From assembly GCA_905221615.1 (NCBI GenBank), contig CAJNDT010006185.1, positions 248,001 through 312,000 of the forward strand: 64,000 nucleotides of DNA, written 5' to 3'. The notes beneath the pieces were generated by a model. The model searched no databases and was not told the origin of the DNA. It saw only the letters and a list, made by a program, of their open reading frames with translations. A program made the translations under genes and the position numbers. The DNA is from Symbiodinium sp. CCMP2592 (taxonomy: Eukaryota; Sar; Dinophyceae; Suessiales; Symbiodiniaceae). Positions 1-64,000 of this stretch are shown piece after piece. How positions within the stretch are numbered: the first letter of the stretch is position 1; each line of letters starts with the position of its first letter.

Positions 1-1416
1 GCAGGCATATCCGAGCTGAAATCTCCGTGGCTCCCCCAGCTTGGGCTTTGCATTTCACGAGGCAAACGACGCGGCCGTGAAAGGATCAGCGCGGGGCGTC
101 TCCAGACCTTCCTGCATCTACGTACATTTTTGCATACCGGCTTGGTGGAGCTTGAAATCCTTGGACCTGCAGATGTCGGCTTGCCCGCATGATGCAGAAA
201 ACACTAGCATCGTGGACGTACGGAGACAGCTCTAGTTGACTGCTAACGGCATGTAGATCGATGGTGAGGATGGTGATGATGAGGCTGAGGGGGTCATTAC
301 TCTGATGGCGCAAGGGGCTCTGGTACGCAATTGCTGATGATTACACCAGAACCCAAGACAAGTTAGCCCTCGTTTTCGACGGTCACGGCCCATCGAGGCG
401 AGCCGAAGCAGAGGACAACAATTCTTGAATCGAAGTGTCAGAGACTCCTCGGGGCTTTCGTCATCGCTCCCAGGGATGTATCCTTGGGAATGTTTGAGGT
501 TTCGTGGGTTGTGCAGCATCTTTGAGCCGGCTTTGGGATGTGAGGACTCAGACCCTCGGTACGTGCCAACATCGGCTTAGTTTGCGCTCATCTCTGCTTT
601 CGAAGGTTCGAGGGGTGATAAAGGATACCGAAAAGGTGATCTGGGGTCTTCTAAATTTAGTGTGGTTTGTGTTATTTGCTGTTGCGCTCGTTTGACTCTT
701 CGACCTGTATGTTTGCGAGAACGTCGCTGCGGTCGCTGTTCTCGGTCATTGTTGGGACTGCTGCCCCTGGGTGCTTTAGTCAGCGCGATACTATCCACAA
801 GCATACACAAATGCGTGCCCTACATTCGATATGAAGAAAGCCCATGGCCAGAAATGGTAGCATACACCACGTGCACCTGGGCCTCTGAAGTTTTTGACTG
901 TCACCTGTGGTCAGATGTTCTGTTGCCAACCAGGGTTCTGTTGACAGGTGCCAGGTGCCATGGGGTTGGAGATTTCTTGCTATCCCGCCGCTCTACCCCT
1001 AGATGTTGCTAAGATTCGTCGTTGCCTGCAACCTGTTCTACTACGTTGATGTCACCACATGGTAACGACCATGACGAGGTGACAAGAGCATAGACAGGAG
1101 GATGTCGACAATGTCGACTGAGCCCAAGAGGTTGGGTTCGCTTGTCGCCAGGACGCGTGGAAGGTGGGAATGCCTGAGAAGGACCGCTCCGCTCTGCTCC
1201 GCTTCGCTCGGGCATGTTTTGAGGATCATGGGACTTAGTAAGTAAGGTTATAAGTAGCCTAATTGGGGATGTAAGTATAGCTAAATGTAACCATAGGTAC
1301 TAAGTCACATGATCCTTTAAGAGTCCTCAGCTTGAGAAGCTCAGAGCCAGGGCCCCGCTTCGAAGGGAAGTCCATGAAACCTTTCCTGAGCCTTTCTGAG
1401 CCTTTTTTCGTCAAAG

Positions 1417-1440
1417 CCCTAAACCCTAAACCCCTAAACG
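1417..1440 (-). repeat. Short interstitial telomere-like run
   Basis: Consecutive CCCTAAA-type heptamers, some with an extra C, in otherwise ordinary sequence. It is one of many such runs in the window. Confidence 0.8.
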
Positions 1441-1841
1441 CTCTTTCGGAGCTTTCTTTTCTCAAAGAAAATCACTGCTTTGAGTCTTGCCTTGCCTTGC
1501 AATGTGCCCCCGAACTACCATTCCTTCCCTTCGCACGACTTGCGCACAGCTTCCTACATCCAGGTCCAGCTGATTCCTCTCATGAGCAAGTTGCTGGTTC
1601 CGGAAGCTGTTGCAAGGTTGAGGGAAGTTCCATCAGAAATGTAAGACCCGAGATTCCGGAGAGCCTCGGCAAAGCAACCTGCAAGCCTAAGATCCCCACT
1701 CCGCCGGCAAGCCCGAGTCCCAAGGGGAAAAGATAGACCATAAACTCTACTTCCAGTCTTCCCTGACACCGCATCCCCATCCTCGACAGATGCTCGAACT
1801 GCAGACCGAAAGCCTCAGAACTCCGAGCTTGAAAAAAAAGA

Positions 1842-1910
1842 CGCCAGGACACGGCCACCACGAAGAGTGCCGTTTCCTTCGACGTACAGACGGACTTCGT
1901 CACGCCAAGT
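1842..1910 (+). repeat. Dispersed repeat, copy 1
   Basis: Shares a diverged segment of about 50-60 bp with 4548-4600. The best conserved core is CCACGAAGAGTGCCGT followed by TCCTTCGA. The identity of the repeat is unknown. Confidence 0.6.
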
Positions 1911-3017
1911 AACAAGGACGGGGTCAGCTCCCGAGGGATTACCCGCTGCTTGTCGTGTTGGATTGAAGTTGCTGACTCTTATGGATGAGTGTATGTCGGA
2001 ATGTTCTTGTACTGCACACCAATGCATATCGGCCCTCCGTACGGCGGGACTTCGAACTGCGAACTCTGCAATGCCATGTGAAGCTATCAGGCATTGCTGC
2101 CAGTAACCCCAAACAAAACTCGTCGACCATGATTTTGCAGTTCCGAGTCAACTGCCGTATCGATCGTCCCGAGACCTTGAGTTTCAGTGTCCAGAAATTT
2201 GTGTCCCATCTTCCACGCGCATTTGACTGCGGCTTCACAGGACAGCCAAGGAGAAGAAGACAAGGCGAGGGCTTTGAGCTCGGAGCGTTGGGACGCAGTG
2301 AGAGGCTGAGGCCTAGGGCCTAGGCTCAGGGCTTCGGGACTTTTTACCGACATTCGAAGCCCAAATCTGTGAGGCTGGGTGGAGTTCAATTGTGAGGCGG
2401 CCGGAAGCTTCGACTATTCACTACTCTTTCTACTGCTGCTGCCACTCCTACGATGACGACGACACCGAGACGACTGCTACGACTACCAGTGGTCCGACCA
2501 GCCCTCCCACATCGGGCTGCTACGCAAACCTGGCGACGACGCGACTGTGATAGCTGCAATGACGGCGAGTAGCACGACGCATTTCGATTTGCCGATGGTG
2601 CAGCGATATGAAAGCTGCCCTCATCTCTTGTCGTACTAGTTGATTACGCGTATGATCATAACATGAACTGCTCCTGCAAGATCTTGCAGACTCCAATCCC
2701 TGAAGCCCCACACATCGGCTCTGGAATGCCTGACTTTGAAACATCTTTGCATCGAAGAGGCAAGCCTCTAAGCCGCCTCAGTGTCTACATCATCTATACC
2801 TGGTTGGAACAGTCCTCTCTCGGTGTAATCGGCCCCTTTCAGGATGGCGCGACCACAGTGAGCTTCGCCCTGGGGACAAGCTTCGGCCAGGATGTGCCTT
2901 GGCTCAGGAAGCCGAATCTGCCGAAGCCGCAAAGGCACAAGCAGTGGCCTGCGGCAGTGGTCGCGCCAGTGATGTTAATAGTAGTCGCCGGCGTGATAGT
3001 GGGAGTGCGTAGACGAG

Positions 3018-3020
<3 letters not shown>

Positions 3021-3078
<58 letters not shown>

Positions 3079-3220
3079 CAGTAGTAGCAGTAGTAGCAGT
3101 AGTAGCAGTAGTAGCAGTAGTAGTAGTAGTAGTCGTAGTCGTAGTCGTAGTAGTAGTAGTAGTAGTAGAAGTAGTGGTAGTAGTGGTAGTAGTAGTAGTA
3201 GTAGTAGTAGTAGTAAGTAG
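3021..3220 (+). repeat. (AGT)n microsatellite
   Basis: About 200 bp of AGT trinucleotides interrupted by AGC, CGT and GGT variants. The long poly-serine and poly-threonine frames across it are a by-product of the repeat and are not annotated as genes. Confidence 0.95.
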
Positions 3221-4547
3221 TAGCGATGATGACGACGCTGCCCCCAGCCCAGGAGGGGACAGATGCGGCATCCGAGAAGGCAACCTCGTCAAGGGCTTTT
3301 GGAGCGTTGAGGCTTTAAGGGTTCAGCAGCTTTGGGAAAGAATGTGCAAGTCAGGATATGCAACCTACTCATTGCGGCTCTTTGGGGCTTACTTTGGATT
3401 TGACTTGGTGTGATGGGAAGGCTGACAGAGCGGTCAGGCGAATCTGGCTGAAGATGTGGACGTTTTGCAGCCCGTTCAAGAGGTTCTTGCTGCCAGCAGT
3501 CGCTGAGCACACCCCTACCTGGTCCTACCTACTCTCCCCCGTTTTGTTTGCTCTTCTAGTACATAGCATCGCCTCCCAGCTCTCGGCTCCCGAAGACTCA
3601 GGCGCAGAGAGTGGCTGAGTTGTGCTAGATCTTGGGTGATACCCAGATTGTCCTTTGCTAGGCTTGTAAGCTTCAGTAGCATTCACGTATGTAACATGCC
3701 CCTGCGGTGACTTTGTCGAGCCTTCAGGAGCCAGGAGTCAAGTAGTGGAACTAGTACGAGGGGTGGCAGTAACAGCAGCTGTAGCAGCAATAGCAGTCGA
3801 AGCAGCAGTGGCAGTGGCAGTATCGTGGTCGTGGTTCGTTGTCCCCACAGCCGCCGTATACATGTTGGTGGTCTGGGCGGATTTAGGGGCAGAGCATCTG
3901 TGCGTGGAAGTAGGATTTGTCCATTCGGCGCGGAGGCCCAGTTTGACAATGCAACGACTGCACAAACACCTGAGCGCGAAACCCTTCAATCCAAACTGTT
4001 AAGGAACCCCGAGAACCAAGCTTTTTGCTGAGAAAGGCTCGAAAGCCCATGACTCCTGTTGTAAGCTCCGACGAGAAACCTCGTAAACGAACACACCCCG
4101 GCTTTTTTCATCAGGAGCTCGAATTTGCCTGCGATCAGGGCACACCGAAGAAGGCGCCGCACAAAGCCTTGTGACAAAGTTCGCGAGCTGAAGCCATGCG
4201 CTCCTGTACTGCTTTGGAAGTATTTGGGGGTCTCGAGCTTAGGGACGAAAGAGCCTCTCCCAGTGCTTGCCGTATCCCAGCATGCGACTGTCCTAGTTCA
4301 AGCGACAAGGGCCATGAATGCAGAAACCCAAACCCAGAAATGTTGCATGGGCTGGACATCCACCATCCACCGCCAGTTTGTGCCTTTGCCCTGACCCGTG
4401 GCGGCTGCCTGCAGTGAATTCCCTCGTTGATGAAGTCCTTTCGAGACATCTGTCAGCACAGTTCCCTCGAAAGAAGCGCCTAAACCAACCAAGCGAAAAG
4501 GGCCAGGTCGTTAGCCGATTTCTACAAAAACGCAACTAACCCCAAAT

Positions 4548-4600
4548 GCCAGGACCCGGCTACCACGAAGAGTGCCGTGTCCTTCGATGTTACGCCAAGA
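4548..4600 (+). repeat. Dispersed repeat, copy 2
   Basis: Diverged second copy of the segment at 1842-1910, in the same orientation and about 2.7 kb away. Confidence 0.6.
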
Positions 4601-7600
4601 AGTATTGATGAGGCTGCACAACCGTAGGTTTGTAGCTGGCAGCTTCACGACTTTTCGAAGCCAGCGCGGAGTTACATGACTTCGACGTTATCTCAGCTTG
4701 AAGCCATCTGCACACCCGTGATTCTTGATATCTTTTTCGGGATCGGCTGACAGACGCTTGTTTTTGCACACGGAAGCTTTTGGCGGATTTCAGTTGAATG
4801 CTGTCAAAACCTGCAGCTGTGCAGGATAGCCAAGAAGCGGAAAAGGCGGGTGGGAAGGGTTTGGGTGTTCGTCGCTACGTACTAACGGAAACGGACGTGC
4901 TTCGAGTCCAGACAACAGTGGTCAACGCACTCAACGATCTCGGGTTGAATTTTGAGACCCTTGTTGATACCTGTGGATTGTAGACTGGGAACAGCGTGTC
5001 GCTCACAGGCATTGCATTTCCTCCCCGAGTAGCCTTCCCTAGCTCTTGATCAGCTGCGTAGAGCATGTGATCATAAGAGGGGCCTGGGGAACTGTTCAGA
5101 AGAGGTCTGACGTGAAGCTTCAGATGAAGATGCTGTTGGTCAAAAATGCATTGACAGGATATGGCTCACACTGCGAATCTGCCGTCCCAGAACCACTCGG
5201 GGGACGCAGCTGGGCTCAACAGCTCGCCGATGTGTCAGGATCCTGCAGACTAAATTAAAACGGTCCAAATCCCCTACTTACCTCTCCCAGAAATTCTTCC
5301 AGGTTGTTGTTGTTGTCAGTTGGCCATGAAGGCCCCACTCCATCCCATGAATTCAGGGATGATTTGCTGGTGCTTTTGCTAGAATGAAGTGTCCACCTTT
5401 GTAATTTCTCTGTGGAAGTTGGGTAGGGTGTAGTTTGGAGGCGGATCCGATAGTGTGTAAGTCCGTGTAAGCTGGGTCAGGCCGCAGCTAAAATGAGTGT
5501 CGGATTGGTTCAACTCTGGGCCCAAACGAAGAAACCTGAACCTCCGATGTCACGGTCCTTGCATCGTCGGCATTATCGTTTTCTTATCGGGGCAGCATCG
5601 CCAAAAGCGGCATCATACGCAGAGGCGGCAGCATCTGCATGATCCTATTGAGCATCAGTGCCACTGTTGATTTCAATGCTGGTAGTACGATTCCCACAAC
5701 GAGGACTCAACCCCACAGTGGGCCCGAACATCGGTCCAATCGTCCACTGGTCCGTTACGACCATGGGGGCGGGTCCACTTTATGGGGCATGGCTGTTTGA
5801 GCGCTGTAGGCCCCGATTGCACCTAGGAAGAGAACTTTGACGACGAGGCTTGGGCTTGCACCCAGCTTCAGGGTTTTCTTGGATGTTCATGCTCCTGGCC
5901 CAGCGCATCGACAAAACGATCAGAACGAAGTTTCGCTGCATCAGCGGTGTGTGTGTGTGGTTTGGCGACAGGCATCCACTTTTGATTTTGATGTGGCTTG
6001 TGAGTAGGGATTGCTTCAAGGCCACACCGGGCAAGCGCAAAAACCCTTGCATCACCGGGCCGGCCTTGTAGCCAAGCCCCCAACACCACACCTTCCTTGC
6101 AAAGGTTTTGGGAGGGGCACCTGCCGGCACCTGCTATGTGACAGGAGCACAGGCACAGCCTCGATGCGTGCAGCGATGGCGACGGAGACAGTGAACAAGC
6201 TCCCTGGAAGCAGGAAGTCACGGCACAGGGTATTCGGGGTGAAGGTCTCAGCCTTGACCCTGAAGGCCTTGAATTAACCCCAAACCGGATTCCTTCAACT
6301 GTTTACCCTGTGAGGGAGCAGTCTCAGTCTTTGATTCTCCAACGCAGACATTGCTTTGCTTTCGGAGCCTTCGGCATTTACGATTTTACGAAGTTTAAGC
6401 GATACTCCGCCGAGAGCTTTCTAAGCTCCAGGTCTCCCTATAGCAGCCCCTGGGCCGCCCTGGCAGCAGGCAAGGACGCATGGATGCATTGGAGAGTTCT
6501 GTAGATGCTCCACTGAAACAACCTTCAAAGTTCAAAGTTCTCGCTGGAGTTTTGTTTCTAGCTCTCGCGGTTTGGGCTGAGGTTGTTTGGTTGTTTCGGG
6601 AGTTAGGATTTGGGCCGCGGCTTTGGAGCTGGGCTTTGACATTTACGAAGTCATTGCGGTTGGTTTCGACGTAAACCGATTGATTGAGATTGCAGCTTTG
6701 GGCTTTCGGGACGAGTTGGGCCTGTACCTTCTAGGGATCTGGGCCAGTCCACGATCTATGGATGGCTACTGTCTTGCGACATCATGTAAAAGTGCATATG
6801 ACTTTGTTTGGCACTGAGGATGATGGTGGTGATGGCTACTGTTTCCCACGGCATTCGCGAGCAATGTTAAAACGGGTGCTTCAGGTGTGTTACTTACATT
6901 GGTCTTACGGCATCTGGCTTCCGCAGCACAAACACAATACGGCAATACATGATCGGAGCATGTTGCTGAGTTCTGCAATCCAGAAAAAGGATACTTGGTC
7001 ACCAACTTCAGACGCACCAAGTGAAAGTCCCTAGGCGCTTAGGCCCTAGCCAGCAGCCCAAACCCAGAAGCCTTGCACGGACGCCGGACAGGCATTGCAA
7101 GCCGCCAAATGACAGAAGTGACCCTGAGCCTTTCTCTTCTTCCGCGAGTTTAGAGTCCCTGTCATGGTCCATTCCGTGCACCGAGACACATAGGCCTTTG
7201 AGACCTTAGAGTCAAGGGTCTGGGCGATGAGGACTTAGCCTTTCATGCATTTGGCTCGTAGACTGCAAACCGCTGGGGTCAAGTTGGGGGCGGGGGCGAG
7301 ATTTTTGAACCCTGAGAGCCAGATCTCGGACCGATGTGAAGCGTCTCCATGGGCATTCGTGGCACTTGTCCAGGCAAGTTCTATCACGTTCAGACTCAGA
7401 CATGACGAGTTCTGGGATGTAAGGCTGCAGCTCTAGGCAACATGCAATCTTGGAGAGCTGACAGTGCAGGCATGGATGATGCTTTCAGATCTACCGTATG
7501 TATGGTGTCTCATCATGTTGTTGTCGCAGACGCATCCAGGAACTTAAAGCTCTCTAGCTCAGTACTCATTGCTAGCGCGATTGGCGATGCAGGATCGATG

Positions 7601-9548
7601 ACAGGCACGATTGACAGAGGAGTTTTCGAAGGCTTGCAGCAAAGAGCGGCGCACATCCGTAATAACTGTTCTGCAGTCACGGGATGAACTTCTGCAAACT
7701 TGAAGAGATGTCGGTGTTCGGCCATTGTGGTGATGAGGACCGCTCGTCTTTGCTTCCTGACAAATGCACAGCGTATAGACTGCTTACACTCACAGCACGA
7801 GGCCTTCAAAGAAGCCGCGTGTATGAGACAGAGCGGCATGGTCGTCAAAATCTGGCCTGTTGTGCATTTATGTTGTGTGTTAACACCGCAAGACTCACTT
7901 GACCCTCGCATTCAGGGCACCACGTTAAAAACGCTTTCGTTTGTCTTCAACCTCAGACATATTCAAACGAGGAAGATTAAGCAAGTGCTGCGTATAGTGA
8001 CATTCGATGTCTGACGACAACTTGTCCAGATCTTGGACATTTAGGGCTCAGCAGTTGGGAGTTGGAGCGTCGCAAGTTTGTGTGCATCGTCTGTAGACAC
8101 CGATAGCCTAAGTTGTTAGCTTTGATGGTTGAAGCAGCATGTTGAAAGCACAATTCTGCGGGGCAGGGATTTGGCATGGGGAATTCGCGAAAGCATCTTG
8201 TCTTCAGTGGAACACCTCACGGTTGAAGAGGTACCGCATTGCCAGCATTTTGCACATACTTGTCGTGAGGGAATATACTCATCTTGCACGAAGCAAGCAC
8301 TCTCATGTCGAGCCGGTGTTACTGGAGGGTCTGTGCATGCCTGGTGAGTTGTTTCGTGCGTCAATCTGGCATGTCTCTGAGTTGTTTTTGTGATTCCGGA
8401 AAGTTTGCTCACTGATTCAGGTGCACTTGCACGACTGTACTTGTTTTCCAGTAAGTCACCAACCTCCCATGATGCAGACGGCGAAGTTCAAGCCGTGCGG
8501 GGTTCAAGATTTGACGTGGGAGAAGGCTTCAGCAGCAGGCTTCCTCTTGCCACGGAGCCCCTGCCCCCCTATATGCTGTAGAAAAATTAGAAAGTCGTCC
8601 GCCACAAGGTGCAAGGACCCCAGATCTGCACTTGGAGAATGACCCTACAGCTCTCAGCGGTGAGCCTTTTTTGGCTCGAAGCATTTGACGTACATTCGGG
8701 AGCCAAGCTTAACAGATTTACAGCTTGAAGCACAATCCTTTGGATTGAGAATTTCGTTTTGAGGTGTTGGTTCATGACTTCGCGACTCGACCCTGCACGG
8801 CCTTGTCATAGGGCTTCCTGAGCTCCACCTTAGCACCGGCAGACATGAAGCATGCTTATGTAACTAGAGTAGCATCTGCACTCAGATGCATGGTGTGTTC
8901 ACATGCAGGGAGGCCCAGGCATCTCCATTCCAAGACTGGCTTCCAAAACCTGAAAGGGTTTGTTTCACTTGTTCAGACGGTGGGCAGTTGCACTTTCTTG
9001 TCTTTAGTGTTGGACAGATTGCAACCACCGTGAGGACGTGGAACAGGTACGTTCCCGAACTGGTGCGATCACCATCGTCATCACCATCCTTACATTTTGA
9101 ATCGTCGTGGCAGGAATCATTTCATGCCAACAACATGCGAAGGCACGCTGTTTGTCTGTCCTCAGAAGCGAGGAGAACTTGTGCTGAGTCTTGCCCAGGG
9201 GTTGAAGGCTGCCCCTCCCGAATCAAAGTAGCCTGTCCTTCGTGGGCCGAGCTCAACTCCATGCCAGGTTCCCGACAGATGAACTTCTTCATCCGGGAGA
9301 CCGGCAAGGCAAAGGGAAAACGGAGAGACGGACCTCACACTGATACCCTCCACTCGAAACACTACCAAGCACCACCTGACGAGAGGATACCCAGCAGTAA
9401 GCTGTCACCTGCTGAGCTGTGCGAAAGTCGTGGCTCGTCGGCTCCGCAGGTTTTTGGCCCGGATCTTGCAAGAGTTTTCTCGTGAGATTTTTCCCGGCTG
9501 TCATCCATGCTGTTCGGCCCTTGATTGGCTGGAACGTACGGACACAAC

Positions 9549-10792
9549 ATGCACATGCATCCTACTCTGGCAGCCGCCGAAGTTTTGGTTGTCACGGATG
9601 CAGATGCTACCGACGGCGCGGGCTGTCAGGTCAATGCAAGTGAGGACAATGCAAGAGGTGATGATAGCTCTGCCAAGGCGGAAAGTGTCAGCGGCAGCGA
9701 CAACATGTCCAAGATGAGCAGTGAGGACAAGAAAAGCAAGTTGGAGGAGATAGTCGTCGACGTGCTCAGCAAAATGATGCCCGCCAAGCCCGACATCATT
9801 CGGGCCGTACGGGCCGGTCGAGCAACATTCTGCTGTGGACGTGCCTTGCGGTCCTCAAGGGGCAGACGGGGCGACTTCCACGCAAGCTTTCAGACAGGTA
9901 AGATTGCTGAGTTCTGGAGCCACAGCTGGCATGGCGGCAGGTGGAGCAAGATCGTGACAGCCATCTACCTCAACAATGGACTGATCGCTCCGCTGATCGC
10001 AACGATTTGTGCAACGATCGCTGCATCCCTGTTCGTCGCTGGAGTGCTGCCCATGGAGTTCTACGAAGAGACCGCTAAGCCATGGAGAGCACAGTATCCT
10101 CTGGTGTCCTACTTGGCTAAGGCTACTGGCTTCATAGTCTACTGCACGATTCTGCTGTTCTGGCAACGAGGCCACGGGATCTTCCTTGACACTTTGTGCG
10201 TGAAACAAGACGACAAGAAATGGAAGGCCTTGGCACTTCTCAGTATGCCTGCCCTCCTGAAATCATCAGATTCTCTGCTCGTTCTCTGGGATCCAACTTA
10301 CACAAGGCGTCTTTGGTGTTGCTTCGAAATTGCCGCCTTCCTGCATTCCAGAGGCCCAAGCAACCGGGGGCAGAAGGCGCACGTGAGAGTCCGACCGACA
10401 CTGCTAGGCATTGGCTTCATCTCCATTCTGGTGGCACTGGCTACTGTTCTCTTGGCTCTAGCATTTGTTCCAGCTGATCCAGAAAGAAGAACGAACAATC
10501 ACGAAGTCATGTGGCCGCTTATGGCTGGTTGTAGTTTCGTGGCATTTTATTTCAGTGTCATGAAACTCCGCGAGTTCTTCCGTTCTGTGGAGATGATAAA
10601 GAGTGAGCTAGAACACTTCCGCTTCGACAACTGTTCGTGCCACTGCTGTGCCACAAACCATCAGTTTTCGCAGACGTGCGATCGACGGATCCTGACGATA
10701 TGCATAAGCCAGTGGTTTGGCAGCATCGACCACTTCGAAGACCTCATGCGTTCGGAAGTCTTGGCCTGCCTCACTGAACAGCTGCCTGGAGT
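9549..10792 (+). CDS. Multi-pass membrane protein with TIR-like motifs, exon 1
   Basis: Open frame from ATG 9549 to a stop at 10800-10802. Upstream in-frame codons are non-ATG, so this ATG is chosen. The first 90 residues are polar and probably disordered. SHSW lies near residues 124-127, FLDTLCVKQDD near 212-222 and LLVLWDPTYTRRLWCCFE near 243-260. The order SHSW, LD..C..Q, then a hydrophobic strand ending in RLWC.FE resembles the TIR-like modules of many protist membrane proteins. Hydrophobic segments near 135-167, 193-205, 283-308 and 320-340 suggest several membrane passes. The coding frame probably does not end at 10800: splicing from a GT at 10793 to an AG at 11276-11277 joins it in phase to the downstream open frame. 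The function is unknown; the TIR resemblance is inference from motifs. Confidence 0.65.
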
Positions 10793-10797
10793 GTTGG

Positions 10798-10819
10798 CTT
10801 AACAGCTCAGGCTTTGATT
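10798..10819 (+). repeat. 22-bp direct repeat, left copy
   Basis: CTTAACAGCTCAGGCTTTG followed by ATT. It matches 10917-10938 except for one A/G change. The two copies bracket the telomere-like tract, as a duplication at an insertion or repair site would. Confidence 0.9.
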
Positions 10820-10820
10820 A

Positions 10821-10915
10821 AGCCTAAACCCTAAACCCCCAAACCCCTAAACCCCTAAACCCCTAAACCCTAAACCCTTAAACCCCTAAACCCTAAACCC
10901 CTAAACTTAACCAGA
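10821..10915 (-). repeat. Interstitial telomere-like tract
   Basis: About 95 bp of CCCTAAA-type units, several with an extra C or a trimmed C, running into ACTTAACCAGAA before the right-hand direct repeat. This is the longest such run in the window. Confidence 0.9.
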
Positions 10916-10916
10916 A

Positions 10917-10938
10917 CTTAACAGCTCAGGCTTTGGTT
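10917..10938 (+). repeat. 22-bp direct repeat, right copy
   Basis: Second copy of the 10798-10819 sequence with a single substitution. It lies directly downstream of the telomere-like tract. Confidence 0.9.
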
Positions 10939-11277
10939 CATTCGGGTCCTGTTTCGAAGAGTTTCCTCTTCCCGGGCCCGAGCGTGGCTCTCTCTGGGGG
11001 TTCTTAGATTTGTTTTCTCACCTGCTGTCCTCGCGCCCACTTGTAGTCCTCTAGAGTGTCCAGTGTCCAGTGCCCGTATCCTGTATCCTGTATCCTGTCG
11101 AGAATTTGTGGGATTGCGGGAATCCTGCAAAGCATCCTAGCGCCCGCCTTGGTCCCGCAGAGTCTCCCACTGTCCTCGGCTGCCAGAAATTCCCGCCGAA
11201 ATCTCACAGCGAAGTCCCACATGCTTCGACAGTGCCAAGCAGCTTTAGGGTGGCATATTCGAAATAATGCGTCTAAG

Positions 11278-11812
11278 GCTCACAACGAACATTCTGACTT
11301 ACCGGGAGTTTGTGATCATGTCTCTGCCCGTTTTGTGGCACTTCCTGGACACTGCGTCCGAGCCACTGAATTGGTACTTCCACCCAAAAGGCGGTCACAA
11401 GCCTTCTCTTCGTCACGAGATGCGGGTTTTCCTGATGGAGCTCCTTCGAGGCCTTGGGTGGACTTTCGGTGCCTTGCCCAGTCTGTTCCTGGTGACCTCG
11501 AGGCTGACGTGTCTGCTGCGACGCCGCATCGGCCAAAGCGACGGTGCCAAGAGGTCTTGGGATGTGCTCATCATCTGTAGCATCCTTTTGGTCGCGATCG
11601 GCCTTTTCGTGGCCTTCTTGCTGTTGGAGCAACTTTGTGGCTTCTCGCTACTGGGACCGGTCGTGTTCGATGTCATCCTATTTACATTAGCCTTCTTGCT
11701 CTTCAGATTTCTCCCGGTTCCCATGCGGCTGAAGGCTCAAGCAGTACAGACACATGAAGCTTGGTATTTGAAGCTCCTTTCTCTGTTTGGCATTGAGAGG
11801 TTCCTAACGTAA
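11278..11812 (+). CDS. Multi-pass membrane protein, exon 2 (C-terminal part)
   Basis: Open frame from an ATG at 11267 to a TAA at 11812. It reads as protein: an early segment with VLWHFLD, then a basic cluster (CLLRRR) and two long hydrophobic segments, LIICSILLVAIGLFVAFLL and a second one around FDVILFTLAFLLF. No domain is recognisable by itself. Because it lies 485 bases behind the TIR-like open frame, adds membrane segments and can be joined in phase through a GT–AG intron, I read it as the last exon of the same gene (592 residues in total). It could instead be a separate small membrane protein starting at ATG 11267. Confidence 0.5.
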
Positions 11813-14138
11813 GGCTTTCACTTGCGACGTACCCCGCATCTGAGGAAGGCCATGGATTAGAAACATCCCCGTCTCCAGAGGAGATGGAGGTTTCAGCGCC
11901 CGCCGAACGCTATCGCATCCAGCTTTGATGTGGCAGCTTTCGAAAAGCAAACACTTATGACATGTTCCTGAAGTACAAAGTTGTACACAGAGCTGTGAAT
12001 TTTGAAAGGTTTGAAGGAATCTGCTTCGTCTCTCTCTCCTGTAGGAGGGTCCTGACTGAGCAATCGGATTTAGTAATTACATCGTAAATTCGGGTTCAAT
12101 CGAATTAGAGACGCTTCGCTTGAGTACGTCGGTATATGGTTTTCTGTTTGTAAGTTTCCGGGTTAAAGGCTTCGGGCCTGTGGAAGAGGATTTCGGGCTT
12201 CCGGTTCAGGTTTTTCTGGCGCTGTTTCTGGGGATGGATTTCCGGGTTAGGGGTTTAGGGTTTAGGGTTTCCCTAAACCGTAAACCCTCTGGGGCTTAGA
12301 GGGGAAGCGTGTCGGGCTTCCGGGTAGAAGGGCTTCAGGCTCAGGGTTTGGGACTTCTGGGTTTCGGGCCTGTGGGGGATGATTTCGGGCTTCCGGGTTT
12401 AGGTTTTTGGTTTAGAAAACGCGAATCGGGATTTGCTTAAATCCATGTTTACGCTTTAGCTGCTAAACCCGAAACTCAAATCTAACGAAGCCTGAATTTC
12501 AGGTTTGCTTAAACTCGAAATTAGCGTTTAGCTGAGCACCGAAAGCGGCAGCCGTGGCCGCAGATGGAGTACAGGCAGCAGGCCATGGCAATAGTCTCCT
12601 CGCCGTCGTATTGGTCGTCATAGTCACAGCAGCAGTAGGATGCACCGGCATCAGCTGCAGAAACTCATGAACAGTTGGCAGTTGGCACAAGAAGAACAAC
12701 GAACAGCCTCGAGAAGCTTGAGGAGTACGCGAGAGTTCTAGAGTGCGGGAGCCTGTTTTGCATGTCTCGCAAGATGAATTTCAAGGAAGGCTGCAACAAG
12801 CGCTTGGATCCAGAAGTCGAGTCGGGGTTGAAATTACCTGAAACCGGTGACTAGAGACCATAAACCCGAAATCCACCCGTCCCAGATTCTATAAGCCTCT
12901 AATTTAGATCTTTAAACCGTCGACCTGGCCCATATCCTCCCTGCACAACTTGAGGAGTCGCCGAGACACGACAATGGGACGATCCTAACCGACGACGAGC
13001 CCCTCGGTTTGCTGTTTGGCGCATGTCAGCTGTTCTTCGGGCCCATCCAACCTTGCTCGCTGACGCAACCTTGCTCTCTCTGACACTTTGCAAGTTCTGC
13101 ATTGAAGCACTTCACGACCAGGGTTTCAGATGTTGTGGGCAAACTGCGTTGGACAAGTAAATCATGTGATAGATCGTAGGGAAATAGATCTGGTGCCCAA
13201 TCACCCGACACAAGAAAGCTGCTAAATTTCACGGGTCGGGGGGGTTTGGTCGGGAAAAAAATTATAACTTTGTTGGTTGTTGGTCTTGGTTGTTTTTCTT
13301 TTGTTTGGGCCTTGGGGCTCGGGGGATAATTTCAAGCAGGCCTTGCGTTTTAGATTTGTTTGCCATACATCGGAACCTCCCCGCTGTGCACATATGGCAT
13401 GTATGTCGTCATGTAGGGTACAATGTAGGATCGATCTACATCACAGGATAAGAATAACGATTTGTATCTACCCTGAATTTGCATTGCCCCATCACGATTA
13501 TTGAGCTTTCTGCTTGTGGTGAATTCACACACTCTTGTTGGAGCCGCGAAATTTGGGCCTAGAACCTAGAAGAAGCAGTGGGAGACAGAGCCGGGATGAC
13601 GGAGTGGGCCGGGCCGGGGTGGCGGGCGAAGATTGACTGACTGATGGACAAAACACTAAACCCCTAAACCTCGCCACCTGTAAATCCTAAACGTCTCAGG
13701 TGCGTAGCCGTACACTCGGTGAATCAATGTTCTCTTGAACGTGCTTTGCAGTCTTGAGACATGCCTGACAGGTTTCCTTTATGTCGTTTCAGTTGGCAAA
13801 ACCAAAGCTTGTGTGTTCTTATGCCGATGTCTAACATTTACTAGCATGAAATCAGACAAGTGAAGTGAAGCCGCCGCATTTAAGCATTTAAGCAAGCGCA
13901 GAACTAAACAGGATTCTCTTTTAGTACGGGCTATCGAACAGGGATCAGCTTGGGTTGGAAACCGGTATCGCCGGAATTGTGATACCACAGGGGAAACTGG
14001 CTCGGGGCAGCCAAGCGTTCATAGCAACGTTGAGATTTGATCCATCCATGTCGGCTTTGCCTATCCTTAATATCGAGATCATCGAGATGCAGAAGTCCCA
14101 AAGAGTCGGGACCCCGGCCCCTTCAGTCGTGCATCATA
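11813..14138. other. Non-coding stretch with telomere-like words
   Basis: No supportable gene. The sequence from about 12160 to 12420 is rich in degenerate TTTAGGG/TTCGGG text, including a head-to-head pair at 12246-12288. The rest is unremarkable. Confidence 0.5.
12246..12288. repeat. Head-to-head telomere-like repeats
   Basis: TTTAGGG units on the left meet CCCTAAA units on the right. The centre GGTTTAGGG-TTT-CCCTAAACC forms a 9-bp hairpin with a 3-base loop. Confidence 0.85.
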
Positions 14139-14400
14139 CGATACGATATCATACAATACAATAAAATGTAATACAATATAATGTAATATAAGGTACTATG
14201 ATATAATATAAAATAATGTAATATAATGTAATATAACGTAAGATAAGATAGGATAAGATAAGATAATATAACACATAATACAATATAATATGATATAAAA
14301 TAAAGTAGAATAAAATATAATATATCGTAGCATAACCTGTTATAATATAGTACAACACATTATGACTTAACATAATATGACATAGCATATTATATTATAA
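14139..14400. repeat. AT-rich simple-sequence tract
   Basis: Irregular ATAATATAATGTA-type words over about 260 bp with very low GC. Frames through it are compositional only. Confidence 0.85.
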
Positions 14401-14533
14401 TACAATAGAACAAAATGATAAAAGAAAAGGGGGCGAGAGAGATTGAGCTAGATTTACTAACATAGCATATTATAATATAATACAATAGAAAAAAAACAAG
14501 GGGGGCGAGAGAGATTGAGCTAGATTTACTAAT
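14380..14533 (+). repeat. Tandem duplication of about 75 bp
   Basis: Two adjacent copies, each starting with ACATAGCATATTAT and ending with GAGAGAGATTGAGCTAG plus ATTTACTA. They differ mainly in the A-rich middle part. Confidence 0.8.
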
Positions 14534-14724
14534 TTAATACAAGAAAAGATTGATCGAACCAGAGATGCTTAACAGCAGCACGTCGTAATCAGGACAGCAA
14601 AAACAAAGAAGATTACAAAACGAACGTCCCAATCAGAAGGACTCGATAACATATCGGTATCATTCCGTCACCGAAGCCAAGGCAAAATTTTCGAGGCTGC
14701 CGATGGCCTATAGCATCCTCGAGG

Positions 14725-14957
14725 GCCAGATTTTTCCCAATGATAACGGGTAGCCCCCCCCAGCGGTAGCTCTCGCCAATTTTCTAGTGCGAGTGGGATG
14801 CCAGGTTTTTCCCAATGATAAAAGGGTAGCCCCCCTGCGGTAGCTCTCGCCAATTTTTTACTGCGAGTGGGATGCCAGATTGTTCCCGACGCTAAACTGG
14901 TAGCCCTCCAGCAGTAGCTCTCGCCAATTTGTTGCTGCGAGTGGGATGCCAGATTTT
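14725..14957 (-). repeat. 75-bp repeat array, left arm (3 units)
   Basis: Each unit contains GGTAGC-C-rich, then TAGCTCTCGCCAATTT and GCGAGTGGGATGCCAG. It is the reverse complement of the units at 16257-16765. Confidence 0.9.
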
Positions 14958-15459
14958 CCAAACTTTTGCAAACCAACAATTGTACATTTTGCACACCAAA
15001 ACTTGTTCTTTTTCAGGCAAACCAAAAATCATAATTTTCTTTCGCTTAAACCAAATTTTATATTTTCTCGCAAAACAAAACTTGTAATTTTGTTTCTCGC
15101 AAACCAAAACTTTTTTTTTGGCGTGCAAACCAAAAATTATAGAGTTCTTTCGCGCAAACCAAAAACTCATAATTTTTTTTGCGCAAACCAAAGATTTTTA
15201 TTCTTTTTCGTGCAAAACAAAAACTATAGTTTTTTCGCGCAAACCAAGCACTAGAACTTTTTTCGTGCAGCCCAAAAATTGTAATTTTTTTTCGCGCAAA
15301 CCCAAAATTAATTATAAATTTTTTTTTCGCGCAAACCAAAAATTATTTTTTTTCGCGCAAACCCAAAATTATAATTTTTTTTCGCGCAAACCAAAAATTA
15401 GAATTTTATTTTCGCGCAAACCAAAAACGTATATTTTTTTTATTTCAAACCCTAAGTAT

Positions 15460-15665
15460 AAATCAAAATTATAATTAGGTTCCAAAAAACGCACGCGGCA
15501 GATTCAGGATTTTTGAAGGCCGAACCTTGAAAAAAACCTGAGCCGCCCGCGTGTGTTTTATAATACGCACGCGGGCGACTCAGGTTTTTTTCAAGGTTTG
15601 GCCTTCAAAAAACCTGAATCTGCCGCGTGCGTTTTTTGGAACCTAATTATAATTTTAATTTATAA
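15460..15665. repeat. Core inverted repeat of the palindrome
   Basis: The left arm includes AATTAGGTTCCAAAAAACGC, ACGCGGCAGATTCAGG and AACCTTGAAAAAAACCTGAG. The right arm is its reverse complement with few mismatches, separated by about 10 bases around TTTTATAATA. Confidence 0.9.
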
Positions 15666-16256
15666 TTAGGGTTTGAAATAAAAAAATTTATAAGTTTTTG
15701 GTTTGCGCGAAAAAAATTATATTTTTTGGTTTGCGCGAAAAAAATTTCAATTTTTGGGTTGCGCGAAAAAAATTATAATTTTGGGTTTGCGCGAAAAAAA
15801 TTATAACTTTTGGGTTGCGCGAAAAAAGTTCTAGTGCTTGGTTTGCGCGACAAAATGTACTTTATGGTTTGCGCGAAAAAAATTATAGTTTTTGTTTTGC
15901 ACGAAAAAGAATAAAAGTCTTTGGTTTGCGCAAAAAATGATAAGTTTTTTTGTTTGCGCGAAAAAAAGCTTTAATTTTCGGTTTGCACGCCAAAAAAAGT
16001 TAAGTTTTGGTTTGCGAGAAATAAAATTATGAGTTTTGGTTTGCGAGAAAAAGTGAAAATTTTGGTTTGCGCAAAAAAAAAGGTTGGCACGGAAAATATC
16101 ATTTATGGTTTGCATGAAAAAAGTATTATTTTTGCTTTGCACGAAAGAAATTATAGTTTTTGGTTTGCACGAAAATTGTTTTGGTTCGCGATAAAAAAAG
16201 AGAAATTTTTGTTGTGCAAAATATGTATAGTTTTTGGTTTGCAAAGGTTTAAAAAA

Positions 16257-16765
16257 TCTGGCATCCCACTCGCAGTAACAAATTGGCGAAAGCTACCGCT
16301 GGAGGGCTACCCCTTTAGCGTTGGGAAAAATTTGGCATCCTACTCGCAGAAAAAATTGGCGAGAGCTACCGCTGGAGGGCTACCCCTTTGTCAATTGCAA
16401 AATTCTGGCATCCCACTCGCAGTAGAAACTTGGCGAGAGCTGCCGCTGGGGGGCTACCCCTCTATCATTGGGAAAAATCTGGCATTCCACTGGCAGTAAA
16501 CAATTGGCGAGAGTTACCGCTGGGGGGCTACCCCTTTATCATTCGGAAAATCTGGCATCAAACTCGCAGCAAAAAGCTGGCGAGAGCTACGCCGGGGGGT
16601 TACCCCTCTATCATTGGGAAAATCTCGCATCCCGTTCGCAGTATACAGTTGGCGAAGCTACTGCAGGGGGGGCTATTTTCTACCATTGGGAAAATTTGGC
16701 ATCCCACTTGCAGCAAAATATTTGGCGAGAACTACAGCTGGGGGGCTACCCCTTTGTCAATGTCC
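16257..16765 (+). repeat. 75-bp repeat array, right arm (7 units)
   Basis: Units start with GGCATCCCACTCGCAGTA, continue with TTGGCGAGAGCTACCGCTGG and end with TACCCC plus ATTGGGAAAA. The array is longer than the left one, so it was amplified or trimmed after the palindrome formed, or before. Confidence 0.9.
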
Positions 16766-16770
16766 AAGGA

Positions 16771-19264
16771 AAAATGCAGACATGTTGTTTTGCACCCCCT
16801 TTGCAACTTTGGTTATGATGGTGGTGTGGCGGTGATTGGACGAAGTGGCAGCGCTGCCAGGTGTATTGATGAAGCCGAAAATCCAAAAGCTGTAGATGCC
16901 TTGACGAAGCCTTGATAACCGCAAACCAAAACAAACCTACAACATCGCACAACCCCAATTCCTAAAACCCTGAGAGAAAAACAAACACCTAAAAAGCTCG
17001 AAGCCCTAAACCCCCAAACAACCCTAAACCTGAGACTTGAGAGCCCTAAACCCTAAACTACGGCTCAAGCCCGGCTCACGCGGTTTGATATTCAAGCTGG
17101 CTCGAATGTAAGCTACGCCTCAAACGGCTCAAGCTCTGACACGAAACCGGTGAAATCATCCGTAAGACCACAAAAGTTTCCAGACCCTCCCAGACGACAC
17201 GTGCCACAAGCTTGTAAACCTTGGCGGCCGGAGGGTGGACAAAATACAGCCGTTCAAAAACGAATACATCCATCCGTTCGATCATCAGGGTCTGCGAAAG
17301 TTTTTAGCGGCTCACCCTGTTCCAGCCTAGTTGATGCCCACATGCCTTGTGGGACTATACAGTTCGATCCCTGCAATGAAGCCTCGAACTTTCTGAAGCC
17401 AAGTGTCCTGCGGAATGGCTGAATCCTGAACACTGCCCTCGGGCCGGGGTTGAGCGTCTGAAAGTGTCCGATTGCGGTTTATCATCAACTCCTTGTATGT
17501 CTTGTGGTATGGCAAGGAAACTCTACCAAACGAGATCTGGGTGCAGTTTGCCGTTCCAGCCGCTCCAGCCTTGAAGGCTCCACACCATAGATCACTAAAA
17601 AAATTGGTGGGCAAGGCCCAAAAGTTATAATTTTTTTTTAAACTGAGCTTCCCAATAGAAACCCAGACCCGTGAAATTTAGCAAAGAAAGCTCAATGCAA
17701 GGACACTGCGTGAGAGCTGGGGTCCGTCCGGAAGGTGCTCAAAGCCTTGGTGCGAGAGATAAACTGTCTGCACTCGTACCGTCATGTTGCCTCACAGCTT
17801 ATTTTGGGTTCATCTTAACTTTCAGCACGCATGTAGTGCACAGACGTATTATACACGTTCTGTTTTGTGCAGGCTCGCCCTTGCAGACGTTCGGCAACTT
17901 GAGGTGTCTGACTGTCTGACCCATGAAGCTTCACCCGGGGTAAGATTTCTTCTAGTGGCACACTCAGTATATTCACAGGAAGACTTGCTCTGGTGTTGCT
18001 TGTCTCAGAATAAAACTTGTCCTTAGGCGATTCAACTATGTGCCTCATGGAGAGCTGGAGCTTCGCATGGAGCAAGCTTTGCTTTCGGAATTTCGAGTCG
18101 CATCCAACCAGGCTCACACGAGTAGGATTCTCATTTCTTCGGTTTCTTCTTACCGACACGCCTTTCAAGCAGCATCATTCAACATGTCCGACATGGACCT
18201 AGATTTGCTGACTGTAGAGTTACACACGACACCTCATAGGGTTAGTGGATCTGTTTTGGTGTTTCACTGAGTTACAGAATTGGTAAATATCCTTCGCGTG
18301 TTCTAGTCTCCCATCACGAAGCCTCATGGATCTGGGCGACTTCGCTTCCGTCTCTGTCAGGTGCGATTGCCGGCTTGAGATGCCTACATCCATTAGCGTG
18401 TCCAGATGTCGAGACGTTTTGTTTGTGAGGGACGTCGGGCGCTGCCTTCTGATAGTGACCAAAAAAGGTTGGCGTGTGGAGGCTTGGAACATGAAAGAGG
18501 TGTTATGGGTTCAATCGGCGTGGTTCTGAAGCCAAACCTGGGGCTCAGGGTTTGTTCTCAGCGAAGACGGCTTCTGGCATCATCTTGGAGCCTGCCCCCC
18601 AGAGACTGTGGCACATGGCATGGGATCGGCACGCCATGGTTGCAGGAACGTGAAGAAGTTCAGAAAGTCTCATAACGTCTTCAAGCCGCGGCTCCGCGTG
18701 CTGTGGGAGGCCATTTCCATGTCTGAGCCGTCAATTGCTGCATCATGTTGCATGCCATGCCTCCAGCATCATCCGGCATCAGGACGTTGCCCATGCACAC
18801 TTCATGGACCGGGTTGGCAAGGAGATGTTATTTTCAATTATAAATTGTGAGTAGTGCTTCGCCCCTTTACCTTTCGCTGCAGGATGATGGACCTCATGCA
18901 GCCAAGGAGCGACAGGAGTTCGGAGTCTTTGCTATTTCGCTCGACCTAGAGATTGCCGGTCGTTGAATCTGCAGGAGGAAAGCTGGCCTGAGGGAAAGGA
19001 GGAGGCCTGAAGTTGTAGCAAGTCTTTTTTAACAAAGTGGCATTGGTTTGCGTGCGAGGACGTGCTCAAAGGATTCCCGGTGTACCTGAATGTATATCAC
19101 GTCGGTGAGGCCTCGTTGCCATAACGCTATTGTAGCTCTTGCACGGCCGCCTTGCATGGGTTGCAAGCCAGCTGTCATGCCTATCCTGCGGAAGACATTC
19201 AGGAGAAATGCATCCGAGTCCTCAACCAGGCCTTGTTCTTTCCGCCGGTTGTTCGTCATTTCCA
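16771..19264. other. Non-coding stretch
   Basis: No supportable gene. Degenerate telomere-like words lie at about 16995-17055. The remainder shows no repeat or ORF that I trust. Confidence 0.45.
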
Positions 19265-19992
19265 GGGAACTTCCGACTCGAGGCTTTCATGGCGACGGGG
19301 CTTGGTGGGGCATATCACAGTGCAGTCGAGGTCGGCGGCCGGTGGTACTTCATAAAATTCACGCCCACACCCGCCGTGACGAGGTGAATGGCCTGGAGTG
19401 GGATTTCGACGAATACAGCAGGTTCGTCAGAACAAGGTTACTTGAGCAGTTGCGTCCGTTCTTGAGAGGACGACTCCAGCCGTGCATTGCCGTGAGCCTC
19501 GACGGAACCCACATCACACGTACAAGACAACAGCAGGGCACCCAGCAGGGCATTCAAATGTGTTACGAACGCACGTGCTGGTTTGCTGCAGCAGATTCTG
19601 TTGGGCCACACTACGTGTGCAGCGGCTGCTCGTCGGCAATTGCACTATTGTAGTGTGTCACATGTCTAATGTATGTTCGGTCTTGAACACGAAAGATGGG
19701 TACTCTGACCCCACCCCCGCGAAGGAAGACATCTCGGAGATGATTGGGCAGCTGTTGGAGGCATTGAAAAGGCGAGAATGCGGCAACTCTGCCAGCGCTC
19801 AAGCTGCAGGAGTACCAGGGAGACGACTACCACCTCCTCTATCGAAATTGCTGCCACTTCGCTGATGACTTCAGCAGGACTGCCCATTGTGACATGGTGA
19901 TTTTCTGTGGCATTCCACCCAACTGCTTTTGCAGGAGGCTCGGTCTCGATGGAATTCCAGGACCCGCGCGCAACCATGCGTTCACTGCTTGA
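19265..19992 (+). CDS. PPPDE-type thiol peptidase, split gene (5' end uncertain)
   Basis: Several short frames together match the PPPDE (DUF862/DeSI-like) permuted papain fold, which removes SUMO or ubiquitin-like modifiers. The first piece (frame of 19265-19387) has GLGGAYHSAVEVGGRWYF with the expected catalytic His at 19316-19318. A second (about 19689-19775) has GYSDPTPAKEDISEMIGQLL. A third (19810-19877) has GDDYHLLYRNCCHFADDF, where the Cys after Asn (19849-19851) is the expected nucleophile. The fourth (19935-19992) reads RRLGLDGIP and ends at a TGA. Joins inferred: a 57-base intron 19878-19934 with GA at its 5' end and AG at its 3' end, and either a 34-base GA–AG intron (19776-19809) or a frameshift before it. 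The join between the first two pieces is not resolved. It could be a pseudogene. Confidence 0.6.
19878..19934 (+). other. Putative 57-base GA–AG intron
   Basis: The sequence starts GACTGCCC directly after AG and ends TTTTGCAG before GAGG. Removal joins DDFSR to RLGLDGIP, as expected for the family. Its length is a multiple of three without stops, so read-through is also possible. The short direct repeat AGGA at both ends is noteworthy. Confidence 0.5.
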
Positions 19993-20336
19993 GTTTTTTT
20001 AAGTTATTGCTCTGTTGACTTCAAAGCTGTATAGGCTGGGTGTCCTTGCGCCTCGCAGCATGCGGAGTCAAGGGCCTAGCTCCTCGAAAGCTTCCCTGGA
20101 TCCTCTGCTTGTCCAGTGCGAGGCGGCGGTGAGCAGCTGCTGGACATCGGCCGGGGCCAACGAAAGAGCACTTGCTTGACTGTTATGTGGTGGTAAAGCC
20201 TCACAGGTTGCGAGCTGCTTCTCGGGGACGCTGAAAAGCTTCCCGTGCGTTGGCACTTCTCCTAGGTGGCTATGGCCTCAGCAACTTGTACACCACGGAG
20301 TCGTGCAGCGTTATTAGAAACTTCGCGAGTGGGTCT
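19993..20336. other. Non-coding stretch behind the peptidase gene
   Basis: I see nothing coding or repetitive in these 340 bases. Confidence 0.45.
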
Positions 20337-20746
20337 CAGTGCTACTGCCCTTGCCACTGCTACTGCGACTGCGACTGCTACAGTACTGCTACTGCGACTG
20401 CGTGCGTCTGCGACTGCGACTGCGACTGCTGCTGCTTTGCTGCTTTAGTGCTTTACCGCTACTGCTACTGCTACTGCTTTACTGCTACTGCTTTACTGCT
20501 ACTGCTTTGCTGCTACTGCTACTACTTTACTGCTATCGCTTTACTGCTACTGCTGCTGCCGCTACCGCTGCCGCAACCGCAACCGCTAACGCTGCCGCTG
20601 CCGCTACCGCTACCGCCACCGCCACACTGCCACCGCCACACTGCTACCGCTACACTGCTACTGCCTTACTGCTACTGCTTCGTTGCTACGGCTTTACTGC
20701 TACTGCTTTACTTTTACTTCTGCTGCCACTGCTACTGCTACTCTTT
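20337..20746 (+). repeat. CTACTG-type microsatellite
   Basis: About 410 bp of ACTGCT/ACCGCT hexamers with point changes. The cysteine/tyrosine/leucine-rich frames across it are repeat translations. Confidence 0.95.
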
Positions 20747-21906
20747 GCAGGACCCCTGAAACGGAACAGGGCAAAACATGTCAAAGCATCGACAAACAAG
20801 GCGGGAATGATACCATCGAAGCCATTGGAGGGCTAGGAAACGGAGCTCTAGACGGATCTAGACGGCGATAAGTTGGCATGCGCTGCACACCGCTACCGTC
20901 GGAAAAAGCACGGGGTAAGGTGCTGAATCATAGCTGCTTGGCTCCGCCAGCTCACTTGGTGGAACAAGCATGCGAACAATGCCGAGCAAAACAAGGTTTC
21001 AGGACCCTTGCGCTTCGGCGTTTCCAGGCTTTTCGGACTTCAGGCTGGTTTGGAGGCAAGGGGTGGGGAGGTGTATTTCCGTCACTTGTCCCCGTGTTGC
21101 CCAAAGCTTGAGCTCTTGTCATGCACTTCTTACAAAGCACGTTGCATATACAGAGTGTACTCTTGTCTGAGTCTCCAACTAAAGTCCTTGCTCATGCAGC
21201 CTATACAGACTGGTCCTCGCTTATGCAACCTGTATTCTTGTCTAAGCCCAAGCCGGTATACCACTTAGTATGAGGAACTTCGGACCAATTCTGAACCTGG
21301 TATCCTACTATGGTATAATTATAATTTACACTGTTAAATTGAGTGTTGGGGGGTGCTCCGCGTACCAGGAAGCAGTCAGACACGCCAACGGAAACTTGAA
21401 GCAAACTCCAATAACACAGTCGCGAAACTACAAGACATGTCAGAGTCACGAAATTCTGCGCCTGCCACCTTTTTCGATGATGACAAAACTGCTTCGGTTC
21501 AAGACTCCACCTAGCAAACAGACTTGCGCCCATCCGTTTGCATCATATGAGTATGCGTCTGCATGCCTGTTCCACGCGCTTCGGAGCAAATCAAAACTAT
21601 GAATTCCTGTGTTTCGTGGGTCCGCTGCAAATACATGGCATCGTCATGTACTCCAGGGCCTCCGCGTCCTGGTTTTTACGATGCGAAATGCTCTTGCAAT
21701 TTTCCTTCTTTTTTTTGGGCAACTTTGTATCAATTTCTGAAGCCACGTCGAAGCTCAAATTCCTCGAGTTTTCGATTCTTCCCGACAAACCTCGGTCGAC
21801 AGAGAGACCGAACCAAACTCAACGTGTTAGCATCTGGCTGGCTGGGAAAAAGTCTTCTTGGCAACTGCGCCGAGGCATTTTTTCGAGTTTTATCGGCTAT
21901 CTATCC

Positions 21907-21909
<3 letters not shown>

Positions 21910-21972
<63 letters not shown>

Positions 21973-21990
21973 TGTATGTGTGTGTGTATG
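21910..21990. repeat. (TA)n(TATG)n microsatellite
   Basis: About 40 bp of TA followed by about 35 bp of TATG and then TG. Confidence 0.95.
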
Positions 21991-23175
21991 TTTATGCGGG
22001 AGGCGAGCTCCGAGCATATTTGTCACACTCTCCCCCCCATGACCTGCTTCGACATCACTTTTATAGATCTATGAGTTTTGTTTGGTCTTAGCGAGTACTT
22101 TGTAAATACGTTAGGCTGAAGCTGAAAGCATAAGAATACAATCGCTGAACCGTGGGCCACAGCATGTAGGATGACACCTGGGATGACACCTAACATGTCA
22201 CCTTAAGATTTCAGCAGGATATGTGTACATGTATATATATGTATATAACATCAAGTCTGTGTGTTTCCTGGAAGTGCAAGTGGTCATGTGCTTGTGAATG
22301 CTCGGTCACGGTAAGCTCGTCCACTGTGAGCGGTATGAACACCAAATACAACACCAGCGATAAGATTTGGTCGCACGGGCAGCCATATTTCATCAATTTG
22401 CTTTCGCATGCTCGGGTTCAGTCGTCTAGCGTTGGATTCCAAGCTCGAACTTGCCCTGCATTGTCTTGGCCGAGGACGTCGCGCTAGCGCTTCCACGTCC
22501 TCACGACATGTTTGTGACACCCTCAGCTTTTGAGAGCCTTGGTTCTACGAAAGCGCAACCATGCCATGTCAGCCTGAGGATGTCCAGCTTCGTGGAAGGC
22601 GTCCCAAGTCTTCCAAGCTTCCCGTTGCTTGGGACTGCCCGTGCGCTGCATGAGGTGTGCTGAATGATCTGAATACGCCGGTCTAATGTTTGTTTTGATG
22701 GCTTTCATGCACAATGCCTAGTGCAGGACCTAACCAACCGCCTTGATGCAGCCGAAATGCATGTGGTGCCTTGGAAACACAAATCCGACCGTCCCCACCC
22801 CACCACCCGAGTTTAGACGCTAGCGCAGAAAATGTCTTTGTTGTCCCTAAACCCTAAACCCCTAAACCCTGAGTGTCGAAACCCTAACTTTGCTGTCCGT
22901 TGAAGCTCGTTGCATCGTGGAGCATCTGCCGCGTGGCAGAGTCCGAGCAGTTGCGAGTCGACGGTAGAAAAAAAACTAGAGTCGCATTTCCTCTTAAACT
23001 ATAATACAATGACATACTACAAACTACTATATTTGTATAATATACTATATTATATATGATCAGAATGTAATTTAACAAGTGGTCTGCCAAGGTGTGGCCT
23101 GGATCCCCACAGGTGTTGGTTGTCCAGCTTCGAGGCCGGCTCTGACAAAGCGAGAGAAGCTAAAGCTAGGCCAGG

Positions 23176-23271
23176 CATAACTAGAATTTGGAGTCATAAA
23201 GAATACGGAACTATAGTTTGGAGTCATAAAGAATACGGAACTAGAATTTGGAGTCATAAAGAATACGGTTT
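23176..23271 (+). repeat. Three tandem 30-bp repeats
   Basis: AACTAGAATTTGGAGTCATA plus AAGAATACGG, three times in a row; the middle copy has TATAG instead of TAGAA. Confidence 0.95.
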
Positions 23272-24054
23272 CTGGTTATTCACTTGGTTCCTCTTATATC
23301 CTTTCTGATTTCTGCTTCCGTGGAAAAAGAGTTTGGCCAGGCCAGGCTTAGAATTCCGGTCTGTGAGCAGACAAGACTGGAAGCGCCACCTGACTCCTTG
23401 CCTGCACCCTGACCTACATGCTCAACCTAAAATGCCAAGAAACCGTGCTTCCAGTTGGGCAGCATTGGGTGGCTTCCCGGCTACATGGCCTACATCCAAA
23501 GTAGCCATGGCTTGTGAAAGCTGATTTGCAAGGTGGCTTCATGCTGTATGCGGCTGTGGGTGTCACCCTTAGACGATCCTAAGACAAGGATTGCCTAAAA
23601 GCTGGCATGAGAATGATTCCAACCTCGAGCTTTGCTGCGTGCAAAGTCCCGTGACAGGTTCTACGGATGGTGGAGCGACTTTGGACGAAGCAGCCAACCG
23701 ATGCTTGTCAGCGGATAAACTCCGGCAAAGGCTTGGAGCATGCACCTGCTACAGTAAGGAAGCCTAAATTCGCCCCAGCAATGAACCGCACGATGTCCCT
23801 GTCAATGAGGACGCAAGAACCTCCGCCCTGCAAAGGATTGTTCGCTGAGCTTGACCACCACCGCAGCCTGTCTCTCCCACTTCTGCAGCTTCGGAGGCAG
23901 CGTGCTCAAGCATTGGGACGCCAGAACGCACAGACTCCGGTGTTCGTTAAGAATTTCGGGCATATACTCTTCACGTGTTGTGGCGACGAGGAGGAGCATT
24001 ACGGAGGTATCGGAGGAGGAGTAGGAGGACGACATGTTTGTGCTTGTAGTGAAA

Positions 24055-24579
24055 TCAAGAGCAAACGGACACTTCGCGCTCTTGAGCTGCCTCCCAAACG
24101 GGCCCCATAACTGAAAGTGCACGATCCACCTGAGCAGCCGTAGTTGCTGAAGGCTGCAAAGCAAGAACTTCCCTCATCTCCGCAGCCGCTGCGGAAATGT
24201 CCTCGTCGATCTTGCCGGATAGTGCTCTGACCTGCGAGAGCAACCCCATGGTATGGTTCGCTAGGAGAAGAAACCAGCCTTGCAGAGCTGCTGTCAACTC
24301 CTTCTTGGCTCGTGTATCTCCAGCTAGGCGTTTCGACAGTCGATTTATTGCATTGGTTCGACGCTGCAACCCTTGTTCCACGGTAGCATCCGCAGGTAGT
24401 TGCCCAGATTGTCCCCAGAGGTCTTGCGTCGATCTCGTCTGGATCGCCTGAAGCGTCTGCACAACAGCTGCCGGGAGGCCAAATTCCACACGTGTCTGTT
24501 GGGCCTGATCGTTCTTGTTCGTCTTGCCTTTCCCTGCCGGCTTGGCGGGATTCTGACTTGAGGGACCCTTGGGAGGCAT
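24055..24579 (-). CDS. Unrecognised protein, possible retroelement ORF1-like
   Basis: A 174-residue frame from an ATG (reverse complement of 24577-24579). It begins MPPKGPSSQNPAKPAGKGK, a basic disordered start. The rest is helix-forming text rich in Ala, Gln, Leu and Arg, with long polar-hydrophobic stretches such as AINRLSKRLAGD and AEMREVLALQPSA. No catalytic motif is visible. A short basic start followed by a coiled-coil-like segment is seen in ORF1-type proteins of non-LTR elements, but no endonuclease or reverse transcriptase follows within the window. A second open frame directly upstream on the minus strand (about 24591-24870) has one hydrophobic segment and may be unrelated. I cannot assign a function. 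Confidence 0.4.
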   Translation of the reverse strand: MPPKGPSSQNPAKPAGKGKTNKNDQAQQTRVEFGLPAAVVQTLQAIQTRSTQDLWGQSGQLPADATVEQGLQRRTNAINRLSKRLAGDTRAKKELTAALQGWFLLLANHTMGLLSQVRALSGKIDEDISAAAAEMREVLALQPSATTAAQVDRALSVMGPVWEAAQEREVSVCS

Positions 24580-25853
24580 GCTCCCGTGATGAGATAGAAG
24601 CAAGTGGTAGGCGGTCAAGAAGTACCGACCACGCCTCAATAGAAGGCGTGCTTTCCTCCTGGCTTTCCGTTCCCTTCGGTGCCACGACGGGCTGGGCACT
24701 CTGCGGCGCCCCGTTGTTCTCAGCACTTCCCCAGAGGAGCAAGGAGACACCAAATAGAAAAAGCGACGCCAGTGGCCAATAGGTGCCGTGGCACATAAAC
24801 ACCACCAACGTAGGCCAGCTGCCAAAACCGGTGTTCAGATGAGAACCAGCTTGGTCAGGGCGAAGTTGGAAAAGCGGAGGAGCGCCCTCCGATAGTAAAC
24901 GCTGGTCAAATCCAGAGACTGACCAGGTAAGTGGTCGGCGACCCCGTCGCCACAACCACGCGAGCCCTCCAGGCTCGATGCAGAGTCCGCCGAGGAACTA
25001 TTGCAAGCGCGTGCGAGCACGCTAGGGTTGGGTATGCCCTATAACGAGATGAAACAGCTACGCCGAGACACCTCGAATAACGCTCGAGCCGCAACACCTC
25101 TGAACCGAAACCCTAAATCCTAAACTTCCCTAAACCATAGCCCCAAGTCCGAAACCCTAAGCTGTCCCAAACCCTAGTCCTGAAACCATGCAAACCCCCA
25201 GATCGTAAACCCAAAAACCCCAAAACTTCAACGACCTAAGGCCGATACCCTATAGTACCCTTAAAGGAATCCGGACCCGGGCCAGGTAACTGCAGACTCT
25301 CAAGCTTGAAACCGGGGGTGCCTGCAAGGATTCCTTTGGGGTTTGGAGTCTAGGCCGTTCAAAAGGGTGCCTTGAAGGGTTCCTTTTAATTACAGGGTTC
25401 GCTCGGGCTTAGGAGTTTAGAGGTTGAGGTGATTTAGGGGTTCGGGGGTTCAGGGTTTAATTAGTGATATAGGAATTTGTTGGGGGGTTGGGGCTTAAGG
25501 GTTTAGGGTTTCGGTTCTCTAGAGCTGCTTTTACTGCAGGCTAGCTGCCTTCGAAAAGTTTCAATTTCGTCTTGTGTATCTGCTTGGAATGTGCTGCTGG
25601 TTTTTGCATTTTCTGAAACTGTGGCCCTAGTAGGAGCCCTGTTACCATGACGAACGGACCAACAAGTAGAGACATTTGCTGGCGTTTTTTCATGGCTTCC
25701 GTTGGGTTCTACAGCGATTGTACAGGGAGTGTTTGGCTCAAGCAATTGTTTCCATAAAACGTTTCCATAACCCTAACATATGTTGCTTTTATGTTGTTTT
25801 TGTTCTCGTTGCGCGGGCCCACGAAGCCAGTGAGTGAGTGAGCCCCGGTTCCC
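24580..25853. other. Non-coding stretch with degenerate telomere-like text
   Basis: From about 25100 to 25515 the sequence is dominated by imperfect CCCTAAA words and then TTTAGGG-type words, with a switch of strand near 25300-25390. No gene is supported. Confidence 0.5.
25108..25215 (-). repeat. Degenerate telomere-like run
   Basis: Imperfect CCCTAAA words (AACCCTAAATCCTAAAC, AACCCTAGTCC and similar) over about 110 bp. Confidence 0.7.
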
Positions 25854-26240
25854 GCCACGACAGAAAAAAAAGCACGCCCCCGCAACCACAGCAAAAAAAA
25901 CAAACGCGCGTTGTTTTTTGCTGTCGTTGCGGGGCATTTGTTTTTTGCTGTCGTTGCGGGGGCGCGTTTTTTTTTGTTGCTGTCGTTGCGGTCCCCGGCA
26001 TGCGCTTTTTGCTGTCGTTGCCCTTCCGGCGAGTAGTAACCGACATGCCGGGGACCGCAACGACAGCAAAAAAAAACGCGCCCTAGCAACGATTGAAAAA
26101 AAAACACGCCTCCGCAACGACAGCAAAAAAGAAACGCCCCCCGGAAGACGACAGCAACAATACAAGCACGCCAGCGCAACGACAGCAAAAAAAAACGCGT
26201 CCCGCAACGACAGCAAAAAAGCAACGACAGCAGAAAAACA
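25854..26240. repeat. Inverted array of CGCAACGACAGCAAAAAA units
   Basis: About four to five units in the reverse orientation (TTTTTTGCTGTCGTTGCG, up to about 26020) face about six to seven forward units (from about 26052). Around the centre, GCGTTTTTTTTT...GTCCCCGGCATG (about 25972-26002) pairs with CATGCCGGGGAC...AAAAAACGCGCC (26044-26082), giving a long hairpin. Frames across it on both strands are repeat translations. Confidence 0.9.
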
Positions 26241-29200
26241 ACACTCTTATCTTACTTTATGATGCTTGGTGTCATGTGTAAGTGTAGGTTTTCGGGTAAA
26301 GAACTGTGCGGTTCAATGCAACGCAGAGATCTTTCACCGGGCATGTTACAGGGCAAAGGCTTTCTACAGGCGGCATGGCTTCGAATCCCTGAAACCAAGA
26401 GCTTTGGTCCCAACCTCACAGCCTAAACCCACTCCAGACCCTAAGCACCTTCAAACCCTAAAGCGCTAATGCCTGTAGCTATCACACAAAGCCCCCAACA
26501 AGCTTCCTTGGCAGGTTCAAGACTAACGTGCCTCGACGGTTTCGTGCTGAAGGAAGGGAGTCTGGACCCTAAAACTGTGGTACTCTTTTTGCTTACCAGG
26601 TTGTCCAAGGAAAGATACAACATCCTAAAATTTAGGTATCTTCGGGGTTGACTCTCGAACTCTTCCTCCGCAAAAGGATGGAAACTTCTAGGGATTTAGG
26701 ATTTTGCCTTCCGGGTTGGGTTTGCGGTAGTTCGATGGAGTCTCGGTCTATTCTAGATTACTGTACTTGGAACACGGGGCTGGATGGGATTCCGTCTTGG
26801 TTTCAAGGCGGGTAGACCTTAAGCCGTAAGACAGTGGCCTAAACAAATACTTATGGTCCTTTTGAGGCTCCTTATTACAATTATACTATACTGGGCCCCA
26901 AAAACCTTATTCTAGCTACTACCACTACCACTACGAGTACCACTAGACTACGACTACGATGACGACGACACCACTACTGCCACTACTGCCACTACTGCCA
27001 CTACTGCCACCACTGCCACCACTGCCACTACTGCTACTGCCGCCACTGCTGCTGCTACTGCTGAAAGGGGCACCTCGCCTGCACCGTAGTTCCGTTGCCT
27101 TGCGAGCGTGGTGGGTTAGCTTCGTACTGCCGCAGCTGCCTTTGCCAGACAAGCGGGCACCTCAGTGGCTGTTCGCTGGCCTTTAGGAAACCGTAGCTTA
27201 CGCTAGAACGCCGGGCCATAGCCAATAAGGCAACCAACAGCGTTGCTGGAGCAACCGCCGGAAGTCTTTTTGGCTTTGGAGGCAGAGGTTTTTGATTTGC
27301 ACCCCAGCCGTCCTCGAGCACAAGGTTTTTACGAAGCCGCGAAGTTTCAAAATCCCCAGTGTAGAGGCCAGAAGAAGGTCCGTCGTTCCCAGAGAACATT
27401 GAACTAACTGCAAAGACCAACGCCAGCAACCCATGTTGAACGCCGAGCTCTTGGAGCCACCGCCGGACAGAACCCGAACCTCAAAGCCTGAACCAAAAGC
27501 AAGCATAGGCCCTATCCTTGGTTTCAGTTCGCCAAGAGCCACCGGTTGAAGGAGGTCTCCTGCCGTCTTTGCTAAAGTTGCATATCTTGAGGTCTGGGGG
27601 CATCGAGTTTCCCACCTTCGCTGCTTGAAGGGACTTCATGCTGTGCTAAAGCTGAGCATATGGTCCGGTTGAGACGGCAGGTAAGCTCCCAGTTGAGTCC
27701 TGCGTGCCAGGGACCGTTCCTCACACAGCCATGCATTCGTTTCAGATCGTTTCAGCACAATATGTCGAACCTTCGCCTCGTCGCGCAAAGGAGCCAACCG
27801 AAGCTTCCAATGTTTTCCTTCTTTTTGATCGGGTCTTTAACAAGAACGCATGGCCTGAGCACAACGGTGTAGGGCAACACTCAACGAGCAAGAGTCGCGG
27901 CGTGACACGTCGGGTTAGGCAAAACCATGCCTGCAGAGAGCCCGGAAGCCCCGCCCGGAGTCACAAAACAGGCCTGAGGCTCTGACTTCGCGCTGACCTT
28001 GCATTCAGTGAGAGCTGCGTGTTTGCTTGCATGGAGATGCGTCGACGCCCCCGGCGTAGGCGATCCAGACCGCTCTGGCAAAGGATCAGGCCGAGCTTCC
28101 CAAAGTCTGGGCCTTGAAGTCGGGCGGATTCGGAGCCGCAGGGGAACGGTCGGTACGGCGAAATGAACAGGGTTCTGCTGATCGGATTCTAAGGCTTCAA
28201 GTTGAGGTCTTAGGGTTTTTGAGGGGCTTGGGTCCACGACGGGAATTGAGTCATCTTCCATGCGTTGTAAGCCTCCGAAACCGCTACCGAGGCTTACTTC
28301 GATCTCCACCTGGCGGCTTCGGAAGCAGAAAAGCAGGGGACCTACTTCGGGGTTTGGACTTCGGTGGACATCAGGCTGGAGGATGTGGCGCTGCACCAGG
28401 CTATGAAGTAGCTTTGCGAGGAAAGCAACGGAACTTCGAACGCCTGGCGATTCCGACAGTCGGTGTAGATAGTTGAGTGACGTAAACCATTGTAAACCTG
28501 CGTAGCATCCATCGGTGATTTGCCGGTTGCACGGGGTGCGGACCCCGTGCATACGTCCAGAATCCGCATATGTCCAGAATCCGTCGGCCCAGGGGTGACA
28601 CACATCTCGCCGGGAGGATCTCCAGCAGACCTTGTGTTACTTTCGGAACTAGAGCTCTGAGGTTTGCATGAACCGCTCGAAGAAACAGTAAGGAAGCTGA
28701 GTAGAAAATGTACCGAAGAGCAGATGTCCCATGCACCGCTACGGCTACGACTGCGTTTAGGTGGGCCGCCCTTGCAGCCAAAGCCACTTGCGAGGTGCTT
28801 GGAATATGACCCGCTCGAGCGGGCATCTGCTGACGACTCAGCATCCGGGCCTATGGACCCACGTGGGTCTTAGCCCTCGAAGCACGGCTAAGCATGTGCC
28901 GCCTGAGGCTGGAAGCCATTTCTGGACAGGAATGTCGCTGAGCGTTGCTCCGTGAGGAAGGCGCCTACTGTTGTCCCCATCCCCTGATCACCTCGCCAGC
29001 TTCGAGCACACGGGACGGACAGCGGTTGCTTCACGCACTGCAGCTGCCGAGCGAACTGTTGAACGCGCCAAGACCACAACAGACACAGAACGAACGACCG
29101 AGGCCTCACAGTTGATAGATGTGAGTGAGACGACTCGTCAACTGCATGGGTGTTGTTGTTCAGATATCTGCAAGACCAACCTGACATGTTTAGGCTCTTT

Positions 29201-32133
29201 CCGAATGATGCATCTTGCTGGACGCTCCACCTGCCGGTCTTCCACCTTGCTTTTGCTCTTGAGTGCTGGGTTTGCTTGCGGGGCCTTTTCGAGGGTTAGT
29301 TTCGTCTGGGTTGTCCGGTTCTGATCGTTCGGATCTTGCTTTGCTTTGCTTCGGGTCATGGCTTTCCGTGTTGGGCCTGGGGTTTTCATGCGTGCGCTAG
29401 CACACGCCCTCCCCCCCGGGTGTGGGGTGGTTGACCCAATGCATTTTCCAGTGCACCTTATGCTTGTAGCGATTGGAACTGCAGTTTCGCAAGTGTTCTT
29501 CCGAAAGCTCTGCTACCAGTTTATCAGATGTCAGCACCTGATGGCCGAACCTGAAGCCCTGCAAGCCCTGCATCGCAGGGCGTTGTTTGCCTGACTTCAT
29601 CCAATTCACTGAGCTGATTGCAGATCACAGGCCGCCGCCGCGAGCTTCATCAATTCAGGTAAGCTTGCTATGCTGCTATGCTTGCTTTCAAGGGGGCTCT
29701 TCAAGTCTTAAGCATGGTCCAAGCTTCGGCATGACCGTCCTCAACACCAAGACGAGAGTTTGCGTGGAATGTTCTTCTCAGCCTGCTCCTCAAGACTTGG
29801 CCTGAGGGATCCCAGGAACCTCTGGACTCCCGTTGATTACTCACTTCCCGCTCTCGGAGAATCATGCCTCCCCCAAGCCTCGCAAAAGCCTGCCAGCGGT
29901 TGCAATGGCTCGGCAGGTGAGAGCAGGGGAGCAGAGCGTTCTTTCGGGTCGCATCGGGCTTGGCTTCTCCTGCTGGGGTCTGGTACCTGCACATAGATGA
30001 GCTTCATGCCATCGCAGTTGCAAAGTGTCGCAAAGCCATGCACCTCGAAGGTGTAGATTTTCGGTCGGTGAAGCGCCCAGAGCTCAGGAGAAAACGACGA
30101 CTGGCCAGGGGCAAGGTTTCAGTTCCCATTCGCTCCTCAACCGGGACACAGTTTCCAGTTGCCTTGTTTCACTAGCCAATTTCAACCTTCGAGCCACAGT
30201 ACGGCATGGGCTGTACAAAGTTTCGCTCCGAAACAGTCATGCGCACAGTCCAGGCGAGGTTCGCTCTGTGTGTACGTCTCATAAGCAGCCCAGCAGGGTT
30301 CCAACCCACCTACACTCCCCAGATGCACCGGAACCTTCAATGTGCATCAGAGCACTGTATAGACAAACACAGTTGAAGTGCAACCTACGCGGCCTTTGCA
30401 GTGAGATGGTTGACGTTGCTCCCGAGCTCAATGAAACTGAGGGGGGTTCCAGGCATGCTGGGGCAAGTGACGATACGCAGTGGACCATGCCGCTCGTACC
30501 ATGATGTGTCTTTCATGCCTAGAGTTGTCTCGGCCCGCACTGCGTTTCAACTGTTTGACGTCACCGGCTTGAATGGCGAAGCTTGCGATACTGTTACTTG
30601 TAGCAGGACCTGGGCAATTTCGGGATCAATCAAGTCCTGCAGACCTCCGGCTCGAAGCGGGCTCTCGACCATGCTATGTGCATTCATTAGGAACACTATC
30701 CCGACTGGGCATCGGGAAATCGATTTCTTCACATTCGTGCTTAGATTTAGACACATGCTCATGTACATACAATGCACATAACCACATAACAACATGCACA
30801 TTGATGCATATACACGTAACTTCATGGTCTTCCGGTTGATCGTCATAGGTCACAAAGTTAAGCGGCCATGCCGCTTTCCCGGCAAGAGGCCTCGGGTTGG
30901 AGATGTGTCTTGATGCCTGCAAGTAACCTTAAACTGTTGTGCTCTAGCACCTTCATTGTTGCACGCCTTGTCCCGCAAAGGCTCTAATCTAGTCTCCGCA
31001 CAGTCATATTTGAAGCGAAAGAAAGGCTGAGTGGAACTGGGAGACAGACCCTGCGTGCATTGACGTATGCGGGTGACCGGTGCATGTAGACGGACAAGCA
31101 GAGAGCGAGAGAGGGAGAGGCACAGACGGACGCAGACAGACAAAGAGACAGAGACGGAAACAGAGAGGGTCGGCTCCCTTTGACAGCGTCGCGACTTGCT
31201 CTGCTTGTGTACAGTATGTTCATTCATTTTCTACGATGTTGCACTGTGCCATAATGCAGCACATGCTGTGCTCATATGTCTTGCACGTATCAACTATGCT
31301 GTGCTTCATGGCAAAGTTCAAGAAGTTCATGCAATCACTCCCAACTGAGCTTCACTGCATTTTCTGCTAGGCATGGAGAGTGCCAGTTTGGCATTTTCCG
31401 CATTTTGATCATGTCGTAAGCTAGCTTGGACAAACAAGGTTCCAAGTAAATCACCGTCTGAACCAGTGGGCATTGATCTTGAACCTGCGATAAACCCTTC
31501 TATGAACATTTCCACAAAGCGAAAGCATAGGATGACCTTCATTGGGTTTTTCTCGCCCTTCCCTGAACATCCGATCGTTGTCGATTTAGGGTCCAGGGGT
31601 TAGGGTCTAGGGCTTGGGGTCTGTCGGGTCAGGGTGTAGGGATGCTCGGCATCCACGCTGCTGTAGCAGTGCTAAAGTATATAAGTCCTGTCCCCAACTT
31701 TCCAAAGCTTAACGATGTAGGCCCCTACGAGACCGCATGAACACCAGCATACGACTAAGCAGTGGTAGCTGGCTCGCCTTATGGGTTTGCTCATAGATTT
31801 AGGACAGGACGTTGTGGCTTGGAGTTTACAAGATTGGCTTTCAGTGATGTGGACCCATCGGGCTTCAAAGCGGTTTTAAGGGTTTCATGGAGCTTTCTAG
31901 GGGTTTGTCGCCTCGTCGCCTTCGCAGGCTCTCCATCGCCTCAACCTGGGCCGTGTGGACCTGAGTCGACTCTGTTTGCACCATTCCTGCCATTTGTCGG
32001 CCGACAAGCTTCAAGAATGCCGGAGCTGAAATCGAGGACAAGCCACCGACCGCCAGATCCGGCGCGCCTTCCATGTGAAGGCGGAAGCCCCGCGCAGCAC
32101 ATCAACAACCGCTCATTCTTGCATGGAGCTCCC
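26241..32133. other. Long stretch without a supportable gene
   Basis: It contains a trinucleotide array (26921-27062), a GA/CA-rich patch (31095-31165) and telomere-like words at about 31585-31640. Long frames at 27881-28603 (minus, 240 codons) and 28114-28476 (plus) overlap each other and show no motif, so I do not call either one. Confidence 0.45.
26921..27062 (+). repeat. CCACTACTG-type microsatellite
   Basis: ACTACC, ACTACG and ACTGCC words for about 140 bp. The serine/glycine frame on the minus strand comes from the repeat. Confidence 0.9.
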
Positions 32134-32211
32134 AAGGCGCTGCAGTGGCATCCGGACAAGTGCAGTGCTCTTGATGCCGCGGAGAACTTCCGCAAAGTGG
32201 AGGAGGCCAGG
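32134..32211 (+). pseudogene. J-domain (DnaJ) exon fragment
   Basis: The frame reads KALQWHPDKCSALDAAENF then RKVEEAR. This is the end of helix II, the diagnostic HPD loop (32149-32157) and most of helix III of a J domain, which stimulates Hsp70 ATPase. AAG at 32134-32136 could be a splice acceptor, so the exon might start at 32137. Helix I and the start of helix II are not visible in the same frame upstream, and the frame stops at 32224-32226. It is either one exon of an intron-rich gene whose other exons I cannot recognise, or a relic. Confidence 0.55.
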
Positions 32212-32735
32212 GGAGTTGACCCCTGAACCTCAATCGGCAAACCCTCTGCCACCCTCTGCCACCCTCTGCCCAAATCCACACTGGAGTGTCCTAAAGCTGC
32301 GCAACCCAGACGTTAAGCTTGAGCGTGTGCAACGGAGCTCGAGTTCTCCGCTCTTTGGGTAGCACCTCCAGGCGATGGCGACGCTACCGCCACCGATCGT
32401 CTCCACGGCCGTGGCCGGGCAACAAGGTAGCCTGCCACCGCAGCCGCCGCCTATCGTCGCCGAATCTCGACATGTCGGTTTAATGTAATGGGGCGTAGCC
32501 TGGGTCATGACGGCGTCACAGCGTCGTTGCCACGACGCTTTACTCAATTCGCTTTGCAGACAGCCACCCCTGAGGCCTTTAAATTCCTCGCCGAAGAAAA
32601 GGCGAGGCAAACGTCCGATACCTACCTGGGGAGCTTTGGCAATAGGCCTTGTTATTTTTTGTTACAACCAGCTTGGCGGGTCCATGGTTTTTTTTTTCCT
32701 AGGTCTGGCCTACTCTGGGGGGCCTTGCTAGGTCT
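32212..32735. other. Short non-coding stretch
   Basis: It contains three tandem copies of CCACCCTCTGC-type 11-mers near 32236-32272; nothing else stands out. Confidence 0.5.
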
Positions 32736-32840
32736 GGCCCCATGGTCCCTTGGTCCCTTGGTCCCCTGGTCCTTTGGTCCTCTGGTCCTGGTCCCCTGGT
32801 CCTTTGGTCCTCCGGTCCCCTGGTCCCTGGTCCGCTGGTT
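32736..32840 (+). repeat. GGTCCCYTGGTCC minisatellite
   Basis: About ten imperfect copies of a unit of about 10-11 bp (TGGTCCCTTGG, TGGTCCTCTGG and similar). Confidence 0.9.
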
Positions 32841-32847
32841 GCGGTAT

Positions 32848-33415
32848 CTAAAAAGCAAGAAAGAAAGACAGAAAGAAAGAATCAAAGAACGAAAGAGAGA
32901 ACGAAAGAACAAAAGCAAAAACAAGAGGAAGAACGAAAGCAAGAACTAAAGAAAGAAACTTAAAGAAATACCACGGAATCCGTAGGAAAATCGTGTTTTC
33001 CCAAGCAAAAACCAAGCAAATCCTCAGGAAATGAAAACGAATCCGTATGAAAACAGTGTTTCCACTGGGAAAAATTCAAAAACTGCTGTATCTAAAGAGG
33101 ACGAAAGAAAGGAAAACAGAAAGAAAGAACGATAGAACGAGAGAGAGAACGAAAGAACGAAAGCAAAAACGAAAGAAAGAACGAAAGCAATAACGAAAGA
33201 AAGAACGAACCAAAGAAAGAACGAAATAAATCAAACCAGAAAGAAAGCAAGAAAGAAAGGAAGGGAGTACGAGATGAACAAAGAAAGAACAACAGAAAGA
33301 AATAAAAGAAATGAACGAGCGAAAGAAAGAAAGATGTCCAGAATAAAAAAGCAAAGTTGGACAAGACGAAAGAGAAAGAATATGAAAGAATCACAGAAAC
33401 AAAGATACAAGCAAC
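32848..33415 (+). repeat. Purine-rich AAAGAACG/GAAAGAAA tract
   Basis: Two blocks of GAAAGAAAGAACGAAAGA-type sequence, interrupted by the repeat copy at 32961-33098. The strand is almost pure purine plus C. Confidence 0.9.
32961..33098 (+). repeat. Dispersed repeat of about 140 bp, copy 1
   Basis: Shares GAAATACCACGGAATCCG, ATCGTGTTTTCC, AACAGTGTTT and GGAAAAATTCA in the same order with 34224-34366. Confidence 0.75.
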
Positions 33416-34223
33416 AGGATACTACATAGTCCAATCGAATTTACCATAATATCGTAATGTACCGTAATATAATAATACATAATGTAACCTAATGTTATAA
33501 AATATACTACATATTATGTTGTAAATATACACACTGTATTGTACTATGTTACAATGTACTACACTATAAACTAAGATGTTGTTTTGTTCTATGTCATCTT
33601 CTGTTATGTTGTATTGTTGTATTTTTAGTATGCTATTATATGCTATAAGAAGCAAGGTTCTGTTATGTCAGAAAATGTCACACCAGTTTTGTGTTGTCGA
33701 ACCATCTTATGTCGTTCTTCTGGTTTACTATGTTATATATATATAGGTTAGAATGCTAACGGAAGAAGAGACACGAACAGGCACGGAAGAACAAAACACC
33801 CGCCGCCGCGCTTTTCGAGACGTGCAAGCTTGATTCGAAGAGTGTTTTCGAAGCCCATCATGTGAACGTTGTCTCTGCAAATGGGGGGGGCTGCGCCCCC
33901 CCCAACCCCCCCGCTGTTTTAAGCCGCGCAGGGTTGCTTTGAAGCATATGCCTTTTTTTGAAACCCAGCAAATGAGGGCGTCTCCGCCCTTGTAGATACA
34001 TGCTGAGCCAGAATCGCCAAATGAGGGGCGTGTTTAAGATAGATGATGAAGCGGAATACCAGCAACAGCTACAACAGGAAATCCGTCCTAAATGTGAAAT
34101 TGCAAGGAAAATTTGATTTTCCCGAGGAACAACCATATGTTGTCCTTCTGAAAACCTGAAGAAATGACACGAACGCCATAGGTAATAGCAAAATAGGCTG
34201 TTTCCTACGAAAAATCAAGGAAA
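33416..34223. other. AT-rich and G/C-palindrome non-coding stretch
   Basis: 33425-33740 is AT-rich with TAATGTA words. Around 33880-33915 a run of Gs followed by GCTGCGCC and a run of Cs can fold back on itself. No gene. Confidence 0.5.
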
Positions 34224-34366
34224 ACTTAGGGAAATACCACGGAATCCGCAGGAATATCGTGTTTTCCAGAGGAAAAACCAAACAGATCCTAAGGAAACAA
34301 AAGAAAATCCCTAGGAAAACAGTGTTTTCCCTTGGAAAAATTCAGGAATTGCTGTATTTGAAGTGA
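34224..34366 (+). repeat. Dispersed repeat of about 140 bp, copy 2
   Basis: Second copy of 32961-33098, about 1.26 kb downstream in the same orientation. The trailing AGGAATTGCTGTATTT is itself repeated near 34415-34431. Confidence 0.75.
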
Positions 34367-34527
34367 TTTATTTTTTGATCCTAATTTTAATTTTTTTTGA
34401 TGCCTCTGCCCCAGGAATTGCTGTATTTTGAGTGATTTAATTTTTTTTTGATCCTTATTTTATTTGTTTGATCTTTCCATTTAATTTTTTTGATCCTTAT
34501 TTAATTTTTTTTTGATCCCTCACCCCT

Positions 34528-35712
34528 CCAATACCTTCATGCAATACACGAGTAAAACCAGACCCTGCGAATGCTAGTTCCCCATTAGCTTGAGGAAAAA
34601 CACAAACAATAAAAGACTCTGCAAATTGTAGTTCCCCAATGGCTTGATGCAAAACACAACAAGGCCGACCCCGCAAATTGTAGTTCCCCCATTAGCTTGA
34701 TGCAAAACACAAGCACAAGAACACACCGCAAATTGTACTTCCCTAGTGGCTTCATGCAAAAGACAAGCAGATGAACACACCGCAAATTCTAGTTCCCTAA
34801 TAGCTTCAAGCAGAACACAAGCAGAAGAAGACCCTGCGAATTGTAGTTCCCCAATAGCTTGATGCAAAACACAAGCAACACCGATCCCTGCAAATGCGAA
34901 CCCCCCAATAGCTTCATGCAAAACACAAAGAAAACCGAACCCTACAGCAACAACAAGAACACCAGCAACAGCAACAACAACAACAAGAACAACTACCACG
35001 ACGGCAACGACGAGGACGAGGACGAGGACGACGACGACGACGATGACCTAGATGTCGACAGCGACACCCAAAAACAACGCCAGAAGACAGAAGATTTGAA
35101 ATTGGCATTTCGCACTATTCACACGCGAAACACGACCCTGCAAATTGTAGTGCTCCAATACCTTCATGCAATACACAAGCAAAACCAGACCCTGCGAATG
35201 CTAGTTCCCCATTAGCTTGATGAAAAACACAAACAATAAAAGACTCTGCAAATTGTAGTTCCCCAATAGCTTGATGCAAAACACAAACAAGGCCGACCCC
35301 GCAAATTGTAGTTCCCCCGTTAGCTTGATTCAAAACACAAGCACAAGAACACACCGCAAATTGTACTTCCCTAGTGGCTTCATGCAAAAGACAAGCAGAT
35401 GAACACACCGCAAATTCTAGTTCCCTAATAGCTTCAAGCAGAACACAAGCAGAAGAAGACCCTGCGAATTGTAGTTCCCCAATAGCTTGATGCAAAACAC
35501 AAGCAACACCGATCCCTGCAAATGCGAACCCCCCAATAGCTTCATGCAAAACACAAAGAAAACCGAACCCTGCAACTTGTGGTTCCCCAACAGCTTCATG
35601 CTAAACACAAGCAAAATCAGACTCCGCAAGTTGTAGTTCCCCAATAGCTTCATGCAAAACAGAAGCAAAACCAGAGCCGTCGAATTCTAGTTCCCCAATA
35701 GCTTGATGCAGC
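34528..35712 (-). repeat. Array of 51-55-bp repeats with an internal large duplication
   Basis: Units contain GCAAATTGTAGTTCCCCAAT then AGCTTGATGCAAAACACAAG, each ending differently. 34528-34943 and 35155-35571 are almost identical (416 and 417 bp, offset about 627), separated by a CAA/ACGACG microsatellite (34944-35055). On the minus strand many units stay open and read as a repeat of about 17 residues (for example VLHQAIGELQFAGSS). Whether it is translated is unknown; I treat it as a satellite-like array. Confidence 0.85.
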
Positions 35713-38700
35713 AAAGACCGCAGTTGCCGCTGTTGGCAACCACAACCAGTGGGCCAGACTTAGGAAAGCAAGCCGGGGAGGGCCAGACCTAGGAAAAAAA
35801 AAACCGCTCCGCCCCAGCTTGGCGTGTGCAATCGGTGCTTTCCGAAGCTGGTTGAGACGTTCATTGATTGCCATTGCTTGCTCAGTACTGGAATCGACCG
35901 TTTCTGGTGTTTCTGGAGCTGACTGAGATGAGATTAAGCATGTGCGCGTACACTGTTCGTCGTAGATGCGTGGCTGCTGATGTTATCGAGCTGTTTGGTC
36001 GGCGAACTTGTTGTTGCCAACGTAACTCACGCTGCTTTCCTGGAGGTGGTCCCCCCACCTCTGTTGCACAACTATTTATCCCTTTGTCGCTCAGGCCTAG
36101 TCAATAGCTGATTTCGTGGACATGCGTGACATTCGACTGTGATGGCGACCTTGTCTTTGCCCAGTTCATTTGCCACTAAGGCGGGGACGCGCGAATCGCG
36201 GCGCCAATGAGGCAAATGCTGGGCTTGGGCTGGTGAGCGCTAAGGAAACAAAACCCCAAAAACACATCCCCCCAGCATGCAGCAAGGCTCCCGAGAATTG
36301 TTTCACTCATCGTGTTTCCTGTTCGAGAGAAGCACCAGGCCCACCTTGACGCACATTCCAACTCCTCCACTCGCAAACTCCCCAACATCCTCCGATCCCG
36401 CCGACACTCAGCACCCACAGCCTCCGGCTTTTTAGTCAGGAAAAGGCACAAAAGTGTGCCGACAAGGCCGCAAAAAAGGCCTTGAAGAAGGCCGGGGTGT
36501 TTGAGTTTGGGAAATTCGGAACTCCAAACAGGAGGGCTTTCGGACCCAAATTCGATTCTCCGATGGGTTTCAAGCATCAAGCTCCCTACTACTTGGGTAC
36601 TTAGACCCGTAGGATTTACTCCTGAAGCCCTAAACCCTTTTATAAACCCCTAAGCCCATGTTCCTTCAAAGGAGGCACAGAAGCCAATGGAGCCTGGCCA
36701 GCGCGTTGTTCTCACAGGCGATTTTCGGGAGTCGGACTTCTGGTTCCCTAAGGATCCTAAGGGTCCATGTGCCCAGATAGGGTTCCTTTAAAGGTTTCTT
36801 TAAGGGATTAGGGTTTAGGGTTTATGGTTTCGGGGCCTTAAAGCAAAACGGGCCTCGGACTCTGAGGCTGCACGTGCGGAATGGAACTGACCAGATTTTC
36901 CGATGAGGGTTTCTTTCGGGTTTAGTAGGGCTTTAGGGTTTATGGGTTTGGGGGGTTGTTGGCTTTGGGTTTTACGGTTTGGGGGCCCTCAATGGTTCCT
37001 TTAAGAGGTTCCTTTGAAGCTTGTTTTACGGTTCAAAACAGGTCACTACTTAACATTGATCATGAGGCCTTTACGGGTCTGCTGTGCAATCAAAGAGCTT
37101 TTGAGAATCAGACCAGGGTGGGGGGATTCTTCCTGTAAACATAATGATGAGGATCGATGGGGAGTACTATCACTAAGTTTTCAGGCTTCTCGACTTTGCG
37201 GCTTTCGGGCTTTTGAGGCCTTTTGGGCATGACTTGTAGGAGTTCTCTGTGTAGACTTGCAGACAGAGCTCAGGGTGCTGCAACGCACAGACCTTCCAAA
37301 AACCCCTCAACACTAAGGAATATGCTTTAAATACTCCTTAGTATTATGGATCTTAATTTCATGTATACTTTGTAAAGCTATTTTGTAACTATGGTGGAAG
37401 GATTGGGCACAAATTTGTGCGATAGTGATCAACATCGGCACCCTAAACCGCAAATTGGTCCAGGGCTGGTGGACCATCCGGACTTCAACGGCAAGGAGGG
37501 CATCATTCAAAGGCCGTGGGTTGTTTGTAGGGTGTGGGGTGGAGGGGCAATTGTCATCGTTTTGCCATGTGTTGCCGGGAGGTTCCTTCATGTAGTATAC
37601 ATGTTGCGTGCGGGTTTGGTGGACTACAAATCCACGAAAATGGGTTTGGGTCGAGAACATGCCTTACTATCAGCGCTGGATTGTGGAGACACTGGATTGG
37701 AGTAAGTGGCCAAACCATGTGGGAATTCATGCTGCGCAAACAGTGGCGTGTAGGGCTCAAAGTTGAACCCTAAACACCGAACTCTATGCAATTCATGGCT
37801 GTAAGGTGGTTGAGGGTGTGCGGTTGCCCGGCTCTTTTCTTTTGATGAGTGCTCCACTACACTCAAAACTGTCTGTCCATGGGTTCAGGGCCTAGGGTTT
37901 AGGGTTATGGATCTTTGGACTACTTAGACTTAGACTTAGGAACGCAGGGCCCGCAGCTTTTCGATTTTTCCTGATTACTCAGGGGTCGGAAGAGTCAGCG
38001 GTACTGCCAAAGACAACCTGATAGTGCTTTCCAAACATGTATACAGTATCATATACACCAAAGCCTCTTCGAATTGTTAAGGTCCCTTGTTTATGTCTAG
38101 CACTGCTTGAAGCTGTTCTTCCCCGATTCCAGACTGACTGAAGCCTAAGTCCACAACGGATCAGGGGTTACGTGTCAGGGTTTGAGTTCAGGGTTTAGGG
38201 TTTATTTTAGGCTTCAAATTCTCTGTTTTTGTTCAATATAGGGTGGTGGTCTGTTCAGCAGAGGTTTAACGGGATTAGTTGCCGAAGGCTTCGAATATCT
38301 CTTAATTAAGGTACCTTCTTCCATTATAGCAGGATCCCTAATGTGATTGAGGTAGACGCCTTACTTAGTGAACCCTCCCTCTCTGCCAGATTCGATTCGA
38401 CTCTTCAAGTCTACGAAGTCCGCGTGCACGGCGGGCAGAAGCCTGTCTTGGTCAAGGCCTTCGTAGCAATGGAGTAGGTAAGCTTGAACCTTGAACCTTT
38501 TCGGGGGTCCTGTAAGGGGTTGTTACAAGTATAAGGGCTATTATTGAATTATGTAAGGGTTCTTGGCAGAGTAGGTGACCCATGTAGCCTTTGACCTCTT
38601 TGATCCCTATGTACTTACAGGCTCCGCTAGTCCACCTGATTTTGTTTTGGGCCTTGTTGTGCTCAGGATAGCACCTTCAGGCTTGAAGCTCTTCTTTGTG

Positions 38701-41700
38701 ATAGACGCTCATATGAGTCTCGCAATTAAGACCTCAAGGTTTAGGGTCACGCAGCGTGTGGCACACTTGGTAGTGCAACGTTTGGGTGAGGTAGCTGTGA
38801 CGATCCAGGACACGGGAAAAACTCAAATTTCGAAACCCTAAACACAGAAACCCCTCACAGCACCTGGAGCCTTAAACCCCAACCACCCCCCTATAGAAAC
38901 CCCTCGTGGTGCCTTGAATTGAAACCCTTCCATGAATATCTGCCTCATTCCGATATTGTCAGACTACCAGGTTGCCTGCAACCATGTTTCGCGCTTGGAC
39001 AGCGCCAAGGATCTAATCTGATCTTCGACTTTGGGCCGGGAGTTAAGGGGCTTCTGTGGGGTCCCGTTAAGGCTTCCGTGCTAGAGGAGGTTTCAATACG
39101 CGTGCCATGTTTAAGGCTTTATGGCTCAGTGTTTGAGGGCTTGAAAACCCTGGGCGTTTTTGGAAGGTAGTAGAGTCTCAGTTGGTTGAGTGCTTCAGGG
39201 TGGAACTCGGTTGGGTGTGGGGCTTAAGAGCTCAATTCAGGTGTATAGAGTTGCAGGCTTTGGGTTCAGAGGCCTTAAGGTAAAAACAGTTTCGGGCTTT
39301 GGGTGAACCTTACAAAGCCTAAGGTCGTAAACAACCGTAGACAGGTTGCGCTTTGTGCCTGCTGGCTTAGGGTGAGACCAAGCCCACTTTTGCAATCGAC
39401 ACCTACACCAAGAAGGCTCGCAGTCTGCGTCAAACTGCGAGTAAAGTTCTTTTAAGATAACGGTTTTTGTTAAGGCCGCTGTTGCAGGATTTTGAAACGC
39501 TGTTATAGGGACTTTGACTTAGGGTTTAAGGGCATGATCAATTATTGGGGGCCATACCATGGACGATAACCTCTGCCGCTCAGGATGCGTTAGGTCATGC
39601 AGGGTGGCAACCACCAGTGTGCCAAAGAGGTCTGAACAAAAACCCAATCACGACAATATCCCCTCCTAGTACAGCACATGCGCCTCTAGCCTATAGTAGT
39701 ACATCCCGAAACCGCTTTAAAATATTTAGGTTCCTATACATTCCCTTAAGACTCTCTAGACCCTAGACCCCTTGCAGACCTCTAGAACCACTTCAAAGGT
39801 GCTGTCGGATTTCGTATATACGAAAATAGGGGACCCTAATTTAGCACCCTAAATTGTAGGCTATTATTATAAGGACCCCAAAATAAGGTACCCCGGAACC
39901 GGAAACTCCGATATGCAGGAGTCACAGGGGGAGCCTCCTCTCTCCCTGGCGTTGGCACTACAGGCGGCTGAGGGTTTGTCACTTTACGACTTCAGCCCGC
40001 GTGAGCCCAGCATGCAAGTGTAGCATCATCTTTGTTCGTATCATCTCGTATCTGTCTATGTTAGTTACTTGCTTTTTTCAAGGTTGCTTACACCTTTATG
40101 CATGATGACTCAGAGGGAGGATTCATGAGTATCGCACCGAAGTGGTCCTTCGGTACTTTTAAAGTTTAAATCATTCATCACTAAACTATATGGTATGCCC
40201 CCAATGATTCTGATTAAGACCCCGATATGAAGTAGCTGTGGTAGTAGAATGTCAGTAATTACGTAGTTGATGCTTGAAAAGCTTCGAAGTAGGATATGCA
40301 GACCCCTTTATACGATAACGAGATGGCCTTACAAGGCACTTTTCATTATGCGGCAGAGAAGCTTGCAGTCCTTACACCCTATAAGCATAAAGCCAAAACC
40401 GCTTTGGAGAAAGGGGCTTCATTGCACTTTAAAAAAAAGCTTAAACACTAAGCCCCAAAGCGTAGCAATGTCAGCCTGAACCTTAACAAATAAACCGTAA
40501 ACCCCAAACCTAACGTGGTTCTCTAACCCCTTATACCCTAAGCCCTATAGCATCCAGGATGAGGATCAGCTTCTCTCACCACCGAGCAACCGATCGGCCA
40601 TTACTAGATCAAGCCTGGGAGCCCATCAGATAAGAGTTTGAGGGCTTAGGGTTGGTCAGGCGTTTCGGGTTTTCGTTTAGGGTCTAGGGTTGGGGTGTAA
40701 GGCTGGTGGTGCAGGGGTACCAGTCAGGTCGATAGGACCCGAGTTTAGAGTGTCGGAATTTGGAGAAATCTGGCTTTGGGCTTTTAAGGGTTTTTGGGAC
40801 TCGGATTTGAGGCTTAGGAATGCTGTCTGCAGGGCTTGGAGTTTCTGGACATGTTAAGGGAGCTGAGGGATTTGAGGTACAGGTTCGGGATGTTGGCCTG
40901 CTGAACTGCAAGGGTTTTGGGTTTTGGGGGTCCTAAGGCATGAGCTTTGGGGCTTGTGGTTTAGTGCTTTTGGGAACCTTACAGCAGAAGGCTTAATCCT
41001 AGCAGCAGTACAGAGTTCAGATAACGGTTCGTGCCAACCCGCAGCCTCAAGCCGCAAGGCCCGTCAGCCTAAATCTAAACGGCCGCCAGAGCCTAAACCC
41101 CAAGCCTCAATCCCCAGCAGCACGAAGCACCAGAAGAAACATCCCATCTAAGGCCACAAGTCGCCCATAAACTAAGAATGAACCATCAACTTTAGATGTT
41201 AGCCGATAAACTAGTCTGTAAGGTCGCTCCTCACGGCACACTCGCAGTTTAGGGTTTAAGTGTTAAGGCCCGTGTATGGCGTTTCTGAGGTAACCTGATA
41301 TCTGCGACGCTGATGAGGGTCTGGGGTTTATGGCTATCATAGGGTCTGAGGAGTATGGTTTGCGGTCTGTGGTTTGCGCGGACCTCATAGCCCGGACTTC
41401 AGGCAGGCCCTTATGTTCCCCATACCCCGAACGCCAGTTTAGATTCATGACCAACCATGCAAGCTTAGGGATCTAATTATGCATCGCAGACTCCCCTGAA
41501 GGCATGACTAGACTATTCCAAGACCCCAAGCAATCTAAGAGAATACTGACGCTACATAGCCCCTCGTCGCACTCAAGGCTACACATGCTTGCCTTAAGCC
41601 GGTCAAGTCCTGAACCATAGTTTTGCAGACTGTTTTGGATGGTTCATAAGTGGCGTTGAGATGTCTCTAAAAGGTACTCATAAGACTCATAATATAGATC

Positions 41701-42507
41701 CTTCATATGTTGGACAACATGGTTTACTGGAGCTCCCCTTCGTGGATCGCGCTGGGTTCGTCCCCTCCAAAAGGGCCTAAGCCCCAAATCCAACGAGCCT
41801 ACGAAGAAATACGAAGAAGCACGAAACGGAGTTGAGAACATGAGAGATAAGTTTTCAAACCTTCGAGTGTTATCAGTTCTGTCCTAAAGACCAGAGCCCT
41901 CAACCTCGCAGCCAAGACAAGTTAATACCTTCCCTCAACGTTCGACATGCCGCAGATTCGCTGCTTGCGAAAATTCTTCTGCCCTACTGCCGGCAGGCTC
42001 TCTTTTCCGTTCTCGGTGGGGGTGGGGCGACAGTTTAGACTTGAAGAGCAGATCCGGTGGCTTCGGGTTCGGAAGGTTTAAACGGTTCAAGGTCTCGGCT
42101 GTAGGGGTTTGCAATGCGGAGGAAGGTTGAATCCATTGCGGCATTGTGGTTTAGGGCGGGTTAGGGTTGGTGAACTAGGGTTTCAGTAGCCCAAGGAGCC
42201 TCGGTGCTTCGACTCAGACTAGGGAGCGGGACTTCATTATGACAATGCCAAGTTTGTGTACGGATGTGTAATCTTCGTTTGGTTGTAACTTTGGGATCGG
42301 GAATCTACCCTAAACCCTAAAGCCCCAAAGCCTTTGAGGTTCAAACGAACCGGATCTGCACTTCCTGAACATCGCTCTCTTGTCAAGCTTGTTCAGTGTC
42401 CTCTTTCAGCACATCATCAGGTTCCGTTGGTGATTGAGGGTTCATGCGTGTCGTGAGAAGTGGGTTTGTCCAAGTAAAGTTGCAAGTGAAGCAACCACCT
42501 TCACTCT
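35713..42507. other. Long non-coding stretch upstream of the retrotransposon
   Basis: No gene that I can support. Telomere-like words occur repeatedly on both strands (for example near 36625-36650, 36810-36835, 37885-37905, 38190-38206, 40495-40550, 40670-40695 and 42305-42325). Frames of 60-134 codons show no motif. Confidence 0.5.
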
Positions 42508-42512
42508 TCTTT
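42508..42512 (+). repeat. Target-site duplication, left
   Basis: TCTTT immediately before the 5' LTR. It is identical to 56004-56008. Confidence 0.9.
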
Positions 42513-42674
42513 TGTAATTTGTGCACGTGTGAAGTAGCATGTTGTGTGGTGACATTTTGGCTCAAGTGCTCTGGCAGTAACAAGGTGTAGTTACCGAATG
42601 GTACAAGCCGTGCAGTTATCACTTGGACGGGTATATACAACAGTGCGTGTGTGCAGTGGTTTACAACAACTATA
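42513..42674 (+). repeat. 5' LTR (162 bp)
   Basis: Matches 55842-56003 at 160 of 162 positions. It starts TGTAATTTGTGC and ends CAACTATA, so the termini are TG...TA rather than the usual TG...CA; the target duplication fixes these borders. It contains GGGTATATACAACAG (around 42630), a possible TATA-like signal, and the spliced-leader match at 42553-42566. Confidence 0.95.
42553..42566 (+). promoter_or_regulatory. Spliced-leader-like 14-mer in the 5' LTR
   Basis: CATTTTGGCTCAAG is identical to the last 14 bases of the 22-base dinoflagellate spliced leader. The bases just upstream (TGTGGTGA) match it only in part. Confidence 0.7.
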
Positions 42675-42700
42675 GGTTATCAGCCGTATAGCCTACGGCC
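42675..42700 (+). promoter_or_regulatory. Primer-binding-site region (candidate)
   Basis: GGTTATCAGCC directly follows the LTR. It resembles the TGGTATCAG start of initiator-Met-tRNA primer sites with one inserted T, so priming by that tRNA is possible but not shown. GCCGTA at 42684-42689 and TACGGC at 42695-42700 form a hairpin over the same region. Confidence 0.35.
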
Positions 42701-42737
42701 TGGTCATCTGGTTGGTTACAATACAATCAATCAGCGC

Positions 42738-45700
42738 ATGAGCGAACCGGAACTTATTCCTGCAAATATGGATACTGTTACAAGCACCGTGAACCCTTCC
42801 CAGCCCCCGGTCACGGGTGGCCAAGCAGGGATCGGCGCCCCCGGCTTTGTTTTCCCGGCACCAGCCTCAGTCCAACAATTCAACGTCTTCGCACCTCAGT
42901 ACAGTGTCGAAGTACACGTTAACCAGATCAGACTGGAAGTCGGTGAACTAGAAGCTCAGGCAGAAGCTAGACACAGGCAACACATGCTGACCTATCAAGA
43001 AGCATCCGCAATTCAAACAGCCGACTTAAAGCACACGGCAGAACGTAACCACCTTGAAGTGGTAGCGGAACTGCAAGCAGCCTTGGCGCAAAGTGAGTAC
43101 AAGGCAGCAAATCGAGAAAGGCTCCTGTTGTCTGAAATGACTTTGAGCCAGGCGCATGCCTTTGACGAAGATCAAAGGTTACGTCAAGAGCTCGCGGAAC
43201 TTCAACAAAGCCGAATCACAGACGCATTGGATCAACAACTGGCGGAATCACGCTTTGCACAGAACCTCGAAGAACAGGCAAGACAGCACATTGAGAATTC
43301 TCAGGAAGTCATGGTTGAGCAGTTCCAAGCACACTTTGAGTTGTTTAGGAACAGGCAGAAAGAAGAGTATGAGGCGTCCCTTGCCGAATGCAGGGAACAG
43401 AACGAAGAGCTTCAGGACAGATTGGATTCTGCGGAAACTGCATTAGAGAAGGTCTTGGATCAGTACAATCCAGCTGCTCCAAAGAGCCAGCCTACGCCTG
43501 CTCCAAGTACCCCTGCAGGTCCCTCTGTCTTCCCCAAAGCTCCTCAAGCGCCCATGTTCTCAATGCCGAATGTTATCCCCCAAGCTGCTAGATGTCTGTT
43601 CGAGTCAATGAATCCAGGAGGTTTGAATGCTCAGCCCATTCCGTCTGCAACAGCATCTTCAATCCCCAAAGCAGGACCTTCCCAGGCACCGCCAGGAACA
43701 GCGGCCCCTCCAGCGGCCGATTCCGGGACGCCAGGAACAGAGGTTTTCAACACAGGTCTTCTAGAGACACAAATGGCTATCCTCCAAAGCCTAAGAAGCT
43801 TGAGGGGTGAGAACAAAGGTGATGCTGACAAACCCAAAGCAAAAGAAGCAGAGTCCATCAACCTTCCGGAGTTCCCAAGTCCAGAGTCGTATCGTTCGTG
43901 GAAAACGGCAGCTAGGGAGGCGGTCAGGGCCGCATCAGATTCTCCTGATGAGGCGTTTAAATGGGTGATGAAGGCCTACGACAAAGACGCATCGCAGGAA
44001 TCCCTTCGAGACCCTGAGAAATTCCTCACCCTTGACACGAAACTCCTTGCTGCCCTCACCAAAGTCGCTAGGGGAGAACTTTCCCGAGAGATCCTCATTT
44101 TTAAGGAGACAGAAGCGGCAAAGTTCAGGGCGGTACGAGGACGGCAGGTGCTCTACCTCTTCGATCAGTACTTCAAGACGAACGAGGAGGTAGGCTCACT
44201 GTACTCCGTGGAGGATCTGCTGAAAGTAAGGTTAATCAACGACGACCTTTCAGTGTTTATTAGCAACTGGGAATCTGTCATGTCTGGACTCAGCCACACA
44301 CCGGACGAAACGACCTTGAGAGACATTTTCCTTCGTGAACTCAGGCAGTCCAAGAGGCTTAAGTACGATCTTGGGATTTACGACAGGGCATCAGAGGGTA
44401 CGGATCAGCACACGTGCAAGTTTCTTGTGAAGTCGCTTAAGGATCTTTTGACCCGAGAGCGCAAACGCAAGAACCGTGACCGTATTGCAAGGTCTCACGG
44501 GGATAAGTACGGTGCCCCTGCCTCAAAGTCTCCTGGCCGAACTTCCAGCCCCTCTTCAAGAGGAGGCCGTGGCAGATCACAGAGCCCAAGGCCAAGATCA
44601 CCCAGCAAAGGTAGATCCCAGTCTCCCAATAAGCCTAGGACACCTAGCCCAAAGGGAGTATGCTACGATTTCCTCAAAGGAACTTGCAAGCGAGGCAACA
44701 ATTGTCCTTTCCTTCACAAGAAGAGATCGTTGTCCCCAAAAGGTGACAAACAGAAGAAGAAGATTAACGTGACCTGCAAGTTCTGGAAAGAAGGCAACTG
44801 CAACAAGGGTGATAAATGTCGGTTCCAACATAAGGACATCGAGAAGCCGTCAGCTCCCGCACCCAAGTCCGAAGCCGCCCCGGCAGCTCCAAAGCCAGGG
44901 TCACCCAGGGCCAACTCCCCAGCTCCGCGCAGAGGGAGAAGTCCCCGGGCGAAGTCAAGTGACAAGGCTCCAAAGACGGCCGCATGCGCCATCGCGTTCG
45001 AGACTACAGCGGATCTTAAGATCTCGCCAAAGCTCGCTATGGCAGCGTCACATGATGAGGACTATTGGGAGGTAGACTTCACCGGCAACAAAATCATCCG
45101 CCATCACAAGAAGTACCGAACAGATTGGTATGTTCCTGACAACTCATGTCCTGTGAACCCCAAGAAGCTTAGGAGCCAAGCCAAGCTCGAGCAGGTTTTG
45201 CCGGTCTCTCCATTTGTCGGAAACAAGATCTACAACTGGAGAAAGACCCCAACCAAAGGACCCGGCAGCACGTGGGTAGGTAAAACGATCTTCTACATGC
45301 AAGAACTCCCTAAGGTGAGTTTCGACAGCACTGTAGAAATGATTGCCATCGAACCGGAAGGCAAGCAGAGAAAACACGCCTACCTTCCCAGGGTTTATGA
45401 CGAAGTCTACCCCACTGTCGAGAAGTGTCCCCGCTCGAATCCTAAGGATCTGAAGAGGGCTCTTGTGTGGGCAAAGCAGTTTGCCACCATGATAGAGTGC
45501 ATGGTACACGACATGCCTGCGGGATGCGGGTATGAGTGCACGGAGGAAGGCTTCCTCTGCGAGGAGTGCGAGCGACTTGCACGTCCGTCATGTGCTGGTC
45601 TGGTCCCCGGCTTAAAATTCCTAGCGGACACCGGGAGTGAAGAAGACCTCATCAGTAAGTCGGACTGCAGAACTCACTTCCCCGACGTACCCATAGAACC

Positions 45701-46139
45701 TGCCTCACGTCCTGTTTCGTTGATCACAGCCAACGGGCCGGTAAAAGGTAATGAAGCCGTTAAGCTAGAGGTTCCTGAAATCAACAAAGTCCTCGAGTGC
45801 TACGTGCTAGACTCAACGCCGCCGGTTTGCTCTGTTGGTAGAAGATGTATGGACGAGGGCTTTGATTTCCATTGGTACGCAGGGAAGACGCCTTACTTCG
45901 TGACGCCCGAAGGCCGGAAACTTTACTGCAAGCTGCGCGGGCGAGTCCCGGTAATTGGGGATGGTACGATCGCTGTCCTCACTCGCCGGTCGTCCAGGCA
46001 ACATCGGGTTTTCCCCGTTCAGCGGCCTACTAAGGCACGCCAATGCAGCAGAAACCGAGCCGGAAGGCGAATCCTCGGGCAAAGGCCTCGACCCCAGGAT
46101 CGAAAAAGCTTTGAAAGAGGCCGCTCCGTTGAGAATTAA
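42738..46139 (+). CDS. Gag-protease polyprotein of the copia element
   Basis: 1133 residues from ATG 42738; the frame is open further upstream, but only from a GTG inside the LTR. Residues about 60-245 form a long Gln/Glu-rich coiled coil. About 374-600 is a capsid-like helical region (PEFPSPESYRSWKTA). About 600-640 is Ser/Arg/Pro-rich. Two CCCH zinc fingers follow: C642, C650, C656, H660 and C680, C688, C694, H698 (C-x7-C-x5-C-x3-H each), in place of the usual CCHC knuckle. Then comes a DYWEVD...RHH module, and the aspartic protease with its active site ADTGSEEDLI (D964). It packages the RNA and processes the polyprotein. The frame ends 184 bases into the integrase frame, which lies one base forward. 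Confidence 0.85.
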   Translation: MSEPELIPANMDTVTSTVNPSQPPVTGGQAGIGAPGFVFPAPASVQQFNVFAPQYSVEVHVNQIRLEVGELEAQAEARHRQHMLTYQEASAIQTADLKHTAERNHLEVVAELQAALAQSEYKAANRERLLLSEMTLSQAHAFDEDQRLRQELAELQQSRITDALDQQLAESRFAQNLEEQARQHIENSQEVMVEQFQAHFELFRNRQKEEYEASLAECREQNEELQDRLDSAETALEKVLDQYNPAAPKSQPTPAPSTPAGPSVFPKAPQAPMFSMPNVIPQAARCLFESMNPGGLNAQPIPSATASSIPKAGPSQAPPGTAAPPAADSGTPGTEVFNTGLLETQMAILQSLRSLRGENKGDADKPKAKEAESINLPEFPSPESYRSWKTAAREAVRAASDSPDEAFKWVMKAYDKDASQESLRDPEKFLTLDTKLLAALTKVARGELSREILIFKETEAAKFRAVRGRQVLYLFDQYFKTNEEVGSLYSVEDLLKVRLINDDLSVFISNWESVMSGLSHTPDETTLRDIFLRELRQSKRLKYDLGIYDRASEGTDQHTCKFLVKSLKDLLTRERKRKNRDRIARSHGDKYGAPASKSPGRTSSPSSRGGRGRSQSPRPRSPSKGRSQSPNKPRTPSPKGVCYDFLKGTCKRGNNCPFLHKKRSLSPKGDKQKKKINVTCKFWKEGNCNKGDKCRFQHKDIEKPSAPAPKSEAAPAAPKPGSPRANSPAPRRGRSPRAKSSDKAPKTAACAIAFETTADLKISPKLAMAASHDEDYWEVDFTGNKIIRHHKKYRTDWYVPDNSCPVNPKKLRSQAKLEQVLPVSPFVGNKIYNWRKTPTKGPGSTWVGKTIFYMQELPKVSFDSTVEMIAIEPEGKQRKHAYLPRVYDEVYPTVEKCPRSNPKDLKRALVWAKQFATMIECMVHDMPAGCGYECTEEGFLCEECERLARPSCAGLVPGLKFLADTGSEEDLISKSDCRTHFPDVPIEPASRPVSLITANGPVKGNEAVKLEVPEINKVLECYVLDSTPPVCSVGRRCMDEGFDFHWYAGKTPYFVTPEGRKLYCKLRGRVPVIGDGTIAVLTRRSSRQHRVFPVQRPTKARQCSRNRAGRRILGQRPRPQDRKSFERGRSVEN
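42803..42821 (+). repeat. Bulged hairpin 1
   Basis: GCC/GGC outer stem, inner stem CCCG/CGGG, loop GTCA, bulged T. In the gag frame it encodes QPPVTGGQ. Confidence 0.75.
44548..44567 (+). repeat. Bulged hairpin 2
   Basis: Outer GCC/GGC, inner CCTCT/AGAGG, loop TCA, bulged A. It encodes SSPSSRGG in gag. Confidence 0.7.
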
Positions 46140-47322
46140 GGCGGAGTACTTGAACAAACCAGGTTGGGTTTCACATCCTTCCTTTCCACAGATGATCGTG
46201 GGGCACTTTCCCAAAACCTTTAGAACGCCTGCAACGCGGTTTCCAAAGCATGTCATCCGGAGTACTTGGACTTATGTCAAGAAATGGCAGGAGGTCGAAA
46301 AGGATGTGGATGTTATGACGTTGGACAATCGGGTAGCCAAGCTCCCTTCCGATGCCTGCATTCTCAGTATAACGATCTTTAAACGACCTGCTGATGACCC
46401 CGAGCCGGAGCCTGACAGCGAAAGAGAAGCTGAAGCTGACCCAAAGGATGAAAAACGTTCAGCCCAGCTCAAGCTGCAGGCCAATAGCCCGGAGCACAAA
46501 TTCACCCATCGTCCTAAGAACCCTTTCTGCAAGGTATGCCAAAAGGCCAAAATGCTAGCGCCACATGCCAGAAAGCGAGGGGGGAGCTCCACTATCTTTT
46601 TGAAGAAGTTCGGAGCCCACGTGACAATTCATCACATTGTGACCAAGGACTTGCGTGATTTTGGGATCGAGGGTGAGAAAGTTGCTCTTGTGGTTAAGGA
46701 CGTGTTCACTAACTTTCGTTATGTGTACCCTGCAGGTACGAAGGAGTCGGAAGAGGTTTATGATTGCCTGCTGCACTACTTCGCTGTAGATGATGAACCA
46801 GGGATCATTTACTCCGACAATGCCCCCGAACTCAAGAATGCTACTGGAAAATACAAAGTTCGTCACAACACTTCCCGACCTTACGTCGATGAGAGCAAGT
46901 CTGTTGTTGAGAGAGAGATTCGAACTGTGCTCGAGGGCACACGGGCGAACTTGCTTCAGGCAGGACTTCCAACGAAGCTCTGGCCCTTAGCTGCTCAACA
47001 TCACACTATGGCTCTAAACTTGTCCAAAAGGATGGACACGGCGAAGATCCCATGGGACGAAAGGTTCGGTGAGGGGTTTAGCGGTAAGCTCATTCCTTTT
47101 GGTGCCAAGGTTCTTTATTGGAACAACCCCAAAGAGAACATCACAAATGCATCTAAGTTCGACCCAAAGGCCGAAGACGGTATCTTTCTTGGGTACCACA
47201 TTCAACCTGGCTTCATTTGGAGACAGGAATACCTTGTAGCTCCCTTAAAGGGTAGCCAAGATGCAATTGACAATGACGACCTGAGAATCATTCGGGTCAA
47301 GCGCATGGAACTTCCGATAGGG
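45955..47322 (+). CDS. Integrase region of the copia polyprotein
   Basis: Inserts the cDNA into the host genome. The frame is +1 relative to gag-protease; an in-frame TAA at 45952-45954 precedes it, so it must be entered by frameshifting or is displaced by an indel. The zinc-binding HHCC part is compact: H 46495, H 46507, C 46528, C 46537 (HKFTH...FCKVC). The catalytic core has D at 46699 (KDVFTNF), D at 46816 (YSDNAPEL) and E at 46909 (VVEREIR), with only 30 residues between the second Asp and the Glu. The usual GTRANLL and conserved tail (GAKVLYW, KFDPKAEDGIFLGY) follow. At about 47311-47330 the homologous text jumps to the gag frame. Codons after that in this frame are not integrase. Confidence 0.85.
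46462..46481 (+). repeat. Bulged hairpin 3
   Basis: Outer GCC/GGC, inner CAGCT/AGCTG, two-base bulge CA. It encodes SAQLKLQA just before the integrase zinc region. Confidence 0.6.
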
Positions 47323-50300
47323 GATATGGTTTTCCTCTTGCGGTTTCCGAGGATCAGGGGGGTGATCCACCCAAGCTTCAGGATCAAGACTGTGTTTTTC
47401 CATCTAAGGACAAGACGCTTCCTCCTTCAGGTGGTATTGACGACATCTTTGGTCCTAAGGAACTTGACCCTTGGAACCCAGAGGGCAGAGACGTGGAGGG
47501 AGAGCTTGAAAAGCTTAGGCAGAGAGCTTCCGAACCCATCTCTGTTCTTGACGAGGACAAACTCCCTGAGGCTGAGGGTAAGTCAGGTAGTGGTTCCAGC
47601 CCCCCGGAAGGGGATGGCCGTGGATCATCGACTGACAAACCGTCAGATAGTTCCAAACGGAAACCGCCTCCAAAGAGACATGATCCCTACACCATGCCCG
47701 ATGGCAAACCTCTGCCTGAAGGATACAACTGGGATGGGATCAGACTTGTTCGAAACAAGAAGGGCTCGAAGCGACCCCCAGACACCTCTAGCGAGGAGTG
47801 GCACATGATGTCCCGCAATCAGCGCGAGGCTGACATCGAAAGGTATCAGTCTAAATGCCGTCGCGAGGAAGCCGCCCGAGCAGAGGCTGAAAGGGATGCT
47901 TCTCCAGCTATGCCCGTAATGACTTGTGAAAACGAGCCTCATCGTGTCAAGATGGCAACCCTCTACTGGGAAAAGTTAGGGGAACTGTCTGCTCTTGAGT
48001 ATGCGTTGGTAGCCAGGGTCGTCAACCAAGCCGAGATTGATCGTACCCCAGCAGCCAAGGCCGCTATGGACAAAGAGTGGCAGAAGCGAGTCGACAAGTC
48101 TTGTTGGTTGCACTCGAAGGTTCGTGAGTTTCGTGATGTTTCCGCTGAAGCAATCAGGAAAGGCATCAAAACCCACTTTGGAAGAATCTTCGAAATATGC
48201 AGCATCAAGGGCGACGAACTTCCAGAAGGACACCCTGACAGGAAGTGGAAGGGACGTAGCGTGTTCCAGGGGAATCGGGTTTCAGACGAACATAACGATC
48301 GTGCGATCTTCTCTGAGCTCGGATCCAGCCCCGCTTCAATGGAGGCCGCTAAAGTCATCGACGTCTTCGGTAGCCAGCCTGGATACATGAAGCAACAAGC
48401 TGACGCGAAGCAGGCTTACACGCAAGCATTATTTAAAGGAGTAGAAACTTGGGTCAGACTCCCACGCAACCGGTGGCCTAAGGAATGGCGAGGGTTTGCC
48501 GACCCAGTCGTGCCCTTAATGCTAGCCCTCTACGGACACCCGGATTCCGGCGGGATCTGGGAGAAACACTGTGAAGATCAGTTGAAAACCGTAGGGTGGA
48601 CCCCGGTATTGCCCGAGATCTGGCAGTCCATTTTCTACCATGCTGAGCTTGATCTTCTTTTGGTCATCTACGTTGATGATTTCAAAATGGCTGGCCCAAC
48701 AAAGAATCTCGCTAAGGGATGGGCGACAGTTGAGAGCGTCATCGACATGGATCCTCCTGAGCCTTTTGGTAGGTACTTTGGTTGTAACCATTTTGAGAAA
48801 ACCCAGGTACAACTTCCTAGGTCAGCACATCCGTTTGCATACGTGTTTGACAAGAAGACTGCTGCTCCAGCCCGGGGTCACCCGAGGCCACAAGTTCGAG
48901 AGGACTTCTGGGAAGTCGATACAGAGCTTGGCGCAGTCGTTCGTCATCACGTGTATCCTAGGAAGCGGTTGTATGTTCCCACGAACAGGGACATTGAGGT
49001 TTTCCCAAACTTGTCAACAACCAGGGTAACCGCTTTCGATGAAGGCCCGATTGAGGAACATGATGTCAATCTCGACCCCGACCTTAAGCGCGAGGAGTGG
49101 TGGACCGGCCGATCCTTGTTCCCTTTACCAGGTCACGATGCCGAGAAGATCAGACATGCTCTAGCTGCCTCCAAAGGCAAGCCGTCTAGGTCTAAGGCCG
49201 AGGCCAAGAGGGAAGCCAAGGAACAGAAGTTCAAGGGAACAGACACGATTTGCAGAGAAGCTATTCCTTCAATGGATAAGCCTGTGAACGTCATGACATA
49301 TGACATGAAAGACTTCCTGATTTCTTGTGTGGACAGGTACTGTGATCTTGCTAAGGTTTCGAAGCAGTCCCTTATCAACGTTCCCACTCCGTTTTCAGAG
49401 AACAGAATTGCTAAGCCGACTGAGGGGGAAGAGCCATCTGGTCGCCTCCAACCAATCGCTAGCAAGGTTCTCATGAAAATCCTGTTTGCCGCTAGGATGG
49501 CACGATGGGATCTCCTGCGGGCTACTCAAAGCCTCGCCAGTAGGGTGACGAAGTGGAGCAGGGACTGCGATGCAGCACTTCACAGGCTTGTCTGCTACAT
49601 CAACTCTTCACTTGATGTTCGGATGCAGGGATTTATTGGGGATCGCATCAGTGAGTGTAAGCTTTGGCTGTTCTGTGATGCAGATTGGTCTGGGGAACAT
49701 GATCGCAAATCAACCTCAGGCTGTGCACTGTATCTTGTAGGGCCAAACACCTACTACCCGTTGAATGCCTTTTCCAAGAAACAGACCAGCATCACGATGT
49801 CAAGCACCGAAAGCGAGGTCATCAGTGCTAACCATGGTGTTCGCGCTCCGGGATTGCCCAGCCTCAGCCTTTGGATTTTCCTATGGCAACAGGTTGAGAT
49901 CAATTCAGCCAACCATCAGGTTAGGCCAAAGAGACCTCCGCCCATCAAGATTGATGGTGTTCTAGCAAGAGTCGACCCCGAACTTGATGAGATCAGGTAC
50001 GGGGGGATCCCAGGTGGACGATCTGTAGCCAATCTTCAGGGTTTGAACGTGGGCTTGAGTGATAAGTTTCGTGTTCAGTTCCTTGAGGACAACCAAGCGA
50101 CGATCACGATCGTTCACAAAGGTGACAGCGAAAAGATGCGACACACTGATCGTACTCAAAACATCAGCTTTGGATGGTTGAAGCAGCAGTTCGAATTGAA
50201 TGTTGATACGCTCGAACAGGTTGCCGATATCTTCACAAAACCTTTCGCTGAGAAGACCAAGTGGCTTCATGCTCTCAGGTTGATCAACCACAATCTGTGT

Positions 50301-50741
50301 CCTACTGTTGCCAGCAAAGGTGGCAAGGATTCAGACAGCCATTTGGTTGCGAAACCTCAGATTGCAGCCGCCAGTCATGGCCGGCCAGAGCTCGAAGCCA
50401 TTGCTGAAGGTCTTCTTCAGGCCAAGGGTTTCAGTTTTGAGGGTTTGCAATCAGTTGCATCAGAATTCCCAGTGAAGGTGAGCAAGAGACGAAGGTCTCG
50501 TCTTACCACGAATGACAATTCGTACTATCACAATTGGGGTTTCTTTTCGTTCAGTGCCATGCAAGGGATCACCAACATCACCAAGCGGTACCCTTTAGCG
50601 TGTAGGTACATGAACGAGTGGATCAGCAAACATGCACGTCGCGATTTTACGTGGACTTCGATCGCGGTGAATCGTGATGCTAAATCCTTGCTGCATGCAG
50701 ATTCACGGAACCTTAAGGGAAGCGAGAAATTTGGCGATTAG
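47322..50741 (+). CDS. Reverse transcriptase-RNase H region of the copia polyprotein
   Basis: About 1140 codons in the same frame as gag, ending at TAG 50739-50741. After a charged linker, the polymerase has KGRSVFQGN and LGSSPASMEA, the first catalytic Asp in QQADAKQAYTQA, YGHPDSGGIWEKH, and the YVDD box at 48669-48680. A DFWEVD...RHH module interrupts the usual order before the RNase H part. RNase H has DADWSGEHDRKSTSG (49677 on), STESEVISA, EDNQATI, HTDRTQNI and the closing ADIFTKPF. Together these copy the RNA and remove the template strand. All catalytic motifs that I can check are intact. The frame is entered from the integrase frame at about 47311-47330. The first ATG lies further in, so an independent start is unlikely. 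Confidence 0.9.
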   Translation, partial: GYGFPLAVSEDQGGDPPKLQDQDCVFPSKDKTLPPSGGIDDIFGPKELDPWNPEGRDVEGELEKLRQRASEPISVLDEDKLPEAEGKSGSGSSPPEGDGRGSSTDKPSDSSKRKPPPKRHDPYTMPDGKPLPEGYNWDGIRLVRNKKGSKRPPDTSSEEWHMMSRNQREADIERYQSKCRREEAARAEAERDASPAMPVMTCENEPHRVKMATLYWEKLGELSALEYALVARVVNQAEIDRTPAAKAAMDKEWQKRVDKSCWLHSKVREFRDVSAEAIRKGIKTHFGRIFEICSIKGDELPEGHPDRKWKGRSVFQGNRVSDEHNDRAIFSELGSSPASMEAAKVIDVFGSQPGYMKQQADAKQAYTQALFKGVETWVRLPRNRWPKEWRGFADPVVPLMLALYGHPDSGGIWEKHCEDQLKTVGWTPVLPEIWQSIFYHAELDLLLVIYVDDFKMAGPTKNLAKGWATVESVIDMDPPEPFGRYFGCNHFEKTQVQLPRSAHPFAYVFDKKTAAPARGHPRPQVREDFWEVDTELGAVVRHHVYPRKRLYVPTNRDIEVFPNLSTTRVTAFDEGPIEEHDVNLDPDLKREEWWTGRSLFPLPGHDAEKIRHALAASKGKPSRSKAEAKREAKEQKFKGTDTICREAIPSMDKPVNVMTYDMKDFLISCVDRYCDLAKVSKQSLINVPTPFSENRIAKPTEGEEPSGRLQPIASKVLMKILFAARMARWDLLRATQSLASRVTKWSRDCDAALHRLVCYINSSLDVRMQGFIGDRISECKLWLFCDADWSGEHDRKSTSGCALYLVGPNTYYPLNAFSKKQTSITMSSTESEVISANHGVRAPGLPSLSLWIFLWQQVEINSANHQVRPKRPPPIKIDGVLARVDPELDEIRYGGIPGGRSVANLQGLNVGLSDKFRVQFLEDNQATITIVHKGDSEKMRHTDRTQNISFGWLKQQFELNVDTLEQVADIFTKPFAEKTKWLHALRLINHNLCPTVASKGGKDSDSHLVAKPQIAAASHGRPELEAIAEGLLQAKGFSFEGLQSVASEFPVKVSKRRRSRLTTNDNSYYHNWGFFSFSAMQGITNITKRYPLACRYMNEWISKHARRDFTWTSIAVNRDAKSLLHADSRNLKGSEKFGD
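47599..47618 (+). repeat. Bulged hairpin 4
   Basis: Outer GCC/GGC, inner CCCC/GGGG, tetraloop GGAA, bulge AT. It encodes SSPPEGDG in the linker before RT. Confidence 0.7.
48870..48888 (+). repeat. Bulged hairpin 5
   Basis: Outer GCC/GGC, inner CGGG/CCCG, loop GTCA, bulged A. It encodes PARGHPRP. Confidence 0.75.
50367..50385 (+). repeat. Bulged hairpin 6
   Basis: Outer GCC/GGC, inner GCCA/TGGC, loop GTCA, bulged C. It encodes AAASHGRP behind RNase H. Confidence 0.7.
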
Positions 50742-50781
50742 TTTCGGGGACTTTTCTGGAGGTTTGTTGTGAGTTGAAGGG

Positions 50782-52450
50782 ATGCCGGGACAAGGTCCGG
50801 ATACCCAGACTAAGGACAATGGAAAGGTTGTTACTGGTGGAACTCACAACACAAAGCACTCTCCTTTGTATTTTGCCCCTGATCTCCACCACTGCGTGAT
50901 GCCTTGGAAGGGCACCCGTTTTGGTTTGATCGCTTTCACTTCTTCCCAGGTCGGTAGTATTAGTAATGATGTGAGAGAACAATTGGAGATATTGAAGTTC
51001 AGGCTGCCCAAACCAGCTGCGGTCGCTGCTCCAGCCCGGCTTTCGCCGAGGCCAATTGCATGCACCGATCAGGGGGGACTGAGTCTTCAACGGTGGTGGA
51101 TTGCGGTTCGCCATGAAACTCCATCACAATGGTTACCTTTGACCCGCCTCATCACTTCTGTTCGCGATGATGGGGGAGCAGTCATTATCACTTCACTTTC
51201 GTTTGTCACGGTGGTGATGACATCGCTCTCAAAGGGTGACTTGAGGAGGTTGCAAAGGAGCATTGTTGAGATTGTTGAATTGGCTCACTTGTTTTCCAGT
51301 AACTTCTGTGTTCTCTTATGTGGGCCCGTCGACGAATTCATGTTCGACGGAATTAATGCCGAAATTGCACGACTTGAAAATGCATATCTGGTGTGCGCAG
51401 GGCTCCAGGCATTGCCACTTGCGAACTGTGCTAAGGAAAGCTTCCGCTCAGGAACTCAGCATTCGATCGCTAAGGCATCTTACAAGCACGAAGTCGCAGA
51501 TCACGATGACTTAGAGGATATCACATCTTCACATCTTGCTAATCTTGCGAACTTTAGGAAGGTGCTTGCCTGCCCCTGTGCAGCGGCTCATCAGAGCACG
51601 CCAGAAATGATCAGTGATCCCCGAGTGCGAGCAGAAGGCGAGAACAAGCCGTCAGCGCCAGCGACGATTGCCGCATCGGGTGATTCCATCAAGCGAGAGT
51701 GGGCTCACTACCACATGTGGGCCGGTGTCTTCGGGCACGAACTCGGACTTAACCCAGACCGAGATTGGGAAGAGAGCGTGAAACAGCTCTATACAGGCGC
51801 AATCGCGCAAACCGCTTTGTCGACCTGCTTGGGAGATGTTGACCATGGCTACAAGGCCCTCCCTAAGATAGCGCAGATCAACGACGAGGGGTTGTCGCGT
51901 TTCCAGCCCGGCGATAGCCTTGGCCGCGAAAAAGCCTGTATCATCGTTTCCGACTCGACCCTGATCTTTAAAGCTGGTGCGAGGACGTTTGTGGAAATGG
52001 CTGATGACTTCAAAGCCCTCACAGGACCTGGGCACATACTTCAGCAGTACACAAATGTCCGACAGAAGGCTATTTGGGGAGGCAACCTCCACTCGATCGT
52101 CGAAGCTGTTCACACGCTCCTGCCGCAGATCATAAACGAATCTTTAAACCCCTTGCATCTGGAGGTCGATATCGTCGTGGTCTGGATGGGCAACGAACTT
52201 TGCGGTCGCAGAGGAGTTTTCGTCGACACAGGGACGCCGCACTGGCAGATCGGTCCCGAAGGGGTTGCCGCGGAAGGGATCTGGGCGGACATCGCTGCAC
52301 GTGTGTGTGGCGAGATAGGCCGTCTAGCCGCCCTTCAGGGCAGGCCAACAGTGGGTTCGGTACAAATCCTCTCGGATGCCGACCCACTGGACTATGGGCT
52401 GCCTGCGGAGTATCAGCGATTCGAAAGTTCCTCGGGTACGCGAGGAGCAG
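50782..52450 (+). CDS. Accessory ORF, part a (DSBH-like start, SGNH-like core)
   Basis: A clean ATG at 50782, 40 bases behind the pol stop. Near the N-terminus FAPDLHHCVMPWKGTRF resembles the H...G-x-R strand pair of double-stranded beta-helix oxygenase folds, but the rest of such a fold is not obvious. Further on, IIVSDST (S390-D391-S392), a Gly-rich IWGGN, and VVVWMGNE (G470-N471-E472) recall blocks I, II and III of SGNH/GDSL hydrolases. The block V Asp-x-x-His appears as DSTH at 52524-52535, but one frame off. The frame remains open to 52557; homology suggests leaving it at about 52440-52460. The SGNH assignment is tentative and the substrate unknown. Confidence 0.6.
51034..51052 (+). repeat. 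Bulged hairpin 7
   Basis: Outer GCC/GGC, inner CGGC/GCCG, loop TTTC, bulged A. It shares the left flank GCTGCTCCAGCCCGG with hairpin 5. It encodes PARLSPRP. Confidence 0.75.
52327..52345 (+). repeat. Bulged hairpin 8
   Basis: Outer GCC/GGC, inner GCCC(T)/(A)GGGC, small loop, bulged A. It encodes LAALQGRP. Confidence 0.75.
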
Positions 52451-53404
52451 AGGTTTGCACACCGCCTCGCTCAAAGAGTCGGTATGTCAGATTCCGAAAC
52501 ATGATCATTATCATTTTCGTGAAGACTCGACTCATCGTGCAGCCTTGGCCTCTGTGATCGGCCAGCGAATTAAAGTGTGTCAAGCAGACCACTTGTTCGC
52601 GAAGATGCCCGCAGAGACGCTGGACGAGCTGGCCCGCAGGTTTCCCTTCGACCCAGAAGGAACCCGGGTGTATTCCATGCAGTATGTCTTCGATAAGGCG
52701 CTGTATCGGTCACAGCTCTCCCGCCGCCTTTTAAGGCAGGCCGAAATTCGCGAAGCAGCAAATGAATGCCCTGATCCATGGGAATCCCCTTATGTTCCTC
52801 CGCCTGATCTTCCAGTCACTGGAATGCGCGAGGTTCCTCAGGATGTTCTGAATTGGGAATGGGCTGCTGCTCGTGAACAGGCACAAAAGCACGCGAAAGA
52901 GCAAGCAGAGGCACGTGCCCGTGCTGAGCGCAAGGATCCAGCCCCACTTAGTGGTGGCCTTTCTGGGAGCGCATCGTCTCGCGACGTACCGGAGGTGTCC
53001 TTTGACGACGTCATCGAGGCCATCCGTTATCGCACAGAGTCTCACCGGACTCTGTCAGCGGCCAAAGAGGGCATGACCAAGAAGGACCGGGATCCCTCCA
53101 GCGGCTTACTTAGAGCTCGCCCGCACGACTACATTGGGTTAAAGTACCAAGACGACTTGGACCTGATGGAGATGTGTGGCTTCGTCGATGAGGACGTGTG
53201 CCCGGAGGATCCGGAGGGGAGTGAGATCGTTCAGATCCTCCCCGATTCGATCCCAAAGGATCACCTTCCTGAGATGGGCCTCAAACCTTACATTGAGCGA
53301 TATCTCACAGGTGCTGTCCGAGGGTCGAACGTGAAGTTCAGCTCACGGCGCGGGAAATGGGTACGCATACAAGAGCTCATCCAGCATATGTGGAAGAAGC
53401 ACCG
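52450..53404 (+). CDS. Accessory ORF, part b (SGNH block V, linker, Tpt1 N-lobe start)
   Basis: Read in the pol frame, open to 53483. It starts with the segment around HDHYHFREDSTHRAALAS, holding the Asp-x-x-His expected at the end of an SGNH domain. A charged, Ala/Glu-rich helical linker follows (REQAQKHAKEQAEARARAER). The last part, IPKDHLPEMGLKPYIERYL then GKWVRIQELIQHM, fits the winged-helix N-lobe of KptA/Tpt1 RNA 2'-phosphotransferases. At about 53404-53420 the homologous text moves to another frame, so the codons to 53483 are probably not part of the protein. Confidence 0.55.
52723..52741 (+). repeat. Bulged hairpin 9
   Basis: Outer GCC/GGC, inner GCCT(T)/(A)AGGC, bulged A. It encodes RRLLRQA. 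Confidence 0.75.
52941..52958 (+). repeat. Bulged hairpin 10
   Basis: Outer GCC/GGC, inner CCAC/GTGG, loop TTA, bulged T. It encodes PAPLSGGL. Confidence 0.8.
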
Positions 53405-53595
53405 TGTGTATTTTGTCCTTGGTGGCCTACGACAACAAGTCGAGGTTCAATTTGGCAGGCCTCCCCACGGATCCCCGTGCTGACTACATTGAGACGGAGA
53501 TTTGGCCATCTTGGATTTGCGCTTCGCATGGCCATAGCGAGCGCATCATGCAAGGACCAAGTCACCGACGCCTCCATCGCGCCGCATTGGTTTAC
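53404..53595 (+). CDS. Accessory ORF, part c (Tpt1-like N-lobe to linker)
   Basis: Read one frame forward of part b. AYDNKSRFNLAGLPTDP corresponds to the K-x-RF strand of Tpt1. ICASHGHS (53515-53538) corresponds to the conserved I-R-A-x-Q-G-H-S signature, whose His binds substrate in the family; here the Arg is Cys and the Gln is His. This frame ends at TGA 53599-53601, so the protein must change frame again before that point. Confidence 0.55.
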
Positions 53596-53905
53596 AAATG
53601 ACACGCGAGAAGAGCTGGGACCTTCAGCCGCCTATCAAGGCAGGCCATTCTTAGCTCTCGGGGAATTTCCCCTGCGTCTCTACCACAGGACGACGCACGA
53701 CGCTGCCTTCAGCATCCTCAGTTCCGGCTTTACGCCAGGGTACAACAAGAGTGGCAAATTCCACAATTATTTTGCCAAGGCTACCCTCAGTGAACTGGAG
53801 AACAGAGCAGGCAGTCGCTCGAACCTGCCCTACGAGATCGTGCTCGATACACAAGAGGTCAATCGCCACGCATACCTCTTCGAGACGACCTCTGAGGGCA
53901 TCCTT
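53595..53905 (+). CDS. Accessory ORF, part d (Tpt1-like ADP-ribosyltransferase lobe)
   Basis: Frame two positions from part b. LYHRTTHDAAFSILSSGFTP (His at 53684) matches the H-x-T segment that opens the catalytic lobe of RNA 2'-phosphotransferases and related ADP-ribosyltransferases. KFHNYFAKA, PYEIVLDTQEV and ETTSEGILLPV follow in the family order. Tpt1 enzymes move an internal RNA 2'-phosphate to NAD+. Whether the retroelement protein is active is unknown, because some signature residues differ and the lobe is broken into frames. The frame stays open to 54007, but the text from about 53905 on continues better in the next frame. Confidence 0.6.
53627..53645 (+). repeat. Bulged hairpin 11
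   Basis: Outer GCC/GGC, inner GCCT/AGGC, loop ATCA, bulged A. It encodes SAAYQGRP, close to a frame change. Confidence 0.75.
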
Positions 53906-54675
53906 TTACCCGTGATGTGGTGCCGGGCACATGTGTTTTGTACATCCGCGACACCATCAAGGGCGTCATCCTATGGTCCCGCCAATCCAGCGAGGAGGAG
54001 GATGTGATAATCCCGGAGACTGCCACGGAACCCATTGTGGATCCAGGTGCAGCTGAGCCGGAACAGTTCCCCGACATTCCGGAGGAACCTACAGCCCCAC
54101 TTAGTGGAGGCCAAGATGAAGCAACAACCCCGTCTGCTCCCGCAGACGAGCCTATGGTTGAAGTCGAAGTTGAGGATGAGGTTGCGCCATCAGCATCATC
54201 ACCGGCACCTCTTGCACTCAACGACGCTACAGCATCCGACTTTCTTCCGGAGGAAACCACAACATTGGACCAGGGGGGCGCTTCACCACCGGAGGCACCG
54301 ACTGAGTCCAGAAAGCGAGTGCGTTTCCTTGAGCCGGAGGAACCAGTCGAGATCGACATTGAGATCGAGCCAGAGGAAGGCGATGTGAAAAGGGAGGAAG
54401 AAGAGGCCAAAGTCGAGCCGATGTATGAGCAGGCACCGCCGCAACCGGAGTCGACACCATTGGCGCTTCCTCCAGCCCCCGTTACGGGTGGCCGCCACAG
54501 AGCTTGTCCCCACTGTGGGACGCAGCATCTCGTGGGACAGATGATCTGTCTCCACTGTGGCATGCACATCGTGAAGCCTTCCCAACAAAGCGCCCGCAAA
54601 AAGGTGCGAACGGCCCGATGGTTCGCCGAACAAGCTGCAGCGGCCACGGGAACCGCGATCCCAGCTCACACCTGA
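53905..54675 (+). CDS. Accessory ORF, part e (acidic linker and zinc ribbon)
   Basis: Open frame to TGA 54673-54675. It starts with the end of the Tpt1-like lobe (VLYIRDTIKGVILWSR). A long acidic, Pro-rich, probably disordered linker follows (EVEVEDEVAPSA, EIDIEIEPEEGD). Then comes a zinc ribbon with CPHC at 54505-54516 and CLHC at 54547-54558, followed by basic KKVRTARW. Zinc ribbons of this spacing usually bind nucleic acid or protein; no finer assignment is possible. Confidence 0.6.
   Translation, partial: FTRDVVPGTCVLYIRDTIKGVILWSRQSSEEEDVIIPETATEPIVDPGAAEPEQFPDIPEEPTAPLSGGQDEATTPSAPADEPMVEVEVEDEVAPSASSPAPLALNDATASDFLPEETTTLDQGGASPPEAPTESRKRVRFLEPEEPVEIDIEIEPEEGDVKREEEEAKVEPMYEQAPPQPESTPLALPPAPVTGGRHRACPHCGTQHLVGQMICLHCGMHIVKPSQQSARKKVRTARWFAEQAAAATGTAIPAHT
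54094..54111 (+). repeat. Bulged hairpin 12
   Basis: Outer GCC/GGC, inner CCAC/GTGG, loop TTA, bulged A. It encodes TAPLSGGQ. Confidence 0.8.
54475..54492 (+). repeat. Bulged hairpin 13
   Basis: Outer GCC/GGC, inner CCCG/CGGG, loop TTA, bulged T. It encodes PAPVTGGR directly before the zinc ribbon, and the VTGG text is the same as at hairpin 1 in gag. Confidence 0.8.
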
Positions 54676-55048
54676 GGAGGTCATCCACGAGATGGCACGG
54701 GATGCTACCGCGCAACGCGGGACTACCTCCTTGGACGCAGAGGCACTCGACAAGGCACGGCAGCAATTGAAAATGGCGGTGAAAGGAGGATACAGCAGTA
54801 TCGTCAACCGGTTCGACAATGACGTCGATTACACGATGAGTTCCATCGGCAATGGGTTCGACCGGGAGTTTCTCGCCATTGAGGATGTCCTCACGCATGC
54901 TGCTTTGCCTAACCACGGTCGTTCCAAGGAGCAGAGACAGCTCGCCATCGGCACCTATGGCGGCGCAGACGGCCCTCGGAACCAGGAGATTGCCAGGTTG
55001 CTCTACCTGCATGAGTGCAATCCAGCCGCCCTTATAGGGCAGGCCTGA
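54675..55048 (+). CDS. Accessory ORF, part f (helical segment)
   Basis: Frame two positions from the pol frame, open across the part e stop; ATG at 54692. It reads TPEEVIHEMARDATAQRG, a predicted helical segment with EALDKARQQLKMAV, and a conserved-looking FDREFLAIEDVL. It ends at TGA 55046-55048 directly behind hairpin 14. No domain is recognised. Confidence 0.45.
55025..55044 (+). repeat. Bulged hairpin 14
   Basis: Outer GCC/GGC, inner GCCCT/AGGGC, loop TAT, bulged A. It sits exactly at the end of accessory part f (PAALIGQA and stop), where the reading frame changes. Confidence 0.8.
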
Positions 55049-55519
55049 TCTCCGCCGTCAGTGACGATCCATTTTGCATCATGTGGCTTGGAGGGGCATA
55101 CAGTCTGCGTAAGTTCGTAAATGTTTTCCTTCAGCACAAAATTGTGCGAATGATCGTGACCTTCTCTGAGGAGGCACTCTACATTGACCCACGTCTCGGA
55201 TATTCCGCTGACGAATGGGTCGAGTGGCTTCAGCAGAAGTTTGCGGGTCAGGTCGGAGTTGCACGTCGTGCATACGAAGAGCGCCAACGCAACGCTGAAC
55301 GCTCTCGCATTGCTCAGGCCAAGGCTGATGCACGCAGAGCGGAGCAACAGCGCTATCAGCAGGATTGGGACCAAGGCTATCAAAGCGGGTCCCACCCCTA
55401 TGGTCGCTCCTCCGGTTCCCGAGGATGGTACTAAGTACCTGATCGACATTTCGTGGTTCCGACACGTTAACCGGTACTCCGAAATACAGCCCCTCTTAGA
55501 GGTGGCCGAATTTCCCTAA
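55049..55519 (+). CDS. Accessory ORF, part g (C-terminal region)
   Basis: The text SDDPFCIMWLGGAYSLRKF, YIDPRLGYSADEWVEWLQQ and a charged coil (RRAYEERQRNAERSRIAQAK) run in one frame to a stop at 55432-55434. From about 55340-55400 the alternative frame reads PEDGTKYLIDISWFRHVNRY and ends at 55517-55519, which looks more like a conserved protein end. I therefore extend the region to 55519 with one more frame change. The function is unknown. Confidence 0.45.
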
Positions 55520-55833
55520 GACCAGAAAAATTTCATGCTTCATTTCCTGGCAGTCACTTTGTGACAAATCCGAACAGCCAGCAGCTCCATTGGATGATGT
55601 ATTCGTCCCATGCTGCACACGTTCTTGCGACTTGTATCCACGCCATCAATCAAGGCTTGCTGGATCGTCGCCACTTTATAATGCATGTCGCGACTTTATA
55701 CTGCGCGCTAAAAGAATTAATCTGCTTCCGTATCTTCCGCTTTACGGTAGTAGAAAGTCTATGAGCCCCGAGCCACAATCCAGCCGCCTTTACGGCAGGC
55801 CGCACAGCACCAAGCTTCCGTGCATGTTTCGGC
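55520..55833 (+). other. 3' untranslated part of the element
   Basis: No supportable gene between the accessory ORF and the polypurine tract. It contains hairpin 15. Confidence 0.6.
55783..55800 (+). repeat. Bulged hairpin 15
   Basis: Outer GCC/GGC, inner GCC/GGC, loop TTTAC, bulged A. It lies outside any trusted coding frame, 41 bases before the 3' LTR. Confidence 0.75.
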
Positions 55834-55841
55834 GAGGGGGG
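55834..55841 (+). promoter_or_regulatory. Polypurine tract
   Basis: GAGGGGGG abuts the 3' LTR, where plus-strand DNA synthesis of LTR elements is primed. Confidence 0.8.
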
Positions 55842-56003
55842 TGTAATTTGTGCACGTGTGAAGTAGCATGTTGTGTGGTGACATTTTGGCTCAAGTGCTC
55901 TGGCAGTAAAAAGGTGTAGTTACCGAATGGTACAAGCCGTGCTGTTATCACTTGGACGGGTATATACAACAGTGCGTGTGTGCAGTGGTTTACAACAACT
56001 ATA
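55842..56003 (+). repeat. 3' LTR (162 bp)
   Basis: Differs from the 5' LTR by A for C (in GCAGTAAMAAGG) and T for A (in CCGTGCWGTTATC). Confidence 0.95.
55882..55895 (+). promoter_or_regulatory. Spliced-leader-like 14-mer in the 3' LTR
   Basis: Identical to 42553-42566. Confidence 0.7.
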
Positions 56004-56008
56004 TCTTT
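56004..56008 (+). repeat. Target-site duplication, right
   Basis: TCTTT immediately behind the 3' LTR. Confidence 0.9.
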
Positions 56009-59000
56009 ATCATAGTTGGGTATCATTTTACATTTTTATGGTTACTTAAACCCAGTAAGGAGCAACAATTTAGATTTTGAATCCTATCCCAACCATGAAG
56101 TAGTCTTGATTCAAGTTCTTATTAGCGGCATGTAGCTCCGCGAGCAGCTTCTTGAGAAGCCAGGTGGCTAACCACCCGAAGAAGCTCATGACCTTCTACG
56201 CTACGGCAGTGCTTGTTGCGACCTGAGGCATAATCCTACGGGTCCATATGCCGATATAGTATGTACCGAGGCCTCGAAAGCCACCCTTTCGTGGAACACA
56301 GCAGGGCAAGCTGACAGAGCACAAGCACGAACATGCGTCTTTGCTCAAGCTGTTGGTGTCATGTTTACTGTACCAGTATACTGTAGCAGACTTTACCCCT
56401 AAACCCTATTCTAAACCCTATTCTGATTTTTGAGGCCCCCATATTAGATCCAAGGTCCCCCCAACAAGCCTCGACCCGAGAGCCTTCACCCTAGAATTGT
56501 TTTCATTGCTGCAGGGTGGTCCATGAGCGCATTGGAAGCTTGCAAAGCAGCGAACCCCGTAGCCACAAGCAACTCAAACCATAAGACAATACCTGGACTC
56601 ACAAATCACCCAAAGGCTACAACACACCCTCAAGCTCTCGCTTCTCCCATGAGCCCTTAGGTACCCTTGGCCATCTTCATTGTGCTGCGGGGCTTTGCTC
56701 TGGAGTCGGACTTTAGCGCCGGGACCCCTGATGGAGTTATAAGGTTTCAGGGTCTATGGTTTGGGGTGACGTCTGAGGGCTGGAGGCTTTGCCCCAATCA
56801 CATAGCCTACAGTGTTGAGTTCCTAGTCCTCATGATTTCTTCCTTCCAGAAGTCCTGAAAAAGGTAGGTCATGCAGGGTCCAGGTCGGCTCTACGAATGA
56901 AGGATGTATGAGTGGGGTTTATTTACAGAGTGGGTCTTGGGGATTTGGGTCTCTAAAACCTCAACCCTGAACTTTAAACCTCAACCCTGAACGGATGTGG
57001 GGATCACAGATCAGTAAGTGCGGCGCAACCGACGCCATCGGTACAGAAAAAGCCCCTAAACATCGCAAAGCCAAAGCGCTTCGAGAGTGTGCAGGGCTTA
57101 TTTTTTATCGCTTAGGGGCAGCTCTTGGTGATGTGCTCGTCACAGGCGCTGTAATGGTTCAAGGCGAACCGGACCTAACAATCAGGTTACTCCACAAGCT
57201 ATTTTTAACTTGCAGTAAACACAAGCACCCGGCCATTGGTTATTGCGACGCCAAAACCTTAACCAGTCCCACACTTTAACATCCGCATGTTACCGCCGAT
57301 GATGACCAGCTTGCGATGCCTCGAACTGTTGAGGATGCATATGGTTTGAAGGGCTTGTAAGATTCATCGGGATGATCGGGTCTATAGGACTGAAGACTCT
57401 AGGGCTTTAGGGCAACAAAAACAGCAGTTTGGAGTTTAGGGCAGCAGAGCCGATAGTTGCAACAAGTGACTTTTTTGCTCTGTCAGTCGCCACCTGCTCG
57501 GTTACTTGGAGGGAACAACACATGCATTCCAGACTAGCGAAGGCGGGAACAATATAGAAGCCTGAATGATTATCTATTTGACTCCTTTCGGTTCCTCATT
57601 ATGCCTGTACTATAGTATGCCCCAAAACCATATGCAAAAAGTATGATGGCCCCTATAAAACCCGAATTCAAACGCTTGAGCCGACAGAAGCAATCTCGTA
57701 GATACTGCCACAGCCACAGAGCATAAAGAAAGACTGCTGAATATATATACACATATGATTATATATGCATCTCTTGAGCAAGCCTTCTATAGCCTGCAGA
57801 AATCTGTGAAGTTTCCACTTGCACACCCTGTAGACCCTAAACGCTGAACTGGAACCGACCGTGACCCGCCCAGTTTGATGCAACGCTTGGGCTGCCATCC
57901 TTCAAGGACGCACGCATGATTTTCTGAAGGGTTCTTGTCATGTTCTGTCGCAAAATTAGGAGGCAAGCCATTAGCTAGACCAGTGGGCTGCCGACTGCGA
58001 AGTTGCGGAAATATGGGCTCCTTATTGTATTTGAAGAGGATCTTCGTGTACACTGTGTTACAAGTATATGCGGATCCGTCGTGACTTGGGGAGATGCTCG
58101 CTGCTGTGGCAGCAGATCCAAGCCATGATTCCGCTTTGCGGCTATGCTTGGAGATGTCACCTGGGGATCTTCCCACTTTGGTGGTGACAGTGCTGTGCGG
58201 GATCAGCTGAGGAGTTTGTAGCAGGCTTCAGTGTTGCGCCGGCACAGAATCAAAGCACGACATGGAAGTGAGGATGCCGCACTTCTAGCCTGTGCACCTA
58301 TAGTAATTATGGCACTTTGGCCCCCCATATCCGCCGTTGCGTCTGTGGGAAAAATTCCCACGACGACATCGGTCTCACGATCGCATAGACCTCGGAAGCT
58401 GTGGCGGTCGTCTATCCGGTCAATCACCTTAACACGAATAGTAAAGACTATAGTGTAGTGAATGTAGTGACAGTGACTCTAGATGTTTGCAAGCACGGCG
58501 GTATTTCGCAAACCAAAATGTCCTTACTTTTCTATGTTTACTGCAACCATGCCACGTTCTAGGGTTTACGGTTTGCTCAAGCTCCGCTCCAGAGCTCTTG
58601 CCGGCCTTAAGGGGGGCATCAAAGCGACAAGTGCAATTTCACGCCACGGCAAATGCGAAGCCTAGTGAGCAGGGGCGGTCCAAAGCGTAGACCCCTTGTG
58701 TAGACCTCAAGACCCTATGAACTCAAAGCTCTAAGCTGCTCTCCGATCAAGCCTTCGTGGCCGACCCAGTGCAAAAAGGGGCTGAAACCGGAAAACCCTA
58801 AACCTCAAAACCGTGTCTGCCTTGAGCGAGGGCGCGAGTCGAAGCCCCAAGACCTTCAACCCCACACCTCTAGAATACCAATCTTTCAGAAACTGCTGAA
58901 ACCAACAGCCGGGACACCATCTAAAAAGGTTGAACCCCTCTAAGCAACTTTGCAAGTCCTAAACAAACCTAAACCGTTGAAGCCCTGAAGCAGCGAACGA

Positions 59001-60426
59001 CTCCCTAAAATTCCACAGGACCCAATAGTTAGGTACTTGCGTTTGGCATGCCTGGTTTCGTCATGTTAGTATTCGTGTGTGATTATCGAGTACTTGGACT
59101 CAGACCCTTGGGAGTCTTTCGTTTAAGACAGGACAACTCCTTCCTCAACCCTAACCCCAAAACCCTGACACCCTGAGCCGCAAACCCCAACACGCCTCAG
59201 CCTCGAAACAAAAGCCCTAAACCCAAACCCCTAAGCATCTAAGGCCCTAAGCCCACACCCTGAAGGCGCTAAAGGCCCTAAAGGCCCTAAACCCGTAAAC
59301 CCTATACCGGACAGGACTCTGACGACTACTTCGCTTGGCAGATTTCGGTGCCCAGCTCAGGTTTTCGGGCTTTCCGGCTTTCGGATCTTTCGGGTTTTCC
59401 AGGGTTCAGGGTTTAGGGTCTAGGGTTGTCGTCAACAGCTTTTCCTTCGAACTCTTGCCTTAAAACGGGGCTGCGAGGTCTGTAGGCGCTGCCCGGCACC
59501 TCAGTCCGTGCTGGAAAGTGTTTAGGGGTTAGGTTTTAGGGTTTAGGGTTTTGGAGCTCTGGGGCGGTAGGGTTTGGGCTCTGGAGCTTTTGTGTTCGGG
59601 CCTGCAGCGCAGAAGCATGGGCTTAGTTTAGGGGTTTCGGGTTTATGGCTGGGGGTTTACATTGCTTTTTTTGCGTTTAGGTTTTCGTCTTTGGGCTCAT
59701 GCGTGGGCTTGATAGGATGTATTACTATGCATTGCTATTTTGTGTCACGGTCTTGGCTTGGAGGGGGCTAGACTTCAAGGCTCTAGGGTTTTGTTTTATT
59801 TGGGGCTTTTGCAGTGGGTTTATAGTACGCATATTATTTAGCAAATCCAGGGGTTACTGGTCGTGTGTTCATGATTGTTCTACGTTCCTACGGCCGCCTG
59901 GACCCCAGAATAAGCCCTGGTTCTTCGGACGTTAACTCTGCCAGCGTGGGCACTGGGGCTTGTCGTAAGAAAATCCCAGGAGGCGTACGGCCACAAAACC
60001 TCAATTCCTGAGGGTGTATGTGACTACATGGTACATGCTTAGGCCTGAAGCGCGTTCCTCATAGGCTATTAGTAGGGCTAAAGTACATAGGGATGGAGAA
60101 TCCGATAAGCCTGGCTTAGGATTGGGCGCTCGGTGTTGGGAGCATTCTCTCTCCCCTTGAGGCATGCACCTCAAACCATAACATTAAGGCCCTCTCTCGC
60201 TCGCTCCCGCTCTCTCCGTCTCTCTGTCTGGGTTTCTTTGCAAGGTATACCGGCCTGTCAACGACGTGCCGCAGGAGGATGACAAGCCCAAATCCGCGCA
60301 AACATAGACCACAAACCCAACACCGACTTGTGAGTCATCGGGGCCAGTTAAAGAGACATTCAGAATGGACAAAATATCTGCTATACTTCATATATTATTT
60401 CATATACTAAAATTTTTCCAAGAAGA
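56009..60426. other. Non-coding stretch downstream of the retrotransposon
   Basis: No supportable gene. Telomere-like words are densest at 59130-59290 (CCCTAAA sense) and 59405-59560 (TTTAGGG sense). Frames such as 56995-57279 and 57787-58176 show no motif. Confidence 0.5.
59130..59290 (-). repeat. Degenerate telomere-like run
   Basis: Imperfect CCCTAAA/CCCTAAG words over about 160 bp. About 115 bp further on (59405 onwards) the motif appears on the other strand. Confidence 0.7.
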
Positions 60427-60497
60427 TATCCGAAAGAAAGTTTTCCAGAGTGGGATGGCGCAGCCTTCGAAGCAGTTGCTTTTGTGATGTTCGGGGC
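60427..60497 (+). repeat. Partial copy of the exon at the window end
   Basis: 70 of 71 bases equal 63930-64000. It reads YPKESFPEWDGAAFEAVAF then VMFG, and continues ACITKA to a TAG. Only the 3' part of the exon is present, so it is a duplicated exon piece or relic. Confidence 0.85.
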
Positions 60498-60571
60498 CTG
60501 CATCACGAAGGCATAGTGACATAGTGGCATCATACCCGAAATTGTTCAATGTCTCGTCCAAGTATTTGGCA

Positions 60572-60574
<3 letters not shown>

Positions 60575-60606
<32 letters not shown>
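60575..60606. repeat. (TA)n microsatellite
   Basis: About 16 TA units. Confidence 0.95.
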
Positions 60607-60607
<1 letters not shown>

Positions 60608-63466
60608 ATGTTAAGCCCCGATCCCCGAAACCTGAAGCCGTTCTTCAATGACAGTAGGGTGAAGGCACTTTTGACTAATACAGGGGCCTTCATAGGCAGA
60701 ATAGAGTCTTGGGGTGTCTTATACTATCATGATAATAAGGAACCCCCAAGGAAGTATAGGTAATTATTAACACTACGGGGCTTACCTTGGCCCAGAATCC
60801 AGGGATCTTCCTGGGCTCCAGCGTTGCCAAACTTGAGGGTTAAGGTCGGGTTTGAGGGTTTCCGGTTTCGGTTTTAGGGTCTAGGGTTTAGGGTTGAGGG
60901 TTCCTAGCTTTTTTGGTGTAGGTTCTGGGGCCACTGGTGGCGTTTAGCAGAGGGTCTTCGGCTTCTTTGCGGCTGAGGGCCATGAGGTAGTATAAAGGCC
61001 CTTAAATTGGGCATCAAAGGAGGTGCGATGTTATGAACGGCTGACATAACTCCTTAACATACCCCACATGCTCAAGGATTGTATTCTACACCCCCCCGCC
61101 CAAAGTCTTAGGCCCGTGTGCTCTGAACCGTCCACCCACCGAGCTCGCAGGACAAGGAGCGCCTTGGCTACGGGCCCTTCTCCACACTCTGGCGGCCTCA
61201 CCCGGTTGATTCCAGAAACTGCTCGGCGCCTTGCTCCATTCATGGGTAGTTATAAGTGTGGTTATCAGTCCCTAATGTGGGAAAATTAGTTGCCCTACTT
61301 CTACTAAGTCCACGTCCTAAGTATCCATCAACCTCCGAGTCTCCCGAGTTCAGTACAATACTGGGTGCTGAGTCGACACTCCGAAACCCTAAACCCTGTG
61401 GACATTGTTTCCTGCCATGCGAGAGGGAAAAAGAACTCTGATGTCCGCTCGTCCATGCTAGGTAGGAGGGAAAAAGACTCTGCAATCCACAAAATTCATC
61501 GAAGCCCAAGCTCGGAACCCCTAAACACAAGAAGCCCTTCAGGATCTTTTAGGGGTTTGGGGGCTTGCCTTTTCTTTTTGTGTATGCGGTTCAGGGTTTC
61601 AGGGCATGGCGTTTACATTGGGTTGAGGCTCGGAGGTTTTGGGGCAGAGAGTGTATGTCGGGTTTGAGTTGCAGCCACTACAAGGCTAGACTCCAACGCC
61701 CAAATCTGGAAAATCCTGAAGTACTAGGCCCCAAATCGAAACCCTCAAAACTCCAGAGAGCGCTAAAGCTTCAGGCATCCACAAGCCTTTCAAGCGCTTC
61801 TTCTACCAAGCAGGGGCCCGAGAGAAGAACGACGAGTCCGACTCTTTGTGGTCGCCCCGTCAAGAGTTTGGGGCATTCCTGGACCCTATAAAGCCCACCT
61901 TTTGAGGGTTCCTTATCATATGTTTCCTTGCATGAGCCTGTAATAAGGTAGGTGATCGGGGATTGATTGAGGTAGAGTTGTAGATTACCTGTTTGGGGTT
62001 TGGGGCTGCAAATAGGCCAAACGCTCGGGGTGTTGCGTATTTCTCAGCTTCCCTTATGGTCTTGCAGCGGTGCCTGCTCGTATAGTTTTTGTTGGTTTTT
62101 GAAACTACTACCCAGAAAGCAGATAATGACCTGCCGAAGAAGGACGCCGCAGAGGGCGCTACTGAAGTTCCTAAGAGTACGGGAGGGCCAGAGCATGGGT
62201 TTGCGTAACATTGGCAGAAGTAGAGCCAAGAAAGCATGCCCAGTTCATGCTTCCAGTCGCCTAATGAGGTGTCACTAGGGCTCCACTTACCTGAAGTCCC
62301 TACATAATGGGTTACTAGCAATGTAGAAACAGCAACCCTTTATTTAGGTAGCTGGAGCTCCCGGGGTACCTTCCAAGTTTTGTGCGGGATCGCTCCAGGT
62401 TTTCACGTTGTACTTTACCTTCGTTTGACTTGAGGATGTCATCTACCACGATGAGCTCCCGCATCACAAGTTCAACTTCGGCCACCTCCAGCATCACAAG
62501 CATGACTGTCCCCTGGCCCTTTACTCTGAGGATCATACGACTTAGTAGCTAAGATTATATGTACTTGGGTCGGTGTTAGGCATGTACAAGATGATGCCAA
62601 ACCCCAAATCCTAAACCCTATGGTTGGTTGATTCACCGTTCAAGAAGGTTTAGGGTTGGTGGGTTTCAGGGTTTAGTTGGAGGATCGCAGGACTTGGCAG
62701 GAAGGGTTATAGGCACCATACTTGGGTCGACAAGTGCTTATTACTCAGTGACTTTGTTTCGAATCCTATATCGTTGCGAAGTCCCATGGTCCTTTAAGGG
62801 CATGGGCCGTTTCAAAGCTGAGCTTTTGCGTTCTTGTCTTGTGTGGTGGGGCCCGTCTCAAACATCAGCAGGTCATGGAGTGTCAACTGTTGCATTTATG
62901 TCGGTTTAGAGTTTACAGTTCCAGTTTAGAGCAGCTGTACTGGGGTGTTGCAATGTGTCGGTACGATTAATATCAGTCCTATTAGCATTGATGAAACCCA
63001 ACCTTCGACACTCGTTCATGCGAGCGAGGCAACTTCAGGGCCACGTCTGAGCCGAAATCAATAGCACTGTGAACCCGTCCACAGTCTAATGCCGGAGACT
63101 AGGAGCTCATGGCTTATGCTTTACCAGCTTCAGCCACACTGACGGAAGAAGGTTCCAAGGCCAGAGAACTTCCCTTGCTGCCAGTGGCCTTCATAATTAG
63201 TAAAGGGTTTTGGGGGTATGTTATACTATATATACTATCATCATAATGAGGAGCCCCAACAAGTAACAATCGTATTGGTAGCATTGTCTCAGAATTTCCA
63301 AACTATTGGGACTTCCAGCCCGCCTGGGCTCGCCTTGGCACATGTTCCCAAAGACAGTATGATGGTAGCGTACCGTAGCATGGTTTTTAGTATGAATACC
63401 GCTAGGTTATAGTATTATCGTAGATCATACTATATTGCAGCATCCTTTAATATACATATGTGTATG

Positions 63467-63491
63467 TATATATATATATATATATATATAA
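63467..63491. repeat. (TA)n microsatellite
   Basis: About 12 TA units, preceded by TATG-type words. Confidence 0.95.
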
Positions 63492-63791
63492 TAGCAATCT
63501 CTTATATTATAGTAACCCTGATATTATAGTCACCCCTGATATTGTGGCAACCCTCATATTACCGGCAGAAAGGGAGGGAGAGGGAGAGAGAGAGAGAGCG
63601 TCCTTAACGGGGGACCTCAATTTGGAAGCAAAAGGCTTCCTCAAGGTTGCCAAGGGCCTCGACATGTGCAGTTGGTTTTTGCAGGAATCAGCTACAAACC
63701 ATGTCTAGAGTGTCTGGTTTTTGCCTTCTTTGGTATATTACAGTATAGTGTAGGGCATCCCAGCTCGCGTTGTAGAGCCTGGTCTCAGGAG

Positions 63792-64000
63792 CTAGCACTT
63801 CTTACCCAGGATGAGCCCGGCAAGAAGGTGCGAGAGCAGAGACATGTTGACGGTGCAGCGTGTGTCCCCGATGGTGGGTTTAAGTTGGGAGCTTCAACCA
63901 AAGCGATGGCATACAAAAATGCAGACGGCTATCCCAAAGAAAGTTTTCCAGAGTGGGATGGCGCAGCCTTCGAAGCAGTTGCTTTTGTGATGTTCGGGGC
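63792..64000 (+). CDS. Exon of an unrecognised gene, runs off the window
   Basis: A continuous frame that reads like protein: ELALLTQDEPGKKVREQRHV, DGAACVPDGGFKLGAS, AMAYKNADGYPKESFPEWDG, AAFEAVAFVMFG. GTCTCAG just before 63792 may be the splice acceptor, but the start is not certain. I do not recognise the family. Support for a real exon comes from its composition and from the near-identical copy of its 3' part at 60427-60497. The gene continues beyond the right edge. Confidence 0.5.

What the first reader, a model, noticed from the sequence alone, without database searches (positions are those of the whole stretch)
42803..55800. Family of at least 15 bulged hairpins confined to the retrotransposon
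Fifteen short segments (42803, 44548, 46462, 47599, 48870, 50367, 51034, 52327, 52723, 52941, 53627, 54094, 54475, 55025, 55783) share one architecture: usually (C)CAGCC, an inner stem of 3-5 bp, a loop of 2-5 bases (often GTCA or TTA), a one- or two-base bulge (usually a single A or T) on the 3' arm, then GGCC. The inner stem differs between copies (CCCG, CGGG, CGGC, CCAC, GCCCT, GCCTT, CCCC, CAGCT...) but always pairs, so changes are compensatory. All copies have the bulge on the same side, hence one orientation. They fall in different codon phases and encode different peptides (VTGG, LSGG, AALQGRP, ARGHPRP). I saw none outside the element. They may be mobile palindromes tolerated inside ORFs (compare Rickettsia palindromic elements or mitochondrial GC clusters) or a repeated RNA signal for packaging or translation. 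Degenerate relatives may lie at 44894, 47239 and 51906.
Basis: partly seen in the sequence, partly recalled or inferred. Interest (0 to 1): 0.88.

Follow-up and report, generated by a model that had tools for sequence, protein, structure and literature searches.

The report
RNA hairpin array in algal retrotransposon
A mobile element in what looks like a dinoflagellate genome carries about 28 small, evenly spaced RNA hairpins along its length, often kept in place and kept paired in relatives even as their letters change, most likely as docking sites that help the element package its own RNA.

Summary
The window holds a 13.5 kb Ty1/copia LTR element (42513-56003). All 15 reported hairpins exist; 13 more make 28, all on the sense strand. 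An exact form occurs 17 times on + and never on - (shuffle mean 0.65); a second exact form occurs 11 times in coding segments against 0.05 after synonymous-codon shuffling. Spacing (about 480 nt) is unusually even.

The mobile-palindrome reading fits poorly. Homologous proteins keep hairpin-compatible peptides at the same sites (91/581 at the exact register, 0-10/~600 at shifted ones). A second element family in the same genome (about 66% DNA identity where alignable) has hairpins at matching positions with different stems: of 32 hand-matched inner pairs, 10 changed on both sides, none on one side, none broken. Stems vary less than the rest among close copies.

So this is a selected sense-strand structure array, most likely dispersed binding sites for the element's Gag (capsid-like fold, tandem CCCH zinc fingers) used in RNA packaging, like MS2-type packaging signals. 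Structure and selection are shown; that it acts as RNA, Gag binding and packaging are inferred.

The parts
42513..56003 (+). Ty1/copia LTR retrotransposon carrying the hairpin array
   Evidence: 162 bp LTR pair 99% identical; CCCH Gag, rve, SH3_retrovirus, RVT_2 matches in copia order; homologs named GIP in Symbiodinium
42513..42674 (+). 5' LTR
55842..56003 (+). 3' LTR
42508..42512 (+). target site duplication TCTTT, left copy
   Evidence: sequence; right copy 56004-56008
42651..46139 (+). ORF with Gag (capsid-like region, tandem CCCH zinc fingers) and start of Pol
45955..47808 (+). ORF with integrase region
47493..50741 (+). ORF with reverse transcriptase region
50782..52557 (+). 3' extension ORF, conserved in relatives, function unknown
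53357..54007 (+). ORF with weak RNA 2'-phosphotransferase (Tpt1/KptA) match
   Evidence: E 0.02 here; homolog P0132 E 2.2e-5, one bit below the Pfam cut-off
42803..42821 (+). hairpin 1
   Evidence: homolog peptides compatible
43473..43491 (+). hairpin 2 (outer GCT/AGC)
43713..43731 (+). hairpin 3 (one mismatch; outer GCG/CGC; not predicted stable here)
44548..44567 (+). hairpin 4
   Evidence: counterpart in L041 9 nt off
45009..45027 (+). hairpin 5 (outer GCG/CGC)
46022..46040 (+). hairpin 6 (outer GCG/CGC)
46462..46481 (+). hairpin 7
   Evidence: counterpart in L041
47239..47256 (+). hairpin 8 (outer GCT/AGC)
   Evidence: core unchanged in 29 of 30 close loci
47599..47618 (+). hairpin 9 (two-base bulge)
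   Evidence: L041 counterpart approximate
48328..48346 (+). hairpin 10 (degenerate, in conserved RT motif)
48870..48888 (+). hairpin 11
   Evidence: L041 counterpart with different stem
49164..49182 (+). hairpin 12 (outer GCT/AGC)
   Evidence: L041 counterpart
49517..49537 (+). hairpin 13 (6-nt loop, in conserved RT motif)
49908..49926 (+). hairpin 14
   Evidence: L041 counterpart with three double changes
50367..50385 (+). hairpin 15
   Evidence: L041 counterpart approximate
51034..51052 (+). hairpin 16
   Evidence: L041 counterpart
51583..51601 (+). hairpin 17 (outer GCG/CGC)
51906..51924 (+). hairpin 18 (one mismatch here; 6 of 8 covering homologs compatible)
52327..52345 (+). hairpin 19
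   Evidence: homolog peptides compatible with the YAGC form (matched by eye)
52723..52741 (+). hairpin 20
52941..52958 (+). hairpin 21
   Evidence: P0132 peptide compatible (matched by eye)
53101..53120 (+). hairpin 22 (weak member, one G-U)
   Evidence: (E 0.55)
53627..53645 (+). hairpin 23
54094..54111 (+). hairpin 24
54475..54492 (+). hairpin 25
55025..55044 (+). hairpin 26
55489..55506 (+). hairpin 27 (3' stretch without a long ORF; apparently non-coding)
   Evidence: overlapped only by stop-to-stop frames of up to 170 aa on either strand
55783..55800 (+). hairpin 28 (41 nt before the 3' LTR; apparently non-coding)

Best explanation
The hairpins are a dispersed array of protein-binding sites in the element's sense RNA. 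Each is a short stem (outer G-C-N paired to N-G-C, inner 3-5 bp) with a loop usually ending in A and a bulge, most often A, on the 3' arm; in this family it is usually preceded by TNCA and always followed by C. The likeliest ligand is the element's own Gag (capsid-like region plus tandem CCCH zinc fingers). About 28 spaced sites per genomic RNA would let Gag recognise and condense this RNA selectively and nucleate the virus-like particle, as coat proteins do with dispersed packaging signals in some RNA viruses. SHOWN: structure, strand, spacing, positional conservation at many sites, compensatory change, and low variation of stems. INFERRED: that it acts as RNA, that a protein binds it, that the protein is Gag, and that the effect is packaging.
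Confidence: 0.51

Rival explanations
1. The array is a selected RNA structure but serves something other than Gag packaging: binding of a host or other element protein, RNA compaction (GAAA tetraloops docking in the RNA), protection from silencing, reverse-transcription or translation control, or RNA cleavage and repair linked to the encoded Tpt1/KptA-like domain.
For: Structure and selection do not name the ligand; GAAA loops in family 2; KptA-like domain in the 3' region.
Against: The element already encodes a CCCH-finger Gag whose natural target is this RNA; translation control alone would not explain the copies in the apparently non-coding 3' stretch.
Confidence: 0.35
2. DNA-level signal: cruciform or hairpin in single-stranded cDNA or in the integrated copy (chromatin, integrase or cDNA handling).
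For: Few G-U pairs (2 of 201); no one-sided changes among 32 orthologous pairs.
Against: The stems are short with a bulge on one arm; the scans were biased to Watson-Crick pairs; no reason for an even spread through the transcribed unit.
Confidence: 0.08
3. Mobile palindromes tolerated in ORFs (like Rickettsia palindromic elements, mitochondrial GC clusters or byps).
For: Many copies in several codon phases. Gaps of 6 codons or more over hairpin sites in 41 of 613 spanning homolog alignments against 404 of 17509 at control sites. At 45009 four relatives (43-63% identity) have gaps of 6-13 codons over or beside the hairpin, roughly hairpin-sized.
Against: 23 of the 41 gaps are at 49908, mostly in distant elements that lack the whole linker; positions conserved; even spacing; none in the rest of the window. 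5 of the 41 gaps, at four other sites, were not inspected.
Confidence: 0.05
4. Chance, composition or peptide-level conservation.
For: In-frame copies encode recurring peptides of the form A....P.
Against: Shuffles, different codon phases, complementary codon pairs beyond within-site permutation.
Confidence: 0.01

Closest known systems
Dispersed packaging signals of ssRNA viruses (MS2 type)
   Same: Many short stem-loops with a shared loop/bulge motif spread through the sense RNA, stems free to vary; loops often end YA with a bulged A
   Different: Bulge on the 3' arm; LTR retrotransposon; protein binding not shown; loop changes between families; unusually strict architecture
Ty1 Gag and its packaging signal (yeast copia-type element)
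   Same: Copia-type element whose Gag must select its genomic RNA
   Different: The abstract read names one packaging signal and a pseudoknot, not an array along the RNA
Rickettsia palindromic elements, yeast mitochondrial GC clusters, byps
   Same: Short hairpins repeated within genes (from memory; listing only)
   Different: Those are mobile (recalled); here many positions are conserved between diverged elements and none was found outside the element in the DNA read

Membership tests
Ty1/copia LTR retrotransposon | LTR pair with target site duplication; Gag-PR-IN-RT order | tested here: met
   99% LTRs and 5-bp TCTTT duplication; CCCH Gag, rve, RVT_2 in that order. The rve, SH3 and RVT_2 scores lie below Pfam cut-offs; protease seen only as a weak match in homolog P0133 (E 0.13)
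Dispersed packaging signals | multiple stem-loops with a shared motif across the sense RNA | tested here: met
Dispersed packaging signals | shared loop and bulge recognition motif | tested here: inconclusive
   loop ends YA in 17 of 28, bulge A in 15 of 28; GAAA in 6 of 12 loops and bulge A in 11 of 12 in L041
Dispersed packaging signals | bound by the capsid protein and needed for assembly | not testable with these tools
   needs biochemistry
Mobile palindromic elements | presence/absence of hairpin-length inserts at defined sites among relatives | tested here: inconclusive
   close copies keep the hairpins and a second family has many at the same places, but 41 of 613 homolog alignments have gaps of 6 codons or more over hairpin sites, some near hairpin size at 45009
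Mobile palindromic elements | copies scattered in unrelated genes | tested here: inconclusive
   none in 50.5 kb of window plus 7.7 kb; genome-wide pattern search did not complete
Any Rfam family | match at gathering score | tested here: not met
   0 matches in the window

The most novel reading that the evidence does not exclude
Dinoflagellate copia elements carry a distributed RNA packaging code: some two to three dozen evenly spaced hairpins, embedded in one very long ORF and its 3' flank, whose loop and flanks diverge family by family together with Gag, so that co-resident elements could tell their own RNA from each other's.
Probability: 0.35. Interest if true: 0.88.

Novelty: new variant of a known kind. 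Interest (0 to 1): 0.82.

Why it matters
Dispersed packaging signals have been hard to prove because, to my knowledge, viral examples are degenerate. Here the motif is strict, repeated about 28 times in one RNA, conserved by position at many sites and covarying between families in one genome with thousands of candidate copies (3896 first-look candidates). That makes the idea testable in a retrotransposon and would explain how a copia Gag chooses its own RNA among many related elements. It also shows a strong nucleotide-level constraint that protein-only annotation of these elements misses.

Tried and rejected
Mobile palindromes: judged unlikely (conserved positions, even spacing), not excluded. 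Frameshift or bypass signals: the frame changes of this copy fall at about 45956-46090 (one homolog aligns in the new frame from 46003) and about 47334; hairpin 46022 lies in or just behind the first interval but none at the second, and there are 28 hairpins, so not adopted. Rfam: nothing. Relatives in viral contigs and genome contigs: none. How far the array reaches among distant copia proteins is unclear: compatible peptides against composition shuffles are 12 to 10.1 for P0061-P0080, 16 to 11.8 for P0081-P0100, 18 to 9.5 for P0101-P0120, 22 to 11.8 for P0041-P0060. Window hairpins with no compatible homolog under the strict CAGC test: 44548 (0/32), 46462 (0/30), 47239 (0/44), 48328 (0/113), 49517 (0/74), 52327 (0/6), 52723 (0/4), 52941 (0/2), 53101 (0/4); four sites had no covering homolog. 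The L041 DNA later showed hairpins at 44548 and 46462 that lack CA and have 5-nt loops, and a YAGC test made peptides of P0132 at 52327 and 52941 compatible (sites matched by eye). Of 13 window hairpins with an L041 counterpart listed, no hairpin was scored at 45009, 47239, 48328, 49517 and 52327; at 46022 a strict hairpin lies 24 nt off in unaligned sequence. A third family (P0017) could not be searched.

Literature: several with capped lists (20 of 22, 20 of 268, 20 of 631, 5 of 47, 8 of 30). Listings only, except PMC6281560 (passages), PMC8396678 (outline and abstract) and PMC5890265 (passages). None of the listed titles or abstract beginnings describes such an array. The library lacks most subscription journals.
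Full report
WHAT IS THERE. The window lies in a 1.1 Gb assembly of 5383 contigs. The host looks like a symbiodiniacean dinoflagellate: the named homologs are Symbiodinium, and both LTRs hold CATTTTGGCTCAAG, the end of the dinoflagellate spliced leader (sequence recalled; it occurs in dinoflagellate papers, listing). The element spans 42513-56003, has 162 bp LTRs at 99% identity and a TCTTT target duplication. It encodes a Gag with tandem CCCH fingers, then integrase and reverse transcriptase regions (the last two below Pfam cut-offs), then about 5 kb of extra ORFs including a weak RNA 2'-phosphotransferase match. This copy's reading frame is interrupted; 24 of 39 scored copies of the family in the genome have an open frame of 3160-3168 residues.

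THE HAIRPINS. All 15 reported hairpins are real, and 13 more bring the set to 28; 53101 is weak. Shared form: T N C A, then G C N, inner stem of 3-5 bp, loop of 2-6 (3 or 4 in 21 of 28) ending in A in 22 of 28, the inner arm back, a bulge (A in 15, T in 9, C in 2, two bases in 2), N G C, then C in 28 of 28. Position -4 is T in 27 of 28 and -1 is A in 26 of 28. Of 201 pairs, 196 are Watson-Crick, 2 G-U, 3 neither.

CHANCE. Exact scan 17 on + and 0 on - against a shuffle mean of 0.65 (100 shuffles); outside the element it finds 4 in both strands together, all with 3-bp inner stems. Strict GCC..GGCC form 14 on + and 0 on - against 0.035 (200 shuffles), and 0 in 50.5 kb outside. A second exact form (CAGC, 4 bp, loop 3-4) gave 16 in the element on +, 0 on -, and 2 in the rest of the window on +, both without the T at -4. 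With the protein kept and synonymous codons shuffled, 11 coding hairpins drop to 0.048, max 1 of 500. A generic bulged hairpin with any 3-bp outer stem is not enriched in the element, so it is this family, not bulged hairpins at large, that stands out. The covariance model puts its 27 best hits in the element on +; 11 of these built it and had been picked as fully paired, so the 77 of 77 paired cells are partly by choice. The hairpins are spaced more evenly than chance: CV 0.41 for 28 and 0.39 for 27, 0 of 100000 random placements as even.

RELATIVES, BY PROTEIN. In 173 homologs (alignments up to 85% identity) I asked whether the peptide at each site could be coded by a perfect hairpin of this form. 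Compatible: 85 of 3681 residue positions near hairpins, 9 of 3681 after shuffling the peptide, 0.092% elsewhere. By register, with CAGC or TAGC allowed, 91 of 581 at the exact codon against 0-10 of 575-617 at each of 12 shifted codons. For distinct peptides keeping the A..P anchors, residues 3 and 6, whose codons would face each other in the stem, are codon-complementary in 59 of 66; permuting residue 6 within sites gives mean 47.7, max 55, none of 2000 as high. At 49908 all 12 distinct peptides comply. These counts treat related proteins as separate, so they are not probabilities; nine sites had no compatible homolog (see Tried and rejected).

RELATIVES, BY DNA. In 30 loci of the same family (one is the window copy itself) hairpin cores barely vary, apart from single rows that do not align at 47239, 47599, 48328 and 51034. 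For the 10 hairpins in that stretch, stem columns are variable in 13 of 140 against 1059 of 4507 elsewhere, and the window differs from the majority of 29 copies at 0 of 140 stem columns, 3 of 41 loop columns and 187 of 4507 others (not matched for codon position). A second family (L041, L042; 64.6-67.2% identical in alignable stretches) gave 17 model hits up to E 1, all on +, and 12 strict hairpins on +, 0 on - in L041, shuffle mean 0.03. Its hairpins fall at the counterparts of 46462, 48870, 49164, 49908 and 51034, and 9 nt from that of 44548. Those of 47599 and 50367 are approximate because the linkers do not align; 43473 has a weaker model hit 3 nt off. For 8 hand-matched sites the 32 inner pairs are 22 unchanged, 10 changed on both sides, none on one side, none broken; leaving out the two approximate sites, 24 pairs with 17 unchanged and 7 changed on both sides (counted by hand from the same table). 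These sites were picked because a hairpin was there. Before the DNA was seen, the peptide of homologs P0004 and P0011 at 49908 had suggested the stem GGTC/GACC; L041 has just that.

MOBILITY. If hairpins moved, relatives should show hairpin-length empty sites. Gaps of 6 codons or more over hairpin sites occur in 41 of 613 spanning alignments against 404 of 17509 at control sites. 23 of the 41 are at 49908, mostly distant elements lacking the whole linker; at 45009 four relatives (43-63%) have gaps of 6-13 codons, near hairpin size; 5 gaps at four other sites were not inspected. So hairpins are gained or lost over long times, by what route is open, but many keep their place.

LIMITS. Only one window copy, close copies and one second family were read as DNA; no genome-wide count of hairpins was possible because the genome search was mostly unanswered; no expression or binding data exist here.

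Noticed in passing
window 42553-42566 and 55882-55895: Both LTRs contain CATTTTGGCTCAAG, the end of the dinoflagellate spliced leader (recalled sequence), expected 0.06 times even with one mismatch. The element's RNA may be trans-spliced and the leader kept in the LTR.
   Followed up: partly
window 53357-54007; homolog P0132: RNA 2'-phosphotransferase (Tpt1/KptA) match inside a copia retrotransposon (E 0.02 here, 2.2e-5 in P0132). Its role in a retrotransposon is unexplained.
   Followed up: partly
window 50782-52557: Extra 3' ORF conserved in related elements (13 homologs) but without a Pfam family; text pattern recalls SGNH hydrolases (impression only).
   Followed up: no
G000: Two element families have many copies with one long open frame: 3160-3168 residues in 24 of 39 scored rows and 3187-3188 in 18 of 26. 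The window copy is interrupted.
   Followed up: partly
L041:2561, 9130, 9420: Second-family hairpins without a clear counterpart in the window element.
   Followed up: partly
window 42681-42702: A 5-bp plus 3-bp bulged hairpin just behind the 5' LTR, where the primer binding site is expected; not of the family's sequence.
   Followed up: no
window 14725-16759: Arrays of 74-bp and 28/29-bp tandem repeats on both sides of a centre near 15.5 kb, inverted by eye.
   Followed up: no
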